In this document: positions 1 to 64,000 of the stretch, piece after piece
Numbering within the stretch: the first letter of the stretch is position 1
Layout of the letters: each line of letters starts with the position of its first letter
Assembly (NCBI GenBank): GCA_002869065.1
Contig: PKTR01000007.1
Span: forward strand, 124,001 to 188,000
From: Hyphomicrobiales bacterium
GTDB taxonomy: Bacteria > Pseudomonadota > Alphaproteobacteria > Rhizobiales > Rhodobiaceae
Length of the DNA: 64,000 nucleotides
Direction: 5' to 3'
Made by a program: the position numbers and the translations under genes
The notes under the pieces: model-generated
Told to the model about the DNA's origin: nothing
Seen by the model: the letters and a program-made list of their open reading frames with translations, nothing else
Database searches by the model: none

Positions 1-242
1 TTGTCGATGAAGCTCGGATTGGTAGCCGAGAAACCGAAATCGATCATGCGGCGCACGGCAAGCGGCACCGCAAGCGTCGCCACCGAGGCCGCGACCAACG
101 CGATGAACGCGGCCAGCACCATGACGCGATAGCGCATAACATAGGGGAACAGCGCCGCCAGCGGCCGCACCGATCGGCTCGACGCGCGTTCCGACGATAT
201 GCCGTTTTCCGTTTCGACTGCTTGTTTTTTTCTACGGGCCAC
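1..242 (-). CDS. ABC exporter, N-terminal transmembrane part (partial, runs off the left edge)
   Basis: Only about the first 80 residues are in the window. After a short basic, polar N-terminus the translation enters a typical ABC-exporter first helix (YVMRYRVMVLAAFIALVAAS), followed by LAVPLAVRRMIDFGFS. This is the usual opening of MsbA-like half-transporters that fuse a transmembrane domain to an ATPase. I chose the GTG start at 242 because a strong AGGGGG ribosome binding site lies just upstream. An in-frame ATG at 281 is possible but has no such site. The ATPase domain would lie outside the window, so the substrate (lipid, drug or peptide) cannot be judged. It is divergent from rpmE. Confidence 0.75.
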   Translation of the reverse strand, partial: MARRKKQAVETENGISSERASSRSVRPLAALFPYVMRYRVMVLAAFIALVAASVATLAVPLAVRRMIDFGFSATNPSFID

Positions 243-449
243 GATTTCCCCCTGAACCCTCTTGCCGCCGGGTGCGTTCATCACACCATTTCGCAAAGAG
301 GATCGGTCTTGTTCGGTCTTCACGGCGCTTTCCGCGCCACATGGCGGAAAAAACGCAAAATTTCGCGCCCTTCGCTTACCCCCTCGCGCCCGTGGTGACA
401 ATCCCAACGGACAAATCGACGGAATTCGGCGAAAGATTGCCGCCGGGAC

Positions 450-478
450 TTGTGCACCGGTCCCCTCTGGGCTATAGG
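450..478 (+). promoter_or_regulatory. Candidate sigma-70 promoter of rpmE
   Basis: In the 369-base gap between the ABC exporter start and rpmE, TTGTGC (450-455) and TATAGG (473-478) are separated by exactly 17 bases, as expected for a housekeeping -35/-10 pair. The start point would be near 485, giving a leader of about 125 bases. I see no other gene or clear structure in 243-611. Assignment is by pattern only. Confidence 0.35.
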
Positions 479-611
479 CTTTCGCCGATTGATGGCGATC
501 TGCGCCGCCTTTTTTGGGACGCGGATCGTTTGTGTATTCCCTCATTCGCCGGATGAGACGCGCCGACAAGCGGCCGAGCGGCCATCTGCAATGAACGAAA
601 GGACCCGTCCC

Positions 612-833
612 ATGAAAAAGGACATCCATCCCGATTACCACGAGATCAAGGTGCAGATGACCGACGGTTCCGAGTTCGTGACCCGTTCGACCTATGGCAG
701 CGAAGGCGACACCCTGCATCTCGACATCGACCCGACCACCCACCCGGCGTGGACCGGCGGTTCGCAGCACCTCATCGACCGTGGCGGTCGCGTGTCGCGC
801 TTCAACAACAAGTTCAAGGGCTTCCTCGGCTAA
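612..833 (+). CDS. rpmE: 50S ribosomal protein L31
   Basis: A 73-residue protein beginning [20 protein letters not shown] and ending in the [12 protein letters not shown] type of tail seen in bacterial L31. It lacks the CxxC zinc-binding cysteines, so it is the zinc-independent form, which is common in Alphaproteobacteria. It is a component of the large ribosomal subunit at the inter-subunit bridge. The ATG at 612 gives the family's usual length; further upstream in-frame starts would add an unconserved extension. It is convergent with rcdA and shares a terminator with it. Confidence 0.95.
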
Positions 834-898
834 GCCAGGGAACCTGTCTCGACCGGCCGCCGCGTTCGCCGCTGGCGCCGGAAAACGAGGCCGACAAA

Positions 899-935
899 GA
901 AAAACCCCGGTCGTTTCGGCCGGGGTTTTGTTTTG
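899..935. terminator. Bidirectional rho-independent terminator between rpmE and rcdA
   Basis: AAAACCCCGG (901-910) pairs with CCGGGGTTTT (920-929), and the arms supply a T-run on either strand. It lies between two convergent genes and can end both transcripts. Confidence 0.85.
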
Positions 936-959
936 CCTGAATTGTGACGGTCGCTGCGA

Positions 960-1508
960 TCAGTCGTCGCTGCCGGTCCCGAAAGCCTGGCTGAGCCGGC
1001 CGAGCTGCGCGGCAACCGGATTGACCGCTTCGCCGCTCGTGGTCGCGTCCTGGCCCTCGTAGATGCCCGAGTCGAGCACCCGGATACGGTCCTGCAGCCG
1101 CGACGAGCGCATGACCAGATCCTTCAGGCTCTGAGGCAGCTCTTCCCAACCGGCGCCGTCCTGCGCGCTCGCAAGCTTGTCGAGGCGGATCTTGGATTTC
1201 TCCTGGCTCGCCTGCTCCAGCGTCATCTCGCCTTCATTGACCGCGCGCTGCAAGAGAAGCCAGGACGCAAGCTGCATCAGCCGCGTCGTCAGCCTCATCG
1301 ACTCCGTCGCATAAGTCAGCGAGGCTGCCCGCGACAGGCCCTTGGACTCCTCGCGGCCCTCACCGTCGAGATAGGCAGCCGTCTCTTCGACAAGCCCCAT
1401 CCCTTCCCGAAACAGGGACATGAAGGCTTCCGATGCCGCCAGCCGGTCCGCGAGGCGGATGGCTGAAGCTTCTGTCACCGGGTCGGTTTGCTTCGTGTTG
1501 TCACTCAT
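960..1508 (-). CDS. rcdA: DUF1465 family protein, RcdA-like regulator of CtrA degradation
   Basis: A 182-residue, mainly helical acidic protein with no membrane segment. The central part (RAASLTYATESMRLTTRLMQ and WLLLQRAVNEGEMTLEQA) matches the three-helix core of the DUF1465 family, whose studied member is Caulobacter RcdA. In that system RcdA is a ClpXP adaptor that works with CpdR and PopA to deliver CtrA and other proteins for degradation at the G1-S transition. The length is close to that of RcdA, and the acidic C-terminus (FGTGSDD) resembles the disordered tail of family members. The family assignment comes from my memory of conserved residues. The cell-cycle role in this organism is inferred from the family. 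Confidence 0.75.
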   Translation of the reverse strand: MSDNTKQTDPVTEASAIRLADRLAASEAFMSLFREGMGLVEETAAYLDGEGREESKGLSRAASLTYATESMRLTTRLMQLASWLLLQRAVNEGEMTLEQASQEKSKIRLDKLASAQDGAGWEELPQSLKDLVMRSSRLQDRIRVLDSGIYEGQDATTSGEAVNPVAAQLGRLSQAFGTGSDD

Positions 1509-1680
1509 ACTGACGCAGTCCGCTTTCTTCTACGCATGCACGCATCTCCGCCCGCTCTCCATCCGGTTCGGAAATGGCACAAGCGGGCGCTCACGGCGAA
1601 ATCTCCGCAATCATCGTGCCAGAAGAGGGCAAAGCTGTGAATGCCACTCTAGCATTCAGGACTGAATCGGCGATTAAGGT

Positions 1681-1790
1681 AAAAAAAGAGCCGCGCGAAG
1701 CGGCTCTCAGGAGTTAACAGGGAGGCGTCAAACAGAGTGGACAGGAGCCACTCAAGATCCAGATGACTGGATGTGTTTAGTAATAAGTTG
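1681..1790 (-). ncRNA. Candidate trans-acting small RNA with three anti-Shine-Dalgarno motifs
   Basis: The 484-base gap between rcdA and the DUF1192 gene contains a compact structured stretch that reads on the minus strand. Hairpin 1 pairs ATCCAG/CTGGAT (1757-1762 with 1767-1772). Hairpin 2 pairs GAGTGG/CCACTC (1735-1740 with 1748-1753) and shows CUCCU in its loop. An unpaired stretch follows with CCUCCC (1725-1720) and CUCCU (1713-1709). The last element is a GC-rich hairpin with a seven-U tail. This hairpin, C/U-rich loop and terminator layout is typical of alphaproteobacterial sRNAs that bind ribosome binding sites. The 5' end is a guess. It could instead be the 3' UTR of the DUF1192 mRNA, whose stop codon is about 200 bases upstream. 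Confidence 0.5.
1682..1707 (-). terminator. Rho-independent terminator (minus strand)
   Basis: GAGCCGC (1688-1694) pairs with GCGGCTC (1700-1706) around a GCGAA/TTCGC loop. On the minus strand it is followed by seven T residues (complement of 1681-1687). The plus strand has no T-run, so the direction is clear. Confidence 0.8.
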
Positions 1791-1796
1791 GAAAGC

Positions 1797-1820
1797 TTAA
1801 CAAAGCGTTAATTTGGTTAA
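1797..1820. promoter_or_regulatory. CtrA-like TTAA half-site cluster
   Basis: Three TTAA half-sites occur in 24 bases: 1797-1800, 1808-1811 (7-base spacer) and 1817-1820 (5-base spacer). The CtrA consensus is TTAA-N7-TTAAC. The first pair has the right spacing but T or G in place of the final C. The cluster sits just upstream of the candidate small RNA on the minus strand. The flanking 1770-1900 region is AT-rich, so chance occurrence is a real possibility. Confidence 0.35.
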
Positions 1821-1992
1821 TTTACTTATTTCACTACGATTCTAGGAAAATAGTGAGAAAGAAAGCTGCGCTGCAACAACATGGATCTGACGCCATCTTT
1901 CAGAGATTGGGAAAGCAAGTAGCCGCCATCAACTTCACACAGTCGTGATCGGCGCCTTTGCCGCTCTCCCGCACAGCCCAGCCGGACGCCCG

Positions 1993-2187
1993 CTAGCTCT
2001 TGAAAAAGGCATCCGCCGCCGAGCGCGACTTTTCCTTGCCCGCGATTTCGCGCTCCACCCGCTCGATCTCGTCGCGCAACAGTGCCAACCGATCCTCGAG
2101 CTCGGCCACCGAGAGCTGCGACAGGTCCTGCCCGACCTCATGCGTCACCGGCCGCTTCACCGGCCTGTCATCATCGAATAGTGCCAT
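1993..2187 (-). CDS. DUF1192 family small coiled-coil protein
   Basis: A 64-residue acidic protein starting MALFDDDRPVKRPVTHEVGQ, then a single charged helix (LSQLSVAELEDRLALLRDEI) and ending ADAFFKS. This matches DUF1192, a short alphaproteobacterial family of unknown function. The helix has heptad-like leucines and probably forms a coiled coil. I took the ATG at 2187 because conservation begins at MALFDDD. The longer in-frame reading adds a basic, non-conserved stretch. It is divergent from the quinone oxidoreductase gene, with about 160 bases between them. Confidence 0.8.
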   Translation of the reverse strand: MALFDDDRPVKRPVTHEVGQDLSQLSVAELEDRLALLRDEIERVEREIAGKEKSRSAADAFFKS

Positions 2188-2345
2188 ATCGGACCTCTTC
2201 TTCCCGCCTTCGCGTGCTCGCCGCACGCGACCGCAAAATCTTTACCGCCTTCCGGGCGAGCGGGACCCGAAACAGGTTCCCACCTTCAAAAACTCGAACT
2301 AGTTTACACGCCAACGACACCCTGAATCGAGCGGAAGGACCAGCC

Positions 2346-3353
2346 ATGACCGGTGCCACCCCTGAAACCATGATCGCGATCGGCATCAGCGAACCCGGCG
2401 GCCCGCAGGTCCTCGTGCCGGAGAACCGCCCGGTGCCGCACGCCTATGAAGGCGAGATCCTGATCAAGGTCGCCGCCGCCGGCATCAACAGACCCGATGT
2501 GCTGCAGCGCCAGGGCCTCTATCCGCCGCCGAAAGGCGCTTCCGACATTCCAGGGCTCGAGGTGGCCGGCGAGGTCGTCGCACTCGGTCGCGGCGTCGAC
2601 CGCTGGCAGGTCGGCGACCAGGTCTGCGCCCTCGTCACCGGTGGCGGCTACGGCGAATACTGCGTCGCCAACGAGGCTGCGACGCTGCCCGTCCCGGAAG
2701 GCCTGTCGATGGTCGAGGCCGCTGCCCTGCCGGAAACCTTCTTCACCGTGTGGTCGAACGTCTTCATGCGCGGCGGCCTGAAGCTCAACGAGACCTTCCT
2801 CGTCCACGGCGGCACGTCGGGCATCGGCACCACCGCCATCCAGCTCGCCAAGGCGTTTGGCGCCACCGTGCTCGCCACCGCCGGCAGCGAGGAGAAGTGT
2901 GAGAAATGCCGTGAACTCGGCGCCGATCACGCCATCAACTACCTGACCACCGATTTCGTCGACGCGGTGAAGTCGGCCACCGGCGGCCACGGCGCCGATG
3001 TCATCCTCGACATGGTTGGCGGCGACTACATCGAGCGCAACTACTCGGCCGCGGCCATCGAGGGCCGCATCGTTCAGATCGCCTTCCTCAACGGATCGAG
3101 CGCCGAGGTCGATTTCCGCCGCCTCATGCTGAAGCGCCTGACCCATACCGGCTCGACGCTGCGCGCCCGCGAGATCCCGTTCAAGGCCTCCGTTGCTGCG
3201 GCTTTGAAGCAGAAGGTCTGGCCGCTGATCGAAGCCGGCAAGGTCCGCCCGGTGATCGACTCGACCTACCCGCTTGCCGACGCCGCTGCCGGCCACGCGC
3301 GGATGGATTCCGGCAAGCACATCGGCAAGATCGTACTCACCGTCGGAACCTGA
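2346..3353 (+). CDS. NAD(P)H-quinone oxidoreductase, PIG3/zeta-crystallin family
   Basis: A 335-residue medium-chain dehydrogenase/reductase without the structural zinc lobe. The N-terminal GroES-like domain carries GINRPDVLQRQGLYPPPKGA and IPGLEVAGEVVALG. The Rossmann domain has VHGGTSGIGTTAIQLAKAFG, the AxxGxxG-like nucleotide-binding signature. These are hallmarks of the TP53I3/PIG3 and QOR group, which reduces quinones with NADPH. The length is normal for the family. A GGAAGGA site precedes the ATG at 2346. The physiological substrate is not evident from the context. Confidence 0.9.
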   Translation: MTGATPETMIAIGISEPGGPQVLVPENRPVPHAYEGEILIKVAAAGINRPDVLQRQGLYPPPKGASDIPGLEVAGEVVALGRGVDRWQVGDQVCALVTGGGYGEYCVANEAATLPVPEGLSMVEAAALPETFFTVWSNVFMRGGLKLNETFLVHGGTSGIGTTAIQLAKAFGATVLATAGSEEKCEKCRELGADHAINYLTTDFVDAVKSATGGHGADVILDMVGGDYIERNYSAAAIEGRIVQIAFLNGSSAEVDFRRLMLKRLTHTGSTLRAREIPFKASVAAALKQKVWPLIEAGKVRPVIDSTYPLADAAAGHARMDSGKHIGKIVLTVGT

Positions 3354-3493
3354 CGAGACCGCCCCGGCGAGTCCGTATTTCGACGCCCCTCAGACCCCTG
3401 CCGCATCCCCAATGCGACAGGGGGGTGCGGTGCATGTGTCGCAGGCGAATATACGTAGTTTCCCTTGAGCGGCGCGCCGCCAGCCCATAAAAA

Positions 3494-3507
3494 TTGATCT
3501 AGATCAA
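3494..3507. promoter_or_regulatory. FixK/FNR (Anr) binding site
   Basis: TTGATCTAGATCAA is a perfect palindrome matching the FNR/FixK consensus TTGAT-N4-ATCAA. It lies 103 bases upstream of the start codon at 3610. If used as a class II site at about -41.5, transcription would start near 3542. This implies low-oxygen control of the downstream small membrane protein. Confidence 0.75.
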
Positions 3508-3609
3508 ATCAGCAGAAAGTGTGCCCCGCGGCCGGAAATACGTCCGGCAGCGAACGGAGGGGCTTTGCCAAATCAAAGTCGAAAGCAACGCAACCAAGGA
3601 ACGCCAATC

Positions 3610-3831
3610 ATGACTGCAGCAACACTGACCGAACGCCTTCCGCTCATCGGCTGGAGCGTCCGCGGCCTGCGTACCGGCAAGACCGAGTCGCAAGTCCTCT
3701 TTGCCATCAACTGCTTCCTCGCCTGGATGTTCGCCATCGCCTATTTCGGCTACCCGGCATTCTTCGGCGCGGTTCTCCTTTCGGTGCCGGTGATGTTCGC
3801 AATCATCATCCGCATCACGCTCGGCAAATAG
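3610..3831 (+). CDS. Small two-helix membrane protein downstream of a FixK box
   Basis: A 73-residue protein with a polar N-terminus (MTAATLTERLPLIGWSVRGL) and two hydrophobic segments, about residues 28-47 (QVLFAINCFLAWMFAIAYFG) and 48-70. It ends in a short basic tail. I do not recognise the family. The ATG at 3610 has AAGGA about 10 bases upstream; an in-frame TTG at 3565 is less likely. It stands alone between a FixK-type operator and a strong terminator, so it appears to be a monocistronic, oxygen-controlled gene. It could be an accessory subunit of a respiratory complex or another small stress protein. That is inference from the operator only. Confidence 0.7.
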   Translation: MTAATLTERLPLIGWSVRGLRTGKTESQVLFAINCFLAWMFAIAYFGYPAFFGAVLLSVPVMFAIIIRITLGK

Positions 3832-3905
3832 GTTTTCCGACAGCAAAGCCGCGCGGGTAACATGCCGGCAGCGCGACTGAGCGAACAGAAAACGGACTTT
3901 CAAGA

Positions 3906-3937
3906 ACCCCGGCAAAGCAACCTGCCGGGGTCTTTTG
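3906..3937 (+). terminator. Rho-independent terminator after the small membrane protein
   Basis: ACCCCGGCA (3906-3914) pairs with TGCCGGGGT (3923-3931), followed by TCTTTT. Confidence 0.85.
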
Positions 3938-4069
3938 TCGGCAACACTGCATGGTGAATTGCAAAACCGCCGATTCGCCCCTATATTCCTGCCATTCCCA
4001 GTCAGATTTGACGAATTTGCAGCTTCGCCCGGGAACCGAGCGGCGAAGCGCAGTGGAGGAGTTATTGCA

Positions 4070-4777
4070 ATGGCGAACACGCCCCTGATGCCGAAGGCAA
4101 CGGCCGTCTGGTTGGTCGACAACACAGCGCTGAGCTTCGATCAGATCGCCGCTTTTTGCAGACTTCACCCGCTTGAGGTGAAGGCGATTGCCGACGGCGA
4201 CGCCGCGCAGGGCATCAAGGGTCTCGACCCGGTTCAGACCGGTCAGCTGACCCGCGAGGAAATCGAGAAGGCGCAGAAGAACCCGGCGCACAAGCTGTCG
4301 CTGGCCGACCCGAAGGTTCGCGTGCCGGAATCGCGTCGCCGCGGTCCCCGCTACACGCCGGTGTCGCGCCGCCAGGACCGCCCGAACGCCATTCTCTGGC
4401 TGCTGCGCAACCATCCCGAGTTGAAGGACAGCCAGATCATGCGCCTCGTCGGCACCACCAAGCCGACGATCCAGTCGATCCGCGAACGCACCCACTGGAA
4501 CGCCGCCAATCTGACGCCGACCGATCCGGTCGCGCTTGGCCTGTGCAGCCAGATCGAACTCGACCTCGAAGTCGAGAAGGCGTCGAAGAACCTGCCGCGT
4601 CCGATGGAAGGTGCGACCCTGCTGTCGGTCGACGAGTCGACCGCGCCGGATCCGTTCGCGATGATCCCGGGCTCGACCGTCGAGGAAGAGCCGGAAGAAG
4701 AAGAGCTCGACGCCGCACTTGTGTTCGCCAAGCTGAACGCCATGAAGGACGAGACGCCGGAGGAAGACGAGGAGTAA
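4070..4777 (+). CDS. trcR: Cell cycle transcriptional regulator TrcR (DUF1013)
   Basis: A 235-residue protein starting MANTPLMPKATAVWLVDNTA. It is conserved through VKAIADGDAAQGIKGLDPVQ and a basic segment (RVPESRRRGPRYTPVSRRQD). A helix-turn-helix-like stretch follows (HPELKDSQIMRLVGTTKPTI), then a very acidic C-terminal tail. This is the DUF1013 family, annotated in Alphaproteobacteria as TrcR. The central HTH suggests DNA binding. A GGAGGA site lies 9 bases before the ATG at 4070. It is monocistronic with its own terminator. The cell-cycle role is family annotation, not visible in the sequence. Confidence 0.85.
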   Translation: MANTPLMPKATAVWLVDNTALSFDQIAAFCRLHPLEVKAIADGDAAQGIKGLDPVQTGQLTREEIEKAQKNPAHKLSLADPKVRVPESRRRGPRYTPVSRRQDRPNAILWLLRNHPELKDSQIMRLVGTTKPTIQSIRERTHWNAANLTPTDPVALGLCSQIELDLEVEKASKNLPRPMEGATLLSVDESTAPDPFAMIPGSTVEEEPEEEELDAALVFAKLNAMKDETPEEDEE

Positions 4778-4813
4778 GCCTCGCCCCTGTCGCCCCCTAA
4801 CGCCCCGAAACGC

Positions 4814-4844
4814 AAAGAGCGCGGCCCGCCCGCGCTCTTTTTTG
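4814..4844 (+). terminator. Rho-independent terminator of trcR
   Basis: AAAGAGCGCGG (4814-4824) pairs with CCGCGCTCTTT (4830-4840) and runs into a T-tract. Confidence 0.9.
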
Positions 4845-4853
4845 TCCGCACGC

Positions 4854-4890
4854 ACGAAAAACAAAACCCCGGCGAGGTGTCGCCGGGGTT
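4854..4890 (-). terminator. Rho-independent terminator of the SDR gene
   Basis: ACCCCGGCGA (4866-4875) pairs with TCGCCGGGGT (4880-4889). On the minus strand it is followed by TTTTGTTTTT. It faces the trcR terminator between two convergent genes. Confidence 0.85.
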
Positions 4891-4921
4891 TCGATCCGTA
4901 CAGTGACGATTTCCGGGGCGC

Positions 4922-5710
4922 TCAGGCCTCGTCGACGGGCACCGTGTAATTGAGCGGCAGCCGACCGCCATCCGCATAGAGCGTCTGCCCGGTCATGTAG
5001 CTGGCCGCGTCGGACGCCAGGAACGTCGCGATCGAGGCGATCTCGTGCGGCTCGCCGATCCGCCCCATCGGCGTGCGCGACAGGATGCGGTTGCGCGCCG
5101 TCGGGTCGGAATTCACCGAAGACAGCATCTCCGTCATGATCGAGCCCGGGCCAATCGCGTTGACCCGGATGCCGTAGGGTGCCAGCGACAGCGCCATCAC
5201 CTTGGTGAGCTGGTTCACGCCGCCCTTCGAAATCGAATAGGGCACCTGGTTGGCGATCGCGAACACCGCGTTGATCGACGACATGTTGACGATCGCGCCC
5301 GGTGCGCCGCCTTCCTTCACGGTCTCGACCATGTGCCGTGCAACCGCCTGGCCGGTCAGGAACATGCCCTTCAGATTGACCCGCAGCACGCGGTCGAAAT
5401 CGGCTTCTTCAAGCTCAAGGAAATCGGCGCCATGCACGATGCCGGCGTTGTTCGCCAGAACGTCAATCGCGCTGTAGCGGTCGAGCGTCGCGGCCACCAG
5501 ATTGCGCACGTCGAGCCGCTCGCCGACGTCGCAATGCACGAAGCTCGCTTCGCCCTGCCGGGACAATTCCTCGGCAGTCGCCACGCCCGCGTCTTCGTCA
5601 ATGTCGGAGACGATGACCCGCGCGCCTTCGGCAACGAAACGGCGGGCAATGGCGTAGCCGATGCCGCGCGCGGCGCCGGTCACGATGGCGACTTTGTTTT
5701 CAAGGGTCAC
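4922..5710 (-). CDS. SDR family NAD(P)-dependent oxidoreductase
   Basis: A 262-residue classical short-chain dehydrogenase. The cofactor motif TGAARGIGYAIARRF is near residue 11, NNAG (LANNAGIVHG) near 88, the catalytic serine is in NMSSINAVF, and YSISKGG supplies the catalytic Tyr and Lys. An Asp follows the second strand (IVSDIDED), which favours NAD(H). The start is a GTG at 5710 with GGGAGG 8 bases upstream. It is probably monocistronic, between its own terminator and the prpE terminator. The substrate cannot be deduced; 3-oxoacyl reductase or sugar/steroid dehydrogenase annotations would all be guesses. Confidence 0.88.
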   Translation of the reverse strand: MTLENKVAIVTGAARGIGYAIARRFVAEGARVIVSDIDEDAGVATAEELSRQGEASFVHCDVGERLDVRNLVAATLDRYSAIDVLANNAGIVHGADFLELEEADFDRVLRVNLKGMFLTGQAVARHMVETVKEGGAPGAIVNMSSINAVFAIANQVPYSISKGGVNQLTKVMALSLAPYGIRVNAIGPGSIMTEMLSSVNSDPTARNRILSRTPMGRIGEPHEIASIATFLASDAASYMTGQTLYADGGRLPLNYTVPVDEA

Positions 5711-5825
5711 GATGTGACCTCCCTCGGTTCGGATTGGACGATGCCTCTATACCTGAACGGCGCCCGTCCGTGACCCCTCGGCGCGAAAATTTCCGCGCTA
5801 TTCACATGCCCCGCGACCACGACAG

Positions 5826-5864
5826 CAAAAAGCCCGGCCGCATCCAAAGGGACACGGCCGGGCA
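5826..5864 (-). terminator. Rho-independent terminator of prpE
   Basis: GCCCGGCCG (5832-5840) pairs with CGGCCGGGC (5855-5863), with a T-run on the minus strand (complement of 5827-5831). Confidence 0.85.
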
Positions 5865-5896
5865 ATTTCAGAGGCTTGCGCCTGGGCGGACCGGCG

Positions 5897-7804
5897 TCAG
5901 ACGCCGATGCCGTGCTCTTTCAGCGCTTCCTCGATTTCGTCGAGAATGCCCGGATCATCGATCGTCGCCGGCATCTTGTATTCCTCACCGTCGGCGATCT
6001 GGCGCATCGTGCCGCGCAGGATCTTGCCGGAGCGGGTCTTCGGCAGGCGGTCGACAGTGATCGCTATCTTGAAGGCGGCAACCGGGCCGATCTTCTCGCG
6101 CACCAGCTTGATGAGCTCCTTCTCGATCTCCTCATGCGACTTGGTCACACCCGACTTCAGCACCACGAAACCGCACGGCATCTGGCCCTTCAGCTTGTCG
6201 GCGATGCCGATGACGGCGCATTCTGCAACATCGGGATGGCTGGCGAGAACCTCTTCCATGCCACCCGTCGACAACCGGTGGCCGGCGACGTTGATGATGT
6301 CGTCGGTGCGCGCCATGATGAAGAGATAGCCGTCCTCATCCATGTAGCCCGCGTCCGCCGTCTTGTAGTAGCCGGGGAACTCGGCAAGATAGGCGTCGTG
6401 GAAGCGCTTCTCGGCGTTCCACAGCGTCGGCAGGCAGCCCGGCGGCAGCGGCAGCTTGACGACGATATTGCCGAGCGAGCCCTGCGCGACCGGATGGCCG
6501 GCATCGTCGAGCACCTGCACGTCGTAGCCCGGCATCGGCACGGTCGGCGAACCGTACTTGACCGGCAGCATGCCGAGCCCAACCGGATTGCCGGCGATCG
6601 CCCAGGCCGTTTCCGTCTGCCACCAGTGATCGATCACCGGCACGTTGAGCATCTTCTCCGCCCACTGGATGGTGTCCGGGTCGGCGCGCTCGCCGGCCAG
6701 GAACAGCGTGCGCAGGCTGGTCATGTCGTACTTGCCGATGAACTCGCCATTCGGGTCGTCGCGCTTGATGGCGCGGAAGGCCGTCGGCGCGGTGAACAGC
6801 GCCGAGACGCTGTGTTCCGAAATGACCCGCCAGAAGGTGCCGGCGTCCGGCGTGCCGACCGGCTTGCCCTCGAACACGATGGTCGTGCAGCCATGCAAGA
6901 GCGGCGCGTAGCAGATATAGGAGTGGCCGACGACCCAGCCGACATCCGACGCGGCCCAGAACACCTCGCCCGGCTCGATGCCGTAGACACCGTGCATCGA
7001 CCATTTCAGCGCCACCATGTGACCGCCATTGTCGCGCACGACGCCCTTCGGCTGACCGGTGGTGCCCGACGTATACAGAATGTACAGCGGATCCGTTGCG
7101 GCGACCGGCACGCACGGCACCTCGCGGCCCGCCGCATCGGCCTCGTCGGTCAGCGCGCCGAGATCGAAATCGCGCCCCTCGATGAGGTCGGCGGTGACTT
7201 CCTCGCGCTGCAGGATGAGGCAGCTCTCAACCTTGTGGCTGCTCAGTTCGATGGCGCCGTCGAGCAGCGGCTTGTAGGGGATGACGCGGCCCGGCTCGAT
7301 GCCGCAGGAGGCCGAGACGATCATCTTCGGCTTGGCGTCCTCGATGCGGGTCGCAAGCTCGTTCGCCGCGAAGCCGCCGAACACCACCGAATGCACCGCG
7401 CCGAGGCGGGCGCAGGCGAGCATCGCCATGACCGCTTCGGGGATCATCGGCATGTAGATGATGACGCGGTCGCCCTTCTCGATGCCCTTGTCCTGCATGA
7501 CGGCGGCCATCGCCTGAACCCGCTCGAGCAGTTCGGCGTAGGTGTAGCTCGCCTTGCGGCCGGTGATGGGAGAATCATAGATCAGCGCGGCCTGGCCCGG
7601 GCGGCCCCGCTCGACGTGACGGTCGAGGCAGTTGTAGCAGGTGTTGCACTCGGCGCCGACGAACCAACGGCCATAGGCGCCTGCGTCCGCATCGAGCACC
7701 TTGTCCCACGGCTTATACCAGTCGATTTCCGCCGCGGCCTTCGCCCAGAACTCTTCCGGGTGGGCTTTCCAGCCTTCATAGATCTCGTTGTACTTGCTTG
7801 CCAT
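5897..7804 (-). CDS. prpE: Propionyl-CoA synthetase
   Basis: A 635-residue acyl-CoA synthetase of the acetate/propionate group. The N-terminal ACS domain has YNEIYEGWKAHPEEFWAKAA and GAECNTCYNCLDRHV. The AMP-binding P-loop YTSGTTGQPKG is at residues 244-254. GWVVGHSYI is the family motif seen in PrpE, where acetyl-CoA synthetase has a Trp-containing acyl pocket. The acetylatable lysine is K594 in PKTRSGKILRG. It activates propionate with ATP and CoA. The length matches PrpE rather than the slightly longer Acs. The start at 7804 follows a GGGAGGA site. No methylcitrate or propionyl-CoA carboxylase genes are nearby. Confidence 0.88.
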   Translation of the reverse strand: MASKYNEIYEGWKAHPEEFWAKAAAEIDWYKPWDKVLDADAGAYGRWFVGAECNTCYNCLDRHVERGRPGQAALIYDSPITGRKASYTYAELLERVQAMAAVMQDKGIEKGDRVIIYMPMIPEAVMAMLACARLGAVHSVVFGGFAANELATRIEDAKPKMIVSASCGIEPGRVIPYKPLLDGAIELSSHKVESCLILQREEVTADLIEGRDFDLGALTDEADAAGREVPCVPVAATDPLYILYTSGTTGQPKGVVRDNGGHMVALKWSMHGVYGIEPGEVFWAASDVGWVVGHSYICYAPLLHGCTTIVFEGKPVGTPDAGTFWRVISEHSVSALFTAPTAFRAIKRDDPNGEFIGKYDMTSLRTLFLAGERADPDTIQWAEKMLNVPVIDHWWQTETAWAIAGNPVGLGMLPVKYGSPTVPMPGYDVQVLDDAGHPVAQGSLGNIVVKLPLPPGCLPTLWNAEKRFHDAYLAEFPGYYKTADAGYMDEDGYLFIMARTDDIINVAGHRLSTGGMEEVLASHPDVAECAVIGIADKLKGQMPCGFVVLKSGVTKSHEEIEKELIKLVREKIGPVAAFKIAITVDRLPKTRSGKILRGTMRQIADGEEYKMPATIDDPGILDEIEEALKEHGIGV

Positions 7805-8103
7805 TCAGTGATCCTCCCGTCTGCGCGGTGCGCAGCGTTGCCTCCCCTGTTGCGCGTAGCGCAGAGTCTTTCCATCGACCGGCGGAATGCAAGTCGACCT
7901 TCGGCGATATCAGTGGAAGCCCTTAGCGGCCTGCCGTCGCATGGGGCTGCCCGACGCAAGCGCGTGCCGCCGCCCTCATCGCGCTTGACTTCGCCGCGCG
8001 CGCGCCCGATCACCAACCATACTCAGCCACGCGAAACGGGCAAAGCCAAGCGGATGAAAAGGCGATCACAAATGCGCATGACAGCCGCAACGGGCGCCAG
8101 CCG

Positions 8104-8859
8104 ATGATCCCCGATCCAACCTTCTTCGCCGTCGCCGTTCCCGCCGTCTTCCTTGTCGGCCTGTCGAAGGGCGGCTTCGGCGGCTCGATCGCGCTTCTCG
8201 CCGTGCCGCTGATGGCGCTCGTCGTGCCGCCCCTGAAGGCCGCAGGCATATTGCTGCCGATCCTGGTCGCGATGGATATCGTCGGGCTGATCGCCTATCG
8301 CCGCACCTATGACACGCGCGTGCTGAAGGTGATGATCCCGTCAGCGATCGTCGGCATCGGCATTGCCTGGATGGCGGCGGCCTACATCACCGACGCCCAT
8401 GTGCGGCTGATCGTCGGCACCGTCGGCGTGCTCTTCACGCTCGACTATGTGCGCGGCGGCGGCCTGAAGCGCCCGCCCGCCGGCCACAACCCGAAAAAGG
8501 GCACCGTGTGGGGCATCGTCGCCGGCATCACCAGCTTCGTCAGCCACGCCGGCGGCCCACCCTATCAGATGTACACGCTGCCGCTGAGACTGGAGCCGGT
8601 GCTCTTTGCCGGCACCGCGACGGTGTTCTTTGCCGCCGTCAACGCGGTGAAACTCGTGCCGTATTTCGCGCTCGGCCAGTTCTCGACCGAAAACCTCGGC
8701 CTCTCTCTGATGCTCCTGCCGCTCGCGCCGGTCGCCGTGCTGAGCGGCGTCTGGCTCGTCCGCCGCGTCCCCGCCGGCCCGTTCTACCGGATCACCTACG
8801 CCGCGGTCTTCATCGTCTCACTGAAGCTGATCTGGGATGGCATGCAGGGCGTGGTGTGA
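8104..8859 (+). CDS. TauE/SafE family sulfite/anion exporter permease
   Basis: A 251-residue very hydrophobic protein with about eight membrane helices. Near the N-terminus it carries FLVGLSKGGFGGSIALLAVP, the glycine-rich motif of the first TauE/SafE repeat. The family's second repeat begins around KGTVWGIVAGITSFVSHAGG. Members export sulfite, sulfoacetate or other small anions, and many have unknown substrates. It is not linked here to sulfur metabolism genes. The ATG at 8104 lacks a clear ribosome binding site, so the start is less certain. Confidence 0.85.
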   Translation: MIPDPTFFAVAVPAVFLVGLSKGGFGGSIALLAVPLMALVVPPLKAAGILLPILVAMDIVGLIAYRRTYDTRVLKVMIPSAIVGIGIAWMAAAYITDAHVRLIVGTVGVLFTLDYVRGGGLKRPPAGHNPKKGTVWGIVAGITSFVSHAGGPPYQMYTLPLRLEPVLFAGTATVFFAAVNAVKLVPYFALGQFSTENLGLSLMLLPLAPVAVLSGVWLVRRVPAGPFYRITYAAVFIVSLKLIWDGMQGVV

Positions 8860-8869
8860 GGAGGCGAAG

Positions 8870-10045
8870 CTTCAAACGCTCTGTGAAGGTCAAACCACCA
8901 TTGTTACCGTCACAAGTTTGCGCTCTTACAAAGCCCTCGAACGCTCTTAGCCGCCAACAAATAGCCTCTTGAAAACGCATCAATTTAGGCCTTTACATCC
9001 GCAATACGCCAATTAAAACTAGTCGACGCATATGCGCAAACTCTGCAACCTATGTTGAAAGAAAATGACGCGTGATCTTTTCGTGGCAAAATTCGAGGGC
9101 GGCAAAGCCGACGAACACAAGTTGCCAGCCTATATGGCATCAAAGAGTCTTTACGGAATTTCCCGCAGTCTATTATTGATAACGAACTATCTCGAAGAAG
9201 GGAAAATACGTCACAGAAGTTTTGACCCAAAAGCATTCGAACTCAATATATTGACGCAGAGAAAGGGCAGCTACGAAACCGTATTTGAGATTGCGTCAGA
9301 TCCAACCGCTTTGGCAATATATGCAGGGACTATTGGAGGCGTCTCCTCTCACTTTATCGTTAAGTTTATCGAAAGCATTATCAACAGAACGATTGGCCAT
9401 TTGGCGGATCCAGAAATTGAAGAATTGGAGGCAAAAGGCAAGTTGGCATCAGGGGACCTAACCGCCCTCACCGAAGCAGTCGAACCTGCCCTGCGCTCAA
9501 CACATGAAATAATCGGAAACGGTGTAACGAATATAACTATAATAAATGGCGACAGGAATATCGTAAAATACAATCAGAAAACGAAGAACTACGTAAATCA
9601 GAGCAAAAAAGACAATATTCCAAGAATTAAATTATTTAGTATTGCAAGCTTTAACGCAAATTCTGGAAACGGACGCGCGTATGATTACGATGAATGCAGG
9701 ACAATCCCCTTCTTGCTATCTAACGACGCTGACAGAGCAACAATTAATTCTGTATTAAAAAGCATGAGTTCCTATGCAATGCATAGACGTCTTGGCGACG
9801 AACTAAAATCTGCTATTGCCTTCAAATATAGAGTATATGAGTCAATAGACGGACGCGTAAAGAAAATACTATTAGACAAGGCACGAGACAGCATTCACAT
9901 GCTATAGTTCATTGGAATAAAATGCCTAAGAAGTTGAGAAGAAATATTTTGCAATAAGTTTTACGCGCCTATTTTTCTAACAATTTATTTGAGAATTTCA
10001 AAAAGACATTTTCTTCCTGAACAAGACTTCATCGCCCCCTCCACA
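8870..10045. other. AT-rich segment of likely foreign origin
   Basis: Base composition drops sharply between the tauE-like gene and the terminator of the mobA-like gene. For example, 9541-9600 contains 19 G/C out of 60, whereas flanking genes are around two-thirds G/C. The segment holds one gene (9065-9907) and non-coding flanks. I found no integrase, transposase, tRNA or obvious direct repeats at its edges, so the mechanism of acquisition is not visible. Confidence 0.6.
9065..9907 (+). CDS. Hypothetical protein in AT-rich segment
   Basis: A 280-residue protein I cannot assign with confidence. It begins MTRDLFVAKFEGGKADEHKL. It has a moderately hydrophobic stretch around residues 85-110 (ALAIYAGTIGGVSSHFIVKF) that could be one membrane segment. 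It also has a polar linker with TNITIINGDRNIVKYNQKTK, and ends in a lysine- and arginine-rich helix. Codon use differs from every neighbour, with many ATA, AAA and AAT codons, which supports recent transfer. No partner gene is adjacent, unlike most toxin-antitoxin or defence operons. The open frame is uninterrupted and has a normal start and stop, so it is probably a real gene. Confidence 0.7.
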   Translation: MTRDLFVAKFEGGKADEHKLPAYMASKSLYGISRSLLLITNYLEEGKIRHRSFDPKAFELNILTQRKGSYETVFEIASDPTALAIYAGTIGGVSSHFIVKFIESIINRTIGHLADPEIEELEAKGKLASGDLTALTEAVEPALRSTHEIIGNGVTNITIINGDRNIVKYNQKTKNYVNQSKKDNIPRIKLFSIASFNANSGNGRAYDYDECRTIPFLLSNDADRATINSVLKSMSSYAMHRRLGDELKSAIAFKYRVYESIDGRVKKILLDKARDSIHML

Positions 10046-10047
10046 AA

Positions 10048-10084
10048 CAAAAAACAAAGCGCCCGGAGTTTCCCCCGGGCGCTC
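10048..10084 (-). terminator. Rho-independent terminator of the mobA-like gene
   Basis: AGCGCCCGG (10058-10066) pairs with CCGGGCGCT (10075-10083). On the minus strand TTTGTTTTTTG follows. Confidence 0.85.
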
Positions 10085-10193
10085 GCATCAATCCGCTGAT
10101 CGTGTTCGCTCAGCTTTTCTTTTCACGCGTATTCTTATCCGAAAATCGGTTCCCACTGTTCGCTCCCGCGGACCTTCGGTTCGGGAATACGCT

Positions 10194-12122
10194 CTACTTC
10201 TGCTCCAACAAAAACCCGTCGAAGAAGGCGGCGAGGTCTGCATAGCCGTCGAGCGGCAGGATTTGCGCGATATACTGGTCGGGGCGCACGACGATCATGC
10301 AGCCCGTGTCGCGGTCGATGCCGCGCATGTCGAAGATGTCGCCAACGCCCTTGTGGTCGACCGCGAAGACCTTCTCGTGGTCCTGCAGGCCGAGCTTGCC
10401 TTTCAGCGGCTTCAACAGCGCCGGCATGTCCTCATAGGCGAGCTCGTCGAAGGTCTGTTGGAACACCGCGCGCAGATCGATCACCGCGTCCATGTTCTCA
10501 CCTTCCTTGGTGTACTTCACCACCGGCGAAGCCGGATCGTTCTCCAGCCAGTCGGCGAGCTTGTGGATCGCCGAACCCGGCGCCGAGCTGTCGGCCTTGC
10601 CGGCAAAGGCGTAGATCCGCCAGCGCCCGTCGGCCTCCGCCGCGTGGCCGAGCTGCATCTGCTTGGCGTCCGACACCCGCACCACCGGCGCGGAATGGAA
10701 GCGGCGGCCGATCTCCTCGCCGCTCGCCAGCGCCTGATGCGTCGGCGCGGCGATCAGCGCGGATTCGTTGTATTTGACCGCGAGCCCGCCGGTGAATTCC
10801 AGATTCTCGATGAACTGCTTCTGGAAGCGCGGCATGTCCGAACCGTCGAGCTCGGACTGGCCCGGAGGGGCGGACATGATGCGCGCCCATTCGTGGTCGG
10901 TGTCGACCAGGCGCTTGGCCTCCGCCCAGCGCTCGGCGGAATAGCTGTGCAAGAGGCTCGCGTCGGCGCGGCCCTGGAACACATGCGCCAGCTTCCAGCC
11001 GAGATTGAAGGTGTCCTGCATCGAGACGTTCATGCCCTGCCCGGCCTTCGGGCTGTGGGTGTGGCAGGCGTCGCCCGCGGTGAAGACGCGCGGCATGCGG
11101 GTTGCCTGCTCGCCGGCCGGCACATCGTCGAAACGGTCGGTCATGCGATGGCCGATTTCATAGATCGACCACCAGACGATCTCCTTCACGTCGATCGTGT
11201 AGGGCTGCATGATCCGGTTCGCCGCCGCGATCATGTGCTCGGCGGTGAAATTGCGGTTGGCGACGCGCTCGTCGGCGTTCAGCTTGTCGAGCTCCACATA
11301 CATGCGGAACAGATAGCCGCCCTCGCGCGGCAGGATCAGGATGTTGCCTTCCTTCGCTGAGGTGATCAGGCACTTCTGGCGCACATCCGGGAAATCGGTG
11401 TTGGCGAGGATGTCCATCACGCCCCAGGCCTGATGCGCCGCGTCGCCATGCAACTCGCCGCCGATCGCCTTGCGCACGGTGGAACGCGCGCCGTCGCAGC
11501 CGACCACATAGTTGGCCCGCACGGTAATCGTCTCGCCCCAGTTCACGCCGGTGTCTTCCAGCGTCACCGTGACCGGGTAGTCGTCGGTCGTCGTGTCGAT
11601 GGTGAGGTCCTTGACCGCCCAGTTGTAGTCCGGCTCGATCCGCGCCGGCGCGTCCTTCATCACGTCGAGGAAAAGTGCATGCAGCCGCGCCTGGTTGATC
11701 AGGATATGCGGCATCTCGGAGGAATCGTCTGCAACGTCCTGCACCCGGCCGATGCGCTTGATATGCGCCGGGTTCGCCGGATCCGGCGTCCAGAACGTCG
11801 TCTGGTTGACCCAGTAGCTCTCGCGCTTGACCTTGTCGGCGAAACCGAACGCCTGGAACATCTCCATGGTGCGCGTGTTGATGCCGTCGGCCTTGCCCTT
11901 GACGATGTTGCGCGGGCTGCTCTCAACGATCATCGTGTCGATTTCCGGGAACTGGGCGAGCTGCGCGGCAAGACAGAGGCCGGCGGGACCGGTGCCGGCG
12001 ATCAGCACGTCGACCTTTTCCGGCATCGGCGCGCAATCGCTGCGGTCACGGCGGTTCGGCGCCGCATTCTTGACGTCGGGATCGCCCCCGCGGAAACCGT
12101 CCACATAATACTGCATGGTCAT
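10194..12122 (-). CDS. mobA: FAD-dependent 3-hydroxybenzoate 4-monooxygenase (MobA-like)
   Basis: A 642-residue flavoprotein hydroxylase of the phenol 2-monooxygenase type. The FAD-binding GxGxxG region reads LIAGTGPAGLCLAAQLAQFP near residue 40. The DG motif is VVGCDGARSTVRKAIGG, and the second FAD motif is FTAGDACHTHSPKAGQGMNV. The C-terminal thioredoxin-like domain ends GCMIVVRPDQYIAQILPLDG. The length and many segments (NQARLHALFLD, AAHQAWGVMDILANTDFPDV) match my memory of Comamonas testosteroni MobA, which converts 3-hydroxybenzoate to protocatechuate. The start at 12122 follows GAGGGAG; the longer frame would overlap the operator. It is divergent from a MarR regulator, as mobA and mobR are. 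Confidence 0.8.
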   Translation of the reverse strand: MTMQYYVDGFRGGDPDVKNAAPNRRDRSDCAPMPEKVDVLIAGTGPAGLCLAAQLAQFPEIDTMIVESSPRNIVKGKADGINTRTMEMFQAFGFADKVKRESYWVNQTTFWTPDPANPAHIKRIGRVQDVADDSSEMPHILINQARLHALFLDVMKDAPARIEPDYNWAVKDLTIDTTTDDYPVTVTLEDTGVNWGETITVRANYVVGCDGARSTVRKAIGGELHGDAAHQAWGVMDILANTDFPDVRQKCLITSAKEGNILILPREGGYLFRMYVELDKLNADERVANRNFTAEHMIAAANRIMQPYTIDVKEIVWWSIYEIGHRMTDRFDDVPAGEQATRMPRVFTAGDACHTHSPKAGQGMNVSMQDTFNLGWKLAHVFQGRADASLLHSYSAERWAEAKRLVDTDHEWARIMSAPPGQSELDGSDMPRFQKQFIENLEFTGGLAVKYNESALIAAPTHQALASGEEIGRRFHSAPVVRVSDAKQMQLGHAAEADGRWRIYAFAGKADSSAPGSAIHKLADWLENDPASPVVKYTKEGENMDAVIDLRAVFQQTFDELAYEDMPALLKPLKGKLGLQDHEKVFAVDHKGVGDIFDMRGIDRDTGCMIVVRPDQYIAQILPLDGYADLAAFFDGFLLEQK

Positions 12123-12193
12123 TTCTCCCTCGCCTGCGGCCGACCCGTGTCGCGCGTCCAATCGGCACCGCCTGTTCTGATCGAGGAAATAAT

Positions 12194-12240
12194 ATTTGTA
12201 CATATTAGTTTTCGTCAACGAAAAAAATATGTGTACAAAT
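12194..12240. promoter_or_regulatory. Inverted-repeat operator between mobA and mobR
   Basis: ATTTGTACATAT (12194-12205) is repeated in inverted form as ATATGTGTACAAAT (12227-12240), both centred on TGTACA, in an AT-rich divergent promoter region. Inverted TGTACA-type sites fit a MarR-family dimer. It probably controls both divergent genes. Confidence 0.55.
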
Positions 12241-12306
12241 TAAATCACGGAACATACTGTAAAGATGCCGCTTTTCGAGGCGTGCGAACGGCATGGAGGG
12301 CTGACG

Positions 12307-12771
12307 ATGAAAGCATACGGCATGGCGGGCCATGTGATCCGGCGGCTGCATCAGCTCTCGACGCACGTCTTTTCAAAGCGCATGGCGGACGTCGGATTCG
12401 ACCTGACGCCGGTCCAGTTCGCCGCCATGGACGCGGTCATCGCCCGGCCCGGCATCGATCAGGCCGGCATCGCAGCCGCCATCGCCTACGACCGCGCAAC
12501 CATCGGCGGCGTCATCGACCGCCTGGAGCAGAAAGGCTTCGTCGAGCGCCGCGTCTGCAAGCGCGACCGCCGCGCCCGCGAGGTGCGTCCGACGAAGAAG
12601 GGCCTTGCCGCGTTCGAGGAAATCCTGCCGGTCGTCGTCGCGTTGCAGGAGGATATCCTCACCGGCCTCGACGACACCGAGCGCGCGACCTTCCTCAGGC
12701 TTGCCGAAAAGGCCATCGGCACACCGCCCGAGGGGCAACCGGAAACCCCCGAAACATCGAAGCCGGCATAA
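12307..12771 (+). CDS. mobR: MarR family transcriptional regulator (MobR-like)
   Basis: A 154-residue winged-helix protein. The recognition region is LTPVQFAAMDAVIARPGIDQ followed by AIAYDRATIGGVIDRLEQKG, and the wing is ERRVCKRDRRAREVRPTKKG, the usual MarR DxRxxxxxLT-like segment. It ends with a low-complexity proline tail. Its position divergent from a mobA-like hydroxylase parallels Comamonas, where MobR represses mobA and responds to 3-hydroxybenzoate. The ATG at 12307 has GGAGGG 6 bases upstream; an ATG at 12265 is in frame but less well placed. The effector is inferred by analogy. Confidence 0.8.
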   Translation: MKAYGMAGHVIRRLHQLSTHVFSKRMADVGFDLTPVQFAAMDAVIARPGIDQAGIAAAIAYDRATIGGVIDRLEQKGFVERRVCKRDRRAREVRPTKKGLAAFEEILPVVVALQEDILTGLDDTERATFLRLAEKAIGTPPEGQPETPETSKPA

Positions 12772-12875
12772 ATCCCGGTCTCCGCGCCGGCGTTCCCCAA
12801 CAGTCCGATTGCAGTCGGACGCGGCTTGGGTTTTAGTCTCGGCAACGAAAATCCATTCGCTGCGAGGAAACACCC

Positions 12876-14516
12876 GTGTCCGCCAATTCCAATTTCTACG
12901 AAGTCGACCTCGACAAGAACGAGGCCAACCATCAGCCGCTGACGCCGCTGACCTTCCTCGCCCGCTCGGCGACCGTGTTCCCCGATCATGTCGCGATCAT
13001 CCATGGCAATCAGACGACCACCTACCGCGACTTCTATGCCCGCGCCCGCAAGCTCGGCTCGGCACTTTCAAAGCGCGGCCTGAAGAAGGGCGACACCGTC
13101 TCGGTGATGCTCGCCAATACCCCGCCGATGCTCGAAGCCCATTACGGCGTGCCGATGTGCGGCGCGGTGCTGAACACGCTCAACACAAGGCTCGATGCGC
13201 AGATCATCGCCTTCTCGCTCGAACATGCCGAAACCAAGGTGCTGATCACCGACCGCGAATTCGCCGCCACGGTGAAGGACGCGCTGAAGCTGATGAAGGG
13301 CGAGAAGCCGCTCGTCATCGATTATGACGATCCCGAATTCCCGCAGACCGGCGAGAAACTCGGCTCCGTCGACTACGAGGCCCTGCTGGCCGAGGGCGAC
13401 GCGGACTTCGCCTGGGCCATGCCGGAAGACGAGTGGAACGCCATTTCGCTCAACTACACCTCCGGCACCACCGGCAATCCGAAGGGCGTCGTCTACCACC
13501 ACCGCGGCGCCTCGCTGCTCGCCGTCGGCAATGTGGTGACGGCCTCGATGGCCAAGCACCCGGTCTATCTGTGGACGTTGCCGATGTTCCACTGCAACGG
13601 CTGGTGCTTCCCGTGGTCGATCTCGGTCGTTGCCGGCACCCATGTCTGCCTGCGCTGGGTCCGCCCGAAGGCGATCTGGGACGCGCTCGCCGACCACCGC
13701 GTCACCCATCTTTGCGGCGCCCCGATCGTCATGGCGACGATCCTCAACGCGCCGGCCGACGACAAGCGTGAACTCGACCACACGGTCGAATTCTTCACCG
13801 CCGCCGCCCCGCCGCCGGAAGCCGTGCTCGCCGCAATGGGCGAGGCCGGCTTCAATGTCACCCACCTCTACGGCCTGACCGAGACTTACGGCCCCGCCGT
13901 CGTCAACGACTGGAAGAGCGACTGGGACGCGCTCGATCCCGCCGCCCGCGCCGCCAAGAAGGCCCGTCAGGGTGTCCGCTACGCAGCGCTTGAAGACCTC
14001 ACCGTCATGAATTCGAAGACCATGGAGCGCGTGCCGGCCGACGGCGAGACCATCGGCGAGGTGATGTTCCGCGGCAATATCGTCATGAAGGGCTATCTGA
14101 AGAATCCGACGGCGACCGCCGAAGCTTTTGCCGGCGGCTGGTTCCACTCCGGCGACCTCGGCGTGCTGCACCCCGATGGCTACATCCAGCTCAAGGACCG
14201 CTCGAAGGACATCATCATCTCCGGCGGTGAGAACATTTCCTCGATCGAGGTCGAGGACACACTCTACAAGCACCCGGCGGTGCAGGCCGCCGCCGTCGTT
14301 GCCAAGCCCGACGACAAATGGGGCGAGACCCCGTGCGCCTTCGTCGAACTGAAGCCCGGCAACGAGACCGTGACGAAAGAGGACATCATCGCCCATTGCC
14401 GTGGGAACCTCGCCCACTTCAAGGCCCCGCGCCATGTCGTCTTCACCGAGCTGCCGAAGACGTCGACCGGCAAGATCCAGAAGTTCAAGCTGCGCGAAAT
14501 GGCCAAGGAAATCTGA
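12876..14516 (+). CDS. Acyl-CoA synthetase, FHCNGW-type (DmdB-like)
   Basis: A 546-residue AMP-dependent ligase. The P-loop TSGTTGNPKG is at about residues 195-204, followed by LPMFHCNGWCFPW, HLYGLTETYGP and GWFHSGDLGVLHPDGYIQLK. The terminal lysine motif is PKTSTGKIQKFKL (K533). The FHCNGW motif and length are typical of the group that includes DmdB methylmercaptopropionate-CoA ligases and medium-chain acyl-CoA ligases. The start is GTG at 12876 with GAGGAAA upstream. It lies 104 bases after mobR on the same strand. A role with aromatic acids is possible but not shown, and no dmdC or dmdD is adjacent. Confidence 0.85.
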   Translation: MSANSNFYEVDLDKNEANHQPLTPLTFLARSATVFPDHVAIIHGNQTTTYRDFYARARKLGSALSKRGLKKGDTVSVMLANTPPMLEAHYGVPMCGAVLNTLNTRLDAQIIAFSLEHAETKVLITDREFAATVKDALKLMKGEKPLVIDYDDPEFPQTGEKLGSVDYEALLAEGDADFAWAMPEDEWNAISLNYTSGTTGNPKGVVYHHRGASLLAVGNVVTASMAKHPVYLWTLPMFHCNGWCFPWSISVVAGTHVCLRWVRPKAIWDALADHRVTHLCGAPIVMATILNAPADDKRELDHTVEFFTAAAPPPEAVLAAMGEAGFNVTHLYGLTETYGPAVVNDWKSDWDALDPAARAAKKARQGVRYAALEDLTVMNSKTMERVPADGETIGEVMFRGNIVMKGYLKNPTATAEAFAGGWFHSGDLGVLHPDGYIQLKDRSKDIIISGGENISSIEVEDTLYKHPAVQAAAVVAKPDDKWGETPCAFVELKPGNETVTKEDIIAHCRGNLAHFKAPRHVVFTELPKTSTGKIQKFKLREMAKEI

Positions 14517-14544
14517 CCTCGTTCTGCGCCGGTTTGCCAATGAG

Positions 14545-14577
14545 AAAGGCCTCGCTTTCGGGCGCGGCCTTTTTCTT
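14545..14577 (+). terminator. Rho-independent terminator of the acyl-CoA synthetase
   Basis: AAAGGCC (14545-14551) pairs with GGCCTTT (14566-14572), and the imperfect inner stem continues TCGC/GCGC. TTTTTCTTT follows. Confidence 0.7.
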
Positions 14578-14718
14578 TGCCGGCGTCGCCGACTCGAGGC
14601 CGCTGCGGCGCAAGAATGACAGGTTTTATCGCCCCAGAAACGGCAAAAGCCGCAGCATATCCACTGCGGCTTCCACCAAACCAGCGTTGTCGCGAACGAC
14701 TGCTGTTATGTCTCGGCG

Positions 14719-14886
14719 TTATTCGCCTTTCAGCTTCAAAATCTCGTCCTTGAGTACAAGCTTTCGTCGCTTCAGCTCTGCCAAATGGAGGTCGTCATAA
14801 CCCGGGTGGGAAAGCTCTTCTTCAATTTCTCTTTGCAGCGCCTGATGTTGTTCTTCAAGCTCGACGAGATTTGCTTCTTGAGACAT
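14719..14886 (-). CDS. YdcH/DUF465 family small protein
   Basis: A 55-residue charged helical-hairpin protein: MSQEANLVELEEQHQALQRE, then DLHLAELKRRKLVLKDEILK. The LKRRKLxLKDEI signature is typical of YdcH (DUF465), a widespread family of unknown function. The start at 14886 gives the family length. It is divergent from a second YdcH-type gene at 15134. Confidence 0.85.
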   Translation of the reverse strand: MSQEANLVELEEQHQALQREIEEELSHPGYDDLHLAELKRRKLVLKDEILKLKGE

Positions 14887-15133
14887 GGGCGTGAATCTCC
14901 CTTCTACCTCGGCTTCAATGAAAGAAGTTTGACACAGCGAAGCGGCGCTGTCGAAGGCAAAAGTCAAATCCCCACGGCAAAGTGAAAATTTGTCGCTTTT
15001 TTTCGCGCCCCTCGTCGCTGCGCTGCGAAATATGCTAGGCTAAAGACCTTGCCGACCGGTCGGCATCGCGTGATCAAGCGATCACGAGAGATGCTCAAAT
15101 GGTATCGCTCCAGTATGTCGTGTGGATGCCTGA

Positions 15134-15340
15134 ATGAATGACAACCCCGAGAACGCTCTGCGGTACGAGCTGGCGCAATTGCGCGAGGAACACCGCGACC
15201 TCGATGATTCCATCCGCGCGCTGATCGAGACTGGCCGTGGCGAAAATCTGCAGATCCAGCGCCTGAAAAAGCGGAAGCTGTCGATCAAGGACCGCATCTC
15301 GGCGGTCGAGGACCAGCTTCTTCCCGATATCATCGCCTGA
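15134..15340 (+). CDS. YdcH/DUF465 family small protein (second copy)
   Basis: A 68-residue helical protein with the same core as the neighbour (NLQIQRLKKRKLSIKDRISA), preceded by a longer acidic helix and followed by the tail EDQLLPDIIA. It belongs to the DUF465 family. The ribosome binding site before the ATG at 15134 is weak. It sits 96 bases upstream of purE on the same strand and might be co-transcribed with it. Confidence 0.8.
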   Translation: MNDNPENALRYELAQLREEHRDLDDSIRALIETGRGENLQIQRLKKRKLSIKDRISAVEDQLLPDIIA

Positions 15341-15436
15341 ATCCGGCGCATTTTGGCCGAAACGCCGGCTTGCGGCTTGCCAGAACCGGCCACCTTCCGA
15401 TAAACGAACGCCTTTCTTGGCGCTTCGGGGGAAACA

Positions 15437-15937
15437 ATGACGAGCGAAAAAGCGGCACCGGTGGCAATCATCATGGGTAGCCAGTCCGACTGGCCGACCA
15501 TGCGCAACGCGGCGGAAACCCTCGATGCGCTCGGCATCGCCTACGAAGCGCGCATCGTCTCCGCCCATCGCACCCCGCAACGCCTCTACGATTTCGCCAC
15601 CACCGCGGCCGACCGCGGCGTCAAAGTCGTCATCGCCGGCGCCGGCGGAGCAGCACACCTGCCCGGGATGGCCGCCTCCATGACGCGGCTGCCGGTGTTC
15701 GGCGTGCCCATCGAGTCGAAGACCATGAAGGGCATCGACAGCCTTTACTCGATCGTCCAGATGCCGGCCGGCGTACCGGTCGGAACGCTGGCGATCGGCC
15801 GCTCCGGCGCCGTCAACGCGGCCCTTCTGGCGGCCAGCGTTCTGGCGCTCAGTGACGACGCGCTCGCCGAACGCCTCGACGCCTGGCGCGCGGCGCAGAC
15901 CGCCTCGGTCGCGGACATTCCCGTCGACGAAGCCTGA
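15437..15937 (+). CDS. purE: N5-carboxyaminoimidazole ribonucleotide mutase
   Basis: A 166-residue class I PurE. Substrate-binding motifs are [12 protein letters not shown] (about residues 12-23) and [12 protein letters not shown] (about 44-55); the glycine-rich segment is [19 protein letters not shown]. It converts N5-CAIR to CAIR in de novo purine synthesis and acts on the product of PurK, encoded 10 bases downstream. The length is normal. Confidence 0.95.
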
Positions 15938-15947
15938 GGAAAGACAC

Positions 15948-17048
15948 ATGGCCGCTGAAACCGCCCTCAAGCCCGGCGCCGTCATCGGCATACTCGGCGG
16001 CGGTCAGCTCGGCCGCATGATCGCGCTCGCAGCGGCACGCCTCGGGCTGAAGAGCCACATCTTCTGCCCGGACCCCCACTCGCCGGCCTTCGACGTCACC
16101 TCGCTCTCGACCTGTGCCGCCTATGAGGACGAGGCGGCCCTTGCCCGCTTCGCCGAGAGCGTCGAAATCGTGACCTACGAATTCGAAAACGTGCCGGAAG
16201 CGACCGCGGCTTTCCTTCAGGCTCGCGTTCCCGTCCGCCCCGGCCCGCGCTCGCTGGCAATCTGCCAGGACCGACTGGCCGAAAAGGACTTCCTGACCGG
16301 CATCGGCATCGAGACCGCCCCCTATCGCGCCGTCGACAGCCTCGAGGACCTTGTTGCCGCGCTCGACACGCTCGGCACCCCGTCCGTGCTGAAGACCCGC
16401 CGCTTCGGCTATGACGGCAAGGGGCAGGCGATGATCCGCGACAAAGCCGACGCGGCAAACGCCTGGGACACGATCGGCAAGGCACCGGCCATCCTCGAAG
16501 GCTTCGTCCCCTTCTCCGAGGAATGCTCGGTGCTGGTCGCACGCAGCACGGACGGCGAAATGGCGGTCTACGACATCGCGCTGAACCGACACGAGAACCA
16601 CATCCTGAAATTTACCACTGTACCGGCGCCGATTGCCGAGGCGACGGCGGAAGCCGCACGCGAGATCGGACGCAAGGCCGCCGACGCCCTCTATCATGTC
16701 GGCATGCTGGCGGTCGAACTGTTCCTCGTCAGCGACAACAACGGCGAACGCCTGATCGCCAACGAAATGGCACCGCGGGTGCACAATTCCGGCCACTGGA
16801 CCGAGGACGCCTGCCTCGTCTCGCAGTTCGAACAGCATGCCCGCGCGGTTGCCGGCTGGCCGCTCGGCAACACCGATCGCTTGGCCGACGTCGAGATGGA
16901 AAACCTCATCGGCGACGATGCCGACCGCTGGCCCGCACTGCTGGCCGAAGTCGACGCCCACATTCATCTCTATGGCAAGACGGAGACCCGCCCGGGCCGG
17001 AAAATGGGACACGTCAACCGGTTGCAGCGGCGCGGCAGCCCGGCCTGA
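15948..17048 (+). CDS. purK: N5-carboxyaminoimidazole ribonucleotide synthase
   Basis: A 366-residue ATP-grasp enzyme. The N-terminal motif IGILGGGQLGRMIALAAARL is diagnostic. The ATP-grasp core includes VLKTRRFGYDGKGQAMI and LIANEMAPRVHNSGHWTEDA. It uses ATP and bicarbonate to carboxylate AIR to N5-CAIR. The start at 15948 has a GAGGAAAG site and follows purE by 10 bases, a standard purEK operon. Confidence 0.96.
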   Translation: MAAETALKPGAVIGILGGGQLGRMIALAAARLGLKSHIFCPDPHSPAFDVTSLSTCAAYEDEAALARFAESVEIVTYEFENVPEATAAFLQARVPVRPGPRSLAICQDRLAEKDFLTGIGIETAPYRAVDSLEDLVAALDTLGTPSVLKTRRFGYDGKGQAMIRDKADAANAWDTIGKAPAILEGFVPFSEECSVLVARSTDGEMAVYDIALNRHENHILKFTTVPAPIAEATAEAAREIGRKAADALYHVGMLAVELFLVSDNNGERLIANEMAPRVHNSGHWTEDACLVSQFEQHARAVAGWPLGNTDRLADVEMENLIGDDADRWPALLAEVDAHIHLYGKTETRPGRKMGHVNRLQRRGSPA

Positions 17049-17240
17049 GCCCCGAACAATAAATCGCACCGCAATCCCGAGGAAATTTAACGGGATCCGC
17101 GTTGTAGCTGTGGACACGGCCCGGTGATTCTGCTACACGCCCCACACATGTCGAGCGACGCGGAAGCGGCGCCGAGGATTTTGTCCCGCTTCGGGATAGC
17201 CTCACCTGATATCAACGTTACGCAAACACGGGATGGACGC

Positions 17241-17465
17241 GTGCAAGTACTCGTTCGCGACAACAACGTCGACCAGGCGCTCAAGGCGCTGAAGAAGAAG
17301 ATGCAGCGTGAAGGCATCTTCCGGGAGATGAAGCTCCGCAATCATTACGAGAAGCCTTCCGAGAAGAAGGCCCGCGAGAAGGCAGAAGCCATTCGTCGCG
17401 CGCGTAAGATTGCCCGCAAGCGTGCCCAGCGCGAAGGCCTGCTGACCAAGCGCGCCAAGCGCTAA
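17241..17465 (+). CDS. rpsU: 30S ribosomal protein S21
   Basis: A 74-residue very basic protein: [20 protein letters not shown], then [20 protein letters not shown] and a lysine/arginine-rich tail. S21 binds near the 3' end of 16S rRNA and assists initiation. I chose the GTG at 17241 because alphaproteobacterial S21 proteins begin at [11 protein letters not shown] longer in-frame reading from an upstream ATG adds sequence not found in S21. A strong terminator follows. Confidence 0.95.
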
Positions 17466-17555
17466 TCGGCATTGCCTGCCCCGGATGGCTGCGTGTGAAA
17501 ACCACCATCCGGCCCCTCGGAGGGGCGCACGGCTGCAAGCAGCGACAGAAAAGAC

Positions 17556-17586
17556 GAAGCCCGTTCGGGTCCCGAACGGGCTTTTG
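17556..17586 (+). terminator. Rho-independent terminator of rpsU
   Basis: AAGCCCGTTCGGG (17557-17569) pairs with CCCGAACGGGCTT (17571-17583), with T residues following. The remaining 17587-17818 stretch up to the TPR lipoprotein gene shows no gene or clear regulatory element. Confidence 0.9.
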
Positions 17587-17818
17587 GTGTGTTTTCGGCA
17601 GGCCGATCGAAGGGTGCTAACCGTTTGATTGCGGTGAACGCTCGACGAAGCCGGCGCGGATGCGCTGGTTGTCTGGGTTTGCTTACCTATGCTAAATCAG
17701 AGCGATACGCTTGGCTCGCAGCGGCACCTTTGAGCCGACCTTTCGCGATCATGCACGTTTACAGCACTGGGCGAAGCCGCACCGCGTGATGCGGGACGGG
17801 CTTCGGGGAAAGACCGTT

Positions 17819-18685
17819 ATGCCGTATCTCGTTTTCCGTCATTCCCGCCGGCCTTCGTTCCGCAACCTGCTGTGTGGAGCAGCGCTTGCGAGCCTTCTTG
17901 CCGCCTGCCAGAGCACCGACAGCGGTATCGGACCGAGCTTCACCGCCGACCCCTATTCCGGCTCGCCGGAAAACATCGCCTCACTCTCCGAGGTCATCCA
18001 GAACAATCCGAGCGACCCGAACGGCTACAACATCCGCGGCACCGCCTATGGCCGCGCCGGCAAGTTCCAGGAAGCACTGCAGGACTTCAGCCAGGCTGTC
18101 CGGCTCGACCCGAACTTCCATCGCGCCTATGCCAACCGCGCCCTCGTGCTGCGCCGCATGGGCCGCAACAACGATGCGCTCGCCGACTACAATCGCGCCA
18201 TCGCCATCGATCCGACCTACGCCGCCGCCTACACCGCGCGCGGCAATCTCTATCGCCAGAGCGGTCAGGTGGCGCTTGCGACAGCCGACTTCGATCAGGC
18301 GATCCGCCTCAACCCGTCCGACACCCGCGCCTATCACAATCGCGGTCTGATCTGGCAGGCGCAGGGCCAGCACCAGAAGGCCATCGAGGACTTCTCAACC
18401 GCGATCGCGCTCAATCCGAACGAGCCGGAACCCTATGCCGGCCGTGGCATGTCACGCCTTGCCCTCAACGACATCAAGGCCGCGCTCGAAGATTTCAACT
18501 GGGCCATCGACCACGACAAGTCGAACGCCAACGCCTGGGCCGGACGCGGTCTTGCGCTCGAGCAGAGCGGCGAAGGCGGCAAGGCGGCCGGCGCCTACAG
18601 CCGCGCCCTTCAGATCGACCCCTCGAACAGCCTTGCACGCGCCGGCATCGGACGCGTCGGCGGCGGCGGCCTGGTGCGCAACTGA
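17819..18685 (+). CDS. TPR-repeat lipoprotein
   Basis: A 288-residue protein with a type II signal peptide ending LASLLAAC; the lipidated Cys is residue 30. About six tetratricopeptide repeats follow, recognisable as NGYNIRGTAYGRAGKFQEAL, HRAYANRALVLRRMGRNNDA, AAYTARGNLYRQSGQVALAT and so on, each of 34 residues. The general layout resembles NlpI-type TPR lipoproteins that scaffold cell-envelope enzymes. The partner is unknown. The ATG at 17819 gives a compact signal peptide. It is convergent with the cysteine-rich protein at 18709. Confidence 0.88.
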   Translation: MPYLVFRHSRRPSFRNLLCGAALASLLAACQSTDSGIGPSFTADPYSGSPENIASLSEVIQNNPSDPNGYNIRGTAYGRAGKFQEALQDFSQAVRLDPNFHRAYANRALVLRRMGRNNDALADYNRAIAIDPTYAAAYTARGNLYRQSGQVALATADFDQAIRLNPSDTRAYHNRGLIWQAQGQHQKAIEDFSTAIALNPNEPEPYAGRGMSRLALNDIKAALEDFNWAIDHDKSNANAWAGRGLALEQSGEGGKAAGAYSRALQIDPSNSLARAGIGRVGGGGLVRN

Positions 18686-18708
18686 CGCCGGGCCCGTCCG
18701 GACAATTC

Positions 18709-19131
18709 TCACTCGGTACTGAGGTCCACCGTCTTACCGTCGGCGTCCCAGGCCTGAACCACCGAGCACTCTCTCAGATATTCGTTGTCGCATGCGGCCT
18801 TGACCGCAGCGCGTAGCTGTTTCGCGCCAGACCAGCCACACAGATAGTCGTGCCAGTGTAGCCCTTCCTTGTGCTGCATGAAGATGTCGGCCGCCCAGCC
18901 CGCCGGATAGCACCAACGTACCCGCAGGCAGTCGCCGGCCTCGACGCCCGGCTCGGCGGCGCATTTCTCGCGCGCGCAGGCAAAGCCCGCCTCCGGATTA
19001 CCGGCCCGGCAGACACCGGCGGACATTTCCGGCGCGACGACTATCGCAATGCCCTCCTGCGCGAACGCCCCAGCCGGCATCGCCAGCGCCAGAATGCCGG
19101 CAAACAGAGCAACAACAGCAGATCTCATCAT
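18709..19131 (-). CDS. Secreted cysteine-rich hypothetical protein
   Basis: A 140-residue protein with a cleavable signal peptide (VVALFAGILALAMPAGAFA, cut before QEG). The mature part has eight cysteines, in GVCRAG, FACAREKCAAE, DCLRVRWCYP, YLCGW, AACDNE and RECSVV, which suggests four disulfides in the periplasm. It also has several tryptophans. I do not recognise a named family with certainty. It lies 3' of the pnt operon on the same strand, with a terminator between, so it is probably independent. Confidence 0.7.
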   Translation of the reverse strand: MMRSAVVALFAGILALAMPAGAFAQEGIAIVVAPEMSAGVCRAGNPEAGFACAREKCAAEPGVEAGDCLRVRWCYPAGWAADIFMQHKEGLHWHDYLCGWSGAKQLRAAVKAACDNEYLRECSVVQAWDADGKTVDLSTE

Positions 19132-19147
19132 CGTTCCCTCCCCTCAA

Positions 19148-19184
19148 CGAAAACGGCCCGGAACCGATACAGGTCCCGGGCCGC
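19148..19184 (-). terminator. Rho-independent terminator of the pnt operon
   Basis: CGGCCCGG (19154-19161) pairs with CCGGGCCG (19176-19183), and TTTTCG follows on the minus strand. Confidence 0.75.
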
Positions 19185-19220
19185 TTCAATCAGCGTATCA
19201 CGAGGCCATTGCCCCGCCGA

Positions 19221-20612
19221 TCACATCGCCTTGACGATCTGCTCGGTCATCTTCTTGGCATCGCCCAGCAGCATCATCGTGTTGTCACGATAGAACAGCG
19301 GGTTGTCGATGCCGGCATAACCGGACGCCAGCGAGCGCTTGTTGAACATCACCGTACCGGCCTTCCAGACCTGCAGAACCGGCATGCCGTAGATCGGCGA
19401 GGACGGATCGTCTTCCGCCGCCGGGTTGGTGACGTCGTTGGCGCCGATGACATAGGCAACGTCGGCCTGTGCGAATTCCGAGTTGATGTCCTCGAGTTCG
19501 AAGACCTCGTCATACGGCACGTTGGCTTCGGCGAGCAGCACGTTCATGTGGCCCGGCATACGGCCCGCCACCGGATGGATGGCGTATTTGACCTCGACGC
19601 CGGCCTTTTTCAGCTCGTCGGCCATTTCGCGCAGCGCGTGCTGCGCCTGGGCGACCGCCATGCCATAACCCGGCACGATGATGACCTTCGACGAGTTCTT
19701 CATCAGATAGGCCGCGTCCTCGGCCGAACCGCGCTTGACCACCCGATCGCCCATGTCGGCGCCCGGACCGGCGGACTCGCCGCCGAAACCGCCGAGGATC
19801 ACCGAGATGAACGAGCGGTTCATGCCCTTACACATGATGTAGGACAGGATCGCGCCCGACGAGCCGACCAGCGCGCCGGTGATGATCAGAGCCGTGTTGC
19901 CGAGCGTGAAGCCGATACCGGCCGCCGCCCAACCCGAATAGGAGTTCAGCATCGACACCACGACCGGCATGTCGGCGCCGCCGATCGGGATAATGATGAG
20001 AACGCCGATCAGGAACGACAGGAGCGTGATCAGCCAGAACAGGAACTGGCTCTCGGTGTTCACGAAGGCGACGATCAGAAGCACGATGGCAATCGCCACC
20101 GAGGCGTTGATCACATGCCGCGCTGGCAACATGATCGGCGCGCCGCTCATGCGGCCGTCAAGCTTCAGGAAGGCGATGACCGAACCGGTAAAGGTAATCG
20201 CGCCGATGGCAACGCCAAGCGACATTTCGACCAGGCTCGCACCGTGAATGGCGCCCGGGGCACCAATACCGAAGGCTTCCGGCGCATTGAGCGCGGCAGC
20301 CGCCACCAGCACCGCGGCAAGACCGACGAGGCTGTGGAAGGCGGCAACGAGCTGCGGCATCGCCGTCATCGGGATACGCCGCGCGATCACCGCGCCGGCA
20401 CCACCACCGATGGCGAGACCGCCAACGATCAGCGCCCAGGCTCCGATCGAGGGATGCGTGTTGAACAGGGTCGTGACGATCGCGATCGTCATACCTGCCA
20501 TGCCAAGGTAGTTACCCTTGCGCGACGTCACCGGGCTCGACAGCCCGCGCAACGCCATGATGAAAAGAACGCCCGATACCAGGTAGAGGAGCGCCGTGAT
20601 GCTTGCTGACAT
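19221..20612 (-). CDS. pntB: NAD(P) transhydrogenase subunit beta
   Basis: A 463-residue membrane protein. The N-terminal half has about nine membrane helices (domain II), including GGADMPVVVSMLNSYSGWAA. The C-terminal half is the NADP-binding domain III with IIVPGYGMAVAQAQHAL and YAIHPVAGRMPGHMNVLLAE, plus VIGANDVTNPAAEDDPSSPI. It couples proton entry to hydride transfer from NADH to NADP. It is the last gene of the operon, 12 bases after pntAB, with GAGGAG upstream of the start. Confidence 0.96.
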   Translation of the reverse strand: MSASITALLYLVSGVLFIMALRGLSSPVTSRKGNYLGMAGMTIAIVTTLFNTHPSIGAWALIVGGLAIGGGAGAVIARRIPMTAMPQLVAAFHSLVGLAAVLVAAAALNAPEAFGIGAPGAIHGASLVEMSLGVAIGAITFTGSVIAFLKLDGRMSGAPIMLPARHVINASVAIAIVLLIVAFVNTESQFLFWLITLLSFLIGVLIIIPIGGADMPVVVSMLNSYSGWAAAGIGFTLGNTALIITGALVGSSGAILSYIMCKGMNRSFISVILGGFGGESAGPGADMGDRVVKRGSAEDAAYLMKNSSKVIIVPGYGMAVAQAQHALREMADELKKAGVEVKYAIHPVAGRMPGHMNVLLAEANVPYDEVFELEDINSEFAQADVAYVIGANDVTNPAAEDDPSSPIYGMPVLQVWKAGTVMFNKRSLASGYAGIDNPLFYRDNTMMLLGDAKKMTEQIVKAM

Positions 20613-20624
20613 CGTTCAGACTCC

Positions 20625-21089
20625 TCAGCTTTTCTTCTTGTACATGGCCAGCATGCGCTGGGTGACGAGGAACCCGCCGAAGATATTCACACTGGCGAGG
20701 ATCAGGCCCAGGAAGCCGAGGATACGCGCCCAGAGCGCGCCGTCACCGGCAACGAGGTCGACACCGACCGCGAGCAGCGCGCCGACCACGATCACCGACG
20801 AAATCGCGTTGGTGACCGACATCAGCGGCGTGTGCAGCGCCGGCGTCACCGACCACACGACGTAGTAGCCGACGAAGATCGCCAGCACGAAAATCGACAG
20901 GCGGAAGACGAACGGATCGATCGCCCCACCAGTTGCGGCATGTGCCGCCGCGCCGGCCACGTCGCCCATCTGGTCGACATAGCCCTGCGCGGCCATCGCC
21001 GCTTCGTTGGCCTGCATGGCGGCCTCGCGTGCCGCCTCCGCAGCCTCGCGGGCGCGCTCAAGCGCCTCTGTGGCAGAAAGATTGGCCAT
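20625..21089 (-). CDS. pntAB: NAD(P) transhydrogenase subunit alpha part 2
   Basis: A 154-residue protein. An alanine-rich coiled N-terminal extension ([20 protein letters not shown]) is followed by the four-helix domain II segment: [20 protein letters not shown], then [20 protein letters not shown] and [20 protein letters not shown]. It is the separate membrane part of the alpha subunit, as in Rhodospirillum. The alanine/glutamate extension is longer than in the minimal family member. It lies 2 bases after pntAA. Confidence 0.93.
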
Positions 21090-21091
21090 GA

Positions 21092-22231
21092 TTACTCCCC
21101 TCCTTCCGCGAAGGCAGGATGAACGACGGCGCCGTCCTTGGTCAGGACGGTCGCCTTGACGAGATCGTCGTCCCAGTCGATCGCAAGGGCCTTGGCGTCC
21201 TTGTCGATCAGCGTTTCGACGAATGCGAAGAGGTTCTTGGCGTAGAGCAGCGACGCGGTGGCCGCGATCCGGCCAGCGACGTTGAGGTAGCCGACGATCT
21301 TGATGTCGCCCACTTCGGCGACTTCACCCGGCTTGGCGCCCTCGACGTTGCCGCCGCGCTCGACCGCGAGATCGACCAGCACGGAGCCCGGCTTCATGCT
21401 CTCCAGCATCTCCTTGGAGACGAGGCGCGGCGCCGGCCGGCCCGGGATCAACGCGGTGGTGATCACGATGTCCTGCTTGGAGATGTGATCGGCGACGAGC
21501 TCGGCCTGCTTCTTCTTGTACTCGTCCGACATTTCCTTGGCGTAGCCGCCAGCGGTCTCGGCCTGCTTGAACTCCTCGTCCTCGACGGCGACGAACTTCG
21601 CGCCGAGCGATTCGACCTGTTCCTTGGCAGCCGGACGCACGTCGGTCGCCGACACCGCCGCCCCGAGGCGGCGGGCCGTGGCGATCGCCTGCAGGCCGGC
21701 AACGCCGGCACCCATCACGAACACGCGGGCGGCGGGAACCGTGCCGGCGGCGGTCATCATCATCGGCAGCGCGCGGTCGAAGACCGAGGCTGCGTCGATG
21801 ACGGCCTGATAGCCGGCAAGGTTGGCCTGACTGGACAGCACGTCCATGACCTGCGCGCGGGTGATGCGCGGCATGAACTCCATGGCAACCGCCGTGACAC
21901 CCGCTTCCGCCATCGCTTTGACGGCATCCTCGTTGCCATAGGGATCCATGGTCGCGACGACCAGGGCACCCTTGTTGCAGGCAGCGAGTTCATCGGCGTT
22001 CGGCCGGCGAACCTTCAAGACGATGTCGGCGTCGGCAAGCGTTTCCTTGAGCGTTTTGGCAAGGGTCGCACCCGCTGCGGTGTACTCCGCATCGGGAATG
22101 CGCGAACCCGCGCCCGCGCCGGACTGGACGACGACGTCCCCTCCCAGCGCAATAAAACGTTTCACCGTGTCGGGCGTGGCCGCGACACGGGCTTCGATCG
22201 GATCGCTTTCCGTCGGGATGGCGATTTTCAT
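21092..22231 (-). CDS. pntAA: NAD(P) transhydrogenase subunit alpha part 1
   Basis: A 379-residue soluble NAD(H)-binding domain I. It begins [20 protein letters not shown]. The Rossmann motif is [20 protein letters not shown], followed by [20 protein letters not shown]. The mobile loop region is present ([16 protein letters not shown]). Its closest fold relative is alanine dehydrogenase. It works with pntAB and pntB directly downstream. Confidence 0.95.
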
Positions 22232-22243
22232 GGCATATCCGTG

Positions 22244-22537
22244 TTAGGCGACGGTGAGAATGATGAGGACCACGCCGAGCGCGAAAACGAAGGCGGAGGG
22301 AATCCAGCCCTTGTGCCCGAAGGGAAGTCCGATTGCGGCAGCCACGATCGTGGCAATCAGAAGCAGGGACGCCAGCGTCCCGCCCATGCTTCCGCCGAAC
22401 CCGACGAGAACGAGCGTAAGGACAATATTCAACAGCGCCACGACGGACAGTTTGATGAGCGCGATGAAGCGATCGTAAGTCCGTTCGTGTTCGGCATAAT
22501 CCATTGGGTTATTTGCGGTGTCGATCATCAGCTGCAT
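22244..22537 (-). CDS. aa3-type cytochrome c oxidase subunit IV-like protein
   Basis: A 97-residue protein whose N-terminus (NNPMDYAEHERTYDRFIALI) matches the short bacterial aa3 oxidase subunit IV family. Two or three hydrophobic segments follow (KLSVVALLNIVLTLVLVGFG, TLASLLLIATIVAAAIGLP). The family is usually a single helix of about 50 residues, so this is a longer version. It lies 12 bases upstream of pntAA, so it is almost certainly the first gene of the transhydrogenase operon. The true start may be the Met at residue 4. Its role in the oxidase is not proven, and no other oxidase subunit is nearby. Confidence 0.8.
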   Translation of the reverse strand: MQLMIDTANNPMDYAEHERTYDRFIALIKLSVVALLNIVLTLVLVGFGGSMGGTLASLLLIATIVAAAIGLPFGHKGWIPSAFVFALGVVLIILTVA

Positions 22538-22791
22538 TCCTCCCCTTCTGCAGTTGGTGGACCGACGCCTTTATAACAGAGCACGGCGCTGCAGCAACGC
22601 GCAGATGGGCGATTTCGCGCCAACAGCGACCAATTTACGAGACGACGGGAAAAATCGTCGACAACCGCCCCGCGAGCGGGCGGGTTTTAACGTCGATTCA
22701 AGGAGCGCTACCGCGTGTTCAGCCTGAGCGACACCCGCTTGAGGCGTTGAGCAAAGCAAAAGTTCCGCGAGCGAAAAAACGAGCGATAGAC

Positions 22792-24150
22792 CTAAATTAT
22801 CTCGTCGTCGAGGCCGGCAGCCGTGAGCGCCGCCTTCTGCCGTTCGGCCACCGCGCCGATATCGAAGTCGGCGATCTGCTCGTTGAACATCCGGTAGAAG
22901 TTCAGCTCCGCATTGAGATGCAGGAAGACGCCGCCAAGGCCGATCGCGGCGCGGTCCATGAACACGAATTCCTGCGGCACGGTCACCGGGCCCTGCTCCT
23001 TCAGCGCCTGATGCACCCGGAACGCCTCCTTGCGGCCATACGCCGCCGGACTGATCCCGTCGGCGATGCTGCGCGTGCGGTCATCGAGCAGCGGACCGTA
23101 GATGAACCGCGCCCAGATGTTCAGGATATCGATCAACTCGTTGGTCAGGCCCGTGAAGCCCCAGCGCTCATAGGCCGAGACGATGCGCTCGCGATCGTCT
23201 TCCAGGAGCCCGCGGTAAAGATCGACGACGCCGGCGACGAAGCTCGGCGGGAAAACGCGGATGCAGCCATAATCGAGCAAATTGATGCCCGCCGGCGCGC
23301 CGTCCTCCTCGAACACCGTGTAATTGCCGAGATGCGGGTCGCCATGGATCACGCCGTAATGGCTGAACGGATACCACCAGGCGCGGAACATCGCCTGCGC
23401 GATGGCGTTGCGCTCTTCGAGCGAATGGTCCGCATAGTCGAGCAGCGGCTGGCCGGTCAGCCAGTTCATGGTGAGAAGCCGCCCGGTCGAGAGGTCATCC
23501 TCGATCACAGGCACGCGGATGCGCGGCTCGTCGGCGAACAGCGCGCCATAGAGCGCGGTGTGCTTGGCCTCGCGGCGATAGTCGAGTTCTTCGCGCACCC
23601 GCGCGCCGATCTCCTTGGCGATCTCGCTGGTGTCGATCGCCGGGCGCATGCGCCGGTGCAGTGAAAAGACGATGCCGAGCTGGTTGAGATCGGCTTCCAC
23701 CGCCGAGGCCATCTCGGGGTATTGCAGCTTTACCGCCAGCGCCCGCCGGTCGAGCGACACCGCCTTGTGCACCTGGCCGAGCGAGGCGGCAGCCGCCGGA
23801 TGATGCTCGAAGGAGGCGAATTTCGTCTGCCAGTCCGGCCCGAGTTCGGCCTGCATGCGCCGCTTGACGAAGGCCCAGCCCATCGGCGGCGCATTGGCCT
23901 GCAGCTTGGCGAACTCGACCGCATATTCCGGCGGCACGGCATCGGGGATGGTGGCGAGCAACTGCACCACCTTCATCAGCGGGCCCTTCAGCCCGCCGAG
24001 CACGGTGGCAAGTTCCGTAGCATTGCGGCCGTGGTCGGTGTCGCCGAACAGCCGCGCGCCGGCGATCTTCGCCGCCAGCCCACCGACATTGGTGCCGACC
24101 TTGGCATAACGCCGCACGCGGCCGGTCAGGCGGTTCTTTTCGCGATCCAT
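22792..24150 (-). CDS. ABC1/AarF (UbiB-type) atypical kinase-like protein
   Basis: A 452-residue protein of the ABC1 kinase-like family. A KxGQ-like motif appears as GPLMKVVQLLATIPD, the alanine-rich nucleotide loop as AAAASLGQVHKA, the catalytic-loop equivalent as VIHGDPHLGNYTVF and the DFG equivalent as LLDYGCIRV. Members such as UbiB and COQ8 support ubiquinone synthesis or lipid transport with ATPase activity. No membrane helix is seen at the C-terminus, unlike E. coli UbiB. The start at 24150 is tentative because no strong ribosome binding site is visible. The next gene upstream is a 2OG oxygenase on the same strand. Confidence 0.85.
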   Translation of the reverse strand: MDREKNRLTGRVRRYAKVGTNVGGLAAKIAGARLFGDTDHGRNATELATVLGGLKGPLMKVVQLLATIPDAVPPEYAVEFAKLQANAPPMGWAFVKRRMQAELGPDWQTKFASFEHHPAAAASLGQVHKAVSLDRRALAVKLQYPEMASAVEADLNQLGIVFSLHRRMRPAIDTSEIAKEIGARVREELDYRREAKHTALYGALFADEPRIRVPVIEDDLSTGRLLTMNWLTGQPLLDYADHSLEERNAIAQAMFRAWWYPFSHYGVIHGDPHLGNYTVFEEDGAPAGINLLDYGCIRVFPPSFVAGVVDLYRGLLEDDRERIVSAYERWGFTGLTNELIDILNIWARFIYGPLLDDRTRSIADGISPAAYGRKEAFRVHQALKEQGPVTVPQEFVFMDRAAIGLGGVFLHLNAELNFYRMFNEQIADFDIGAVAERQKAALTAAGLDDEII

Positions 24151-24254
24151 GGATGCGCCGATCTCGTTTGCGAAACAGATATCCAGATCAGATATCGCAA
24201 AGCGATGACGATACAAGGATCGCCGGCGATAGCGTGAACGAACGGTTACGCCGC

Positions 24255-24839
24255 TCAGCGGAACGCCGGTCCGTGGATCCACACCGACAGCGAGGCGCGG
24301 CGGCCATACGTTACCGGCGCCACCCGGTGCGGTACGAAACTGGCAAAAAGCACCGCATCGCCCTGACGCCGCGGTGCGGCCACCGCGCGGCCGGACGCGT
24401 TCAGTTCCAGCGCCCCGCCCTCGTAAGCATCCGGATCGGAGAGCTGCACGACCATGGTCAGCTTGCGGCGCGCGGCGAGTTGGCCGTCGCCGATGTCGCT
24501 GTGCCAGTCGTAATGGCCCGTGACCTCGGCGGAATAATGCGCGACCTGCAGCCGTTCGCCGAATTCCGTCAGGTCGAAATGGAAGTGCCGCCGGTTGGCC
24601 GAGGCGACCGTATCGACGACACGGTCCATCACCCAGCGCCCGCTGCCGCGATCATCGAGCCAGGCGATATCGGCACGGCGAATGTTGTGGTGGACGACGC
24701 CACCGACGAGCCCGCCATCATCGGTCAGCTCTGGACGCCCAAGCGCTTCGATACGCGAGCATTCCTCAGCCGAGAAAACTCCGGGAACGGCCAGCACGAA
24801 AGGCCCGGAAACACCGGATTCCAGCGCGCCAATATCCAT
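24255..24839 (-). CDS. 2-oxoglutarate/Fe(II) dioxygenase, prolyl 4-hydroxylase type
   Basis: A 194-residue jelly-roll oxygenase. The iron ligands are H113 and D115 in HYDWHSD and H171 in FVPHRV; the likely 2-oxoglutarate-binding arginine is R181 in GRRASLSVWIHGP. This is the prolyl hydroxylase-like (P4Hc) arrangement. The start at 24839 has GGGAGGT upstream. It precedes the ABC1 kinase-like gene by about 100 bases on the same strand and may share a transcript. The substrate is unknown; protein or small-molecule hydroxylation are both possible. Confidence 0.85.
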   Translation of the reverse strand: MDIGALESGVSGPFVLAVPGVFSAEECSRIEALGRPELTDDGGLVGGVVHHNIRRADIAWLDDRGSGRWVMDRVVDTVASANRRHFHFDLTEFGERLQVAHYSAEVTGHYDWHSDIGDGQLAARRKLTMVVQLSDPDAYEGGALELNASGRAVAAPRRQGDAVLFASFVPHRVAPVTYGRRASLSVWIHGPAFR

Positions 24840-25048
24840 CGGCACCTCCCACCGGATCCGCCACGGCAAGGCATGTGCGCCCTTTGCGGAAAGCCGGCCA
24901 CCAGATTGTACGAAAACAGCTCGGGCAGCAGGCGGCGTTTTTCACACGCCGCGCGCCCGTTTCGTTTTCTTTAGCCGGTTTTTCCGCCTCGGCAAGCGGA
25001 TTCTCGTGGCGAACAGGCGCATCGGCACCGGCCGCCGCGCCCACCGGC

Positions 25049-25486
25049 TCAAAGGGCGACCGCGCTACGACGAGACAGCGGCGCGCCAGTTGCCTTCATC
25101 TTCGCCCGCTCCGCCTGCGAGTACCCGCCATAGCCCCAGGCCACCGCCGGGACCTGCACCACGCTGACATAGCTTACCGGCTCGATCGGACCGGTCTCTT
25201 CTTCCAGGAAACGGAACGCGGCAGCGATGAAATCCGCCATCTCTCCCGCCGTGTTGGTCCCCTCGGTGACCCGGATATCAAGGCTGAACGCGGTCAGCGC
25301 CGTCTCGCCGACTGGGCGCGCGGCAACGAAGAAATCCTGCGGCTCCACCGCGTTGATCACGACGGCGGTCGCCTCCGGCCGCTTGCCGAGCAGATCGGCG
25401 CCAAGGCCGGTGAGACCGGTCGCCAGCCGGCGGCGGTCGAGGGAAACTCCGGGAGCGAGCGCAATTGTGAGGTTCAGGATCGGCAT
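25049..25486 (-). CDS. Tautomerase family protein
   Basis: A 145-residue protein with Pro directly after the initiator Met (MPILNLTIALAPGVS), the catalytic base of the tautomerase superfamily. At about twice the length of 4-oxalocrotonate tautomerase it is probably a fused two-domain version, like cis-CaaD or malonate semialdehyde decarboxylase. It is divergent from a LysR regulator and is its likely target. The reaction is not known. The C-terminal half is rich in GYGGYSQAERAKMK-type polar sequence. Confidence 0.8.
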   Translation of the reverse strand: MPILNLTIALAPGVSLDRRRLATGLTGLGADLLGKRPEATAVVINAVEPQDFFVAARPVGETALTAFSLDIRVTEGTNTAGEMADFIAAAFRFLEEETGPIEPVSYVSVVQVPAVAWGYGGYSQAERAKMKATGAPLSRRSAVAL

Positions 25487-25564
25487 GTCTTTCTCCAGCG
25501 ATTTGGGGGCGCCGTCCCGAACCGGAAGTCCGGGCGGCCGATGGAGGGATCATGCGGCTTCCCT

Positions 25565-25590
25565 ATTCATGAATAAATGTTATGATGAAT
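25565..25590. promoter_or_regulatory. Candidate LysR-type operator
   Basis: ATTCAT (25565-25570) and ATGAAT (25585-25590) form an inverted repeat with a 14-base spacer in the AT-rich gap between the tautomerase and LysR genes. The first arm is also part of the palindrome ATTCATGAAT. The spacing is compatible with a LysR-type dimer site. Only the position and symmetry support it. Confidence 0.4.
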
Positions 25591-25612
25591 ATATCAGAGA
25601 TTACTATTCGAA

Positions 25613-26503
25613 ATGATCATGCAGTCGCTCGACATCGACCTCCTGCGCGCCTTCGCCGCCATCGCCGACCTCGGCAGCTTTACCGCCGCCGCCGATGCGC
25701 TGGACGCGACCCAGTCCGGCATCAGCATTCGTATCCGCAAGCTGGAAGAGCGGCTCGGACGCCCGGTGCTCGCCCGCTCGCCGCGCCGCATCGAACTGAC
25801 CGCCTTAGGCCAGACGATGCTGCCGCAGGTGCGCGACCTGCTGGCGCTGCACGACGGCATGATCGCCGCAACCCGCGAACAACCCGCGCCGCGCCGTATC
25901 TCCGTTGGCCTGAGTGAACATGCGACCGGCATCCACCTGCCGCAGGTGCTCGCCATGCTGTCGCAAGCAGGCGACGCGGCCGGCACAAGCGGCATAGCGG
26001 CCTCGCTCACGCTTGGTCTCACCGCCGATCTGCGCCGGCTCTACGACGACGGGGCGCTCGACATCGCGGTGCTGCGATCGAACCAGCCACGGCCGGAAGA
26101 AGAGGTGCTGTTCCGCGATCCGATGGTCTGGGCGGCGAGCGCCAGCGCGCCCCTGCCCGCCGGCGGGCCCGTTCCGCTGATCGCCCTGCCCAAGCCCTGC
26201 CAGATCCGCCAGGCGGCGATCGCCGCATTGGATGGCGCGGGAATGCCCTGGGTCGAGGCATTTTCCGGCAACGGCCTGCAGGTGGTTCACAATGCGGTGG
26301 CGTGCGGCCTCGGCATTGCGGCAATCGGCCGGCGCAACGTCACACCGGGCCTGCGCATCCTCGGCCCCGAGGACGGCTTCCCACCACTGCCGGAAAGCGC
26401 CGTGGTGCTGCTCTGCCGCTCGCCGGACAAGGACGTGCGTGCGCTCGCCCGCCGCGTCGCGCAAACGCTCAAGAAAGCCGAAGGCGGCCGCGCGTTCCCT
26501 TGA
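25613..26503 (+). CDS. LysR family transcriptional regulator
   Basis: A 296-residue regulator. The N-terminal HTH is LRAFAAIADLGSFTAAADAL followed by SGISIRIRKLEERLGRPVLA. The C-terminal effector domain extends from about residue 95. It is divergent from the tautomerase gene, the typical arrangement for LysR control of an adjacent gene. The start is ATG at 25613, or the in-frame ATG two codons later. Confidence 0.93.
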   Translation: MIMQSLDIDLLRAFAAIADLGSFTAAADALDATQSGISIRIRKLEERLGRPVLARSPRRIELTALGQTMLPQVRDLLALHDGMIAATREQPAPRRISVGLSEHATGIHLPQVLAMLSQAGDAAGTSGIAASLTLGLTADLRRLYDDGALDIAVLRSNQPRPEEEVLFRDPMVWAASASAPLPAGGPVPLIALPKPCQIRQAAIAALDGAGMPWVEAFSGNGLQVVHNAVACGLGIAAIGRRNVTPGLRILGPEDGFPPLPESAVVLLCRSPDKDVRALARRVAQTLKKAEGGRAFP

Positions 26504-26510
26504 TGCGGCC

Positions 26511-28367
26511 TCAGCCAGCCTTGTCGATTGCTTCCAGCTCGTCGATCAGTCCTTCGATCACCGACAGCCCCTTGGCCCAGAAGCCGGGGTCGGAGGCGTC
26601 GAGCCCGAACGGCGCAAGCAGCTCGCTGTGATGCTTGGTGCCGCCGGCCTTCAGCATGTCGAAATACTTGTCCTGGAAGCCTTCCTCGGCGCCCTCGTAG
26701 ACGGCGTAGAGCGAGTTCACCAGGCAGTCGCCGAAGGCATAAGCGTAGACATAGAACGGCACATGGACGAAGTGCGGGATGAAGCACCAGAAGGTCTCGT
26801 AGCCCTCGCCGAGCCGGATCGCCGGGCCGAGGCTCTCACCCTGCACCTCCATCCAGATCTCGCAGATCCGTTCCGAGGTCAGTTCGCCCTCGCGGCGCTC
26901 CAGATGGAACTTGCGCTCGAAGCTGTAGAACGCGATCTGTCGGATCGCGGTGTTGATCATGTCCTCGACCTTGGAGGCGAGCATCGCCTTTCGCGCGGCA
27001 ACCGATTTGGTCTCGGCGAGCAGCGCGCGGAAGGTCAGCATCTCGCCGAACACGCTCGCGGTCTCTGCCAGCGTCAGCGGCGTCGAGGCCATCAGCGGCC
27101 CCTGCGCGCCGGCCAGCACCTGATGCACGCCATGGCCGAGTTCATGCGCCAGCGTCATGACGTCCCGCGTGCGGCCCAGATAGTTGAGCAGCAGGTAGGG
27201 ATGCGCGCTCGGCACGGTCGGATGGGCAAACGCACCCGGCGCCTTGCCGGTGCGCACCGGCGCGTCGATCCAGGCGGCATCGAAGAACTTGCGGCCGATA
27301 TCGGCCATCTGCGGCGAGAAGCGCGAATAGGCGTCGAGCACCACGTCACGCGCCTCGTCCCAGCGATACATCCGGTTGTCGCCGCCGGGCAGCGGTGCAT
27401 TACGATCCCAGTGTTCCAGCACCGGCTTGCCGAGCCACTTCGACTTCATCGCGTAGTAGCGGTGCGACAGCCGCGGGAAGGCGTCGCGCACCGCACTCAC
27501 CAGCGCGTCGACCACTTCCGGCTCGACCCGGTTGGCCAGATGCCGCCCGCCGGCAACATCGGTGAAGCCGCGCCAGCGATTGGAGATTTCCAGATCCTTG
27601 GCGATGGTGTTGAGCACCAGCGTGTTGATGCGCATGTTCTCGCGATAGGTGGTCGCGAGTGCATCCGCCGCCGACTTGCGCTTTTCCTCGCTGGCGTCCT
27701 GCATCAGGTTGCGCGTTGCCTCAAGGCCGAGCTTTTCGCCGTCGACATCGAAGGTCAGCCCCGCCGCCGTCTCATCGAACAGCCGGTTCCAGGCGCCCGT
27801 GCTGGTCACGCTCTTTTCGTGGAACAGCTGCTCGACGCGATCCTCGAGCTGATAGGGCTTTTCGGCGCGCAGATCGTCGAGCCAGGGCCGGTAATGAGCG
27901 AGGCCCTCATCGGCCATCGCCGCCTGCAGCGTCGCTTCCTCGATACGGTTCAGTTCCAGCTCGAAGAACAAGAGATGCGCGCTCGCCGTCGTCACCTTCT
28001 CCTGCACGTCGCCATAGAACTTCGCGCGCTGCGGATCGGTGGTGTTGCCGGCATAGAGCAGCCCGGCAAACGACATCAGCCGGCCCATGCGTTCCTGCAG
28101 TGCCTCGTAGTCGCGGATCATAGCGGCAAGCTTCGCGCCGCCATCGGCCTCTTCGAGCGCACCGGCAAGCGTACCCTTGTGCGCTTCCTCGAACGCCTGC
28201 GCGCCGTCAAGCATCGCCGCGAGATCCGCCTTGACCGCGTCGCTGTCCGGCGCCGGGTAGAGGTCGGCCAGATCCCATTCGGGAAGTGCGCCGAGATCGG
28301 TCGCCACAGCCGACTGCGCTCCGGCTGCCATCCGCGTCTCGTTGATCCAGCGGTTCATCACACTCAT
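26511..28367 (-). CDS. pepF: Oligoendopeptidase F, M3 family metallopeptidase
   Basis: A 618-residue cytoplasmic peptidase. The zinc site is H408-E409-L410-G411-H412 (LAHELGHGVH), with the third ligand E435 in LTLAETASVFGE. The N-terminal helical domain begins after a short leader (LPEWDLADLYPAPDSDAVKA). Length and motifs fit the M3B PepF group, which trims peptides of roughly 7-17 residues. It is convergent with lysR, with only 7 bases between the stop codons. It is probably monocistronic. Confidence 0.94.
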   Translation of the reverse strand: MSVMNRWINETRMAAGAQSAVATDLGALPEWDLADLYPAPDSDAVKADLAAMLDGAQAFEEAHKGTLAGALEEADGGAKLAAMIRDYEALQERMGRLMSFAGLLYAGNTTDPQRAKFYGDVQEKVTTASAHLLFFELELNRIEEATLQAAMADEGLAHYRPWLDDLRAEKPYQLEDRVEQLFHEKSVTSTGAWNRLFDETAAGLTFDVDGEKLGLEATRNLMQDASEEKRKSAADALATTYRENMRINTLVLNTIAKDLEISNRWRGFTDVAGGRHLANRVEPEVVDALVSAVRDAFPRLSHRYYAMKSKWLGKPVLEHWDRNAPLPGGDNRMYRWDEARDVVLDAYSRFSPQMADIGRKFFDAAWIDAPVRTGKAPGAFAHPTVPSAHPYLLLNYLGRTRDVMTLAHELGHGVHQVLAGAQGPLMASTPLTLAETASVFGEMLTFRALLAETKSVAARKAMLASKVEDMINTAIRQIAFYSFERKFHLERREGELTSERICEIWMEVQGESLGPAIRLGEGYETFWCFIPHFVHVPFYVYAYAFGDCLVNSLYAVYEGAEEGFQDKYFDMLKAGGTKHHSELLAPFGLDASDPGFWAKGLSVIEGLIDELEAIDKAG

Positions 28368-28586
28368 CGCATCATTCCCTGTGGCCCAAGCGCGTTACGC
28401 GCCGGCATCGTCAGTCTTCGCCCTTGTTCCTAGTGATATCGACCTCTGTGCCCGGCGATCAATGCCCTGCCGCGCCAAACCGTTCGCCGGGCAGCGGTTT
28501 GTTAACCGGAAACGAAGAGAATGGCCGAAAATGGGACGGTTCGCCCGGGCTGAAGACCTGACGGCGACACGAGGGGTTCGCCGCTT

Positions 28587-30077
<1,491 letters not shown>

Positions 30078-30091
30078 GTGACTGGCGTCAC
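30078..30091. promoter_or_regulatory. Inverted repeat upstream of the L,D-transpeptidase gene
   Basis: GTGAC (30078-30082) and GTCAC (30087-30091) flank TGGC directly after the response-regulator stop codon. A further GTCAC follows near 30112. It could be a binding site in the promoter of the next gene. No clear sigma-54 -24/-12 element is visible. Confidence 0.3.
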
Positions 30092-30207
30092 ATCATGGCC
30101 ACGGATTTTCAGTCACATAATTGTTCATGGCGCGTTCAGCGCCAGTATTGGAAAACGGTAGCGACAATCGGCGCCGGGCGCTGAAGATGGCAGATGGGAG
30201 ATCGCAG

Positions 30208-31905
30208 ATGAAACGGCATGGACATCTCGGCCTGTTGGCAATGACCGTCGCAACGGTTGCGCTGGCGAGCCCGGCTGCCGCAGTGCCCGATCTCGGCGCG
30301 ATGCCGCATCTCGCCCGCACGCTCGCCTACCATATCCCGCTCGCCGATCCGATCGCCGAGGAAATCCGGCTCGACATCACCCAGGAAGAACTGAGCCGCA
30401 AGACGGCAGATGACACCGCCTTCCGCGCCCTCGCCAAGTTCTACGAGGAACGCAACTGGGCACCGGCCTGGACCGACAAGAACGGCTTCACCGCCGGCGG
30501 CATGACGCTCATCGAAGCGATCGCCAACGCCGATGAAGACGGCCTCGACCCGTCGGCCTACATCCTGCCGCAGACACGCTTCACCGCCGCCCACAAGGCC
30601 GAGCCGCGCATACTGGCCGTGGCCGAGCTGACGCTCGTCCGCGCCGCGCTCGCCTATGCCCACGATGCCCAGGGCGGCCGCTTCAAGCCGAAGTCCATTT
30701 CCGGCTACATCAATGCCGAGCCGACCTTCCCCGAGCCGCTCTCGGTGCTCGAGGCGCTTGCCCGCGCGCCGCGCCCGGCCAATGTGCTCGTCGCCTACAA
30801 TCCGCCGCATATGGGCTCCCGAAAGCTGAAGGAAAAGCTTGCCGAACTGCGCGCCACCGAGGCCGTCGCTGAAAAACCGATCCGCGTGCCCGCAGGCGCC
30901 GCGATGCGACTTGGCATTTCCGACAAGCGCGTCCCGCTGCTGCGCAAGCGCCTGTCCGTTCCCACGCCAACGACCCGTGTTGCCGCCGCCGAAACCGTGC
31001 AGACCGACGCCGCCCCGGCCAACCCGGATCCGCTGGTGTTCGATGAAGCGCTCGACACAGCGGTGCGCGAATTCCAGAAGACCGCCGGCCTCAGCCCTGA
31101 CGGCATCGTCGGTCCGAACACGCTACGCCACCTCAATGGTCCGGCCGACGCGAATCCGGTCGCCGACATCGTCGCCAATATGGAGCGCTGGCGCTGGCTG
31201 CCGCGCAAGCTCGGCCGCTTCCATGTCCACGTCAATATCCCCGAGTATCTTGTCCGAGTGAACAAGAACGGCCGCACCGTCCACCAGACCCGCGTCGTCG
31301 TCGGCAAGCCGACCAACCAGACGCCGATCTTCTCCGACGAGATGGAACACATCGTCGTCAATCCGTACTGGAACGTGCCGGTCTCGATCGCCCGCAAGGA
31401 AATGCTGCCGGGCATCCAGGCCAATCCGGGCTCCTATTTCGCCCGCCGCGGCTACGAAGTGGTCTACAACGGCCGCGTGATCGATCCGACCGCCGTAGCC
31501 TGGACGCCGGAAAACGTCCGTAAGGTGCGCATCCGCCAGCGCCCCGGCGCGCGCAATGCGCTTGGCCGCATCAAGTTCATGTTCCCCAACCGGCATTCGG
31601 TCTATCTGCACGACACGCCCTCGAAGAGCCTGTTCCAGCGCGACGCGCGCGCCTTCAGCCATGGCTGCGTGCGCGTCAACAACCCGCTCGACTTCGCCGA
31701 CGCGATTCTCGCCGACAATGCCGACTGGAACTCGACGCGGATCAAGAAGCTGTTCGGCCGTTCGGAACGCCGCATCGACCTGCCGCGCCACATTCCCGTT
31801 CACATCACCTATTTCACCACTCTGGTCGACCAGAACGGGGAACTGCGCACGTTGCGCGACATCTATGGCCACAACGCCAGGGTCAAGGCGAAGCTCGGCC
31901 TTTAG
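30208..31905 (+). CDS. Periplasmic L,D-transpeptidase (YcbB/LdtD type)
   Basis: A 565-residue exported protein. The signal peptide is MKRHGHLGLLAMTVATVALA, with cleavage after ASPAAA. It is followed by a scaffold domain typical of LdtD (FYEERNWAPAWTDKNGFTAG), a peptidoglycan-binding segment (AVREFQKTAGLSPDGIVGPN) and a YkuD domain with catalytic Cys in AFSHGCVRVNN. It would form 3-3 cross-links or attach proteins to murein. The start at 30208 has GGGAG 8 bases upstream and yields a clean signal peptide. Upstream in-frame starts do not. Confidence 0.92.
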   Translation: MKRHGHLGLLAMTVATVALASPAAAVPDLGAMPHLARTLAYHIPLADPIAEEIRLDITQEELSRKTADDTAFRALAKFYEERNWAPAWTDKNGFTAGGMTLIEAIANADEDGLDPSAYILPQTRFTAAHKAEPRILAVAELTLVRAALAYAHDAQGGRFKPKSISGYINAEPTFPEPLSVLEALARAPRPANVLVAYNPPHMGSRKLKEKLAELRATEAVAEKPIRVPAGAAMRLGISDKRVPLLRKRLSVPTPTTRVAAAETVQTDAAPANPDPLVFDEALDTAVREFQKTAGLSPDGIVGPNTLRHLNGPADANPVADIVANMERWRWLPRKLGRFHVHVNIPEYLVRVNKNGRTVHQTRVVVGKPTNQTPIFSDEMEHIVVNPYWNVPVSIARKEMLPGIQANPGSYFARRGYEVVYNGRVIDPTAVAWTPENVRKVRIRQRPGARNALGRIKFMFPNRHSVYLHDTPSKSLFQRDARAFSHGCVRVNNPLDFADAILADNADWNSTRIKKLFGRSERRIDLPRHIPVHITYFTTLVDQNGELRTLRDIYGHNARVKAKLGL

Positions 31906-32326
31906 GCTCGGCGTCCGTTCGGCCTGACCGCACGGTTGACAAAACGCACCACGACACCAGATCAGAATCCCGATGACCCGGCGCCCAAAGCGCCGGGCCA
32001 TTGGCATTTTGACGGGCTTTTCGTGAAACCGCACTTGGTGTAAAAGACGGGCAGATTGAACCAGCGTTGCTGCCTTGCAGCATCCCGTGCGGTTGATCCC
32101 GGGATGTTGAGGTGAGTACTTACGCGCCCGCGACAGCGGCGTCTTAACCCAATAGGAAAACAGCACTTGCCCCGGAAGCGCCAAGATTTCATCTTACACC
32201 GCGCCTCGGTAAACGCTCGTTAACCTAATTGGGTGTAAACGGTTGATGTTGGGGTGCGTCCGCGCGCAAGGCGTGGAAAAACTTGCGGGACGTAAATTGT
32301 CGACAAAGTCACACAGTTTGCTTGCT
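31906..32326. other. Intergenic region with one hairpin
   Basis: The 421 bases between the L,D-transpeptidase and DUF882 genes contain a GC-rich hairpin, CCCGGCGC (31977-31984) with GCGCCGGG (31990-31997). It has no T-tract, so it is at best a weak terminator. The 32190-32300 part is less GC-rich and probably holds the DUF882 promoter. I see no gene. Confidence 0.5.
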
Positions 32327-33943
32327 ATGGTCATGAGTGGATCAAGGATCGCGCTCGCGGTATTCGGTGTTCTCGTCTCGGTCATGCTGCTTGGCATGCC
32401 GCAGGCATCGGCCGAAACGCGCACGCTGCATCTCTACAATACCCATACGCATGAGCGCACGGCGATCACCTTCAAGAAGAATGGTCGCTATGTTGCTTCC
32501 GGGCTCCGCCAGCTCAACCGCTTCCTGCGCGACTGGCGGCGCAACGAGAGCATCAAGATGGATCCGGAACTGTTCGACCTCATCTGGGAGGTCTATCAGA
32601 AGACGGGCGTCAACAAGGACATCCACGTGGTGTCCGGCTATCGCTCTCCGGCCACCAACAACATGCTGCGCAAACGCTCGCGCGGCGTCGCCAAATTCAG
32701 CCAGCACACGCTGGGCAAGGCGATGGACTTCTTCATTCCCGGCTACGATTCCTACAAGATCCGTGTGATCGGTCTGCGCCAGCAGGTCGGCGGCGTCGGC
32801 TATTATCCGCGTTCGCGCAGCCGGTTCATTCACCTCGACACCGGCCGGGTGCGCCATTGGCCGCGCATGACCCGCAGCCAGTTGGTCAAGGTCTTCCCGC
32901 GTGGCGAAACGCTGCACGTGCCGTCCGACGGCAAGCCGCTGCAGGGCTACAGCACGGCCCTGGCGCGCGCCAAATCCGGCAAGCGTGCCCGCACCGCGAC
33001 CGTCGTTGCCTCGGCCTCCAGCTCGCGCTCGGCAGCCCGCTACACCAGCGGTGACGACGACATCGTCCGCCAGAAGGGGTCCGGCAAGGGCTTCCTGTCC
33101 GCCCTGTTCGGCGGTGGCCGCGACGAGGAAGAGGATTCCATCCAGCCCGAAGAATCGGCAGGTCCGGTTCCGCCGGCAACCGTCGCCAGCCCGTCGAAGG
33201 CCGTCGCCGATACATTGCCCGGTTTAGAGCAGACGCCAACTCCGGCCGCGGCCCCCGAGCCGGCGCCCGAGCCGGCGCAGGAAACCCTGGTCGCTTCCGG
33301 CCCGGCGCCGAAACCGCGCTCCAAACCGCTCGCGCTTCTGGCAAGCGCGGAAACGACCCCGCAGGTCGAGGGTGGCGAAGCAATCATCGCCATGGTGCCG
33401 CGCAACAAGCCGGTGTTCCAGCAGATCGCCTCGGCCTTGCCGCCGGCGGACGACGCAACCGCTTCGATCCCGTCCGACAAGCCGACCATCGACACCAATG
33501 CCGCGGCCGTGCTGGGCTATGGTCCGGCAGTGCCGACGACCAAGCCGAATTCGGTGCTCGACGCGACCCGTCAGTTCGCAGCCGTCGACAGCGCGACCGA
33601 CGTTCCGTCGCCGCGTGACCGTCCGCAGCGACTTGCGGCCCGCGCCGAGAGCGGACTGCCCAGCGGCAAGTCGGATCGTCAGATGGTCGCCAATACCGAT
33701 GCAGTCGGTTCGATTTCCGGCAGCCGCCTTCGCAGCCGCCTGTTCGTCGACGCCAAGACCACCCGGACGATGTCGTTCGCCAATTTCAGCCACCCGGACC
33801 AGCACAGCCTCGCCGTGCTGATGGCAAAGCCGAACCGCGCACTTGCCAACGGGTTCGTCCCCGAGACGGCCGACGAAAGCCTGCAGTCGACGGTGTTCAC
33901 CGGCTCGGCAATCGGAACGCTCACGGTCGTGCGGCTCTACTGA
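32327..33943 (+). CDS. DUF882 (YcbK/M15-like) exported protein with long disordered tail
   Basis: A protein of about 538 residues. A signal peptide (SRIALAVFGVLVSVMLLGMP, cut near QASA) is followed by an M15-like peptidase domain. Its metal-binding pattern appears as HVVSGYRSPATNN, FSQHTLGKAMDFFIPG (His and Asp) and RFIHLDTG (His). The remaining 300 or so residues are proline-, alanine- and charge-rich with no recognisable fold. DUF882 proteins are usually under 250 residues. They are thought to act on peptidoglycan peptides as D,D- or L,D-carboxypeptidases. The start is uncertain: ATG at 32327, ATG at 32333 and an upstream start at 32243 are all in frame, and none has a good ribosome binding site. 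Confidence 0.82.
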   Translation: MVMSGSRIALAVFGVLVSVMLLGMPQASAETRTLHLYNTHTHERTAITFKKNGRYVASGLRQLNRFLRDWRRNESIKMDPELFDLIWEVYQKTGVNKDIHVVSGYRSPATNNMLRKRSRGVAKFSQHTLGKAMDFFIPGYDSYKIRVIGLRQQVGGVGYYPRSRSRFIHLDTGRVRHWPRMTRSQLVKVFPRGETLHVPSDGKPLQGYSTALARAKSGKRARTATVVASASSSRSAARYTSGDDDIVRQKGSGKGFLSALFGGGRDEEEDSIQPEESAGPVPPATVASPSKAVADTLPGLEQTPTPAAAPEPAPEPAQETLVASGPAPKPRSKPLALLASAETTPQVEGGEAIIAMVPRNKPVFQQIASALPPADDATASIPSDKPTIDTNAAAVLGYGPAVPTTKPNSVLDATRQFAAVDSATDVPSPRDRPQRLAARAESGLPSGKSDRQMVANTDAVGSISGSRLRSRLFVDAKTTRTMSFANFSHPDQHSLAVLMAKPNRALANGFVPETADESLQSTVFTGSAIGTLTVVRLY

Positions 33944-33965
33944 GCTCGACACGCAATCCGACATG

Positions 33966-34004
33966 AAAAAACCGGGCTCCGTTGAATCGGAGCCCGGTTT
34001 TTTT
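33966..34004. terminator. Bidirectional rho-independent terminator (DUF882 / gapR)
   Basis: A 13-base stem (33969-33981 with 33988-34000, centred on CCGGGCTCCG/CGGAGCCCGG) is flanked by A-run and T-run. It separates the convergent DUF882 and gapR genes. Confidence 0.92.
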
Positions 34005-34045
34005 GTTGTCCGGCTTCAATGCCGATCCATTGAACGGCATGCGCC

Positions 34046-34306
34046 CTATTCGTCGGCGGGCGCCACCATGCCAAGCGCGTGCATGTAGAGATCGAGCATC
34101 GCTTCCTGCTCCTCGCGCTCGGCCTGCTCCTGCTTGCGCAGCCGTACGACCTGGCGAATGACCTTGGTGTCGAAACCGGTCCCCTTGGCCTCGCCGTAAA
34201 CTTCCTTGATATCGTCCGCGATCGCCTTCTTGTCTTCTTCGAGACGCTCGATCCGTTCCACGAAAGCCCGCAATTGTGCTGCCGCGATTCCGCCCGGCTC
34301 CGCCAT
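34046..34306 (-). CDS. gapR: GapR family nucleoid-associated protein (DUF2312)
   Basis: An 86-residue highly charged helical protein: [20 protein letters not shown], then [20 protein letters not shown] and [20 protein letters not shown]. This is the DUF2312 family. In Caulobacter, GapR forms clamps around overtwisted AT-rich DNA and helps topoisomerases during replication. The start at 34306 has AGGAG upstream and gives the family length. It is probably monocistronic. Confidence 0.9.
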
Positions 34307-34473
34307 AGCCTGAAACTCCTGCAATCCTGTTGTCCCGACCGGTAAACCGGCCGCATGCGAGAAACGATACGCAGCCCGGCCCGGACTGCCGCCACCCGTT
34401 CGGGTGGCAAGTGGTGCCCGATGCCGCCGGATCGGTCAAGACCGAAAGCCGGCAGTCGGAGTGGTCCAGCCGG

Positions 34474-34782
34474 TTAGTGGTCCTTCGGCCGGCTGATCTC
34501 GTAGGCGGCGAGCTGCTCGGCCGTCGCCTCGGTCTGATAGCGCGCCTTCCAGTCGTCATAGGGCATGCCGTAGACGATCTCGCGCGCGCCGGCCTTGTCG
34601 AGATCAAGGCCCTTCTCGTTCGCCGCGTCCTGATACCAGTTCGACAGGCAATTGCGGCAGAAGCCAGCCAGATTCATCATGTCGATATTCTGCACGTCGG
34701 TGCGTTCGGCCAGATGCGCCACCAGCCTGCGGAACACGGCTGCTTCCAGATCGCGTTGGGTCGTCTCGTCGAATTCGGCCAT
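34474..34782 (-). CDS. DUF1244 domain-containing protein
   Basis: A 102-residue soluble protein with the family signature NIDMMNLAGFCRNCLSNWYQ, containing a CxxC pair, and IVYGMPYDDWKARYQ. DUF1244 is found mainly in Alpha- and Gammaproteobacteria and has no assigned function. The start at 34782 has GGGGGAGG upstream. It is followed on the same strand by gapR after a 167-base gap. Confidence 0.85.
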   Translation of the reverse strand: MAEFDETTQRDLEAAVFRRLVAHLAERTDVQNIDMMNLAGFCRNCLSNWYQDAANEKGLDLDKAGAREIVYGMPYDDWKARYQTEATAEQLAAYEISRPKDH

Positions 34783-34856
34783 GGCCTCCCCCTCGTTGTT
34801 GTGACGCCCGCACCTTTTCCGTCCTGAAGCGCGGAGCGATTTGGGTGAAAAATCTC

Positions 34857-35684
34857 CTAGCCCGCGGCAGAGCCGTAGACGTGAATATCGTTCATCCCCG
34901 GCAGGGCGAGGATTTCTTCTATGATCGGCGCCAGCCGGTCGGCCCATTGCTCGACGCCTTCATCGTCGGAAATGAGATCCTGGCGCACCTCGATCAACGC
35001 ATGTGCGATGCCTCGAACCGTCCCGTGCCGGTAGAGCGAGTCGTTCTTCAGCGCGCCCGTATAGGGTTCGTTGTCGCCAACGACGAGGCGCGGATCCTCG
35101 CGCAGCTTCTCGATCAGCGGCAGCGCGAAGCGCGGATCCTGATCCCAAAGGACGCCGGCGTGCCAGGGCCGGGGCCAGCCTCGCCAGACCGGCGTGAAGC
35201 TGTGCACGGAAAACACCGCCGGCGGCTTGCCCGCCGCAATACCGGCGTCGATCGCCGCATCCACCGCGCCGTGATAGGGCGCGTAGAACCGCTCGACGCG
35301 GCGCTGTTTCTCGGCTTCGTCGACCTTCGCGTTGCCCGGCAACACGACGCCGTCCGACAGCCGCATCACCAGCGTTGGATCGTCGGCGCCCCGGTTCGGG
35401 TCGATCAACAGGCGCGAGAAGGTCGACAACACCGCCGGCGCGCCAAGGCGGGCGGCAAGCGCCCGCGTCAGCGCCGCCGAGCCGATGTCGTAGCCGATAT
35501 GGCGGCTCAGCTCCTCACGTGTCGTCCCCAGCGTTCCATACTCGTTCGGCAGCGCGTTCGAGGCATGATCGGCGATGATCAGCAGCCCGCGGTCGGCAGG
35601 GCCGGCCACGATTTCAAACGGCACAAAGTCCTCAACGTCCGGAACGGAACGATCCGTCTCACGGTCAACGAGCGTTTCAAGCAT
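34857..35684 (-). CDS. N-formylglutamate amidohydrolase family protein
   Basis: A 275-residue protein with the family pattern LLIIADHASNALPNEYGTLG, SAALTRALAARLGAPAVLST, FSRLLIDPNRGADDPTLV and VFSVHSFTPVW. These correspond to the metal-binding segments of HutG-like and related N-formyl/N-acetyl amidohydrolases. No histidine utilisation genes are nearby, so the substrate may differ from N-formylglutamate. The start at 35684 is tentative: the best GGAGG lies about 17 bases upstream, so a non-ATG start further up is possible. It is divergent from the EamA transporter. Confidence 0.85.
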   Translation of the reverse strand: MLETLVDRETDRSVPDVEDFVPFEIVAGPADRGLLIIADHASNALPNEYGTLGTTREELSRHIGYDIGSAALTRALAARLGAPAVLSTFSRLLIDPNRGADDPTLVMRLSDGVVLPGNAKVDEAEKQRRVERFYAPYHGAVDAAIDAGIAAGKPPAVFSVHSFTPVWRGWPRPWHAGVLWDQDPRFALPLIEKLREDPRLVVGDNEPYTGALKNDSLYRHGTVRGIAHALIEVRQDLISDDEGVEQWADRLAPIIEEILALPGMNDIHVYGSAAG

Positions 35685-35782
35685 GGAAGAAATAATAGTG
35701 ACCTCCAGGGCGACTTGCCATACGAAGAGATATCTTTTCCCAATGGTGTTGCAAAGCGAGCCGAAGGACGTTTTTGCCCCGC

Positions 35783-36691
35783 ATGTCTGCGCCCGAACAA
35801 ACGTCCCGAACGCCACCCGCCTCGTTTCACATCGTCGCCTTCCTGGCGCTGATCGCCGGTGCCGTCGCCATGGGCATATCGCCCGTTTTCGTGCGCCATG
35901 CCGAGGTCGGCCCCTATGCGAGCGCCTTCTGGCGTGTCGGCCTCGCCTTGCCGCTGCTGTGGGCCTGGGCAGCACTTGAGGAGCGCAACGCGGGCCCCGA
36001 GCACACCGCCACACCGTCCTGGACAGGCGCACATGTCCTCGCCGGTCTGTTCTTTGCCGGCGATCTCTTCTTCTGGCATCTCGCCATCATGAACACGACG
36101 GTGGCCAACGCCACCTTCCTCGCCACCATGGCGCCGGTCTGGGTGCTGATCGGCTCCGGCCTGTTCATCGGTGAAAGCGTGTCGCGCATGATGTTCGCCG
36201 GCCTCGTGCTATGCCTGATCGGCGCCGGCACGCTCGTCGGCACCAGCTACGGCTACGCGCCCGAGCGCCTCATCGGCGATTTCTACGGCATCGCCACCTC
36301 GCTGTTCTTCGGCGCCTACTTCCTCGCCGTCCGCGTCGCCCGGCGCACCGCCCGGCCCGGCCTCGTGGTGTACCGCTCATCGCTGGTGACGGCGGCTGTC
36401 CTCTTTGTCGTCGCGCTCATCATGGATGACGGCTTCCTACCCGACACGATCTACGGCTATGCCGCCCTTCTGGCGCTCGCCGTCGTCAGCCATTCCGGCG
36501 GCCAGGGCCTGCTGGCATACGCGCTCGGCCATTTGTCGGCCGCCTTCTCCTCGCTGGTGATCTTCCTCGAAGCACTTGCCGCGGCCACCTTCGGCTGGAT
36601 CCTGCTCGGCGAGGCCCTCACCCTTTTGCAGATATCCGGCGGCGCGGCGATCCTGCTCGGCATATGGGTCGCCCGCCCGCGTTCACCTTAA
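35783..36691 (+). CDS. EamA/DMT family transporter
   Basis: A 302-residue protein with about ten membrane helices in two EamA repeats. The first repeat opens with AFLALIAGAVAMGISPVFVR, and the second with RLIGDFYGIATSLFFGAYFL. NTTVANATFLATMAPVWVLI and SSLVIFLEALAAATFGWILL are the usual ends of each repeat. DMT permeases mostly export amino acids or metabolites. The substrate is unknown. I used the ATG at 35783; a TTG at 35774 is also in frame. Confidence 0.9.
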   Translation: MSAPEQTSRTPPASFHIVAFLALIAGAVAMGISPVFVRHAEVGPYASAFWRVGLALPLLWAWAALEERNAGPEHTATPSWTGAHVLAGLFFAGDLFFWHLAIMNTTVANATFLATMAPVWVLIGSGLFIGESVSRMMFAGLVLCLIGAGTLVGTSYGYAPERLIGDFYGIATSLFFGAYFLAVRVARRTARPGLVVYRSSLVTAAVLFVVALIMDDGFLPDTIYGYAALLALAVVSHSGGQGLLAYALGHLSAAFSSLVIFLEALAAATFGWILLGEALTLLQISGGAAILLGIWVARPRSP

Positions 36692-36939
36692 GCCCCGTTC
36701 CAGACAGCTCCAGTGGGCCTTGCCACGATAGTGTCGCATTTGCCCGACTAGGTGCCTTTAGCCGGCAGGGGAAGCGGCAAACGCGGCCTGCGGTGGCGCG
36801 CTCGAGCGGACGATATCGGCGTCCGGTCGTTGACAAGCCCCGCCGACGCCGCAATAACGCGAGAAGACCACAAACCGTTCGAGGCACTCAGACTCCCTTC
36901 GATGAGCCTGGTTTGTCGCGACGGATGACAATAAGTCAC

Positions 36940-37380
36940 ATGAACCTGAAGTCACGCCTGTCCCTGCTCAGCCTGATTATCGCCGCCGCCGTCGTTTCGG
37001 CAGCGCCGGCTTATGCCGATTTCCGTTTGTGTAACAAGACGGTTAGCCGCGTCGGCATCGCGATCGGCTACAAGGACAAGGACGACTGGGTGACCGAGGG
37101 CTGGTGGAATCTTCCGCCCGACACCTGCGAGACGCTGGTGCCCGGCCCGTTGATTTCGCGATTCTATTACATTTATGCCATAGACTACGACCAAGGTGGG
37201 GAATGGAGCGGTAAGGCATATATGTGTACACGCGAAAACGAATTCACCATCCGGGGCATCGCCGACTGCGTTGCCCGCGGATATGAGAAGACCGGTTTCT
37301 TCGAAATCGACACCGGTGAACAGCGTAGCTGGACCGTTCAGCTGACCGAACCCTCTCAAGAGGGGACGGGCGGTCAATGA
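36940..37380 (+). CDS. DUF1036 exported protein
   Basis: A protein of about 146 residues with a signal peptide (LSLLSLIIAAAVVSAAPAYA). The DUF1036 core follows: FRLCNKTVSRVGIAIGYKDK, EGWWNLPPDTCETLVPGPLI and YIYAIDYDQGGEWSGKAYMC. Conserved cysteines suggest disulfides in the periplasm. The function is unknown. Its TGA stop overlaps the pyk ATG (ATGA at 37377-37380), so the two are probably translationally coupled. The start may be the ATG at 36925 instead; neither has a clear ribosome binding site. Confidence 0.85.
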   Translation: MNLKSRLSLLSLIIAAAVVSAAPAYADFRLCNKTVSRVGIAIGYKDKDDWVTEGWWNLPPDTCETLVPGPLISRFYYIYAIDYDQGGEWSGKAYMCTRENEFTIRGIADCVARGYEKTGFFEIDTGEQRSWTVQLTEPSQEGTGGQ

Positions 37381-38813
37381 AGCGTCTTCGTCGCACCAAA
37401 ATCCTCGCCACTCTCGGACCAGCAACCTCGAACATCGAGGCCATCGAGAAGTTGTCGCGCGCCGGTGCGGATGTCTTCCGCATCAACATGAGCCACACCT
37501 CGCATGACGCCATGCGGGAGCTGGTCGAATCGATCCGCAATGTCGAACTGATGATCGGCCGGCCGATCGGCATCCTGGTCGACCTGCAGGGTCCGAAGCT
37601 GCGCGTCGGCACATTCGAGAATGATTCCGTCGAACTCGTCGCCGGCAACAAATTCCAGCTCGATTCCGATCCCGCGCCCGGCAACGAAACCCGCGTGCAC
37701 CTGCCCCACCCCGAAATCCTCGAAGTGCTTGCCGCCGGCGACCGCCTGCTGCTCGACGACGGACGCCTGCGTCTGGTCACCGAGAGCTGCGACGGCAAGA
37801 CGGCCGTCGCCCGCATCGAACAGGGCGGCACCTTGTCGAACCGCAAGGGCGTCAGCATTCCCGACACCACGATCAGCGTCAGCGCCATGACGCCGAAGGA
37901 TCGTTCCGACCTCGATGCGGCGCTCGCCGAGGGCATCGACTGGATCGCGCTGTCCTTCGTGCAGCGCCCGGAAGACGTCGCTGAACTGCGCAAGATCACG
38001 CGTGGCCGCGCCGGCGTGCTCGCCAAGATCGAGAAGCCGCAGGCGCTCGTTCAGTTGAACGACATCATCGAGCTGTCCGATGCGCTGATGGTGGCGCGTG
38101 GCGACCTCGGCGTCGAGATGCCACTGGAAAAGGTGCCCGGCCTGCAGAAGCAGATCGTTCGCGCCGCGCGCCGTGCCGGCAAGCCGGTCGTCGTCGCGAC
38201 CCAGATGCTGGAATCGATGATCGAGTCGCCGGTGCCGACCCGCGCCGAAGTGTCCGACGTCGCCACCGCCGTGTTCGAAGGCGCCGATGCGATCATGCTG
38301 TCGGCCGAGTCGGCCGTCGGCGAGCACCCGGCAGAGGCCGTGCGAACCATGGGCAAGATCGCCTACGAGGTCGAGCAGGACCCGAACTTCATGAACATCC
38401 TGCGGGCCCAGCGCACCGACCCCGAAGCGACCGGTGCCGACGCCATTGCGGCCGCCGCGCGCCAGATCGCCGAAACACTCAATCTGGCGGCGATCGCCTG
38501 TTACACCTCGTCGGGAGCCACCGCACTTCGCGTCGCCCGCGAGCGGCCGTCGATCCCGATCATCGCGCTCTCTCCCGTCGTCTCGACCGCACGCCGCCTC
38601 GCCCTCGTCTGGGGGCTCTATTGCGTAGCCGGCGAGGACGCACGCGACGAAAGCGACATGGTCGACCGCGCCTCGCGCACCTGCTTCCGCGAGGAATACG
38701 CCAAGCCCGGCCAGCGCATCATCATCGCAGCCGGCGTTCCGTTCGGCACCCCCGGGTCGACGAACATGCTGCGCATCGCCTTCGTCGGCTCGGACGGCGA
38801 GACCGGTATCTAG
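37377..38813 (+). CDS. pyk: Pyruvate kinase
   Basis: A 478-residue glycolytic enzyme. The N-terminus RRTKILATLGPATSNIEAIE binds substrate with RINMSHTSHD. The active-site lysine is in VLAKIEKPQAL. The metal-binding loop is MVARGDLGVEMPLEKVPGLQ, and the signature TQMLESMIESPVPTRAEVSD is present. It transfers phosphate from phosphoenolpyruvate to ADP. The C-terminal effector domain is complete. It overlaps the DUF1036 gene by 4 bases. Confidence 0.97.
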   Translation: MKRLRRTKILATLGPATSNIEAIEKLSRAGADVFRINMSHTSHDAMRELVESIRNVELMIGRPIGILVDLQGPKLRVGTFENDSVELVAGNKFQLDSDPAPGNETRVHLPHPEILEVLAAGDRLLLDDGRLRLVTESCDGKTAVARIEQGGTLSNRKGVSIPDTTISVSAMTPKDRSDLDAALAEGIDWIALSFVQRPEDVAELRKITRGRAGVLAKIEKPQALVQLNDIIELSDALMVARGDLGVEMPLEKVPGLQKQIVRAARRAGKPVVVATQMLESMIESPVPTRAEVSDVATAVFEGADAIMLSAESAVGEHPAEAVRTMGKIAYEVEQDPNFMNILRAQRTDPEATGADAIAAAARQIAETLNLAAIACYTSSGATALRVARERPSIPIIALSPVVSTARRLALVWGLYCVAGEDARDESDMVDRASRTCFREEYAKPGQRIIIAAGVPFGTPGSTNMLRIAFVGSDGETGI

Positions 38814-38845
38814 ATCAGGTCTCGAACACCGATGAACCTTTCGAT

Positions 38846-38874
38846 CCGGCGCCCGCGAGGCGCCGGTTTCGTTT
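38846..38874 (+). terminator. Rho-independent terminator of pyk
   Basis: CCGGCGCC (38846-38853) pairs with GGCGCCGG (38859-38866), followed by TTTCGTTT. Confidence 0.75.
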
Positions 38875-38895
38875 CGGCATCCAGATGGCCTGACG

Positions 38896-39885
38896 CTAAC
38901 GCCCTTCGCCCAACAGATAGCGGTCCACCACCCGGTCGACGGCAGCGACGATATCGTCGCTACGGGTGTGGTGTGGCATATGCCCCGCCCCCTCCAGAAC
39001 CGTCAGCCGCGCGCCCGGAATATCGCGCTGCAGCCCGGTCGAATGGATATGGGCGTAGACGACGCCGTCCGCGTCGCCGGTCAGGATTTCCGTCGGCGCG
39101 GCTATATCGCCGTAACGCCCCGACAGCTCGCGCACATAGTCGAGCAGATCGGCGACGTCCTCGGCATTGGCGCGGAAGTTGCCCGGCCGGAGCACCAGAG
39201 GCACCCGCGTCCGGCCACCGTAATCGTCGGGCGGCACTTCCGGCGCAAACACCGAGCGGATCGACGAACCGAAGATGCTCAAGCCGACCGGCATGGTCAG
39301 CGTATGGGTAAACAGTCGTCCGACCAGCGGTCGCGAGGCCAGCCGGTAGTACCAATGGATGCCGCCGTCCCAGGGATGTGTCGCCGCCGCGAGAAACACC
39401 AGGCCGGCCGTTTTTTCGGGATGGTGCACGCCGAAGGCGGCAGCTACCGAACCGCCCCAGGAATGCCCGACCACAACGGCCCGCTCGATCCCGCGTGCCG
39501 CAAGCAGCCCGGCAAGGATGTCCGCCTGCACCACGGGAGAAGCGTCGTCACGACCGAGCCGCTCGCTCCAGCCGTGACCCGGCCGGTCGAAGAAGGTCAG
39601 CCTGTAGCGCCCGCCAAACGCCGCCGACAGGGCCACCATCGGCTCATGCAGATTGCCGCTCGCGCCGTGGATGAACACCACCGCCGGCAACTCCGTTCCG
39701 CCCCCGATCGCACGCTCCGCCGTCGCCGGCATGTCGACGACGTGAACCTGGCGCCCATCGACATCGATCAGGTGACCGCTCGCCGGATAGAGACGCGCGA
39801 TCTTGCGCGCCTGGAAGGCGGTATAGGCGGCAAGGGCAGCAAACAGCGCCGCAACGACGAGAGTGATTACCAACGGTAATGACAT
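38896..39885 (-). CDS. Membrane-anchored alpha/beta hydrolase
   Basis: A 329-residue hydrolase with an N-terminal membrane anchor (LPLVITLVVAALFAALAAYT). The oxyanion region is VVFIHGASGNLHEP and the nucleophile elbow is VVVGHSWGGS, with S142. The acid is probably in EILTGDADGVV, and the catalytic His is in LEGAGHMPHHT. Such proteins are esterases, lipases or epoxide hydrolase-like enzymes. The substrate is not evident. It is convergent with pyk. Confidence 0.88.
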   Translation of the reverse strand: MSLPLVITLVVAALFAALAAYTAFQARKIARLYPASGHLIDVDGRQVHVVDMPATAERAIGGGTELPAVVFIHGASGNLHEPMVALSAAFGGRYRLTFFDRPGHGWSERLGRDDASPVVQADILAGLLAARGIERAVVVGHSWGGSVAAAFGVHHPEKTAGLVFLAAATHPWDGGIHWYYRLASRPLVGRLFTHTLTMPVGLSIFGSSIRSVFAPEVPPDDYGGRTRVPLVLRPGNFRANAEDVADLLDYVRELSGRYGDIAAPTEILTGDADGVVYAHIHSTGLQRDIPGARLTVLEGAGHMPHHTRSDDIVAAVDRVVDRYLLGEGR

Positions 39886-39972
39886 GGCCGACCGTCTTGG
39901 GAATGGTCCGATAGGAAAGCGGCACGAGCGGCGAAAGGGAGGCGCTTCGAAACCCGTGACGATCCTGAAAGC

Positions 39973-40584
39973 TTACAGCGGCACGCCCTCGACGTCTTTC
40001 GACAAATCGCGTTCGTGCTTGGTGGCGGTCTCGTTATGAGGATAGATCGACAGCACCTTGCGATAGGCCTTGAGCGCCGCCGGCTTCTCCTCGAACTTCT
40101 CCATGATCAGGCCGAACCCGATCAGCGCCCCGTAGTGGCGCGGCTCCAGCCGCAGTGTCTGCTCGATATCGTTGAGCGACAGGTTGAGTTCGTCGAGGAG
40201 ATAATAGACCGTCGCACGCTTGTTCCAGCCTTCGACGAAGTCCGGCGCGAGAAGAACCACCGAATCGAGCAGATCGAGCGCCAGCGGATAGTCTTCCGCG
40301 CTGACCGCCAGAAGTGCCCGCTCCATCAGCAGGGAAACGGTCGGGCTGTTGCTCGTCACCAGTTCGCGATTGATCCGCCCGGCGACGCTTTCGGCCTCAT
40401 CGGCGGTGCGCGCCTCGGCAAGGGCGGCAAACAGCGTATCGAGATGGCTTTCGGCTTCGCTCGCCGGGCCGGCCTTTTCCATTTCGCGCGAGGCGGGCAC
40501 CTCGAGCAACTCCTTGGCAGCGGCCGGCAGGGACAGCGCCAGCAGCGCACACGGAATCAGAAACAGGCGTGCAACAACAATCAT
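39973..40584 (-). CDS. Exported TPR-like protein
   Basis: A 203-residue protein with a signal peptide (VVARLFLIPCALLALSLPAA, cut near AKE). Three TPR-like helical pairs follow: LLMERALLAVSAEDYPLALD, EGWNKRATVYYLLDELNLSL and YGALIGFGLIMEKFEEKPAA. The family function is unknown; periplasmic scaffolding is likely. The start at 40584 is chosen for the signal peptide. An ATG 8 codons upstream is also in frame, and both lie within an inverted repeat. Confidence 0.82.
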   Translation of the reverse strand: MIVVARLFLIPCALLALSLPAAAKELLEVPASREMEKAGPASEAESHLDTLFAALAEARTADEAESVAGRINRELVTSNSPTVSLLMERALLAVSAEDYPLALDLLDSVVLLAPDFVEGWNKRATVYYLLDELNLSLNDIEQTLRLEPRHYGALIGFGLIMEKFEEKPAALKAYRKVLSIYPHNETATKHERDLSKDVEGVPL

Positions 40585-40609
40585 GCCGGCAATAATAATC
40601 GCCGGCATG
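40582..40609. repeat. Perfect inverted repeat spanning the start of the TPR gene
   Basis: CATGCCGGC (40582-40590) and GCCGGCATG (40601-40609) are exact inverted copies with a 10-base AT-rich spacer. In the minus-strand mRNA both candidate ATG codons of the TPR gene fall within the stem, so the hairpin could limit translation initiation. Confidence 0.5.
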
Positions 40610-40660
40610 CATCCTGCAAAGAGGCAGATATTGGTAACGCGGCGTCGGCCGCGAAAAGGC

Positions 40661-40786
40661 TCAGCCCTGGCGGGCTTTGAAGCGGGGGTTCTTCTTGTTG
40701 ATGATGAACACCCGGCCTTTGCGGCGAACCAGACGGTTGTCGCGGTGACGCGCCATCAGAGCCTTGAGCGAGTTCTTGACTTTCAT
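40661..40786 (-). CDS. rpmJ: 50S ribosomal protein L36
   Basis: A 41-residue basic protein: [20 protein letters not shown] followed by [20 protein letters not shown]. It is the zinc-free long form of L36, typical of Alphaproteobacteria, where the cysteine ligands are replaced. It stands alone rather than in a ribosomal operon, as is usual for this form. Confidence 0.96.
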
Positions 40787-40978
40787 CGTCTTCTGTCCCG
40801 ATCGTTCGTATCCCCTCACGCGTTGCCGCGAAGTCTGACGCTCGTCGCGCCGCGTATCGGGAAAACAAAAAGAGCATGCCTTCGGCACGCCCGAAAAAAT
40901 CTCGCGGAAAATAGGGGCGAACACCCGTCAATGTCAACTGCCGCGATGACGCGACAGCCACCCCTTTTCGACAAATCC

Positions 40979-42289
40979 TTATTGTTCGCGGAAAGTCCGC
41001 CGCAACTGATCGCTCAGCGGCTTCACAAGATAGCTGATGACGGTGCGTTCCCCGGTCCGGATGAACACTTCCGCCGGCATGCCGGGCACCAGCCGCTTGT
41101 CGCCGAGTCGCTTTTCCTCGCCCTCGTTCAGGCGCAGCCGCGCGGTGAAATAGGAAACGCCCGTCTTCTGGTCATGCGACAGATCCGGCGAGACCGTCAT
41201 CACCGTGGCGTTCAACTGCGGTGTCGTGCGCTGATTGAAGGCCGAGAAAGTGATCACCGCCGGCTGGCCGTCCTCGATCTGGTCGATATCGGTCGGCGAA
41301 AGCCGCGCCTCGATGATCAACGCATCGGTCTCCGGCACGAGCTGCAGGACCGTCTCGCCGCCCTGGATGACACCGCCGACGGTGTGAACCGCCAATTCGT
41401 GCACGAGGCCGGAAATCGGCGCGCGGATCTCGATACGGCGAAGCTGGTCCTCCGCCGCGATCCGCCGTTCTTCCAGCGAGGCGATCTGCAATTGCACTTC
41501 CTGCAATTCGCGCAGCAGCGATTCCTGGAAGTCGCGCTTGATCTGCAGGATCTGCAATTCGGTCTCCGAGATCCGCCCCTTGTTGACGGCGATTTGCGAG
41601 GTCAGCGCCCCGCTCTCGCCCTTCAGCCGGGCGGCGTCGCGTTGCAGGGCGATGATGCGGGTAATCGGCACGTGCCCCTTCTTGTGCAGCTCTTGCAGGC
41701 CGACCAGTTCTTCCTCGATCAGCCGGCTCTCGTCGTTCTTAGCGACCTTTTGGGCTTCCAGCCCGTCGATCTGCTCGTTGAGCTGCTCGATACGCTGACG
41801 AAGCTGCTCGACCTGCCCTCTCTGCGTCGTCAGCCGGGCGGCAAACAACGTCTTTTGCCCGTCGAGCACGCGCTGAACTTCGCTATTGTTTGCCCGGGCA
41901 AGGAGTTCGGGCGGGAAGGTGATCTCGGTCACCTCGTCTCGTTCGGCCTCAAGCCGCGCACGCCGTGCCTTTCGCTCGGAGAGCTCCTGCATGACGATAC
42001 CGAGATTGGCCCGCACCAGCGTTTCGTCGAGCCGGATCAGCAGATCGCCGGCCTTCACCCGGTCGCCATTGGCAACGAGGATCTCACCGACGATGCCGCC
42101 CTCGCGGTGCTGCACCCGCTTGGTGCTGCTTTCCACCACGACCAGACCGGACGCGACGACGGCACTCGACACGCGCGCCATCACCGCCCAGCCGCCGATG
42201 CCGCCGATCAGCAGCACGAGGACCAGCATGCCGAACACGAGATATCGGCGGATCGACGCTGCCATCGATAGGGATTTCGTTGTGCTCAT
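40979..42289 (-). CDS. HlyD family type I secretion membrane fusion protein
   Basis: A 436-residue adaptor. One N-terminal membrane helix (RYLVFGMLVLVLLIGGIGGW) is followed by the lipoyl half-motif REGGIVGEILVANGDRVKAG. A long coiled-coil hairpin runs from about residue 95 to 285. The second lipoyl half (RAPISGLVHELAVHTVGGVI) and a beta-barrel domain ending in GMPAEVFIRTGERTVISYLV complete it. It bridges the inner-membrane ABC protein to an outer-membrane channel. It lies 3 bases after the ABC gene. No tolC homologue is in the window. Confidence 0.93.
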   Translation of the reverse strand: MSTTKSLSMAASIRRYLVFGMLVLVLLIGGIGGWAVMARVSSAVVASGLVVVESSTKRVQHREGGIVGEILVANGDRVKAGDLLIRLDETLVRANLGIVMQELSERKARRARLEAERDEVTEITFPPELLARANNSEVQRVLDGQKTLFAARLTTQRGQVEQLRQRIEQLNEQIDGLEAQKVAKNDESRLIEEELVGLQELHKKGHVPITRIIALQRDAARLKGESGALTSQIAVNKGRISETELQILQIKRDFQESLLRELQEVQLQIASLEERRIAAEDQLRRIEIRAPISGLVHELAVHTVGGVIQGGETVLQLVPETDALIIEARLSPTDIDQIEDGQPAVITFSAFNQRTTPQLNATVMTVSPDLSHDQKTGVSYFTARLRLNEGEEKRLGDKRLVPGMPAEVFIRTGERTVISYLVKPLSDQLRRTFREQ

Positions 42290-42292
42290 GAT

Positions 42293-44002
42293 CTAACCGG
42301 TCGCCCCGACCTGCTGGGTGCGCTGCTTCATGACCTGCGCAAGGATTTCATCGCGCGGACCAAGCGCGACCTGACGGCCGTTGTCGATCACCACGAGACG
42401 GTCGACCGCGACCACCGCGCCGGCGCGATGCGCAATGATGACGACGATGCCACCACGCTCCTTGACGCTGCGTATCGCGTGAGTGAGCGCCGCCTCGCCA
42501 TCGCCATCGAGATTGGAATTCGGCTCGTCGAGAACGACGAGGAACGGATCGCCGTAGATCGCGCGGGCAAGCGCGAGCCGCTGGCGCTGGCCGGCGGAGA
42601 GCACCGCCGCGCCCTCGCCCACCTGGGTGTCGTAACCGTCGGGCAGACGCAGTACGAGCTCATGCAGGCCAGCGAGCTTTGCCGCCGCGATCACCGCTTC
42701 CGAAGAGCGGTTCGGATCGAAGCGGGAGATGTTGTCGGCAACCGTTCCATCGAACAGCTCCACATCCTGCGGCAGATAGCCGATGTGGCGACCGATCTCA
42801 TCGTCCGCCCATTGATCGCGCGGCGCGCCGTCGAGCCGAACCGAGCCGCGCGCAACCGGCCACACACCGACAATGGCACGCGCCAGCGTCGACTTGCCAC
42901 CACCGGACGGCCCGATAATACCGAGCGCCGTTCCCGCCTGAACGGTGAAATCGGCGCCGGTCAGCGTCGGCGTTTGCGCACCCGGCGGCACCATCGTCAC
43001 GGCTTCGACCGAGAGGTAGTTTTTCGGTGCCTCGAGCGCCATGCGCTCGGGTTCATGGAAATCGCCGAGCACTTTCTTCAGCCGCGTATAGGCCTGATGC
43101 GACTGCACCAGCGAGCGCCAGTTCGACACCGCCTGTTCGACCGGCTGCAGCGCCCGCGTCATGATGATGGAGGCCGCGATCATGGTGCCGGGCGAGATCA
43201 CCTGCTGAACCGCGAGATAGGCGCCGACGGCAAGAATGAGGGACTGCAGGAACAGCCGGAACACCTTGGTAACGACCGAAAACCCGCCGGTGCGATCGCT
43301 CGCGACCGCATGCGCGGCGGTGTATTTGTCGCTGATGCCGCGCCAGACATTGCCGACCGCGCTGATCATGCCCATGCCGCGCAGCACTTCGGCGTTGCGC
43401 CGCGCCGACTCTGAGAAGGCCGAGCGCTTGCCCTGCAGCGTGCCAGCCTCGCGCAGCGCGTTGCGCGTCATCATGTCGGTCGTCAGCGCAATGATGAACA
43501 GGAACACGCCGCCGGCAATCGCCACCGCGCCAAGCATCCAGTGGAACAGCAGGATGACGGCGAGATAAACCGGCATCCACGGCATGTCGAACAGCGAGGT
43601 GATCGCCGGGCTGGCGAGGAACTGGCGCACCTGATCGATATCGCGGATCGGCTGGATCACATCGCCGCGCGGGCCCGCGACCAGCGGCATCTCGGTATAG
43701 GTCTTGAACGCCGCCATGCCGAGGTCTTCGTCGAACCGATGACCGATACGCACCAGCACCCGCTGGCGGATGAATTCCAACAGGCCGAGGAAGGCGTAAA
43801 GGATGACCACCAGCATGGTCAGCGCGAGCAGCGTGGGAATACTGCGGCTGGTCAGCACGCGATCGTAGATCTGCAGCATGAACAGCGGCCCGGTCAGCAT
43901 CAAAATGTTGATGACCAGGCTGAAGGCGCCAACGCCCCAGAATGCCGTGCGCGCCGAGCGCACGACCTTCGACACAATGTTTTCGTGTATTTTTGCGGCC
44001 AT
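42293..44002 (-). CDS. Type I secretion system permease/ATPase (PrtD type)
   Basis: A 569-residue ABC exporter without an N-terminal C39 domain. The transmembrane domain occupies about residues 20-290. The nucleotide-binding domain has Walker A GPSGGGKST (364-372), signature LSAGQRQRLALARA and Walker B LVVLDEPNSNLD. The length and GGVFLFIIALTTDMMTRNAL-type helices fit the PrtD/HasD group, which exports RTX-like proteins. It is paired with the HlyD gene. No repeat-rich substrate gene is adjacent. The 275 bases upstream (44003-44277) show no gene. Confidence 0.93.
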   Translation of the reverse strand: MAAKIHENIVSKVVRSARTAFWGVGAFSLVINILMLTGPLFMLQIYDRVLTSRSIPTLLALTMLVVILYAFLGLLEFIRQRVLVRIGHRFDEDLGMAAFKTYTEMPLVAGPRGDVIQPIRDIDQVRQFLASPAITSLFDMPWMPVYLAVILLFHWMLGAVAIAGGVFLFIIALTTDMMTRNALREAGTLQGKRSAFSESARRNAEVLRGMGMISAVGNVWRGISDKYTAAHAVASDRTGGFSVVTKVFRLFLQSLILAVGAYLAVQQVISPGTMIAASIIMTRALQPVEQAVSNWRSLVQSHQAYTRLKKVLGDFHEPERMALEAPKNYLSVEAVTMVPPGAQTPTLTGADFTVQAGTALGIIGPSGGGKSTLARAIVGVWPVARGSVRLDGAPRDQWADDEIGRHIGYLPQDVELFDGTVADNISRFDPNRSSEAVIAAAKLAGLHELVLRLPDGYDTQVGEGAAVLSAGQRQRLALARAIYGDPFLVVLDEPNSNLDGDGEAALTHAIRSVKERGGIVVIIAHRAGAVVAVDRLVVIDNGRQVALGPRDEILAQVMKQRTQQVGATG

Positions 44003-44277
44003 GCCCGCCCTGACGTCCCGAAAATTAAAGAAACAACGCCGACTCGCCCCCTGCTAACGCGCGGCCTGCCTTGAACGCACGTTATATAGGAATCGGGGTC
44101 TTATTTGCAGGTAAAGCAGCAAGGGAACCGAATTGTTACCCCACCAACGGTGAATTGAAGAAAGATCGAGCCAGACGCAAAGGAATTGCCGGAAAATCGG
44201 GCGATTCCGTGAATTCAAGCAAATTCAGATACATAGGAACTTCTTCCCGACGCAAAACGAGCGGGAAAATATCTCGC

Positions 44278-45024
44278 TTAGATGCACCGACCGCCGTCGA
44301 CCTCAAGCGCCACGCCGGTCAGGAACTCCGCCTCGCTGGAGCACAGGAACAGCGCCGCATTGGCGATATCGACCGGCTGGCTGAGCCGTCCGAGCGGCAC
44401 GCTCGCCTGGAACTGCGCCCGCTTCTCAGGCGTGTCCTCGCCCATGAAGAGATGCAGCATGCCGGTTTCGCCGGCCACCGGGTTGAGCGCGACGACGCGG
44501 ATCTTGTCCGGCGCGAGTTCGACAGCCAGCGACTTGGTCAGCGTGATCGCCGCGCCCTTCGACGCGTTGTAGACGGCGAGATTGGGCCGCGGCCGCACCC
44601 CCGCTGTCGAGGCGACATTGAGGATGACGCCGCCGCCACGCGCCCGGAAGCGCGGGATCACCGCATTGGCGCCGAGGTAGATCGCCTTGACGTTGACCGC
44701 GAAGATGCGGTCGAACTCGGCTTCCGAAACCTCGGTGACCGGCTTGTTGCGATGAGTGAAGCCGGCATTGTTGACGAGGATATCGACGCCGCCCCATTCG
44801 CGCTCGGCTGCCCAGATCATCGCCTCGACATCGTCGGCGCTGCTGACATCGGCCTTGTGGAAGATCGCCTTGTCGCCAAGGTCCTCGGCAACGCGATTAC
44901 CGGCCTCTTCATTTAGGTCGACGATGACGACCCGCGCGCCCTCGGCAACGAACCGGCGGGCAATCGCCTCGCCGAACCCCGACGCGGCGCCGGTAATCAC
45001 GGCGATCTTGTTTCCCAGGCTCAT
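44278..45024 (-). CDS. SDR family oxidoreductase (glucose dehydrogenase-like)
   Basis: A 248-residue short-chain dehydrogenase. Motifs are TGAASGFGEAIARRFVAEG, Asp at the end of strand 2 (VIVDLNEE, NAD preference), NNAGFTH, catalytic Ser in NVASTAG and YNASKGA. It closes a minus-strand gene set with an aldehyde dehydrogenase 81 bases upstream. An alcohol-to-aldehyde or ketone step in the same pathway is therefore likely. No terminator is visible after it. Confidence 0.88.
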   Translation of the reverse strand: MSLGNKIAVITGAASGFGEAIARRFVAEGARVVIVDLNEEAGNRVAEDLGDKAIFHKADVSSADDVEAMIWAAEREWGGVDILVNNAGFTHRNKPVTEVSEAEFDRIFAVNVKAIYLGANAVIPRFRARGGGVILNVASTAGVRPRPNLAVYNASKGAAITLTKSLAVELAPDKIRVVALNPVAGETGMLHLFMGEDTPEKRAQFQASVPLGRLSQPVDIANAALFLCSSEAEFLTGVALEVDGGRCI

Positions 45025-45105
45025 CCTCAACCCCCAACGCAACAGCACCAATGTTCCTGCAGCATGACGCGGCGCAGCGGCGCTGGCAACGCCTTTACGC
45101 GCCGC

Positions 45106-46539
45106 TCAGCCGTGCCGGATCGCCACCGTCTTGGTGACGGAGAAGCCATAGAGCGCCTCGAAGCCCTTCTCGCGCCCGTGCCCGCTCGACTTCACGCCGC
45201 CAAAGGGCAGTTCGACGCCACCTCCGGCGCCGTAATTGTTGATGAAGACCTGACCGGCCTTCAGCTTGCGGGCGAGCCGCATCTGCCGCCCGCCGTCGCG
45301 GGTCCATACACCGGCGACGAGGCCGAATTCGGTACTGTTGGCGACCGATAGCGCATGCGCCTCATCACGCACCGGAATGACGGCGAGCACCGGCCCGAAC
45401 ACCTCGTTGCGGGCAAGCTCCGCATCGCCCGGCACCCGCCCGACCAGCACCGGCGCCGCGTAGTAGCCGCCGGCCGGCGCGGCATCGTCGACGCTGCCTT
45501 CAGCCAGCACCTCGAGCCCAGCTTCCTTGGCGCGGGCGACGAAGCCGTCGACCCGCATCTTCTGGCTTTGATTGATCAGCGGCCCGCAATCGAGATCGGC
45601 AAGCGCCGGCCCGACCCGCAACCGCGAGAAAGCCGAGACCAAGCGATCGACAACCTCGTCATAGATCGCCTCTTCGACCAGGATGCGGCTGCCCGCCGAG
45701 CAGGTCTGGCCGGCATTCTGGATCGCCGCATTGACGAGGAACGGCATCGCCGCGTCGAGATCGGCGTCGGCGAACACCAGTTGCGGCGACTTGCCGCCGA
45801 GTTCGAGCGTCACGGGGATCGTGTTCTCCGCCCCCGCCTTCTGGATCAGCTTGCCGACCTCGACCGAGCCGGTAAACGAGATGTGCTGGATGCCGGGATG
45901 ATGCGCCAGCGCCGCGCCTGCCTCCTCGCCAAAGCCGGTGACGATGTTGATCGCGCCATCGGGGAAGCCCGCCTCGCTCGCCAGCTCGCCGAACATCAGC
46001 GCCGTCTGCGAGGCATCCTCGCCCGGCTTGATCACCGTCGCATTGCCCATGGTGAGCGCCGCACCAACGCTACGGCCGATGATCTGCATCGGATAGTTCC
46101 ACGGGATGATGTGGCCGGTGACGCCATGCGGCTCGCGCAGCGTCATCACCGTGTAGCCGTCGAGATAGGGAATCGTGGTGCCGTGCACCTTGTCCGCCGC
46201 CCCACCGTAGAACTCGCAATAGCGCGCTAGAGCGACCGCGTCGGCGCGCGCCTGCTTCAGCGGCTTGCCAACGTCGCGCGCTTCAAGTTCGGCGAGCTTG
46301 TCGACATTGTCGCGCACGATATCGCCGAGGCGGGTGATCAGCCGGCCCCGTTCGACCGCGGTCAGCCTGCCCCACTCATTGTCCATGGCGATATGCGCCG
46401 CCGCCACCGCTGCGTCGATATCGTCTGCCGTGCCGCGCGCCAGTTCGGCGAACACCTCGCCCGTGCTCGGGTCGACGACCGGAATGGTCTCGCCGCCGGA
46501 CGAATCGATCCACGCTCCGCCGATCAGGTTCTTGGTCAT
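45106..46539 (-). CDS. NAD(P)-dependent aldehyde dehydrogenase
   Basis: A 477-residue ALDH superfamily enzyme. The general base is E246 in VTLELGGKSPQ and the catalytic cysteine is C280 in GQTCSAGSR. The cofactor segment HIIPWNYPMQI and the conserved C-terminal FGGVKSSGHGREKG are present. Its ATG overlaps the stop of the upstream ABC ATPase gene (46536-46539), so it is translated with the transporter. It probably oxidises an aldehyde formed from the imported substrate. Confidence 0.94.
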   Translation of the reverse strand: MTKNLIGGAWIDSSGGETIPVVDPSTGEVFAELARGTADDIDAAVAAAHIAMDNEWGRLTAVERGRLITRLGDIVRDNVDKLAELEARDVGKPLKQARADAVALARYCEFYGGAADKVHGTTIPYLDGYTVMTLREPHGVTGHIIPWNYPMQIIGRSVGAALTMGNATVIKPGEDASQTALMFGELASEAGFPDGAINIVTGFGEEAGAALAHHPGIQHISFTGSVEVGKLIQKAGAENTIPVTLELGGKSPQLVFADADLDAAMPFLVNAAIQNAGQTCSAGSRILVEEAIYDEVVDRLVSAFSRLRVGPALADLDCGPLINQSQKMRVDGFVARAKEAGLEVLAEGSVDDAAPAGGYYAAPVLVGRVPGDAELARNEVFGPVLAVIPVRDEAHALSVANSTEFGLVAGVWTRDGGRQMRLARKLKAGQVFINNYGAGGGVELPFGGVKSSGHGREKGFEALYGFSVTKTVAIRHG

Positions 46540-47558
46540 GCTTGTTCTCCCTCAGGCGTGCGTTGTTCGGCGAAATGGCAGGCGACCCTGCGGCCGCCAT
46601 TGTTGGCGTCGCCGGCGTCCCGGAGCAAGGGCTCCTTGACCCGGCAGCGCATTTCGGCAATTGGACAGCGCGGTGCAAAGGCGCAGCCGCCGACGGGCTC
46701 GTCGGCCCGGTCAGGCTCGATCAGGTCCGCCGCCTTCGTTCCTGCCGCGTGCAGCCGCCGCGCCGGATCGGCCACCGGCACCGCATCGATCAGCGCCCGC
46801 GTATAGGGATGCGCCGGCGCGGCGAAGACGTCAGCGGTCGGTCCCGTTTCGACGAGCCGCCCGCGATACATCACCGCGAGATCGTCGGTGACGAGACGGA
46901 CCACATGCAGGTCATGGCTGATAAATACATAGGTCAGGCCGAGCGTTTCCTGCAGATCGGCCATCAGGTTCAGCACCTGCGCCTGCACCGAAACGTCAAG
47001 CGCTGAGACAGGCTCGTCGGCGACGATCAGATCCGGCCGCGTGATCAGAGCACGCGCAATCGCGATACGCTGCCGCTGACCGCCGGAAAACTCGTGCGGA
47101 TATTTGTCGGCGTCGCGCTCCGACAGGCCGACGGAGGCGAGCGTCTCGATGACGCGGCGGCGGCGCTCGGCACGCGGCGTGCCGGGTTCGAGCCCGATCA
47201 GCGGCTCGGCGACGATGCGCCCGACCTTGTGGCGTGGATCGAGCGAGCCGTAGGGGTCCTGAAAGACGATCTGCACATGGCGCCGCATCGCCCGCAGCTC
47301 TGCCTTCGACAGCGCGAAGAGCTCCTTGCCGTTGAGATGCACGCTACCCTCGGTCGGCTGCTCCAGCGCTAGGATCGCACGGGCAAGCGTCGACTTCCCA
47401 CAGCCGGACTCGCCGACGAGCCCGAGAGAACGGCCCCGGCGAATGACAAGATCGATCCCGTCGAGCGCACGGAAGACCGGCGCCGGCGCGAACAGGCTCT
47501 CACGCGGCAGCGTGTAGTCGCGCACCAGGCCGGAGACACTGACGAGGGTGTCGCTCAT
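46536..47558 (-). CDS. Peptide/nickel-type ABC transporter ATP-binding protein (DppF-like)
   Basis: A 340-residue ATPase with Walker A GESGCGKST, signature FSGGQRQRIAIARAL and Walker B LIVADEPVSALD. The oligopeptide-transporter C-terminal cysteine motif is AFAPRCPIAEMRCR. Overlaps of 4 bases occur with the gene before (47555-47558) and after (46536-46539). It pairs with the DppD-like ATPase to power the DppBC permease. Confidence 0.94.
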   Translation of the reverse strand: MSDTLVSVSGLVRDYTLPRESLFAPAPVFRALDGIDLVIRRGRSLGLVGESGCGKSTLARAILALEQPTEGSVHLNGKELFALSKAELRAMRRHVQIVFQDPYGSLDPRHKVGRIVAEPLIGLEPGTPRAERRRRVIETLASVGLSERDADKYPHEFSGGQRQRIAIARALITRPDLIVADEPVSALDVSVQAQVLNLMADLQETLGLTYVFISHDLHVVRLVTDDLAVMYRGRLVETGPTADVFAAPAHPYTRALIDAVPVADPARRLHAAGTKAADLIEPDRADEPVGGCAFAPRCPIAEMRCRVKEPLLRDAGDANNGGRRVACHFAEQRTPEGEQA

Positions 47559-48541
47559 CGCACTCCTCCCAGGCCCAGCGGATGGAAGCAGGCCGTCGAC
47601 TGATCGGGCGAAAACGCGTCCATCACGGGTCGATCCGCGCATTGCGGCGACCGCCGCGAACAACGCGGCGCGAAGGCGCAGCCAGCCGGCTTCTCGCTCG
47701 GATCGGGCACCTGCCCGTCGATGGCGGCAAGGCGGGTTCGTTTGCCTGCAACCACCTCAAGCGCATGCGGCGAGGCCGCGAACAGCCCCGCGGTATAGGG
47801 ATGGCGCGGCGCGGCAAAGACCGCCGCCGTTGAGCCTTCCTCGACGATCCGCCCGGCATACATCACCGCCACCCGGTCGGTGGTTTCGGCGACGACGCCG
47901 AGGTCGTGGGTGATCATCATCAGCGCCATGCCGGTGTCGTCGGCGATCTCCGCAATCAGCGCCAGGATCTGCGCCTGAACCGTCACGTCGAGCGCCGTCG
48001 TCGGCTCATCGGCGATCAGGAGGTCCGGCTCACAGGCAAGCGCGATGGCGATCATCACCCGCTGCCGCTGCCCGCCGGAAAGCTGGTGCGGATAGGCATG
48101 CGGCGAGAAGCGCGGTGCCGGCAGGCCGACCCGATCAAGCAGCCGCCGGGCGCGGTCCTCCGCCTCGCCCCGCCCGAGCCCCAGATGGATGCGGATACCC
48201 TCTGCGATCTGCGCCCCGATCGTGTGAACAGGGTTCAGCGCCGTCATCGGCTCCTGAAAGATCATCGCGATCCGCGCCCCGCGCATGTCGCAGAGCCGGT
48301 CCTCGTCCCAGCCGAGCATGTCGTCGCCATCGAGCCGCACCGCGCCGGTCGCGTGTGCGGCACGCGGCAACAGCCCCATGATGGCGAGCGCCGTCATCGA
48401 CTTGCCGGAACCGGATTCGCCGACAAGGCCGAGCGTGCCGCCCCGGTCGAGCGACAGCGCCACATCTTCTAGAATGCGCGCCGGGCCGCCATCCGTTGGA
48501 ATGGTGACGGAGAGATCGCGGATGTCCAGGAGATGCGCCAT
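47555..48541 (-). CDS. Peptide/nickel-type ABC transporter ATP-binding protein (DppD-like)
   Basis: A 328-residue ATPase: Walker [10 protein letters not shown], signature [15 protein letters not shown], Walker [13 protein letters not shown] and the C-terminal [13 protein letters not shown] cysteine motif. I placed the start at 48541 ([14 protein letters not shown]), 2 bases after the DppC-like stop. A longer in-frame reading would overlap the permease gene. Confidence 0.94.
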
Positions 48542-48543
48542 GG

Positions 48544-49395
48544 TCAGCGCTCCCGCCGCAGGCGCGGGTCGAGCACGTCGCGCAGGCCGTCGCCCAGGAG
48601 GTTGAGGCCGAGCACGGAGAGCGTGATCGCAATGCCGGGATAGATCGCGAGATGCGGCGCGACATAGATCAGCGTCTGCGATTCCTTCAGGAGCCGCCCC
48701 CAGCTCGGATCCGGCGGCTGCGCGCCAAGCCCGAGATAGGAGAGCCCGGCTTCGGCGAGGATGGCGAGCGCGAACTGGATCGTCGCCTGCACGATCAACA
48801 CGCCGGCAATGTTCGGCAGCACGTGCTCGAGCGTGATCGCGACCGGCCCGCGCGCCGAGGCCCGCGCCGCCATGACGTAGTCGCGCTTCCACACCGGCAG
48901 CGCCGCGCCGCGCGTCAGGCGGGCAAACACCGGGATATTGAAGATGCCGATGGCGATGATCGCGTTGACCGCGCCGGGGCCGGCAAGCGCGGTGATCATC
49001 ACCGCCGTCAAGAGCGACGGGAAAGCGAAGGCGAAGTCGTTCATCCGCATGATGACTTCGTCAAGTAACCCGCCGCGCGCCGCCGCCATCGCGCCAAGCG
49101 GCACGCCGATGCCGAGCCCGATGCCGACCGCGACGATGGCAACGAGGATCGAGTTCTGCGCCCCGACCATCAGGATCGACAGGATGTCCCGCCCGTACAT
49201 GTCGGTGCCGAGCAGATGCGCGGCCGAGGACGGCGCGAAGCGGTTGGCGATGTTCTGCGCGTCAAACGCGTGCGGCGTCCACACGAAGGAGACGAGCGCG
49301 ATTGCGACGAGCACCACGGTGATCGCCCCGCCGATGACGAAGGCGCGGTTGCCGCGCCCCTTGCGCAGGATTTCGCGGATGCCCTCAGCGGCCAT
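48544..49395 (-). CDS. Peptide-type ABC transporter permease (DppC-like)
   Basis: A 283-residue permease with an N-terminal helix (FVIGGAITVVLVAIALVSFV), the LLGTDMYGRDILSILMVGAQ motif of DppC proteins and the EAA loop MAARASARGPVAITLEHVLP. It overlaps the DppB-like gene by 11 bases. Confidence 0.94.
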   Translation of the reverse strand: MAAEGIREILRKGRGNRAFVIGGAITVVLVAIALVSFVWTPHAFDAQNIANRFAPSSAAHLLGTDMYGRDILSILMVGAQNSILVAIVAVGIGLGIGVPLGAMAAARGGLLDEVIMRMNDFAFAFPSLLTAVMITALAGPGAVNAIIAIGIFNIPVFARLTRGAALPVWKRDYVMAARASARGPVAITLEHVLPNIAGVLIVQATIQFALAILAEAGLSYLGLGAQPPDPSWGRLLKESQTLIYVAPHLAIYPGIAITLSVLGLNLLGDGLRDVLDPRLRRER

Positions 49396-50341
49396 GATGC
49401 CCCCGCCGCAGCCGCGGATCGATCAGCCCATAAGCGATATCGACCAGAAAGTTGATCAGGATGACGGCGACCGCCAGGAGCACCACGACGCTTTCGACGA
49501 CGATCAGATCGCGCTGGCTGATCGCCTGGAAAATCAGCCGCCCGAGCCCGGGCAGCGTGAACACGTTCTCGATGATGATCGTGCCGGCAAGCAGGAAGGA
49601 GAACTGCAGCCCCATGATGGTGACGACGGGGATGAGGGCGTTGCGCGCGGCGTGATGCCAGAGCGTGCGCGCCCGGCTCAAACCCTTCGCCCGCGCCGTG
49701 CGGACATAGTCCTCGTGCAGGGTCTCGAGCACCGAGGATCGCGTCACGCGTGCCAGGATCGCCGCCTGCGGCAGGGCGAGCGCGATTGCCGGCAGGATCA
49801 GCGATTTGACGCCGGCCCAAAGCCCCTGATCCCAACCGGCGAAACCGCCCGCCGGCATCCATTTCAGGTTGACCGAAAATAGCAGAATCAGCAGCAGACC
49901 GAGCCAGAAATTCGGCACAGCGACGCCGATCTGCGCGAAGCCCATGATCGCCGCATCCGTTCCCTTGCCGTGACGAGCCGCCGCCAGCACGCCGAGCGGC
50001 AGCGCGATCAGCGTCGACAGCACGATTGCCATCACGGCGAGCGGCACACTGACCATGATGCGGTCGAGGATCAGTTCCGATACCGGAACGCCATAGGTGT
50101 AGCTGGTGCCGAAATCGCCGACGATGAGCCCGCCGGCAAAGGCGAGATAGCGTTCCATCAGCGGCCGGTCGAAGCCCATCTCGTGGCGCAGCGCGGCGAG
50201 CGTATCGGCTTCGGCATTGACCCCGAGCATGACGGCTGCCGGATCGCCCGGCAGCACCTCCATGACGAGAAAGACGACGAGCGAGGTCACGAGCGCAGTC
50301 GCGAAGAGCCCGGCAAGGCGTCTGGCGAGGAATACGCTCAT
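49385..50341 (-). CDS. Peptide-type ABC transporter permease (DppB-like)
   Basis: A 318-residue permease. The N-terminal helix is followed by the family's FLVMEVLPGDPAAVMLG. The EAA loop is YVRTARAKGLSRARTLWHHA, followed by NALIPVVTIMGLQFSFLLAG. Six helices are evident. It lies 38 bases after the binding-protein gene. Confidence 0.94.
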   Translation of the reverse strand: MSVFLARRLAGLFATALVTSLVVFLVMEVLPGDPAAVMLGVNAEADTLAALRHEMGFDRPLMERYLAFAGGLIVGDFGTSYTYGVPVSELILDRIMVSVPLAVMAIVLSTLIALPLGVLAAARHGKGTDAAIMGFAQIGVAVPNFWLGLLLILLFSVNLKWMPAGGFAGWDQGLWAGVKSLILPAIALALPQAAILARVTRSSVLETLHEDYVRTARAKGLSRARTLWHHAARNALIPVVTIMGLQFSFLLAGTIIIENVFTLPGLGRLIFQAISQRDLIVVESVVVLLAVAVILINFLVDIAYGLIDPRLRRGHHGR

Positions 50342-50379
50342 CTGTCGGCTCGCCTTTCAGGCTGCGACCGGAAACCGCC

Positions 50380-51861
50380 CTACTCGGTCCAACTCACGCC
50401 GGTCAAATCGTTCGCCTGCACCGGGCTGTTCTCCCACAGGCCCTGCGCCTTGGCATTCCAGATGCCGAGCTTCGGCAACTGGAACAGGAACACGTTGACC
50501 GCATCCTCAGACAGCATGCGTTGCAGATCGCCGAGCAGGCCCTTCGCCTTTTCCGGATCGACGGTCGCGGCGTAGACCGCATAGGCGGTCTTGAACGCGT
50601 CGTTGGCGTAGTTGAAATAGTACTTGTCGCGAGCGTAGATCTCGATGTCGGCGGGCTCCGTATGCGACACGATCGTCATGTCGAAATCGGTGCGCTTGAA
50701 CACCTGATCGAGCCACTGCGCCCATTCGATCGCCTCGATCTCGACCTTGATGCCGACCTGACCGAGCTGCGCCGCGATCACCTCGCCGCTGCGCCGTGCA
50801 TAGGACGGCGGCGGCAGCATCAGCTTCGCCGTGAAGCCATCGGCAAGCCCGGCTTCGGCAAGAAGCGCCTTGGCCTTGTCGACGTCATACGGATAGGCGT
50901 CGGACAAATCCACATAGGCCGGATTATGCGGTGCGACATGCGAACCGATCCGCGTGCCCTGCCCGAACATCGCGCCTTCGATGATCGCATCGCGGTCGAG
51001 CGCATGGGTGATCGCGCGGCGCACCCGGATATCGTCGAACGACGCCTTGGCGTTGTTCATCGCCAGGATGGTCTCGCCCTCGGTCGTGCCAACCTTGACC
51101 GTAAAACGCGGATCCGCCTCGAAGACGGTCGCGCTTTCCGGCGCCGGGAAATTGGCGAAACCGTCGACATCCCCGGCCATCAGCGCAGCCGTTGCGGCCG
51201 ATGGATCGGAGATGAATTTGAATGTCGCGCTTTCGAGCGCCGGCTTGTCGCCCCAATAGGCGTCGTTGCGGGCAAGCTCGACCCGGTCGCCCTTGACCCA
51301 GCGCTTGAAGACGAACGGCCCGGTGCCAACCGGGTTGGTCTTGTTGTCGGCCGCAGTCTCCGCCGCGACGATGATCGCATCACCCCAGCCCATGTTGAAC
51401 AGGAACGCACCGGTGACTTCCGAAAGCGTCACCACGGCCTGATCCGGCGCCGGGCAGGCGACTTCGCTGATCGGCGCGAACAGGCGCTTCTGCGCGTTGA
51501 CGCTGTCTTCCGCCTTGGCGCGCTCGATGGTGAACTTCACGTCCTCGCAGTCGAACGCCGAACCGTCGTGGAAGGTCGCGCCAGAGCGCAGTTTGAACGT
51601 GTAGGTCTTGCCGTCCTCGCCGATGGTCCAGCTCTCGGCAAGCGCCGGCTTCACCTCGCCATTGCGGTCGATGCGGGTCAGCCCCTCGAACACATTGGCA
51701 TAGACCACCTCGTCGATGGCCGCCGCCGCCCCTGCCGTCGGATCGAGATGCGGCGGTTCGAGCACCATGCCCATGGTGAAGCTCGTCTTGGCGGCAAGCG
51801 CCGGCCCGGCCAGCATCGCGGCCATGGCCGCTCCAAGGATCACCGCATTGCTGCGCTTCAT
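50380..51861 (-). CDS. ABC transporter substrate-binding protein, family 5
   Basis: A 493-residue periplasmic protein with a signal peptide (VILGAAMAAMLAGPALAAKT). Family 5 hallmarks are LAESWTIGEDGKTYTFKLRS, FHDGSAFDCEDVKFTIERA and ALDRDAIIEGAMFGQG. Members bind peptides, opines, nickel complexes or acylated amino compounds. The adjacent M20 deacylase argues for an N-acyl or peptide-like ligand. Confidence 0.94.
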   Translation of the reverse strand: MKRSNAVILGAAMAAMLAGPALAAKTSFTMGMVLEPPHLDPTAGAAAAIDEVVYANVFEGLTRIDRNGEVKPALAESWTIGEDGKTYTFKLRSGATFHDGSAFDCEDVKFTIERAKAEDSVNAQKRLFAPISEVACPAPDQAVVTLSEVTGAFLFNMGWGDAIIVAAETAADNKTNPVGTGPFVFKRWVKGDRVELARNDAYWGDKPALESATFKFISDPSAATAALMAGDVDGFANFPAPESATVFEADPRFTVKVGTTEGETILAMNNAKASFDDIRVRRAITHALDRDAIIEGAMFGQGTRIGSHVAPHNPAYVDLSDAYPYDVDKAKALLAEAGLADGFTAKLMLPPPSYARRSGEVIAAQLGQVGIKVEIEAIEWAQWLDQVFKRTDFDMTIVSHTEPADIEIYARDKYYFNYANDAFKTAYAVYAATVDPEKAKGLLGDLQRMLSEDAVNVFLFQLPKLGIWNAKAQGLWENSPVQANDLTGVSWTE

Positions 51862-51927
51862 TGTGTTCGCTCCCTTTGACCTCGGCCCCGCATATTGCCG
51901 GTAGCCGAATACTCCCTCATGCCGACC

Positions 51928-53232
51928 TCAGTCGGTCGCCTCTTGTTGCGTTCCGGTAAGCAGGTCGAGCATGGCAAGCGCCATCACCTGCGCTGACTGC
52001 ACCATGGCATCGATCTCGACATATTCGTCGGGCTGATGGGCGAGATCGAGGATACCCGGCCCGTAGGCGATGCAATCCTTCAAATGACCGACCCGCACGA
52101 TGTGTTTCTGGTCGTAGGTGCCGGGCGATACGACCTGCGACGCCGGACGCCCGAGCACTTCGCCGATCGCCCCTTCCACCGCCTTCACGACCGGCGCATC
52201 CGCGTCCGTCATGGTCGGCGGGAAGGACAGCACTTCCTTGATGTCATAGCTGAAGCCGTCGCGATGGGTCGCCAGATGGTCGAGCATGCCGACGATCTCG
52301 CCGCGCACCTCCGCCGGGTCTTCCTCGATGAGATAGCGCCGGTCGATCACCATGCGGCAGCTGTCCGGCACCAGCGGGCTCGGCAGTCCGTCATAGTCCT
52401 CGCCGAGTCCGCCGTGAATGGAATTTATGTTGAGCGTCGATTGCCGCGCGCCCTCCGGCACCACCGGCATTTCGGTCTGGCGGGCCGAGAGCCGCGGCAG
52501 CAGCGTCTCCTCGATACGACCGAGAACGGCGCCCATGTGCCGCACGGCGCAATTGCCGAGGAAAGGCATCGAGCCATGCGCGATCCGCCCATGCGTCTCG
52601 ATCTCCGCCCACCACACGCCGCGATGACCGACACAGACGCGGTCGACATTGAGCGGTTCGGGGATGATCACGTGATCCACGCGCGGCTTGGAGAAGTATC
52701 CCCGCTCGGCGAGATAGCCGACGCCACCATAGCCGCCTGTCTCCTCATCAACCGTACCGGAGATCTCGATGGCGCCGGGGAAGTCGTCGCCGACCTCTTC
52801 GAGGAACGCTTCGACCGCGACGATGGCCGCCGCGAGACCGCCCTTCATGTCGCACGAGCCGCGCCCGTAGACCTTGCCGTCAATGACCTCGCCGCCGAAC
52901 GGATCGACCGTCCAGCCCTTGCCGACCTCGACCACGTCGATATGGCCGTTGAAATGCACGCCCGGCCCGGGTCGGTTGCCCTCGATGCGGGCGACCACAT
53001 TGATGCGCGGATAGGCGTCGCTATCGCCCGGCGTGCCGTGCGCGCGGACATATTCAATTGCAAACCCGCGCGCCTTCAGCCGCTCGCCGATCAGCTCGGC
53101 GCAAGGCGCATAGGCATCGCCCGGCGGGTTGATCGTCGGGATGCGGATCAGCGCCTGCGTCAGCGCCACGACCTCGTCGGTCTTGCCCGCGATCCGGTCT
53201 TTCAGTTTTTGCCGAAAATCCTGTTCCAGCAT
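51928..53232 (-). CDS. M20 family deacylase/peptidase (ArgE/DapE type)
   Basis: A 434-residue dizinc hydrolase. Metal-binding segments are VHFNGHIDVVEVGKGWTVDP (His), GRGSCDMKGGLAAAI (Asp) and GTVDEETGGYGG (Glu-Glu). A final His is in LDLAHQPDEYVEID. ArgE/DapE members remove acyl groups from amino acids or cleave dipeptides. It is the first gene of the eight-gene set, 66 bases before the binding-protein gene, and would process the imported compound in the cytoplasm. Confidence 0.92.
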   Translation of the reverse strand: MLEQDFRQKLKDRIAGKTDEVVALTQALIRIPTINPPGDAYAPCAELIGERLKARGFAIEYVRAHGTPGDSDAYPRINVVARIEGNRPGPGVHFNGHIDVVEVGKGWTVDPFGGEVIDGKVYGRGSCDMKGGLAAAIVAVEAFLEEVGDDFPGAIEISGTVDEETGGYGGVGYLAERGYFSKPRVDHVIIPEPLNVDRVCVGHRGVWWAEIETHGRIAHGSMPFLGNCAVRHMGAVLGRIEETLLPRLSARQTEMPVVPEGARQSTLNINSIHGGLGEDYDGLPSPLVPDSCRMVIDRRYLIEEDPAEVRGEIVGMLDHLATHRDGFSYDIKEVLSFPPTMTDADAPVVKAVEGAIGEVLGRPASQVVSPGTYDQKHIVRVGHLKDCIAYGPGILDLAHQPDEYVEIDAMVQSAQVMALAMLDLLTGTQQEATD

Positions 53233-53361
53233 TCCATCACCCGCTTGTCTGTCCGGGGATTAAAGACAAGTCCGCCCGCTTTGACAAACGCCTATGCGTC
53301 GCGGGCGCGGCTTTTCCAGAGCGGAGAAACATACCGCCGCGAAAGCGGTTCGTTTCAACGT

Positions 53362-53925
53362 CTAGGTGTCGAGGATCACCGGGTCGCAAACCGGCGTCAC
53401 GCCATCCTCCCTGAAGAATGGCGAGACCCTGTGCTTCTTGAACAGAAAGCCTCTCAGCAGGAACGGCGCGATGACCAGAATGTCTCTCAGTCGGATTTTT
53501 TCCGAAATCTCGAAGGGCGGTGTGCCGCGTTTGAACTTGCCCATGATGCGGCTGCGGATGGGACCCGCTTTTTCCAGAGTGTCCGGCGCCTTGACCGTGT
53601 AGGCATTATGCAGAATGCCGACCCAGGGAAATTTCGGCCGCACATTCGCAATCGGGGAATTGCAGCAGGTCGCCGACCAGCGTGAAAGCCCCCTCTTGCT
53701 GAGACGGTTGCACCTGAGCACCTCGGCGCCGGCGACGATCTTGAACTCGTCGGGATACACGGGAACGATCTCCGTTCCGCCGTAGGGATCGAGCAGATCT
53801 TCGCGCCCGAGAGCCTTCAGATAGGTCTGGCAGTCATCGCAGTAGCAAACCAGCCGACCCGGCGAATGCTTCGGAAAGTGCGTAAGCTCTGCCTGAAACC
53901 GTCCGCAATCGCATTGAACCTTCAT
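53362..53925 (-). CDS. DUF6151 (GFA-like) zinc-binding protein
   Basis: A 187-residue protein with a cysteine-rich N-terminus (VQCDCGRFQAEL, LVCYCDDCQTYLKAL) and further cysteines in EVLRCNRLSKRGLSRWSATC. The pattern resembles the GFA/CENP-V zinc fold, in the longer form called DUF6151. The function is unknown. GGGGAGG precedes the start at 53925. It is 130 bases downstream of nothing on its strand except vanA, and lies 3' of the vanA terminator, so it is probably expressed alone. Confidence 0.75.
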   Translation of the reverse strand: MKVQCDCGRFQAELTHFPKHSPGRLVCYCDDCQTYLKALGREDLLDPYGGTEIVPVYPDEFKIVAGAEVLRCNRLSKRGLSRWSATCCNSPIANVRPKFPWVGILHNAYTVKAPDTLEKAGPIRSRIMGKFKRGTPPFEISEKIRLRDILVIAPFLLRGFLFKKHRVSPFFREDGVTPVCDPVILDT

Positions 53926-53995
53926 CGCCCGCCTCCCCGGCGGCAACGCCCCGCCCAGCCGATACGGACAAGCGTTGCAGACAACTCGGGAAAGC

Positions 53996-54038
53996 GCAAA
54001 AGAAAACCGCCCCGCGAGGCTTGCATACGCGGGACGGC
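53996..54038 (-). terminator. Terminator of the vanA-like gene
   Basis: CCGCCCCGCG (54007-54016) pairs with CGCGGGACGG (54028-54037) with one mismatch. On the minus strand TTTTCTTTT follows. Confidence 0.75.
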
Positions 54039-54105
54039 TTCAAGGGCGCCGTTAGGCTGGAGCGCGGTTCTGTCTTGGCCGCGCTCACTTTTGTGGATTG
54101 CGCAT

Positions 54106-55137
54106 TTACTCGGCCGCGTCGGACCCTGCCTGCGCGTCGAGCACTCGCTCGATGATGCGCCGGGCGCGCACGCCGCCCGCATCGATGTTGAAGGTCAGCA
54201 GCTTGCGGTCCGGCCGCGCGATGATGTTGCGCTGCTGCTCTTCGAGCACGTCGAGGTCTTCGGCGAATATCTTGCCCTGGCCTTCCTTGATACGCAGCGT
54301 CAGGCCCTGATCCTTGACCTCGAAGTCGCGCGCGAAGCCCCAGTGGTACCAGGTTGTCGTTTCTGTTTCCGGCGTCATCAGATCGACGACGGTTGCCGAC
54401 ACGCCCTGCGAGCGGTCGCCTTCCGGCGCGCCGGTGCCGGCCAGCGCCACGCCGACGTCGATGAAGACGTTTGCCGGCAGTTCGAAGCGACAGATCTGCC
54501 AGCGGTCGCAATTGGCGGTCGAGCGCAGATTGTGCGCCCAGAACGGCGGCGGCGCGATGTCGTGCATCCAGCGCGAGACGGTCACCGACTCACCGTCGGA
54601 CTTTGTCTCGATGGGTGTTTCCGTGATCTCTTCCTGACCGATGCTGGAGGGGTGCACGTAGGTCTCGTGCGTCAGGTCCATCAAATTGTCGATCAAGAGC
54701 TTGTAGTCACAGCCGATATGGTAAGTGCCGCCGTCGAACGCCCAGCCGTCGTCCTCGCACCACGGCATGTTCGGCAGCTTCGCCTCGTCGGCCAGCGCCG
54801 GATCGCCGATCCACACCCAGACGAAGCGGTAGCGCTCGGTCACCGGGTAGGCGCGAATGTCGGTGTTCGGATTGATCGATTCCTGGTTCGGCATGTGCAC
54901 GCATTTGCCGCCCTCGGCAAAGGCAATGCCGTGATAGCCGCACACCAGCCGTTCACCCTCGACCTTGCCCTTCGATAGCGGCAACAGGCGATGGGGACAG
55001 CAATCCTCGAGCGCGACGACGCTGCGGTCGGGCTTGCGATAGAACACGATCTTCTCGCCGCAGATCATCCGCCCGAACGGCGCGTGCTTGATCTCGTGGT
55101 CCCAGGCGACCGCGTACCACCGGTTTTGAATGAACAT
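54106..55137 (-). CDS. vanA: Rieske oxygenase alpha subunit, vanillate O-demethylase type
   Basis: A 343-residue ring-hydroxylating oxygenase. The Rieske cluster ligands are in CCPHRLLPLSKGKVEG (Cys, His) and LVCGYHGIAF (Cys, His). The mononuclear iron site is in NLMDLTHETYVHPSSIG (two His). The N-terminus FIQNRWYAVAWDHEI and the length are typical of VanA. It would demethylate vanillate to protocatechuate and formaldehyde. The usual VanB reductase gene is absent from both sides. The start at 55137 has GGGAGG upstream. It is divergent from a GntR/VanR-like regulator. Confidence 0.82.
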   Translation of the reverse strand: MFIQNRWYAVAWDHEIKHAPFGRMICGEKIVFYRKPDRSVVALEDCCPHRLLPLSKGKVEGERLVCGYHGIAFAEGGKCVHMPNQESINPNTDIRAYPVTERYRFVWVWIGDPALADEAKLPNMPWCEDDGWAFDGGTYHIGCDYKLLIDNLMDLTHETYVHPSSIGQEEITETPIETKSDGESVTVSRWMHDIAPPPFWAHNLRSTANCDRWQICRFELPANVFIDVGVALAGTGAPEGDRSQGVSATVVDLMTPETETTTWYHWGFARDFEVKDQGLTLRIKEGQGKIFAEDLDVLEEQQRNIIARPDRKLLTFNIDAGGVRARRIIERVLDAQAGSDAAE

Positions 55138-55255
55138 TGCGTGTCCTCCCGACACCGTTTCCCCAAGTCCGTCGGCGGGCTCTTTTCGTGAACCCATCTG
55201 CGTGGACGTCGCCGTAGCCGCCCTTGTACGCTCGATTTCCGAGCCTGTACAGAAT

Positions 55256-55267
55256 TCTGGATCCAAA
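55256..55267. promoter_or_regulatory. Candidate VanR operator, vanA-proximal
   Basis: TCTGGATCCAAA matches 9 of 12 positions of the Caulobacter VanR operator ATTGGATCCAAT, including the whole TGGATCCAA core. It is about 120 bases upstream of the vanA start. Confidence 0.45.
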
Positions 55268-55421
55268 ATTTACGCAAACGGTATTCAGAAAAGTTATTAG
55301 TCGGCCTGAGAGAAAGCCCATGAATTTCGCTTAATACATTGATTTTATTAAATTTGATACGTAGATTCCAACAGCCGGATTGGTCGCGCCAGATTTCTGG
55401 CCAGAGGCCTAATATCGCGCT

Positions 55422-55433
55422 ATTGTATCCAAT
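55422..55433. promoter_or_regulatory. Candidate VanR operator, vanR-proximal
   Basis: ATTGTATCCAAT matches 11 of 12 positions of the VanR operator ATTGGATCCAAT. It is 46 bases upstream of the regulator start. The remainder of the 341-base divergent region (55138-55478) is AT-rich and has no gene. Confidence 0.6.
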
Positions 55434-55478
55434 AAATGCGTTTTTGCGCAACCGGCAACAGACGACTGAGAGGATCCA

Positions 55479-56216
55479 GTGACAGATCGCGGCATTTCGG
55501 TTCTCGCGGCCCTGCGCAAACAGATCGTCGGCGGCAAGCTCGCACCGGGCGAAAGACTGACTGAACTCGGCATGGCCGAACGGCTGAAAGTCTCCCGCAC
55601 GCCGATCCGCATGGCGTTCAGCGCGCTCGAACAGGAAGGTTTCCTCGAAAGGCGCGGCGCGCGCGGCTACGTCGTGCGCGAAATCGGCGCCGCCGATATC
55701 GCCGACGCGATTGCGGTTCGCGGCGTCCTCGAAGGCCTCGCGGCCGGACTTGCCGCGCAGAACGGCCTCTCGGACGCGCAACGCCGCACTCTCGTCGCCT
55801 GCCTGGACGAGGGCGACGCGCTGTTCGACGCCCGTGAGATAACCGAGGACGGCATCGCCGCCTTTCAGACGCTCAACATGACCTTCCACCAGACCATTCT
55901 GGAGGCGAGCGGCAACGGCGCCATCGCCGCCGCAATTGCGCGCAACAACGCCCTGCCGCTGGCGTCCGTCACCTCGATCGCCTTCGACCGCAACAACATG
56001 GCCGCCGAACACAGGCGCTTTGCCTTCGCCCACACCCAGCATCACATCATCTTCCAGGCGATCGACAACGGGCAGGCGATGCGCGCCGAAGCCTTGATGC
56101 GCGAACACGCCAACGCCGCGATGCACTACGCAACGATCTTCGACCGGCTCCGCGACCCGCAGGAAAACTACCGCATGATCAACGTGGTCGACGACAAGTC
56201 TCTGCAGCCCGCGTGA
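55479..56216 (+). CDS. vanR: GntR family regulator, FCD domain (VanR-like)
   Basis: A 245-residue regulator. The winged HTH is LRKQIVGGKLAPGERLTELG followed by ERLKVSRTPIRMAFSALEQE. The FCD effector domain includes VRGVLEGLAAGLAA and LNMTFHQTILEASGNGAI. VanR is a GntR/FCD repressor released by vanillate. The divergent vanA and matching operators support the assignment. The ATG or GTG choice near 55479 is supported by GAGAGGA upstream. Confidence 0.8.
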   Translation: MTDRGISVLAALRKQIVGGKLAPGERLTELGMAERLKVSRTPIRMAFSALEQEGFLERRGARGYVVREIGAADIADAIAVRGVLEGLAAGLAAQNGLSDAQRRTLVACLDEGDALFDAREITEDGIAAFQTLNMTFHQTILEASGNGAIAAAIARNNALPLASVTSIAFDRNNMAAEHRRFAFAHTQHHIIFQAIDNGQAMRAEALMREHANAAMHYATIFDRLRDPQENYRMINVVDDKSLQPA

Positions 56217-56395
56217 GAGATGTTGGGACGCTCTTTTTACGTGTATTAAAGTGTATCACAACCAAGTAAACGAACGTGAACTGGCGCAGAAGTGATTGGC
56301 GCGGGAAATTCCGTTCACGCTCGGCGGTTGATCGGTTGCAGGGCCTGTGTTCCTATGCGCGGGGCGAATTTTTCGCATTAGCTAGGGGCTCTACT

Positions 56396-57337
56396 ATGAG
56401 AATTTCCGGGATCCTATCGACGGCTCTGTTGAGCACGGCCATTCTTGCGCAGCCCGCCTTGGCGCAAACGACTCCGGCAGCAGGGACCGCAGCCACCCAG
56501 CAGAATGCCGGTCAGGCTTCCACCTGGGAAGTCGAATACGCGCTCTGGAAGGCCGCGTCCGAAGGCGGCACTATCGCTGACTACGAGGCCTATATCGACG
56601 CCTATCCGAGCGGCCATTTCGCCGGCATCGCCAAGAACCGCATCGTCAAGCTGACCATGGAAGCCGAGGCTGCCGCTCCGGCGACTGCGTCGGTCCCGGT
56701 CGACACCGGCAACAATGCGCCGGTCGCCGACACCGCATCCGCCGACGACGCGGAACCGGTGATCGAACAGGGCTCGACCGATTCCGACGACGGCGTCATC
56801 ACCTACAAATCCGGCGAAGACCTCAGCGAGGAAGACAGCGGCAACACGGTCATGAAGGCCGGCATCAAGCCGATGGAGTCTGCTGACGACGGTGATGTCG
56901 CCGAACTCACCCTTGGCACGCCGGAAGAAGAGAACGCGCTGCTCGACCGCACCGGCCGCCGCGAAATGCAGGGCCGGCTGACCTCGCTCGGCTTCAGCAC
57001 GCGCGGTGTCGACGGTTCGTTCGGCCGCCGCAGCCGCGCTGCCATCACCGACTGGCAGCTCACCAATGGCGCACCCGCATCCGGCTACTTCAGCGGCGAC
57101 CAGATCGCGCTGCTCCGCAAGCAGTCGATGGAAACCTATCCGCAGTGGCTGGCCGCCAACGCCCAGGCACCTGCCCGCTCCAAGCGCCGCGTCAAGCGGG
57201 TCTACAAGCGCGGCAACAACGATGCAGCCGCAGCAGCCGTCTTCGGTCTTGCCGCCGGCGCGATCATCGGTTCGGCCGCCGCCCGCCGCGGACGCGGCTA
57301 CTACCGCCCGCGCTACCGCCGCTATCGCCGCTGGTAG
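56396..57337 (+). CDS. Exported peptidoglycan-binding protein with basic-aromatic tail
   Basis: A 313-residue protein with a signal peptide (ILSTALLSTAILAQPALAQ). A conserved segment (WEVEYALWKAASEGGTIADY, then YIDAYPSGHFAGIAKNRI) resembles domains of caspase-like or SPOR-less envelope proteins. A long acidic linker follows, then a peptidoglycan-binding domain (LLDRTGRREMQGRLTSLGFS, GVDGSFGRRSRAAITDWQLT). The end has a glycine-zipper-like helix (VFGLAAGAIIGSAAA) and a strongly basic, tyrosine-rich tail (YRPRYRRYRRW). No catalytic domain is visible. It has its own terminator. Confidence 0.82.
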   Translation: MRISGILSTALLSTAILAQPALAQTTPAAGTAATQQNAGQASTWEVEYALWKAASEGGTIADYEAYIDAYPSGHFAGIAKNRIVKLTMEAEAAAPATASVPVDTGNNAPVADTASADDAEPVIEQGSTDSDDGVITYKSGEDLSEEDSGNTVMKAGIKPMESADDGDVAELTLGTPEEENALLDRTGRREMQGRLTSLGFSTRGVDGSFGRRSRAAITDWQLTNGAPASGYFSGDQIALLRKQSMETYPQWLAANAQAPARSKRRVKRVYKRGNNDAAAAAVFGLAAGAIIGSAAARRGRGYYRPRYRRYRRW

Positions 57338-57360
57338 GCCTCCGGCAATACGACCAAACG

Positions 57361-57402
57361 AAAACGGGCGCTGCCTTTGCCGAGGCAGCGCCCGTTGTCT
57401 TT
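57361..57402. terminator. Bidirectional rho-independent terminator
   Basis: A 14-base stem (57363-57376 with 57383-57396, GGGCGCTGCC/GGCAGCGCCC) is flanked by A-run and T-rich sequence. It sits between the convergent peptidoglycan-binding and chemoreceptor genes. Confidence 0.9.
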
Positions 57403-57426
57403 TCCGGGAAAGCCCCGGCGCAGTCG

Positions 57427-59478
57427 CTACACCGCCTTGATGCCGGCCAGGAATGCGCTGACATGCTGGCTCAGCATGGTCGACTGATCGGTCAGATGTT
57501 CCGAGGCTTTCGAAACGCCGACCGCCGCTTCGCGGGTCTCGGTCGTCGCCGTCGTCACCTCGTTGATCGTCTCGCTCACCGAGCGCGTCGTGCACGAGGT
57601 TTCCTCGACATTGCGGGCAATTTCCGCCGTCGCCGATCCCTGCTCGTTCACTGCAACGGAAATATCGGCCGACGACTGGCTCATCCGCGCCACCGTTTCG
57701 GCGATGTGCTGGATCGCCGACGCCGCATGCTGGGTCGCCTGCTGGATATCGGTCACCTGCACGGTGATGTCTTCGGTAGCTTTCGCCGTCTGGGTCGCCA
57801 GCGTCTTCACCTCGGAAGCCACCACCGCAAAGCCCTTGCCCATCTCGCCGGCACGAGCCGCCTCGATCGTGGCGTTGAGGGCAAGCAGGTTGGTCTGTTC
57901 GGCGATGCCCTGAATGAGCGTGACGACCTCACCGATCCGATCCGCCGAGTCGGCAAGGCCGGACACCATCTTGTTGGTCTTTTCGGCATCGACCGCGACG
58001 ACGCGCGCCTCCTCACTCGATCGGTTGACCTGCTCGCTGATGTTCTGGATCGACGACGACAGCTGCTCGGTCGCGGTAGAGACGGTTTCGACGCTCGACG
58101 AGGCCTCGTCAGCCGCCTGCGCCACGACGAGCGCGCGCTCGTTGGTGCGGTTGGCCGTCTCGATCATCGAGGTCGAATAGCGCTGCATGTCGTCGGTCGC
58201 GAGATGAACCGCGTCGATGATATGCGCAACGCCATCCTCGAAGCGCCCCATCAGGTCGTTCATCCGGTTCTGCCGCCGCTCCTTCTCGAGATGCGACTGA
58301 CGCTTCTCGGCGTCCAGCTGCTCGGATTTCTCCATGTTCTCCTTGAACACCTGCACCGCGCACGCCATCTTGCCGATCTCGTCACGGCGCTTGCGCAGCG
58401 GCACTTCGGTGGTCAGGTTGCCCCGGGCGAGTTGCAGCATGATGCGCTCGATGGCCGCCAGCGGCGCCGACAGGCCATGGCGCAGCCACAGCGTCATACC
58501 GGCAACGGCCAGCACCAGAACCAGAGCCGACACGCCGATCAGGAACCAGCGATTGGAAACAAGCGTGTCGTCGAGCTGCTGGCGCTGCATCGCCATGCTG
58601 ACCTGAAGTTCGGTCGTCGCCTGCTCGACGGCCTCACGTTCGGCGCGCGCCCGTGCCCGCACCTTGTCGACTTCCTCGGCCTGAGCCGCGTTGAGCGTGA
58701 CCGATGCCGCGTCCGCCTGCTTCTGGATCGCGAGCAACGCCTGCCGCGAAATCGCCACTTCAAGCACGCCACGCGGCGCCGATGTTTCACCATGACACCC
58801 CTGACAGGCGTCTTCGTTTTTCAGCACATGATAGGAGTAGACGATCGGCTGGTCTTCGCCGTCTACGTCAAGCGTGCCGTCGAGAGTGGCCCCCGCTTCC
58901 GGTTCGGCGACGGCCTTGGCAAGCGCTTCCGCCCGCGCGCCGTCGAGAACTCGCGGTGTGCCCACCGCACTGCGCCGCTCGAAAGCGTCGGTATCGAGGA
59001 ACTTGTTGATGGCATCGATGGTCGCGTTGTCCTTCAGCGCTTCGACGCCGTCCGGCCGCCACAACGAGATCGAGGCGATGCGCGGGTTTTCGACCAGCAC
59101 ATCGATGACATCGGTGACCTCCGCGGCTTCGCCGCTCAGCATCGATGCGCTGATGAGTGTGACGATGCTCTCGGCAATGCCGGTCTGCTCACCGCGCAGG
59201 AAATTAGCTTCCTTTTCGATCGCCAGCCGGTTTTCCAGCTCTTGCGCCGAATGACGGGCGAGCAAGGCGTCGTCTTCGAGCTTCAGCATGCGGACGATCA
59301 GTTCGTCGAGCTTGCCGCCCCGGTCCTGCAAGGCCCCTTCCATCGACCCGACCAGCTGCTGCGACTCTCGCATGACCTTGTTCACGGCGGTATTGCCAAT
59401 GAGGAAATTCACGGCTGACATCACCACCAACAGCGCAACGACGCTGGCGATGATGCGCGCACTCAACGACTTGAGCAT
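57427..59478 (-). CDS. Methyl-accepting chemotaxis protein with periplasmic heme c motif
   Basis: A 683-residue receptor. TM1 is near residues 8-28. A periplasmic sensor of about 280 residues contains a CxxCH motif, C225-Q-G-C-H229 ([11 protein letters not shown]), followed by [17 protein letters not shown]2 is at about 311-332, then HAMP. The signalling domain includes the conserved hairpin [20 protein letters not shown] and [20 protein letters not shown]. CxxCH outside the membrane is the covalent heme c attachment motif, as in heme-containing Geobacter chemoreceptors. It would suit redox, oxygen or NO sensing. No C-terminal CheR/CheB pentapeptide is present. The start at 59478 has AGGGAG upstream. 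Confidence 0.92.
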
Positions 59479-59882
59479 ACTCCCTGGACCTCGTTCACCC
59501 CGGAGACCGCGCCGGCCCTGGTTCCGGCTCTCCCGCGACTCCGACAACTTGCCCCTACCGAACGGCGGCCATTCGTGGCGGCACATCCCCAGTGCAACCG
59601 CACATCCGGCAATGAACGATCGAGCCGGAGAGGGATTCCCCGCACTGACCGCATTCCCGAGCCCTCAATCCGCTGTGTGCCAAGCAGTGACGCGATCATC
59701 GAGCGGCTCGTATCGGCACCACTGTGGAGAAACAAAGTTAATACTTCGATACGCTAAAGAGCCCCCGATTTTTCATGGGCAAATCGGCAGCTCCATCCAA
59801 GATGACGCATAGTAATGTCTGCATGTAAGATTACTTCAACTGGAAAGATACGGGTAAGTACGCATAAGCCAGCTAAATAAGT
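59479..59882. other. Intergenic region without recognised genes
   Basis: The 404 bases between the chemoreceptor start and the RpiR stop should contain the chemoreceptor promoter. I see no convincing gene, repeat or terminator. Short open frames here have no ribosome binding site or recognisable sequence. Confidence 0.5.
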
Positions 59883-60770
59883 CTATTGCCCGCGAAGTTG
59901 CTCGACCGCCGCAATGCGATGGCGCGCACTGTCGCCGAGGCGCTCCGTCGTCGCCGCGACAACCGCCTCGACGAGCGCCAGCACAGCCGCCCCCGAATCC
60001 CAGTTCGACGGCACCGAAATCCGCGCCGCCAGCACATGCTGCGCGTGCCGCGCAACCGGCGACAGCCACTGATCGGTGACCAGCACGATGACGGTGCCGC
60101 GCTGGGCGGCATTCATGGCGAGATTGGCGAGATCTTCCTGATAGCGGCGAACATCGAACAGGACCAGGACATCCTTCTTGCCGAGATCGAGCAACTGGTC
60201 GCGCCAGTTCTCCTTCTGGCCGAACAGATGCACCACGTCCGGGCGGATAATCTGCAGATGCGCGGTCGCGTAACGGGCAAGCGAATCCGAAAACCGCCCG
60301 CCGAGCACATGAACCCGTCGCTTCAGATTGGCCAGCAGCCCGACCACCCCCTCGAACTCGGCCGGTGGCACATGCGAGAAGGTCTCGGTGATGTTATCGA
60401 CCACCGCCGAGCGGAACCGGTCGAGAAAGTCGTCGGCATCGAATTCGGACGCCGCCGGTGCGCTCTTCGACAGCGGCGGCAACAGCCGCGCATCGAGTTC
60501 GGCGCGCAGTTCCTTCTGGAATTCCGGATAGCCGGCAAAACCGAGCCGGGCGACGAAACGCAGGATCGTCGGCGCGCTGACATTCGCCCGGCCGGCAAAT
60601 TCCGCCACCGTCTCGAGCCCGACGACGGGATAGTTGGCAAGCAGGATGTGCGCCGCCTTGCGTTCGGCCGCCGTCAGCCGGTCCATGTTCTCGCGCACCC
60701 GCTCGGCGATCGAGGGCCGATACCACGAGGCTGGGATCGTCCTGTCGGCGGTAACCGGCCTGTCTGCCAT
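59883..60770 (-). CDS. MurR/RpiR family transcriptional regulator
   Basis: A 295-residue regulator. The N-terminal HTH_6 domain (AERKAAHILLANYPVVGLET, then GRANVSAPTILRFVARLGFA) is followed by a SIS domain with VHVLGGRFSDSLARYATAHL and VLVLFDVRRYQEDLANLAMN. RpiR proteins bind phosphosugars or related metabolites through SIS. It is divergent from the glutamine-synthetase-like gene and probably controls it. The start at 60770 has GAAGGA upstream; an ATG at 60851 is in frame without a good site. Confidence 0.9.
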   Translation of the reverse strand: MADRPVTADRTIPASWYRPSIAERVRENMDRLTAAERKAAHILLANYPVVGLETVAEFAGRANVSAPTILRFVARLGFAGYPEFQKELRAELDARLLPPLSKSAPAASEFDADDFLDRFRSAVVDNITETFSHVPPAEFEGVVGLLANLKRRVHVLGGRFSDSLARYATAHLQIIRPDVVHLFGQKENWRDQLLDLGKKDVLVLFDVRRYQEDLANLAMNAAQRGTVIVLVTDQWLSPVARHAQHVLAARISVPSNWDSGAAVLALVEAVVAATTERLGDSARHRIAAVEQLRGQ

Positions 60771-60862
60771 CGCGTTGTCCTTCGTCCGCCCGCCGTATCC
60801 GCCGCCCGCATCTGCCCCTTCGCGCGTCGCTGCATTCGGCAATTGACTCATTCAAGGGCTAT

Positions 60863-60876
60863 GTTAACGATATAAC
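60863..60876. promoter_or_regulatory. Candidate operator in the RpiR / GS-like divergent region
   Basis: GTTA (60863-60866) and TAAC (60873-60876) form short inverted arms around ACGATA in the 380-base divergent gap (60771-61150). The rest of the gap shows no gene that I trust. Confidence 0.25.
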
Positions 60877-61150
60877 AAGAAGAAAAAAATCGAGCGTTGT
60901 GGAACAGACGTTACAGGATCCGGGATCAGTCGCATGGCCTTTGCTAAGCCCCTGACGCTTCGAATGAAGGCGCCCCGGCCGAGCCGGTCGTCCGCTTTTG
61001 CACCCCTTCGCATGACACCTGTCCAACACGGCGCGAACCTTTCCGGTTTCGCGCCGGTTTCGTTTCGACCCGGCCTGCAAGCGCATGCCGTGACATTCGT
61101 CGCCGGCTTCGCTCCGGCCTTCCCCCCGAAAAATCCCTGAGGAGCCCCCA

Positions 61151-62518
61151 ATGGCCGGCAATCTCACTCTCGATGCCCTGCGCGCCGCCGTCGCCGACGG
61201 CACCATCGACACGGTTCTCGTCTGCTTCACCGACATGCAGGGTCGGCTGATGGGCAAGCGCTTCCAGGCCGAATTCTTCCTCGATTCCGGTGTCGACGAG
61301 ACCCATGCCTGCGACTACCTGCTGGCCAATGACATCGACATGGAACCGGTGCCGGGCTACACCGCCGCCAACTGGGCCAAGGGCTATGGCGACTTCGTCA
61401 TGAAGCCGGACCTGTCGACCATGCGCACCATTCCCTGGCTGGAAGGCACCGCGCTGGTGCTGTGCGACATCCTCGACCATCACCACGAAGATCTGCCCCA
61501 CTCGCCGCGCGCCATGCTGAAGAAGCAGCTCGCCCGCCTCGAAGCGCTTGGCATGAGCGCGTTCTTCGCCTCCGAGCTGGAATTCTACCTGTTCGACGAG
61601 ACCTACGAGTCGATCGCCGCGCAGAAATTCGCCGAACCGAAGACCGCCGGCACCTATATCGAGGACTACCACATCTTCCAGACCACCAAGGAAGAGGCGT
61701 TCATGCGCACCATCCGCAAGGGTCTGCAGGGCGCCGCCATTCCGGTCGAGAACTCGAAGGGCGAATGGGGTCCGGGCCAGGAAGAGATCAATGTGCGCTA
61801 CGACGACGCGCTGACCATGGCCGACAACCACGTGATCCTGAAGAACGGCATCAAGGAGATGGCCCACTTTGCCGAGAAGGCCGTCACCTTCATGGCCAAG
61901 TGGCGCACCGAGCTTGCCGGCTCGAGCTGCCACATCCACGCATCGCTTTGGGACAAGGCCGGCAAGAAGCCGCTTTTCCTCGACAAGGACGCACCGCACG
62001 GCATGTCCGAGCTGATGCGCCAGTTCATGGCCGGCCAGCTCGCCCACGCCAAGGAGATCACCTGGTTCCTCGCCCCCTACATCAACTCCTACAAGCGCTT
62101 CCAGGTCGGCACCTTCGCCCCGACCCGCGCCATCTGGAGCCGTGACAACCGCACCGCCGGCTTCCGCCTGTGCGCCGAGGATTCCAAGGCCATCCGGGTC
62201 GAATGCCGCATCGGCGGCGCCGACCTCAACCCGTATATTGCCTTTGCCGCCCTCCTCGCTGCCGGCCTCGACGGCATCGAGAACAAGATGGATCTGGAGA
62301 AGGAATTCGTCGGCGACGCCTATGGCGGCAAGCGCCTGCGCGAGGTGCCCAAGACCCTGCGCGAAGCCATCGACGCCATGAAGAAATCGAAGATGCTGCG
62401 CGAGGCGATGGGCGATGGCGTGGTCGATCACTACGTCCACACCGCCGAGTGGGAGCAGGCCGAATACGACCGCCGCGTCACCGACTGGGAAGTCGCCCGC
62501 GGCTTCGAGCGCTACTGA
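61151..62518 (+). CDS. Glutamine synthetase family ligase (PuuA/gamma-glutamyl-amine type)
   Basis: A 455-residue enzyme with the glutamine synthetase fold. The N-terminal beta-grasp includes VLVCFTDMQGRLMGKRFQ. The catalytic domain has ELEFYLFDETYESI, GPGQEEINVRYDDALTMADN, the ATP/metal motif GSSCHIHASLWD and NSYKRFQVGTFAPTRAIWSR with DNRTAGFR. The divergent GS branch it resembles ligates glutamate to amines (PuuA, IpuC) rather than to ammonia. The aldehyde dehydrogenase directly downstream supports amine catabolism by gamma-glutamylation. The amine is not known. Confidence 0.88.
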   Translation: MAGNLTLDALRAAVADGTIDTVLVCFTDMQGRLMGKRFQAEFFLDSGVDETHACDYLLANDIDMEPVPGYTAANWAKGYGDFVMKPDLSTMRTIPWLEGTALVLCDILDHHHEDLPHSPRAMLKKQLARLEALGMSAFFASELEFYLFDETYESIAAQKFAEPKTAGTYIEDYHIFQTTKEEAFMRTIRKGLQGAAIPVENSKGEWGPGQEEINVRYDDALTMADNHVILKNGIKEMAHFAEKAVTFMAKWRTELAGSSCHIHASLWDKAGKKPLFLDKDAPHGMSELMRQFMAGQLAHAKEITWFLAPYINSYKRFQVGTFAPTRAIWSRDNRTAGFRLCAEDSKAIRVECRIGGADLNPYIAFAALLAAGLDGIENKMDLEKEFVGDAYGGKRLREVPKTLREAIDAMKKSKMLREAMGDGVVDHYVHTAEWEQAEYDRRVTDWEVARGFERY

Positions 62519-62543
62519 TCGTCGAAGGACGGTTCACGAAAAC

Positions 62544-62577
62544 CCCGCCGGCCGGCTCTCCCGAGAGTGCCGGCGGG
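62544..62577. other. Strong hairpin between the GS-like and aldehyde dehydrogenase genes
   Basis: CCCGCCGGC (62544-62552) pairs with GCCGGCGGG (62569-62577), and an inner CTCT/AGAG stem extends it. No T-tract follows on the plus strand. It may be an attenuator or an mRNA-stabilising or processing structure rather than a terminator. Confidence 0.55.
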
Positions 62578-62634
62578 ATCGAGACAGCAAACACCCATTC
62601 AGATTTCTGATATCGACCTCTGGAGTGAACGAGA

Positions 62635-64000
62635 ATGTCGGAGACGGTCAAAATCGTCTCGCCCGTGGACGGTTCGGTCTATGCCGAACGCCCGCTGGCG
62701 ACGGATGCCGCCATTGCGGCCGCGCTTGATGCGGCCAAGGCGGCCCAGAAGGAGTGGCGCCGCGTGCCGCTCGCCGAACGCGCCCGCCTGTGCACCGGCA
62801 TCGTCGATGCCATGCTCGCGATGCGCGATGATATCGTGCCCGAACTCGCCTGGCAGATGGGCCGCCCGGTCAAGTTCGGTGCCGGCGAACTGGGCGGTTT
62901 CGAAGAGCGCGCCCGCTACATGATCGCAATCGCCGAGGAAGCGCTTTCCCCCGTCATGCCGCCGGAGAAGGACGGTTTCGAACGCTGGATCGCACGCGAC
63001 CCGCTCGGCCTCGTCTTCGTCATCGCGCCGTGGAACTATCCGTTCCTGACCGCCGTCAACTCCATCGTGCCGGCGCTGATGGCCGGCAACGCGGTACTGT
63101 TGAAGCACGCCTCGCAGACGCTGCTGGTCGGCGACCGCTTCCAGGCGGCCATCGACAAGGCCGGCCTGCCGAAGGGCCTGTTCCAGCACCTCGTCATGAG
63201 CCACGGCCAGACCGAAACGCTGATTTCCGGCGGCAACGCCGATCAGGTCAACTTCACCGGCTCGGTCGCCGGCGGCAAGGTCATGGAAGACGCCGCAAAG
63301 GGCACATTCACCGGCCTTGGCCTCGAACTCGGCGGCAAGGACCCGGCCTATGTCCGTGCCGACGCAAACGTCGCCCACGCGGTCGAGAACCTCGTCGACG
63401 GCGCCTTCTTCAACTCCGGTCAGTCGTGCTGCGGCATCGAACGCATCTACGTCCACGAGAGCGTCTACACCGACTTCGTCGACGGCTTTGTCGACCTGAC
63501 CCGCGGCTACGTGCTCGGTGACCCGCTCGACGCGGCGACCACGCTCGGCCCCATGGTCAAGGGCTCGGCCGCCGACTTCGTGCGCGGCCAGATCGCCGAA
63601 GCCAAGCGCGCCGGCGCCACGGCCCATATCGACACCGCCGCCTTCGAGCGCGATGCGCCGGGTTCCGCCTATATGGCCCCGCAGGTGCTGACCGACGTCA
63701 ATCACCAGATGTCGGTTATGCGCGAGGAGAGTTTCGGCCCGGTCATCGGCATCATGAAGGTGCGCGACGACGCCGAGGCCATCGAACTGATGAACGACAG
63801 CACCTACGGCCTGACCGCTTCGGTGTGGACCGCCGATCGCGATGCTGCGTTTGCCATCGGCAACGAGGTCGAGACCGGCACCGTGTTCATGAACCGCTGC
63901 GACTATCTCGATCCCGCGCTCGCCTGGACCGGCGTCAAGGACACCGGCCGCGGCGCGACCTTGTCCAAGGTCGGCTACGAGCATCTCACCCGACCGAAAA
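62635..64000 (+). CDS. Aldehyde dehydrogenase family protein (partial, runs off the right edge)
   Basis: The first 455 codons are in the window with no stop. The translation starts MSETVKIVSPVDGSVYAERP. It has the cofactor segment FVIAPWNYPFLTAVNS, general base E231 in LGLELGGKDPA, catalytic C265 in NSGQSCCGIERI and EESFGPVIGIMKV. Only a few residues of a typical ALDH are likely to be missing. It lies 116 bases after the GS-like ligase and would oxidise the gamma-glutamylated aldehyde. The start at 62635 is preceded by a weak GGAG. Confidence 0.92.
   Translation, partial: MSETVKIVSPVDGSVYAERPLATDAAIAAALDAAKAAQKEWRRVPLAERARLCTGIVDAMLAMRDDIVPELAWQMGRPVKFGAGELGGFEERARYMIAIAEEALSPVMPPEKDGFERWIARDPLGLVFVIAPWNYPFLTAVNSIVPALMAGNAVLLKHASQTLLVGDRFQAAIDKAGLPKGLFQHLVMSHGQTETLISGGNADQVNFTGSVAGGKVMEDAAKGTFTGLGLELGGKDPAYVRADANVAHAVENLVDGAFFNSGQSCCGIERIYVHESVYTDFVDGFVDLTRGYVLGDPLDAATTLGPMVKGSAADFVRGQIAEAKRAGATAHIDTAAFERDAPGSAYMAPQVLTDVNHQMSVMREESFGPVIGIMKVRDDAEAIELMNDSTYGLTASVWTADRDAAFAIGNEVETGTVFMNRCDYLDPALAWTGVKDTGRGATLSKVGYEHLTRPK

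Follow-up and report, generated by a model that had tools for sequence, protein, structure and literature searches.

The minus strand of a 64,000-nucleotide stretch of DNA from a Hyphomicrobiales bacterium (the window; contig PKTR01000007.1, 124,001 to 188,000) carries between 1681 and 1821 an element which, by covariance score, is a member of a catalogued small RNA family, BjrC1505 (RF02356), and not a new RNA. The Rfam covariance model was matched over its full length (1-140) with 106.4 bits and E 1.4e-19, the gathering score being 50 bits, and the genome of the strain held one copy. The candidate sRNA of the initial annotation was thus a real sRNA gene but not a novel one. Added here to BjrC1505 are a CtrA box, a linkage to rcdA, a wider range and an apparent promoter inside the 5' part of the Rfam model. 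The explanation that we consider likely as a whole is that of a BjrC1505 sRNA which has its own CtrA-dependent promoter and acts on its targets through anti-Shine-Dalgarno pairing.

In the study of Bradyrhizobium japonicum sRNAs from which the name BjrC1505 originates (Madhugiri 2012), expression was reportedly verified by Northern blot. This naming study is cited in a review (PMC7143759). No description of a function of BjrC1505 was found in a full-text literature search, in which the name occurred only in an unrelated table.

Structure and covariation

The sRNA gene was placed at 1681-1774 (minus strand) within the Rfam match. Its minimum free energy was -34.4 kcal/mol, compared with -20.1 +/- 3.1 in dinucleotide shuffles (z -4.7; 0 of 200 shuffles as low). 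The two hairpins, the C/U motifs, the terminator with seven U residues and the TTAA half-sites that had been pointed out earlier were all confirmed in their places. Hairpin 1 (AUCCAG-UCAU-CUGGAU, 1772-1757) and hairpin 2 (GAGUGG-CUCCUGU-CCACUC, 1753-1735) are followed by a near-invariant core with a weak third hairpin (1731-1714), by a further CUCCU (1713-1709) and, judging from sequence and fold, by an intrinsic terminator (1708-1681), of which the GC-rich hairpin with a 9-bp stem occupies 1708-1686 and the seven U residues 1687-1681. The CCUCCC at 1725-1720, which had been described as unpaired, was predicted to be the loop of the weak third hairpin (UUGACG/UGUUAA).

Pairs were counted on the named structure in 74 sequences. 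Changes on both sides were found in 6/6 pairs of hairpin 1, 4/6 pairs of hairpin 2 and five of the seven aligned pairs of the terminator; hairpin 3 hardly varied and covariation was uninformative there. Cells with changes on both sides numbered 67 compared with 11.8 in shuffles, a difference whose significance is overstated because the sequences share kinship, and 94.8% of cells were able to pair, compared with 38-47% when the partners were slid. With RNAalifold on the full alignment hairpin 1 alone was recovered, for which the truncation of several rows within the terminator is a possible cause. Of the 134 dereplicated loci, 132 had a run of at least 5 T after the core. In most loci there is a start codon from which the reading frame continues past the end of the sRNA; the covariation and the indels in the linkers argue for an RNA rather than a small ORF.

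The sequence GACGCCUCCCUGU was near-invariant across the family, and the columns GACG-CTCC-TGT were invariant in the 74-row alignment of diverse sequences. CCTCCC was present in all 134 dereplicated loci and in 45 of the 49 sequences of the covariance-model set; as one set of loci was fetched with the exact core pattern, the invariance of the core is to be read from the latter. The CTCCT in the first anti-Shine-Dalgarno loop, that of hairpin 2, was less general (88/134 and 25/49), and the third CTCCT was lineage-specific (11/134 and 3/49). Of the conservation expected in relatives, compensatory changes in the stems were therefore found, but not invariant CUCCU motifs, only CCUCCC being near-invariant. 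All three motifs of the triple anti-Shine-Dalgarno arrangement exist in this strain; in these alignments the triple form is confined to this strain and some relatives and does not characterise the family, and the claim shrinks to one near-invariant seed.

CtrA box and promoter

TTAA half-sites are located at 1820-1817, 1811-1808 and 1800-1797. The last two, at 7-base spacing, form an exact CtrA box TTAACGCTTTGTTAA (TTAA-N7-TTAA, 1797-1811, minus strand) where a -35 element would lie, and the upstream half-site, read in the sequence of this strain, is separated from the box by 5 bases. Exact TTAAC-N6-TTAA sites, of which the box is one, number about 20 in the genome of 4.04 Mb. A putative -10 element, TATTAC (1780-1785, minus strand; TATGAC or TTTAC in relatives), recurs between the CtrA box and hairpin 1, and from its position transcription is predicted to start at 1771-1775. 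Since the 140-nt Rfam model begins upstream of this predicted start, its 5' part appears to cover the promoter rather than the transcript.

The box was examined across the family in a scan window of 60 bases (-105 to -45 from the core). TTAA-N7-TTAA at 7/8 positions or better was detected in 132 of the 134 loci, compared with 13 in shuffles, in a set dereplicated by k-mer overlap without a tree, in which related genera remain. Exact boxes (8/8) were found in 53 of these loci compared with 1.4 in shuffles. The 7-base spacing was preferred, as other TTAA spacings reached at most 58 loci, and in other neighbouring windows the motif was present in 0-14 loci. The usual form is TTAAC or TTTAC followed by TTAAG and, in many loci, CTTTC and TATTAC or TATGAC are found before hairpin 1. 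The proposed link to CtrA, formerly drawn from half-sites in one strain, is strengthened by this conserved promoter box at the -35 position, which is what would be expected of a CtrA-regulated sRNA.

In CtrA promoters, a box at -35 without a separate -35 element is the layout expected for activation. We infer from the site that CtrA binds at 1797-1811 and propose, because the box occupies the -35 position, that it activates the promoter; the RNA would in that case track phosphorylated CtrA through the cell cycle, a step which we regard as quite probable. CtrA might instead repress the sRNA, whose presence would then mark the CtrA-low phase. The position of a box alone is no proof of activation, as a site over a promoter can also block it, and the extra TTAA at 1820-1817 is in keeping with repression; with the box at the -35 position and no separate -35 element to be seen, this is nevertheless unlikely. 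A function in the cell cycle is suggested by the box and by the identity of the neighbouring gene, and is of the same conditional kind.

Genomic context, range and independence of the gene

The downstream neighbour (960-1508, minus strand) carries the DUF1465 domain (PF07323, E 1.4e-58), and its earlier naming as rcdA was borne out by the NCBIfam RcdA equivalog NF051867 (E 2.5e-67). Upstream lies a DUF1192 gene (1993-2181, minus strand; PF06698, E 3.8e-24), and a divergent quinone-oxidoreductase-like gene, qor (2346-3353, plus strand; Pfam ADH_N and ADH_zinc_N), belongs to the conserved neighbourhood by synteny. A second cell-cycle gene is found nearby at 3935-4774 (plus strand; Pfam TrcR, PF06242, E 2.7e-67). 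An 87-aa ORF at 3568-3831 (plus strand) had no match in Pfam or NCBIfam.

BjrC1505 was matched at E<=0.001 in 51 of 61 relatives, all of the same order, and by the Rfam model in 25 of the 240 genomes of a class-wide sample. A home-built model (74 sequences) matched 69/289 genomes, many of the matches being weak; among the stronger ones, most have a CtrA-like box and some of the DUF1192/rcdA/qor neighbours. Outside the order the family was found in a minority of genomes, near rcdA and/or DUF1192/qor. Carriers include Bradyrhizobium, Devosia, Stappia, Roseibium, Mesorhizobium, Phyllobacterium, Brucella endophytica and Parvibaculum. The core had no BLAST match in PLSDB. One Mesorhizobium locus (L117:2872-3008, minus strand) came close to the threshold of the Brucella sRNA family BASRCI27 (57.5 bits, gathering score 59.8).

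In 142 of the 143 loci where rcdA was found (core with 0-1 mismatch), rcdA follows downstream, on the same strand, and the sRNA sits between DUF1192 and rcdA, on their strand, with 125-401 nt from the core to the rcdA start; in 7 further loci rcdA was not matched although there was room for it. The sole exception is a Bradyrhizobium sp. MAG (CP_BM_RX_45, L090:1500-1680), in which the cassette of box, RNA and terminator is inverted as a unit, with DUF1192 and rcdA on either side unchanged in order and strand; this is a single MAG, and an assembly effect is possible. Some genomes have extra, more diverged sRNA copies elsewhere (L334, L335 and L336, in G001:C14, G025:C439 and G018:C3). In the first of these, from the genus of the window, hairpins 1 and 2 are almost unchanged and the stretch examined holds no TTAA box. 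The spacer between terminator and rcdA has conserved blocks of its own, GCTGGACTC ... GCAATGATTTGTTCATCATAA (28 loci, Bradyrhizobium and near relatives), which are compatible with a separate promoter of rcdA. The second block (for example in L003, L062 and L135) is strongly conserved and partly palindromic, possibly an rcdA promoter or operator.

These arrangements bear on two other origins of the RNA. The element could be the 5' leader of rcdA, with a CtrA-driven transcript that stops at the terminator or reads through it and the hairpins as an attenuator. Its position upstream of rcdA on the same strand, at this distance in nearly all loci, agrees with such a leader, as do CtrA binding upstream of S. 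meliloti rcdA (PMC4433202) and the several rcdA start sites in agrobacteria (PMC10469942). The inverted cassette, the terminator U run in all but two of the 134 loci, the promoter-like element between terminator and rcdA in Bradyrhizobium, the sRNA copies elsewhere and the unchanged rcdA expression on CtrA depletion in S. meliloti (PMC4433202) all speak against it, and we hold it to be improbable. Processing from the 3' end of the DUF1192 mRNA is more improbable still: the RNA does lie directly downstream of DUF1192 on its strand in most loci, and SorX, which shares the common 3' module, is a 3' UTR product (PMC6238624), but a conserved CtrA box and a -10-like element stand directly before hairpin 1, and in the inverted cassette the RNA is oriented opposite to DUF1192.

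The rcdA-linked position, the inversion and the conserved terminator thus support an independent gene and not a 3' UTR or rcdA leader; together with the covarying stems, the promoter box and the stray copies, they uphold the view of the initial annotation that this is an independent regulator. Very probably transcription starts at a promoter of the gene itself, located between DUF1192 and rcdA, and stops at its own terminator to give an RNA of about 94 nt; the sRNA most likely acts in trans.

The copy in Sinorhizobium meliloti

In S. meliloti Ak57 (CP090106, filed as pSymB, 3.7 Mb) the order DUF1192, diverged sRNA copy, rcdA was found. The copy was matched by home-built model R1 with 31 bits and E 1.3e-6, and gave no Rfam match at E<=0.1; its core is cut down to CUCCCUGUUUUACCUUGA. 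Two TTAA-N7-TTAA boxes flank it (L492:2671-2685 and 2845-2859): TTAACCGCAAATTAA precedes the RNA, at its promoter, and TTAACCCTTTCTTAA stands in the spacer to rcdA. The rcdA-bearing records of the plasmid collection, CP090106.1 (3.7 Mb) and NZ_CP069303.1 (4.6 Mb), look like chromosomes filed as plasmids.

By ChIP-seq, CtrA was located at the promoter region of rcdA in S. meliloti, and rcdA was unchanged on CtrA depletion (PMC4433202). The sRNA copy offers one explanation of a CtrA peak without a response of rcdA. As the second box is nearer to rcdA, assignment of the peak depends on the position of its summit. The copy makes this puzzle, CtrA upstream of an rcdA that does not respond to depletion (PMC4433202), a testable one.

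Proposed seed and candidate targets

A search of the genome of the strain for the complement of the 17-nt core, allowing up to 3 mismatches, returned the gene itself and no other site, so a single long near-perfect target is not indicated. The proposed seed is CCUCCCUGU, in the loop of the core, and start codons preceded by its complement were collected from 41 genomes (ACAGGGAGG-N3-10-ATG), with GAAGGGAGG as the one control motif. The sets comprised 101 non-redundant ORFs (100 aa or longer) and 60 control ORFs, both being samples of the pattern matches in listing order. Solute-binding proteins, classed from N-termini and Pfam, partly by eye and not blind, made up 34 of the 101 ORFs after ACAGGGAGG and 6 of the 60 after GAAGGGAGG (Fisher p 6.5e-4). 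The Pfam families in the former set were DctP (7), Peripla_BP_6 (6), SBP_bac_5 (4), NMT1 (4) and others (2-3 each); solute-binding families did not dominate the control set. In three genomes without a match to the family, solute-binding proteins were 0/9 after ACAGGGAGG, these being tiny numbers. The pattern also fits other C/U-rich sRNAs (AbcR, NfeR1, MmgR and SorX/SorY types), and the enrichment is therefore not assignable to BjrC1505. It is suggestive as a lead from sequence patterns and does not define a regulon; the target evidence, which is weak, favours mRNAs of solute-binding proteins over those of the cell cycle.

Pairing of the CCUCCCUGU loop with Shine-Dalgarno regions, which would lower translation, is the mode of action that we moderately favour, and in many species the CUCCUGU loop of hairpin 2 may help. 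The near-invariance spans the loop and the weak stem, beyond the need of a short seed, and this might indicate a sponge for another RNA, or a protein-binding RNA, in place of such pairing. That the invariant loop is a plain anti-Shine-Dalgarno sequence, and that genes with its exact complement at the start codon are enriched in one functional class, makes either of these unlikely. Under Shine-Dalgarno pairing, the main targets could tentatively be mRNAs of periplasmic solute-binding proteins, with the RNA trimming nutrient uptake in the CtrA-high phase.

The sRNA may in this way connect nutrient uptake with the cell cycle. An sRNA with a CtrA box, retained in so many genomes and with hardly an exception next to a gene of CtrA proteolysis, would fit naturally into the CtrA circuit as an output arm. 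The most far-reaching reading, that in most of the Hyphomicrobiales a CtrA-switched sRNA beside rcdA silences solute-binding-protein mRNAs through CCUCCCUGU and so ties uptake to cell-cycle phase, the CtrA peak at S. meliloti rcdA being at least in part that of the sRNA, is a speculative one that we would not expect to hold in full.

Comparison with known sRNAs

In S. meliloti two sRNAs tied to the cell cycle have been named, EcpR1 and GspR (review PMC7143759). EcpR1, alpha-r14/NfeR1, MmgR and PmaR were ruled out as identities of the window RNA by motif, locus, score or stated range. EcpR1 (SmelC291) has the loop motif UCCGCCGCAUCU and lies beside divK-pleD (PMC4414408); it resembles the window RNA in being a conserved Rhizobiales sRNA tied to the cell cycle and differs in this loop and location, neither UCCGCCGCAUCU nor a divK-pleD neighbourhood being present at the window locus. 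Alpha-r14/NfeR1 of Sinorhizobium likewise presents several anti-Shine-Dalgarno motifs in hairpin loops, and transporter mRNAs are among its predicted and tested targets (PMC10746234). Alpha-r14, however, has three identical CCUCCUCCC motifs and is under NtrC and LsrB control, whereas the window RNA has one near-invariant CCUCCC and a CtrA box; CCUCCUCCC is absent from 1681-1774, where the loops read CUCCUGU and CCUCCC. MmgR/suhB (RF00519) shares a CCUCCCU segment before the terminator, and its model gave 18 bits with the window RNA, below the gathering score of 41.

SorX and SorY of Rhodobacter have in common with the window RNA a 3' half resembling CCUCCCUGUUGGACUU plus a terminator. The TRAP transporter gene takP is under the control of SorY (PMC9670543, PMC6238624), and SorX is a 3' UTR product (PMC6238624), unlike the window RNA with its own promoter box. 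At E<=1 the window was matched by neither the SorX nor the SorY model of Rfam, and a search for the SorY family across the class gave sub-threshold matches only. Relatives of the window RNA (L031, L034 and L036) scored 22-32 bits with these models, below the gathering scores of 46.6 and 111; for L034 and L036, from outside the order, the weak matches to both SorX and SorY concerned the 3' half (26-32 bits). These likenesses in sequence suggest that CCUCCCUGUUG-ACUU plus terminator is a module common to alphaproteobacterial sRNAs.

CcnA of Caulobacter is a non-coding RNA that has a C-rich loop and is preceded by a promoter with a CtrA box; it is encoded at the replication origin, and a homologue in S. 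meliloti was not clearly detected by its authors (PMC8959179). The promoter box and the C-rich loop are shared with the window RNA, and the location at the origin, by description, sets CcnA apart. With BjrC1505 itself (RF02356) the window RNA shares the core, the hairpins and the terminator, with no structural difference.
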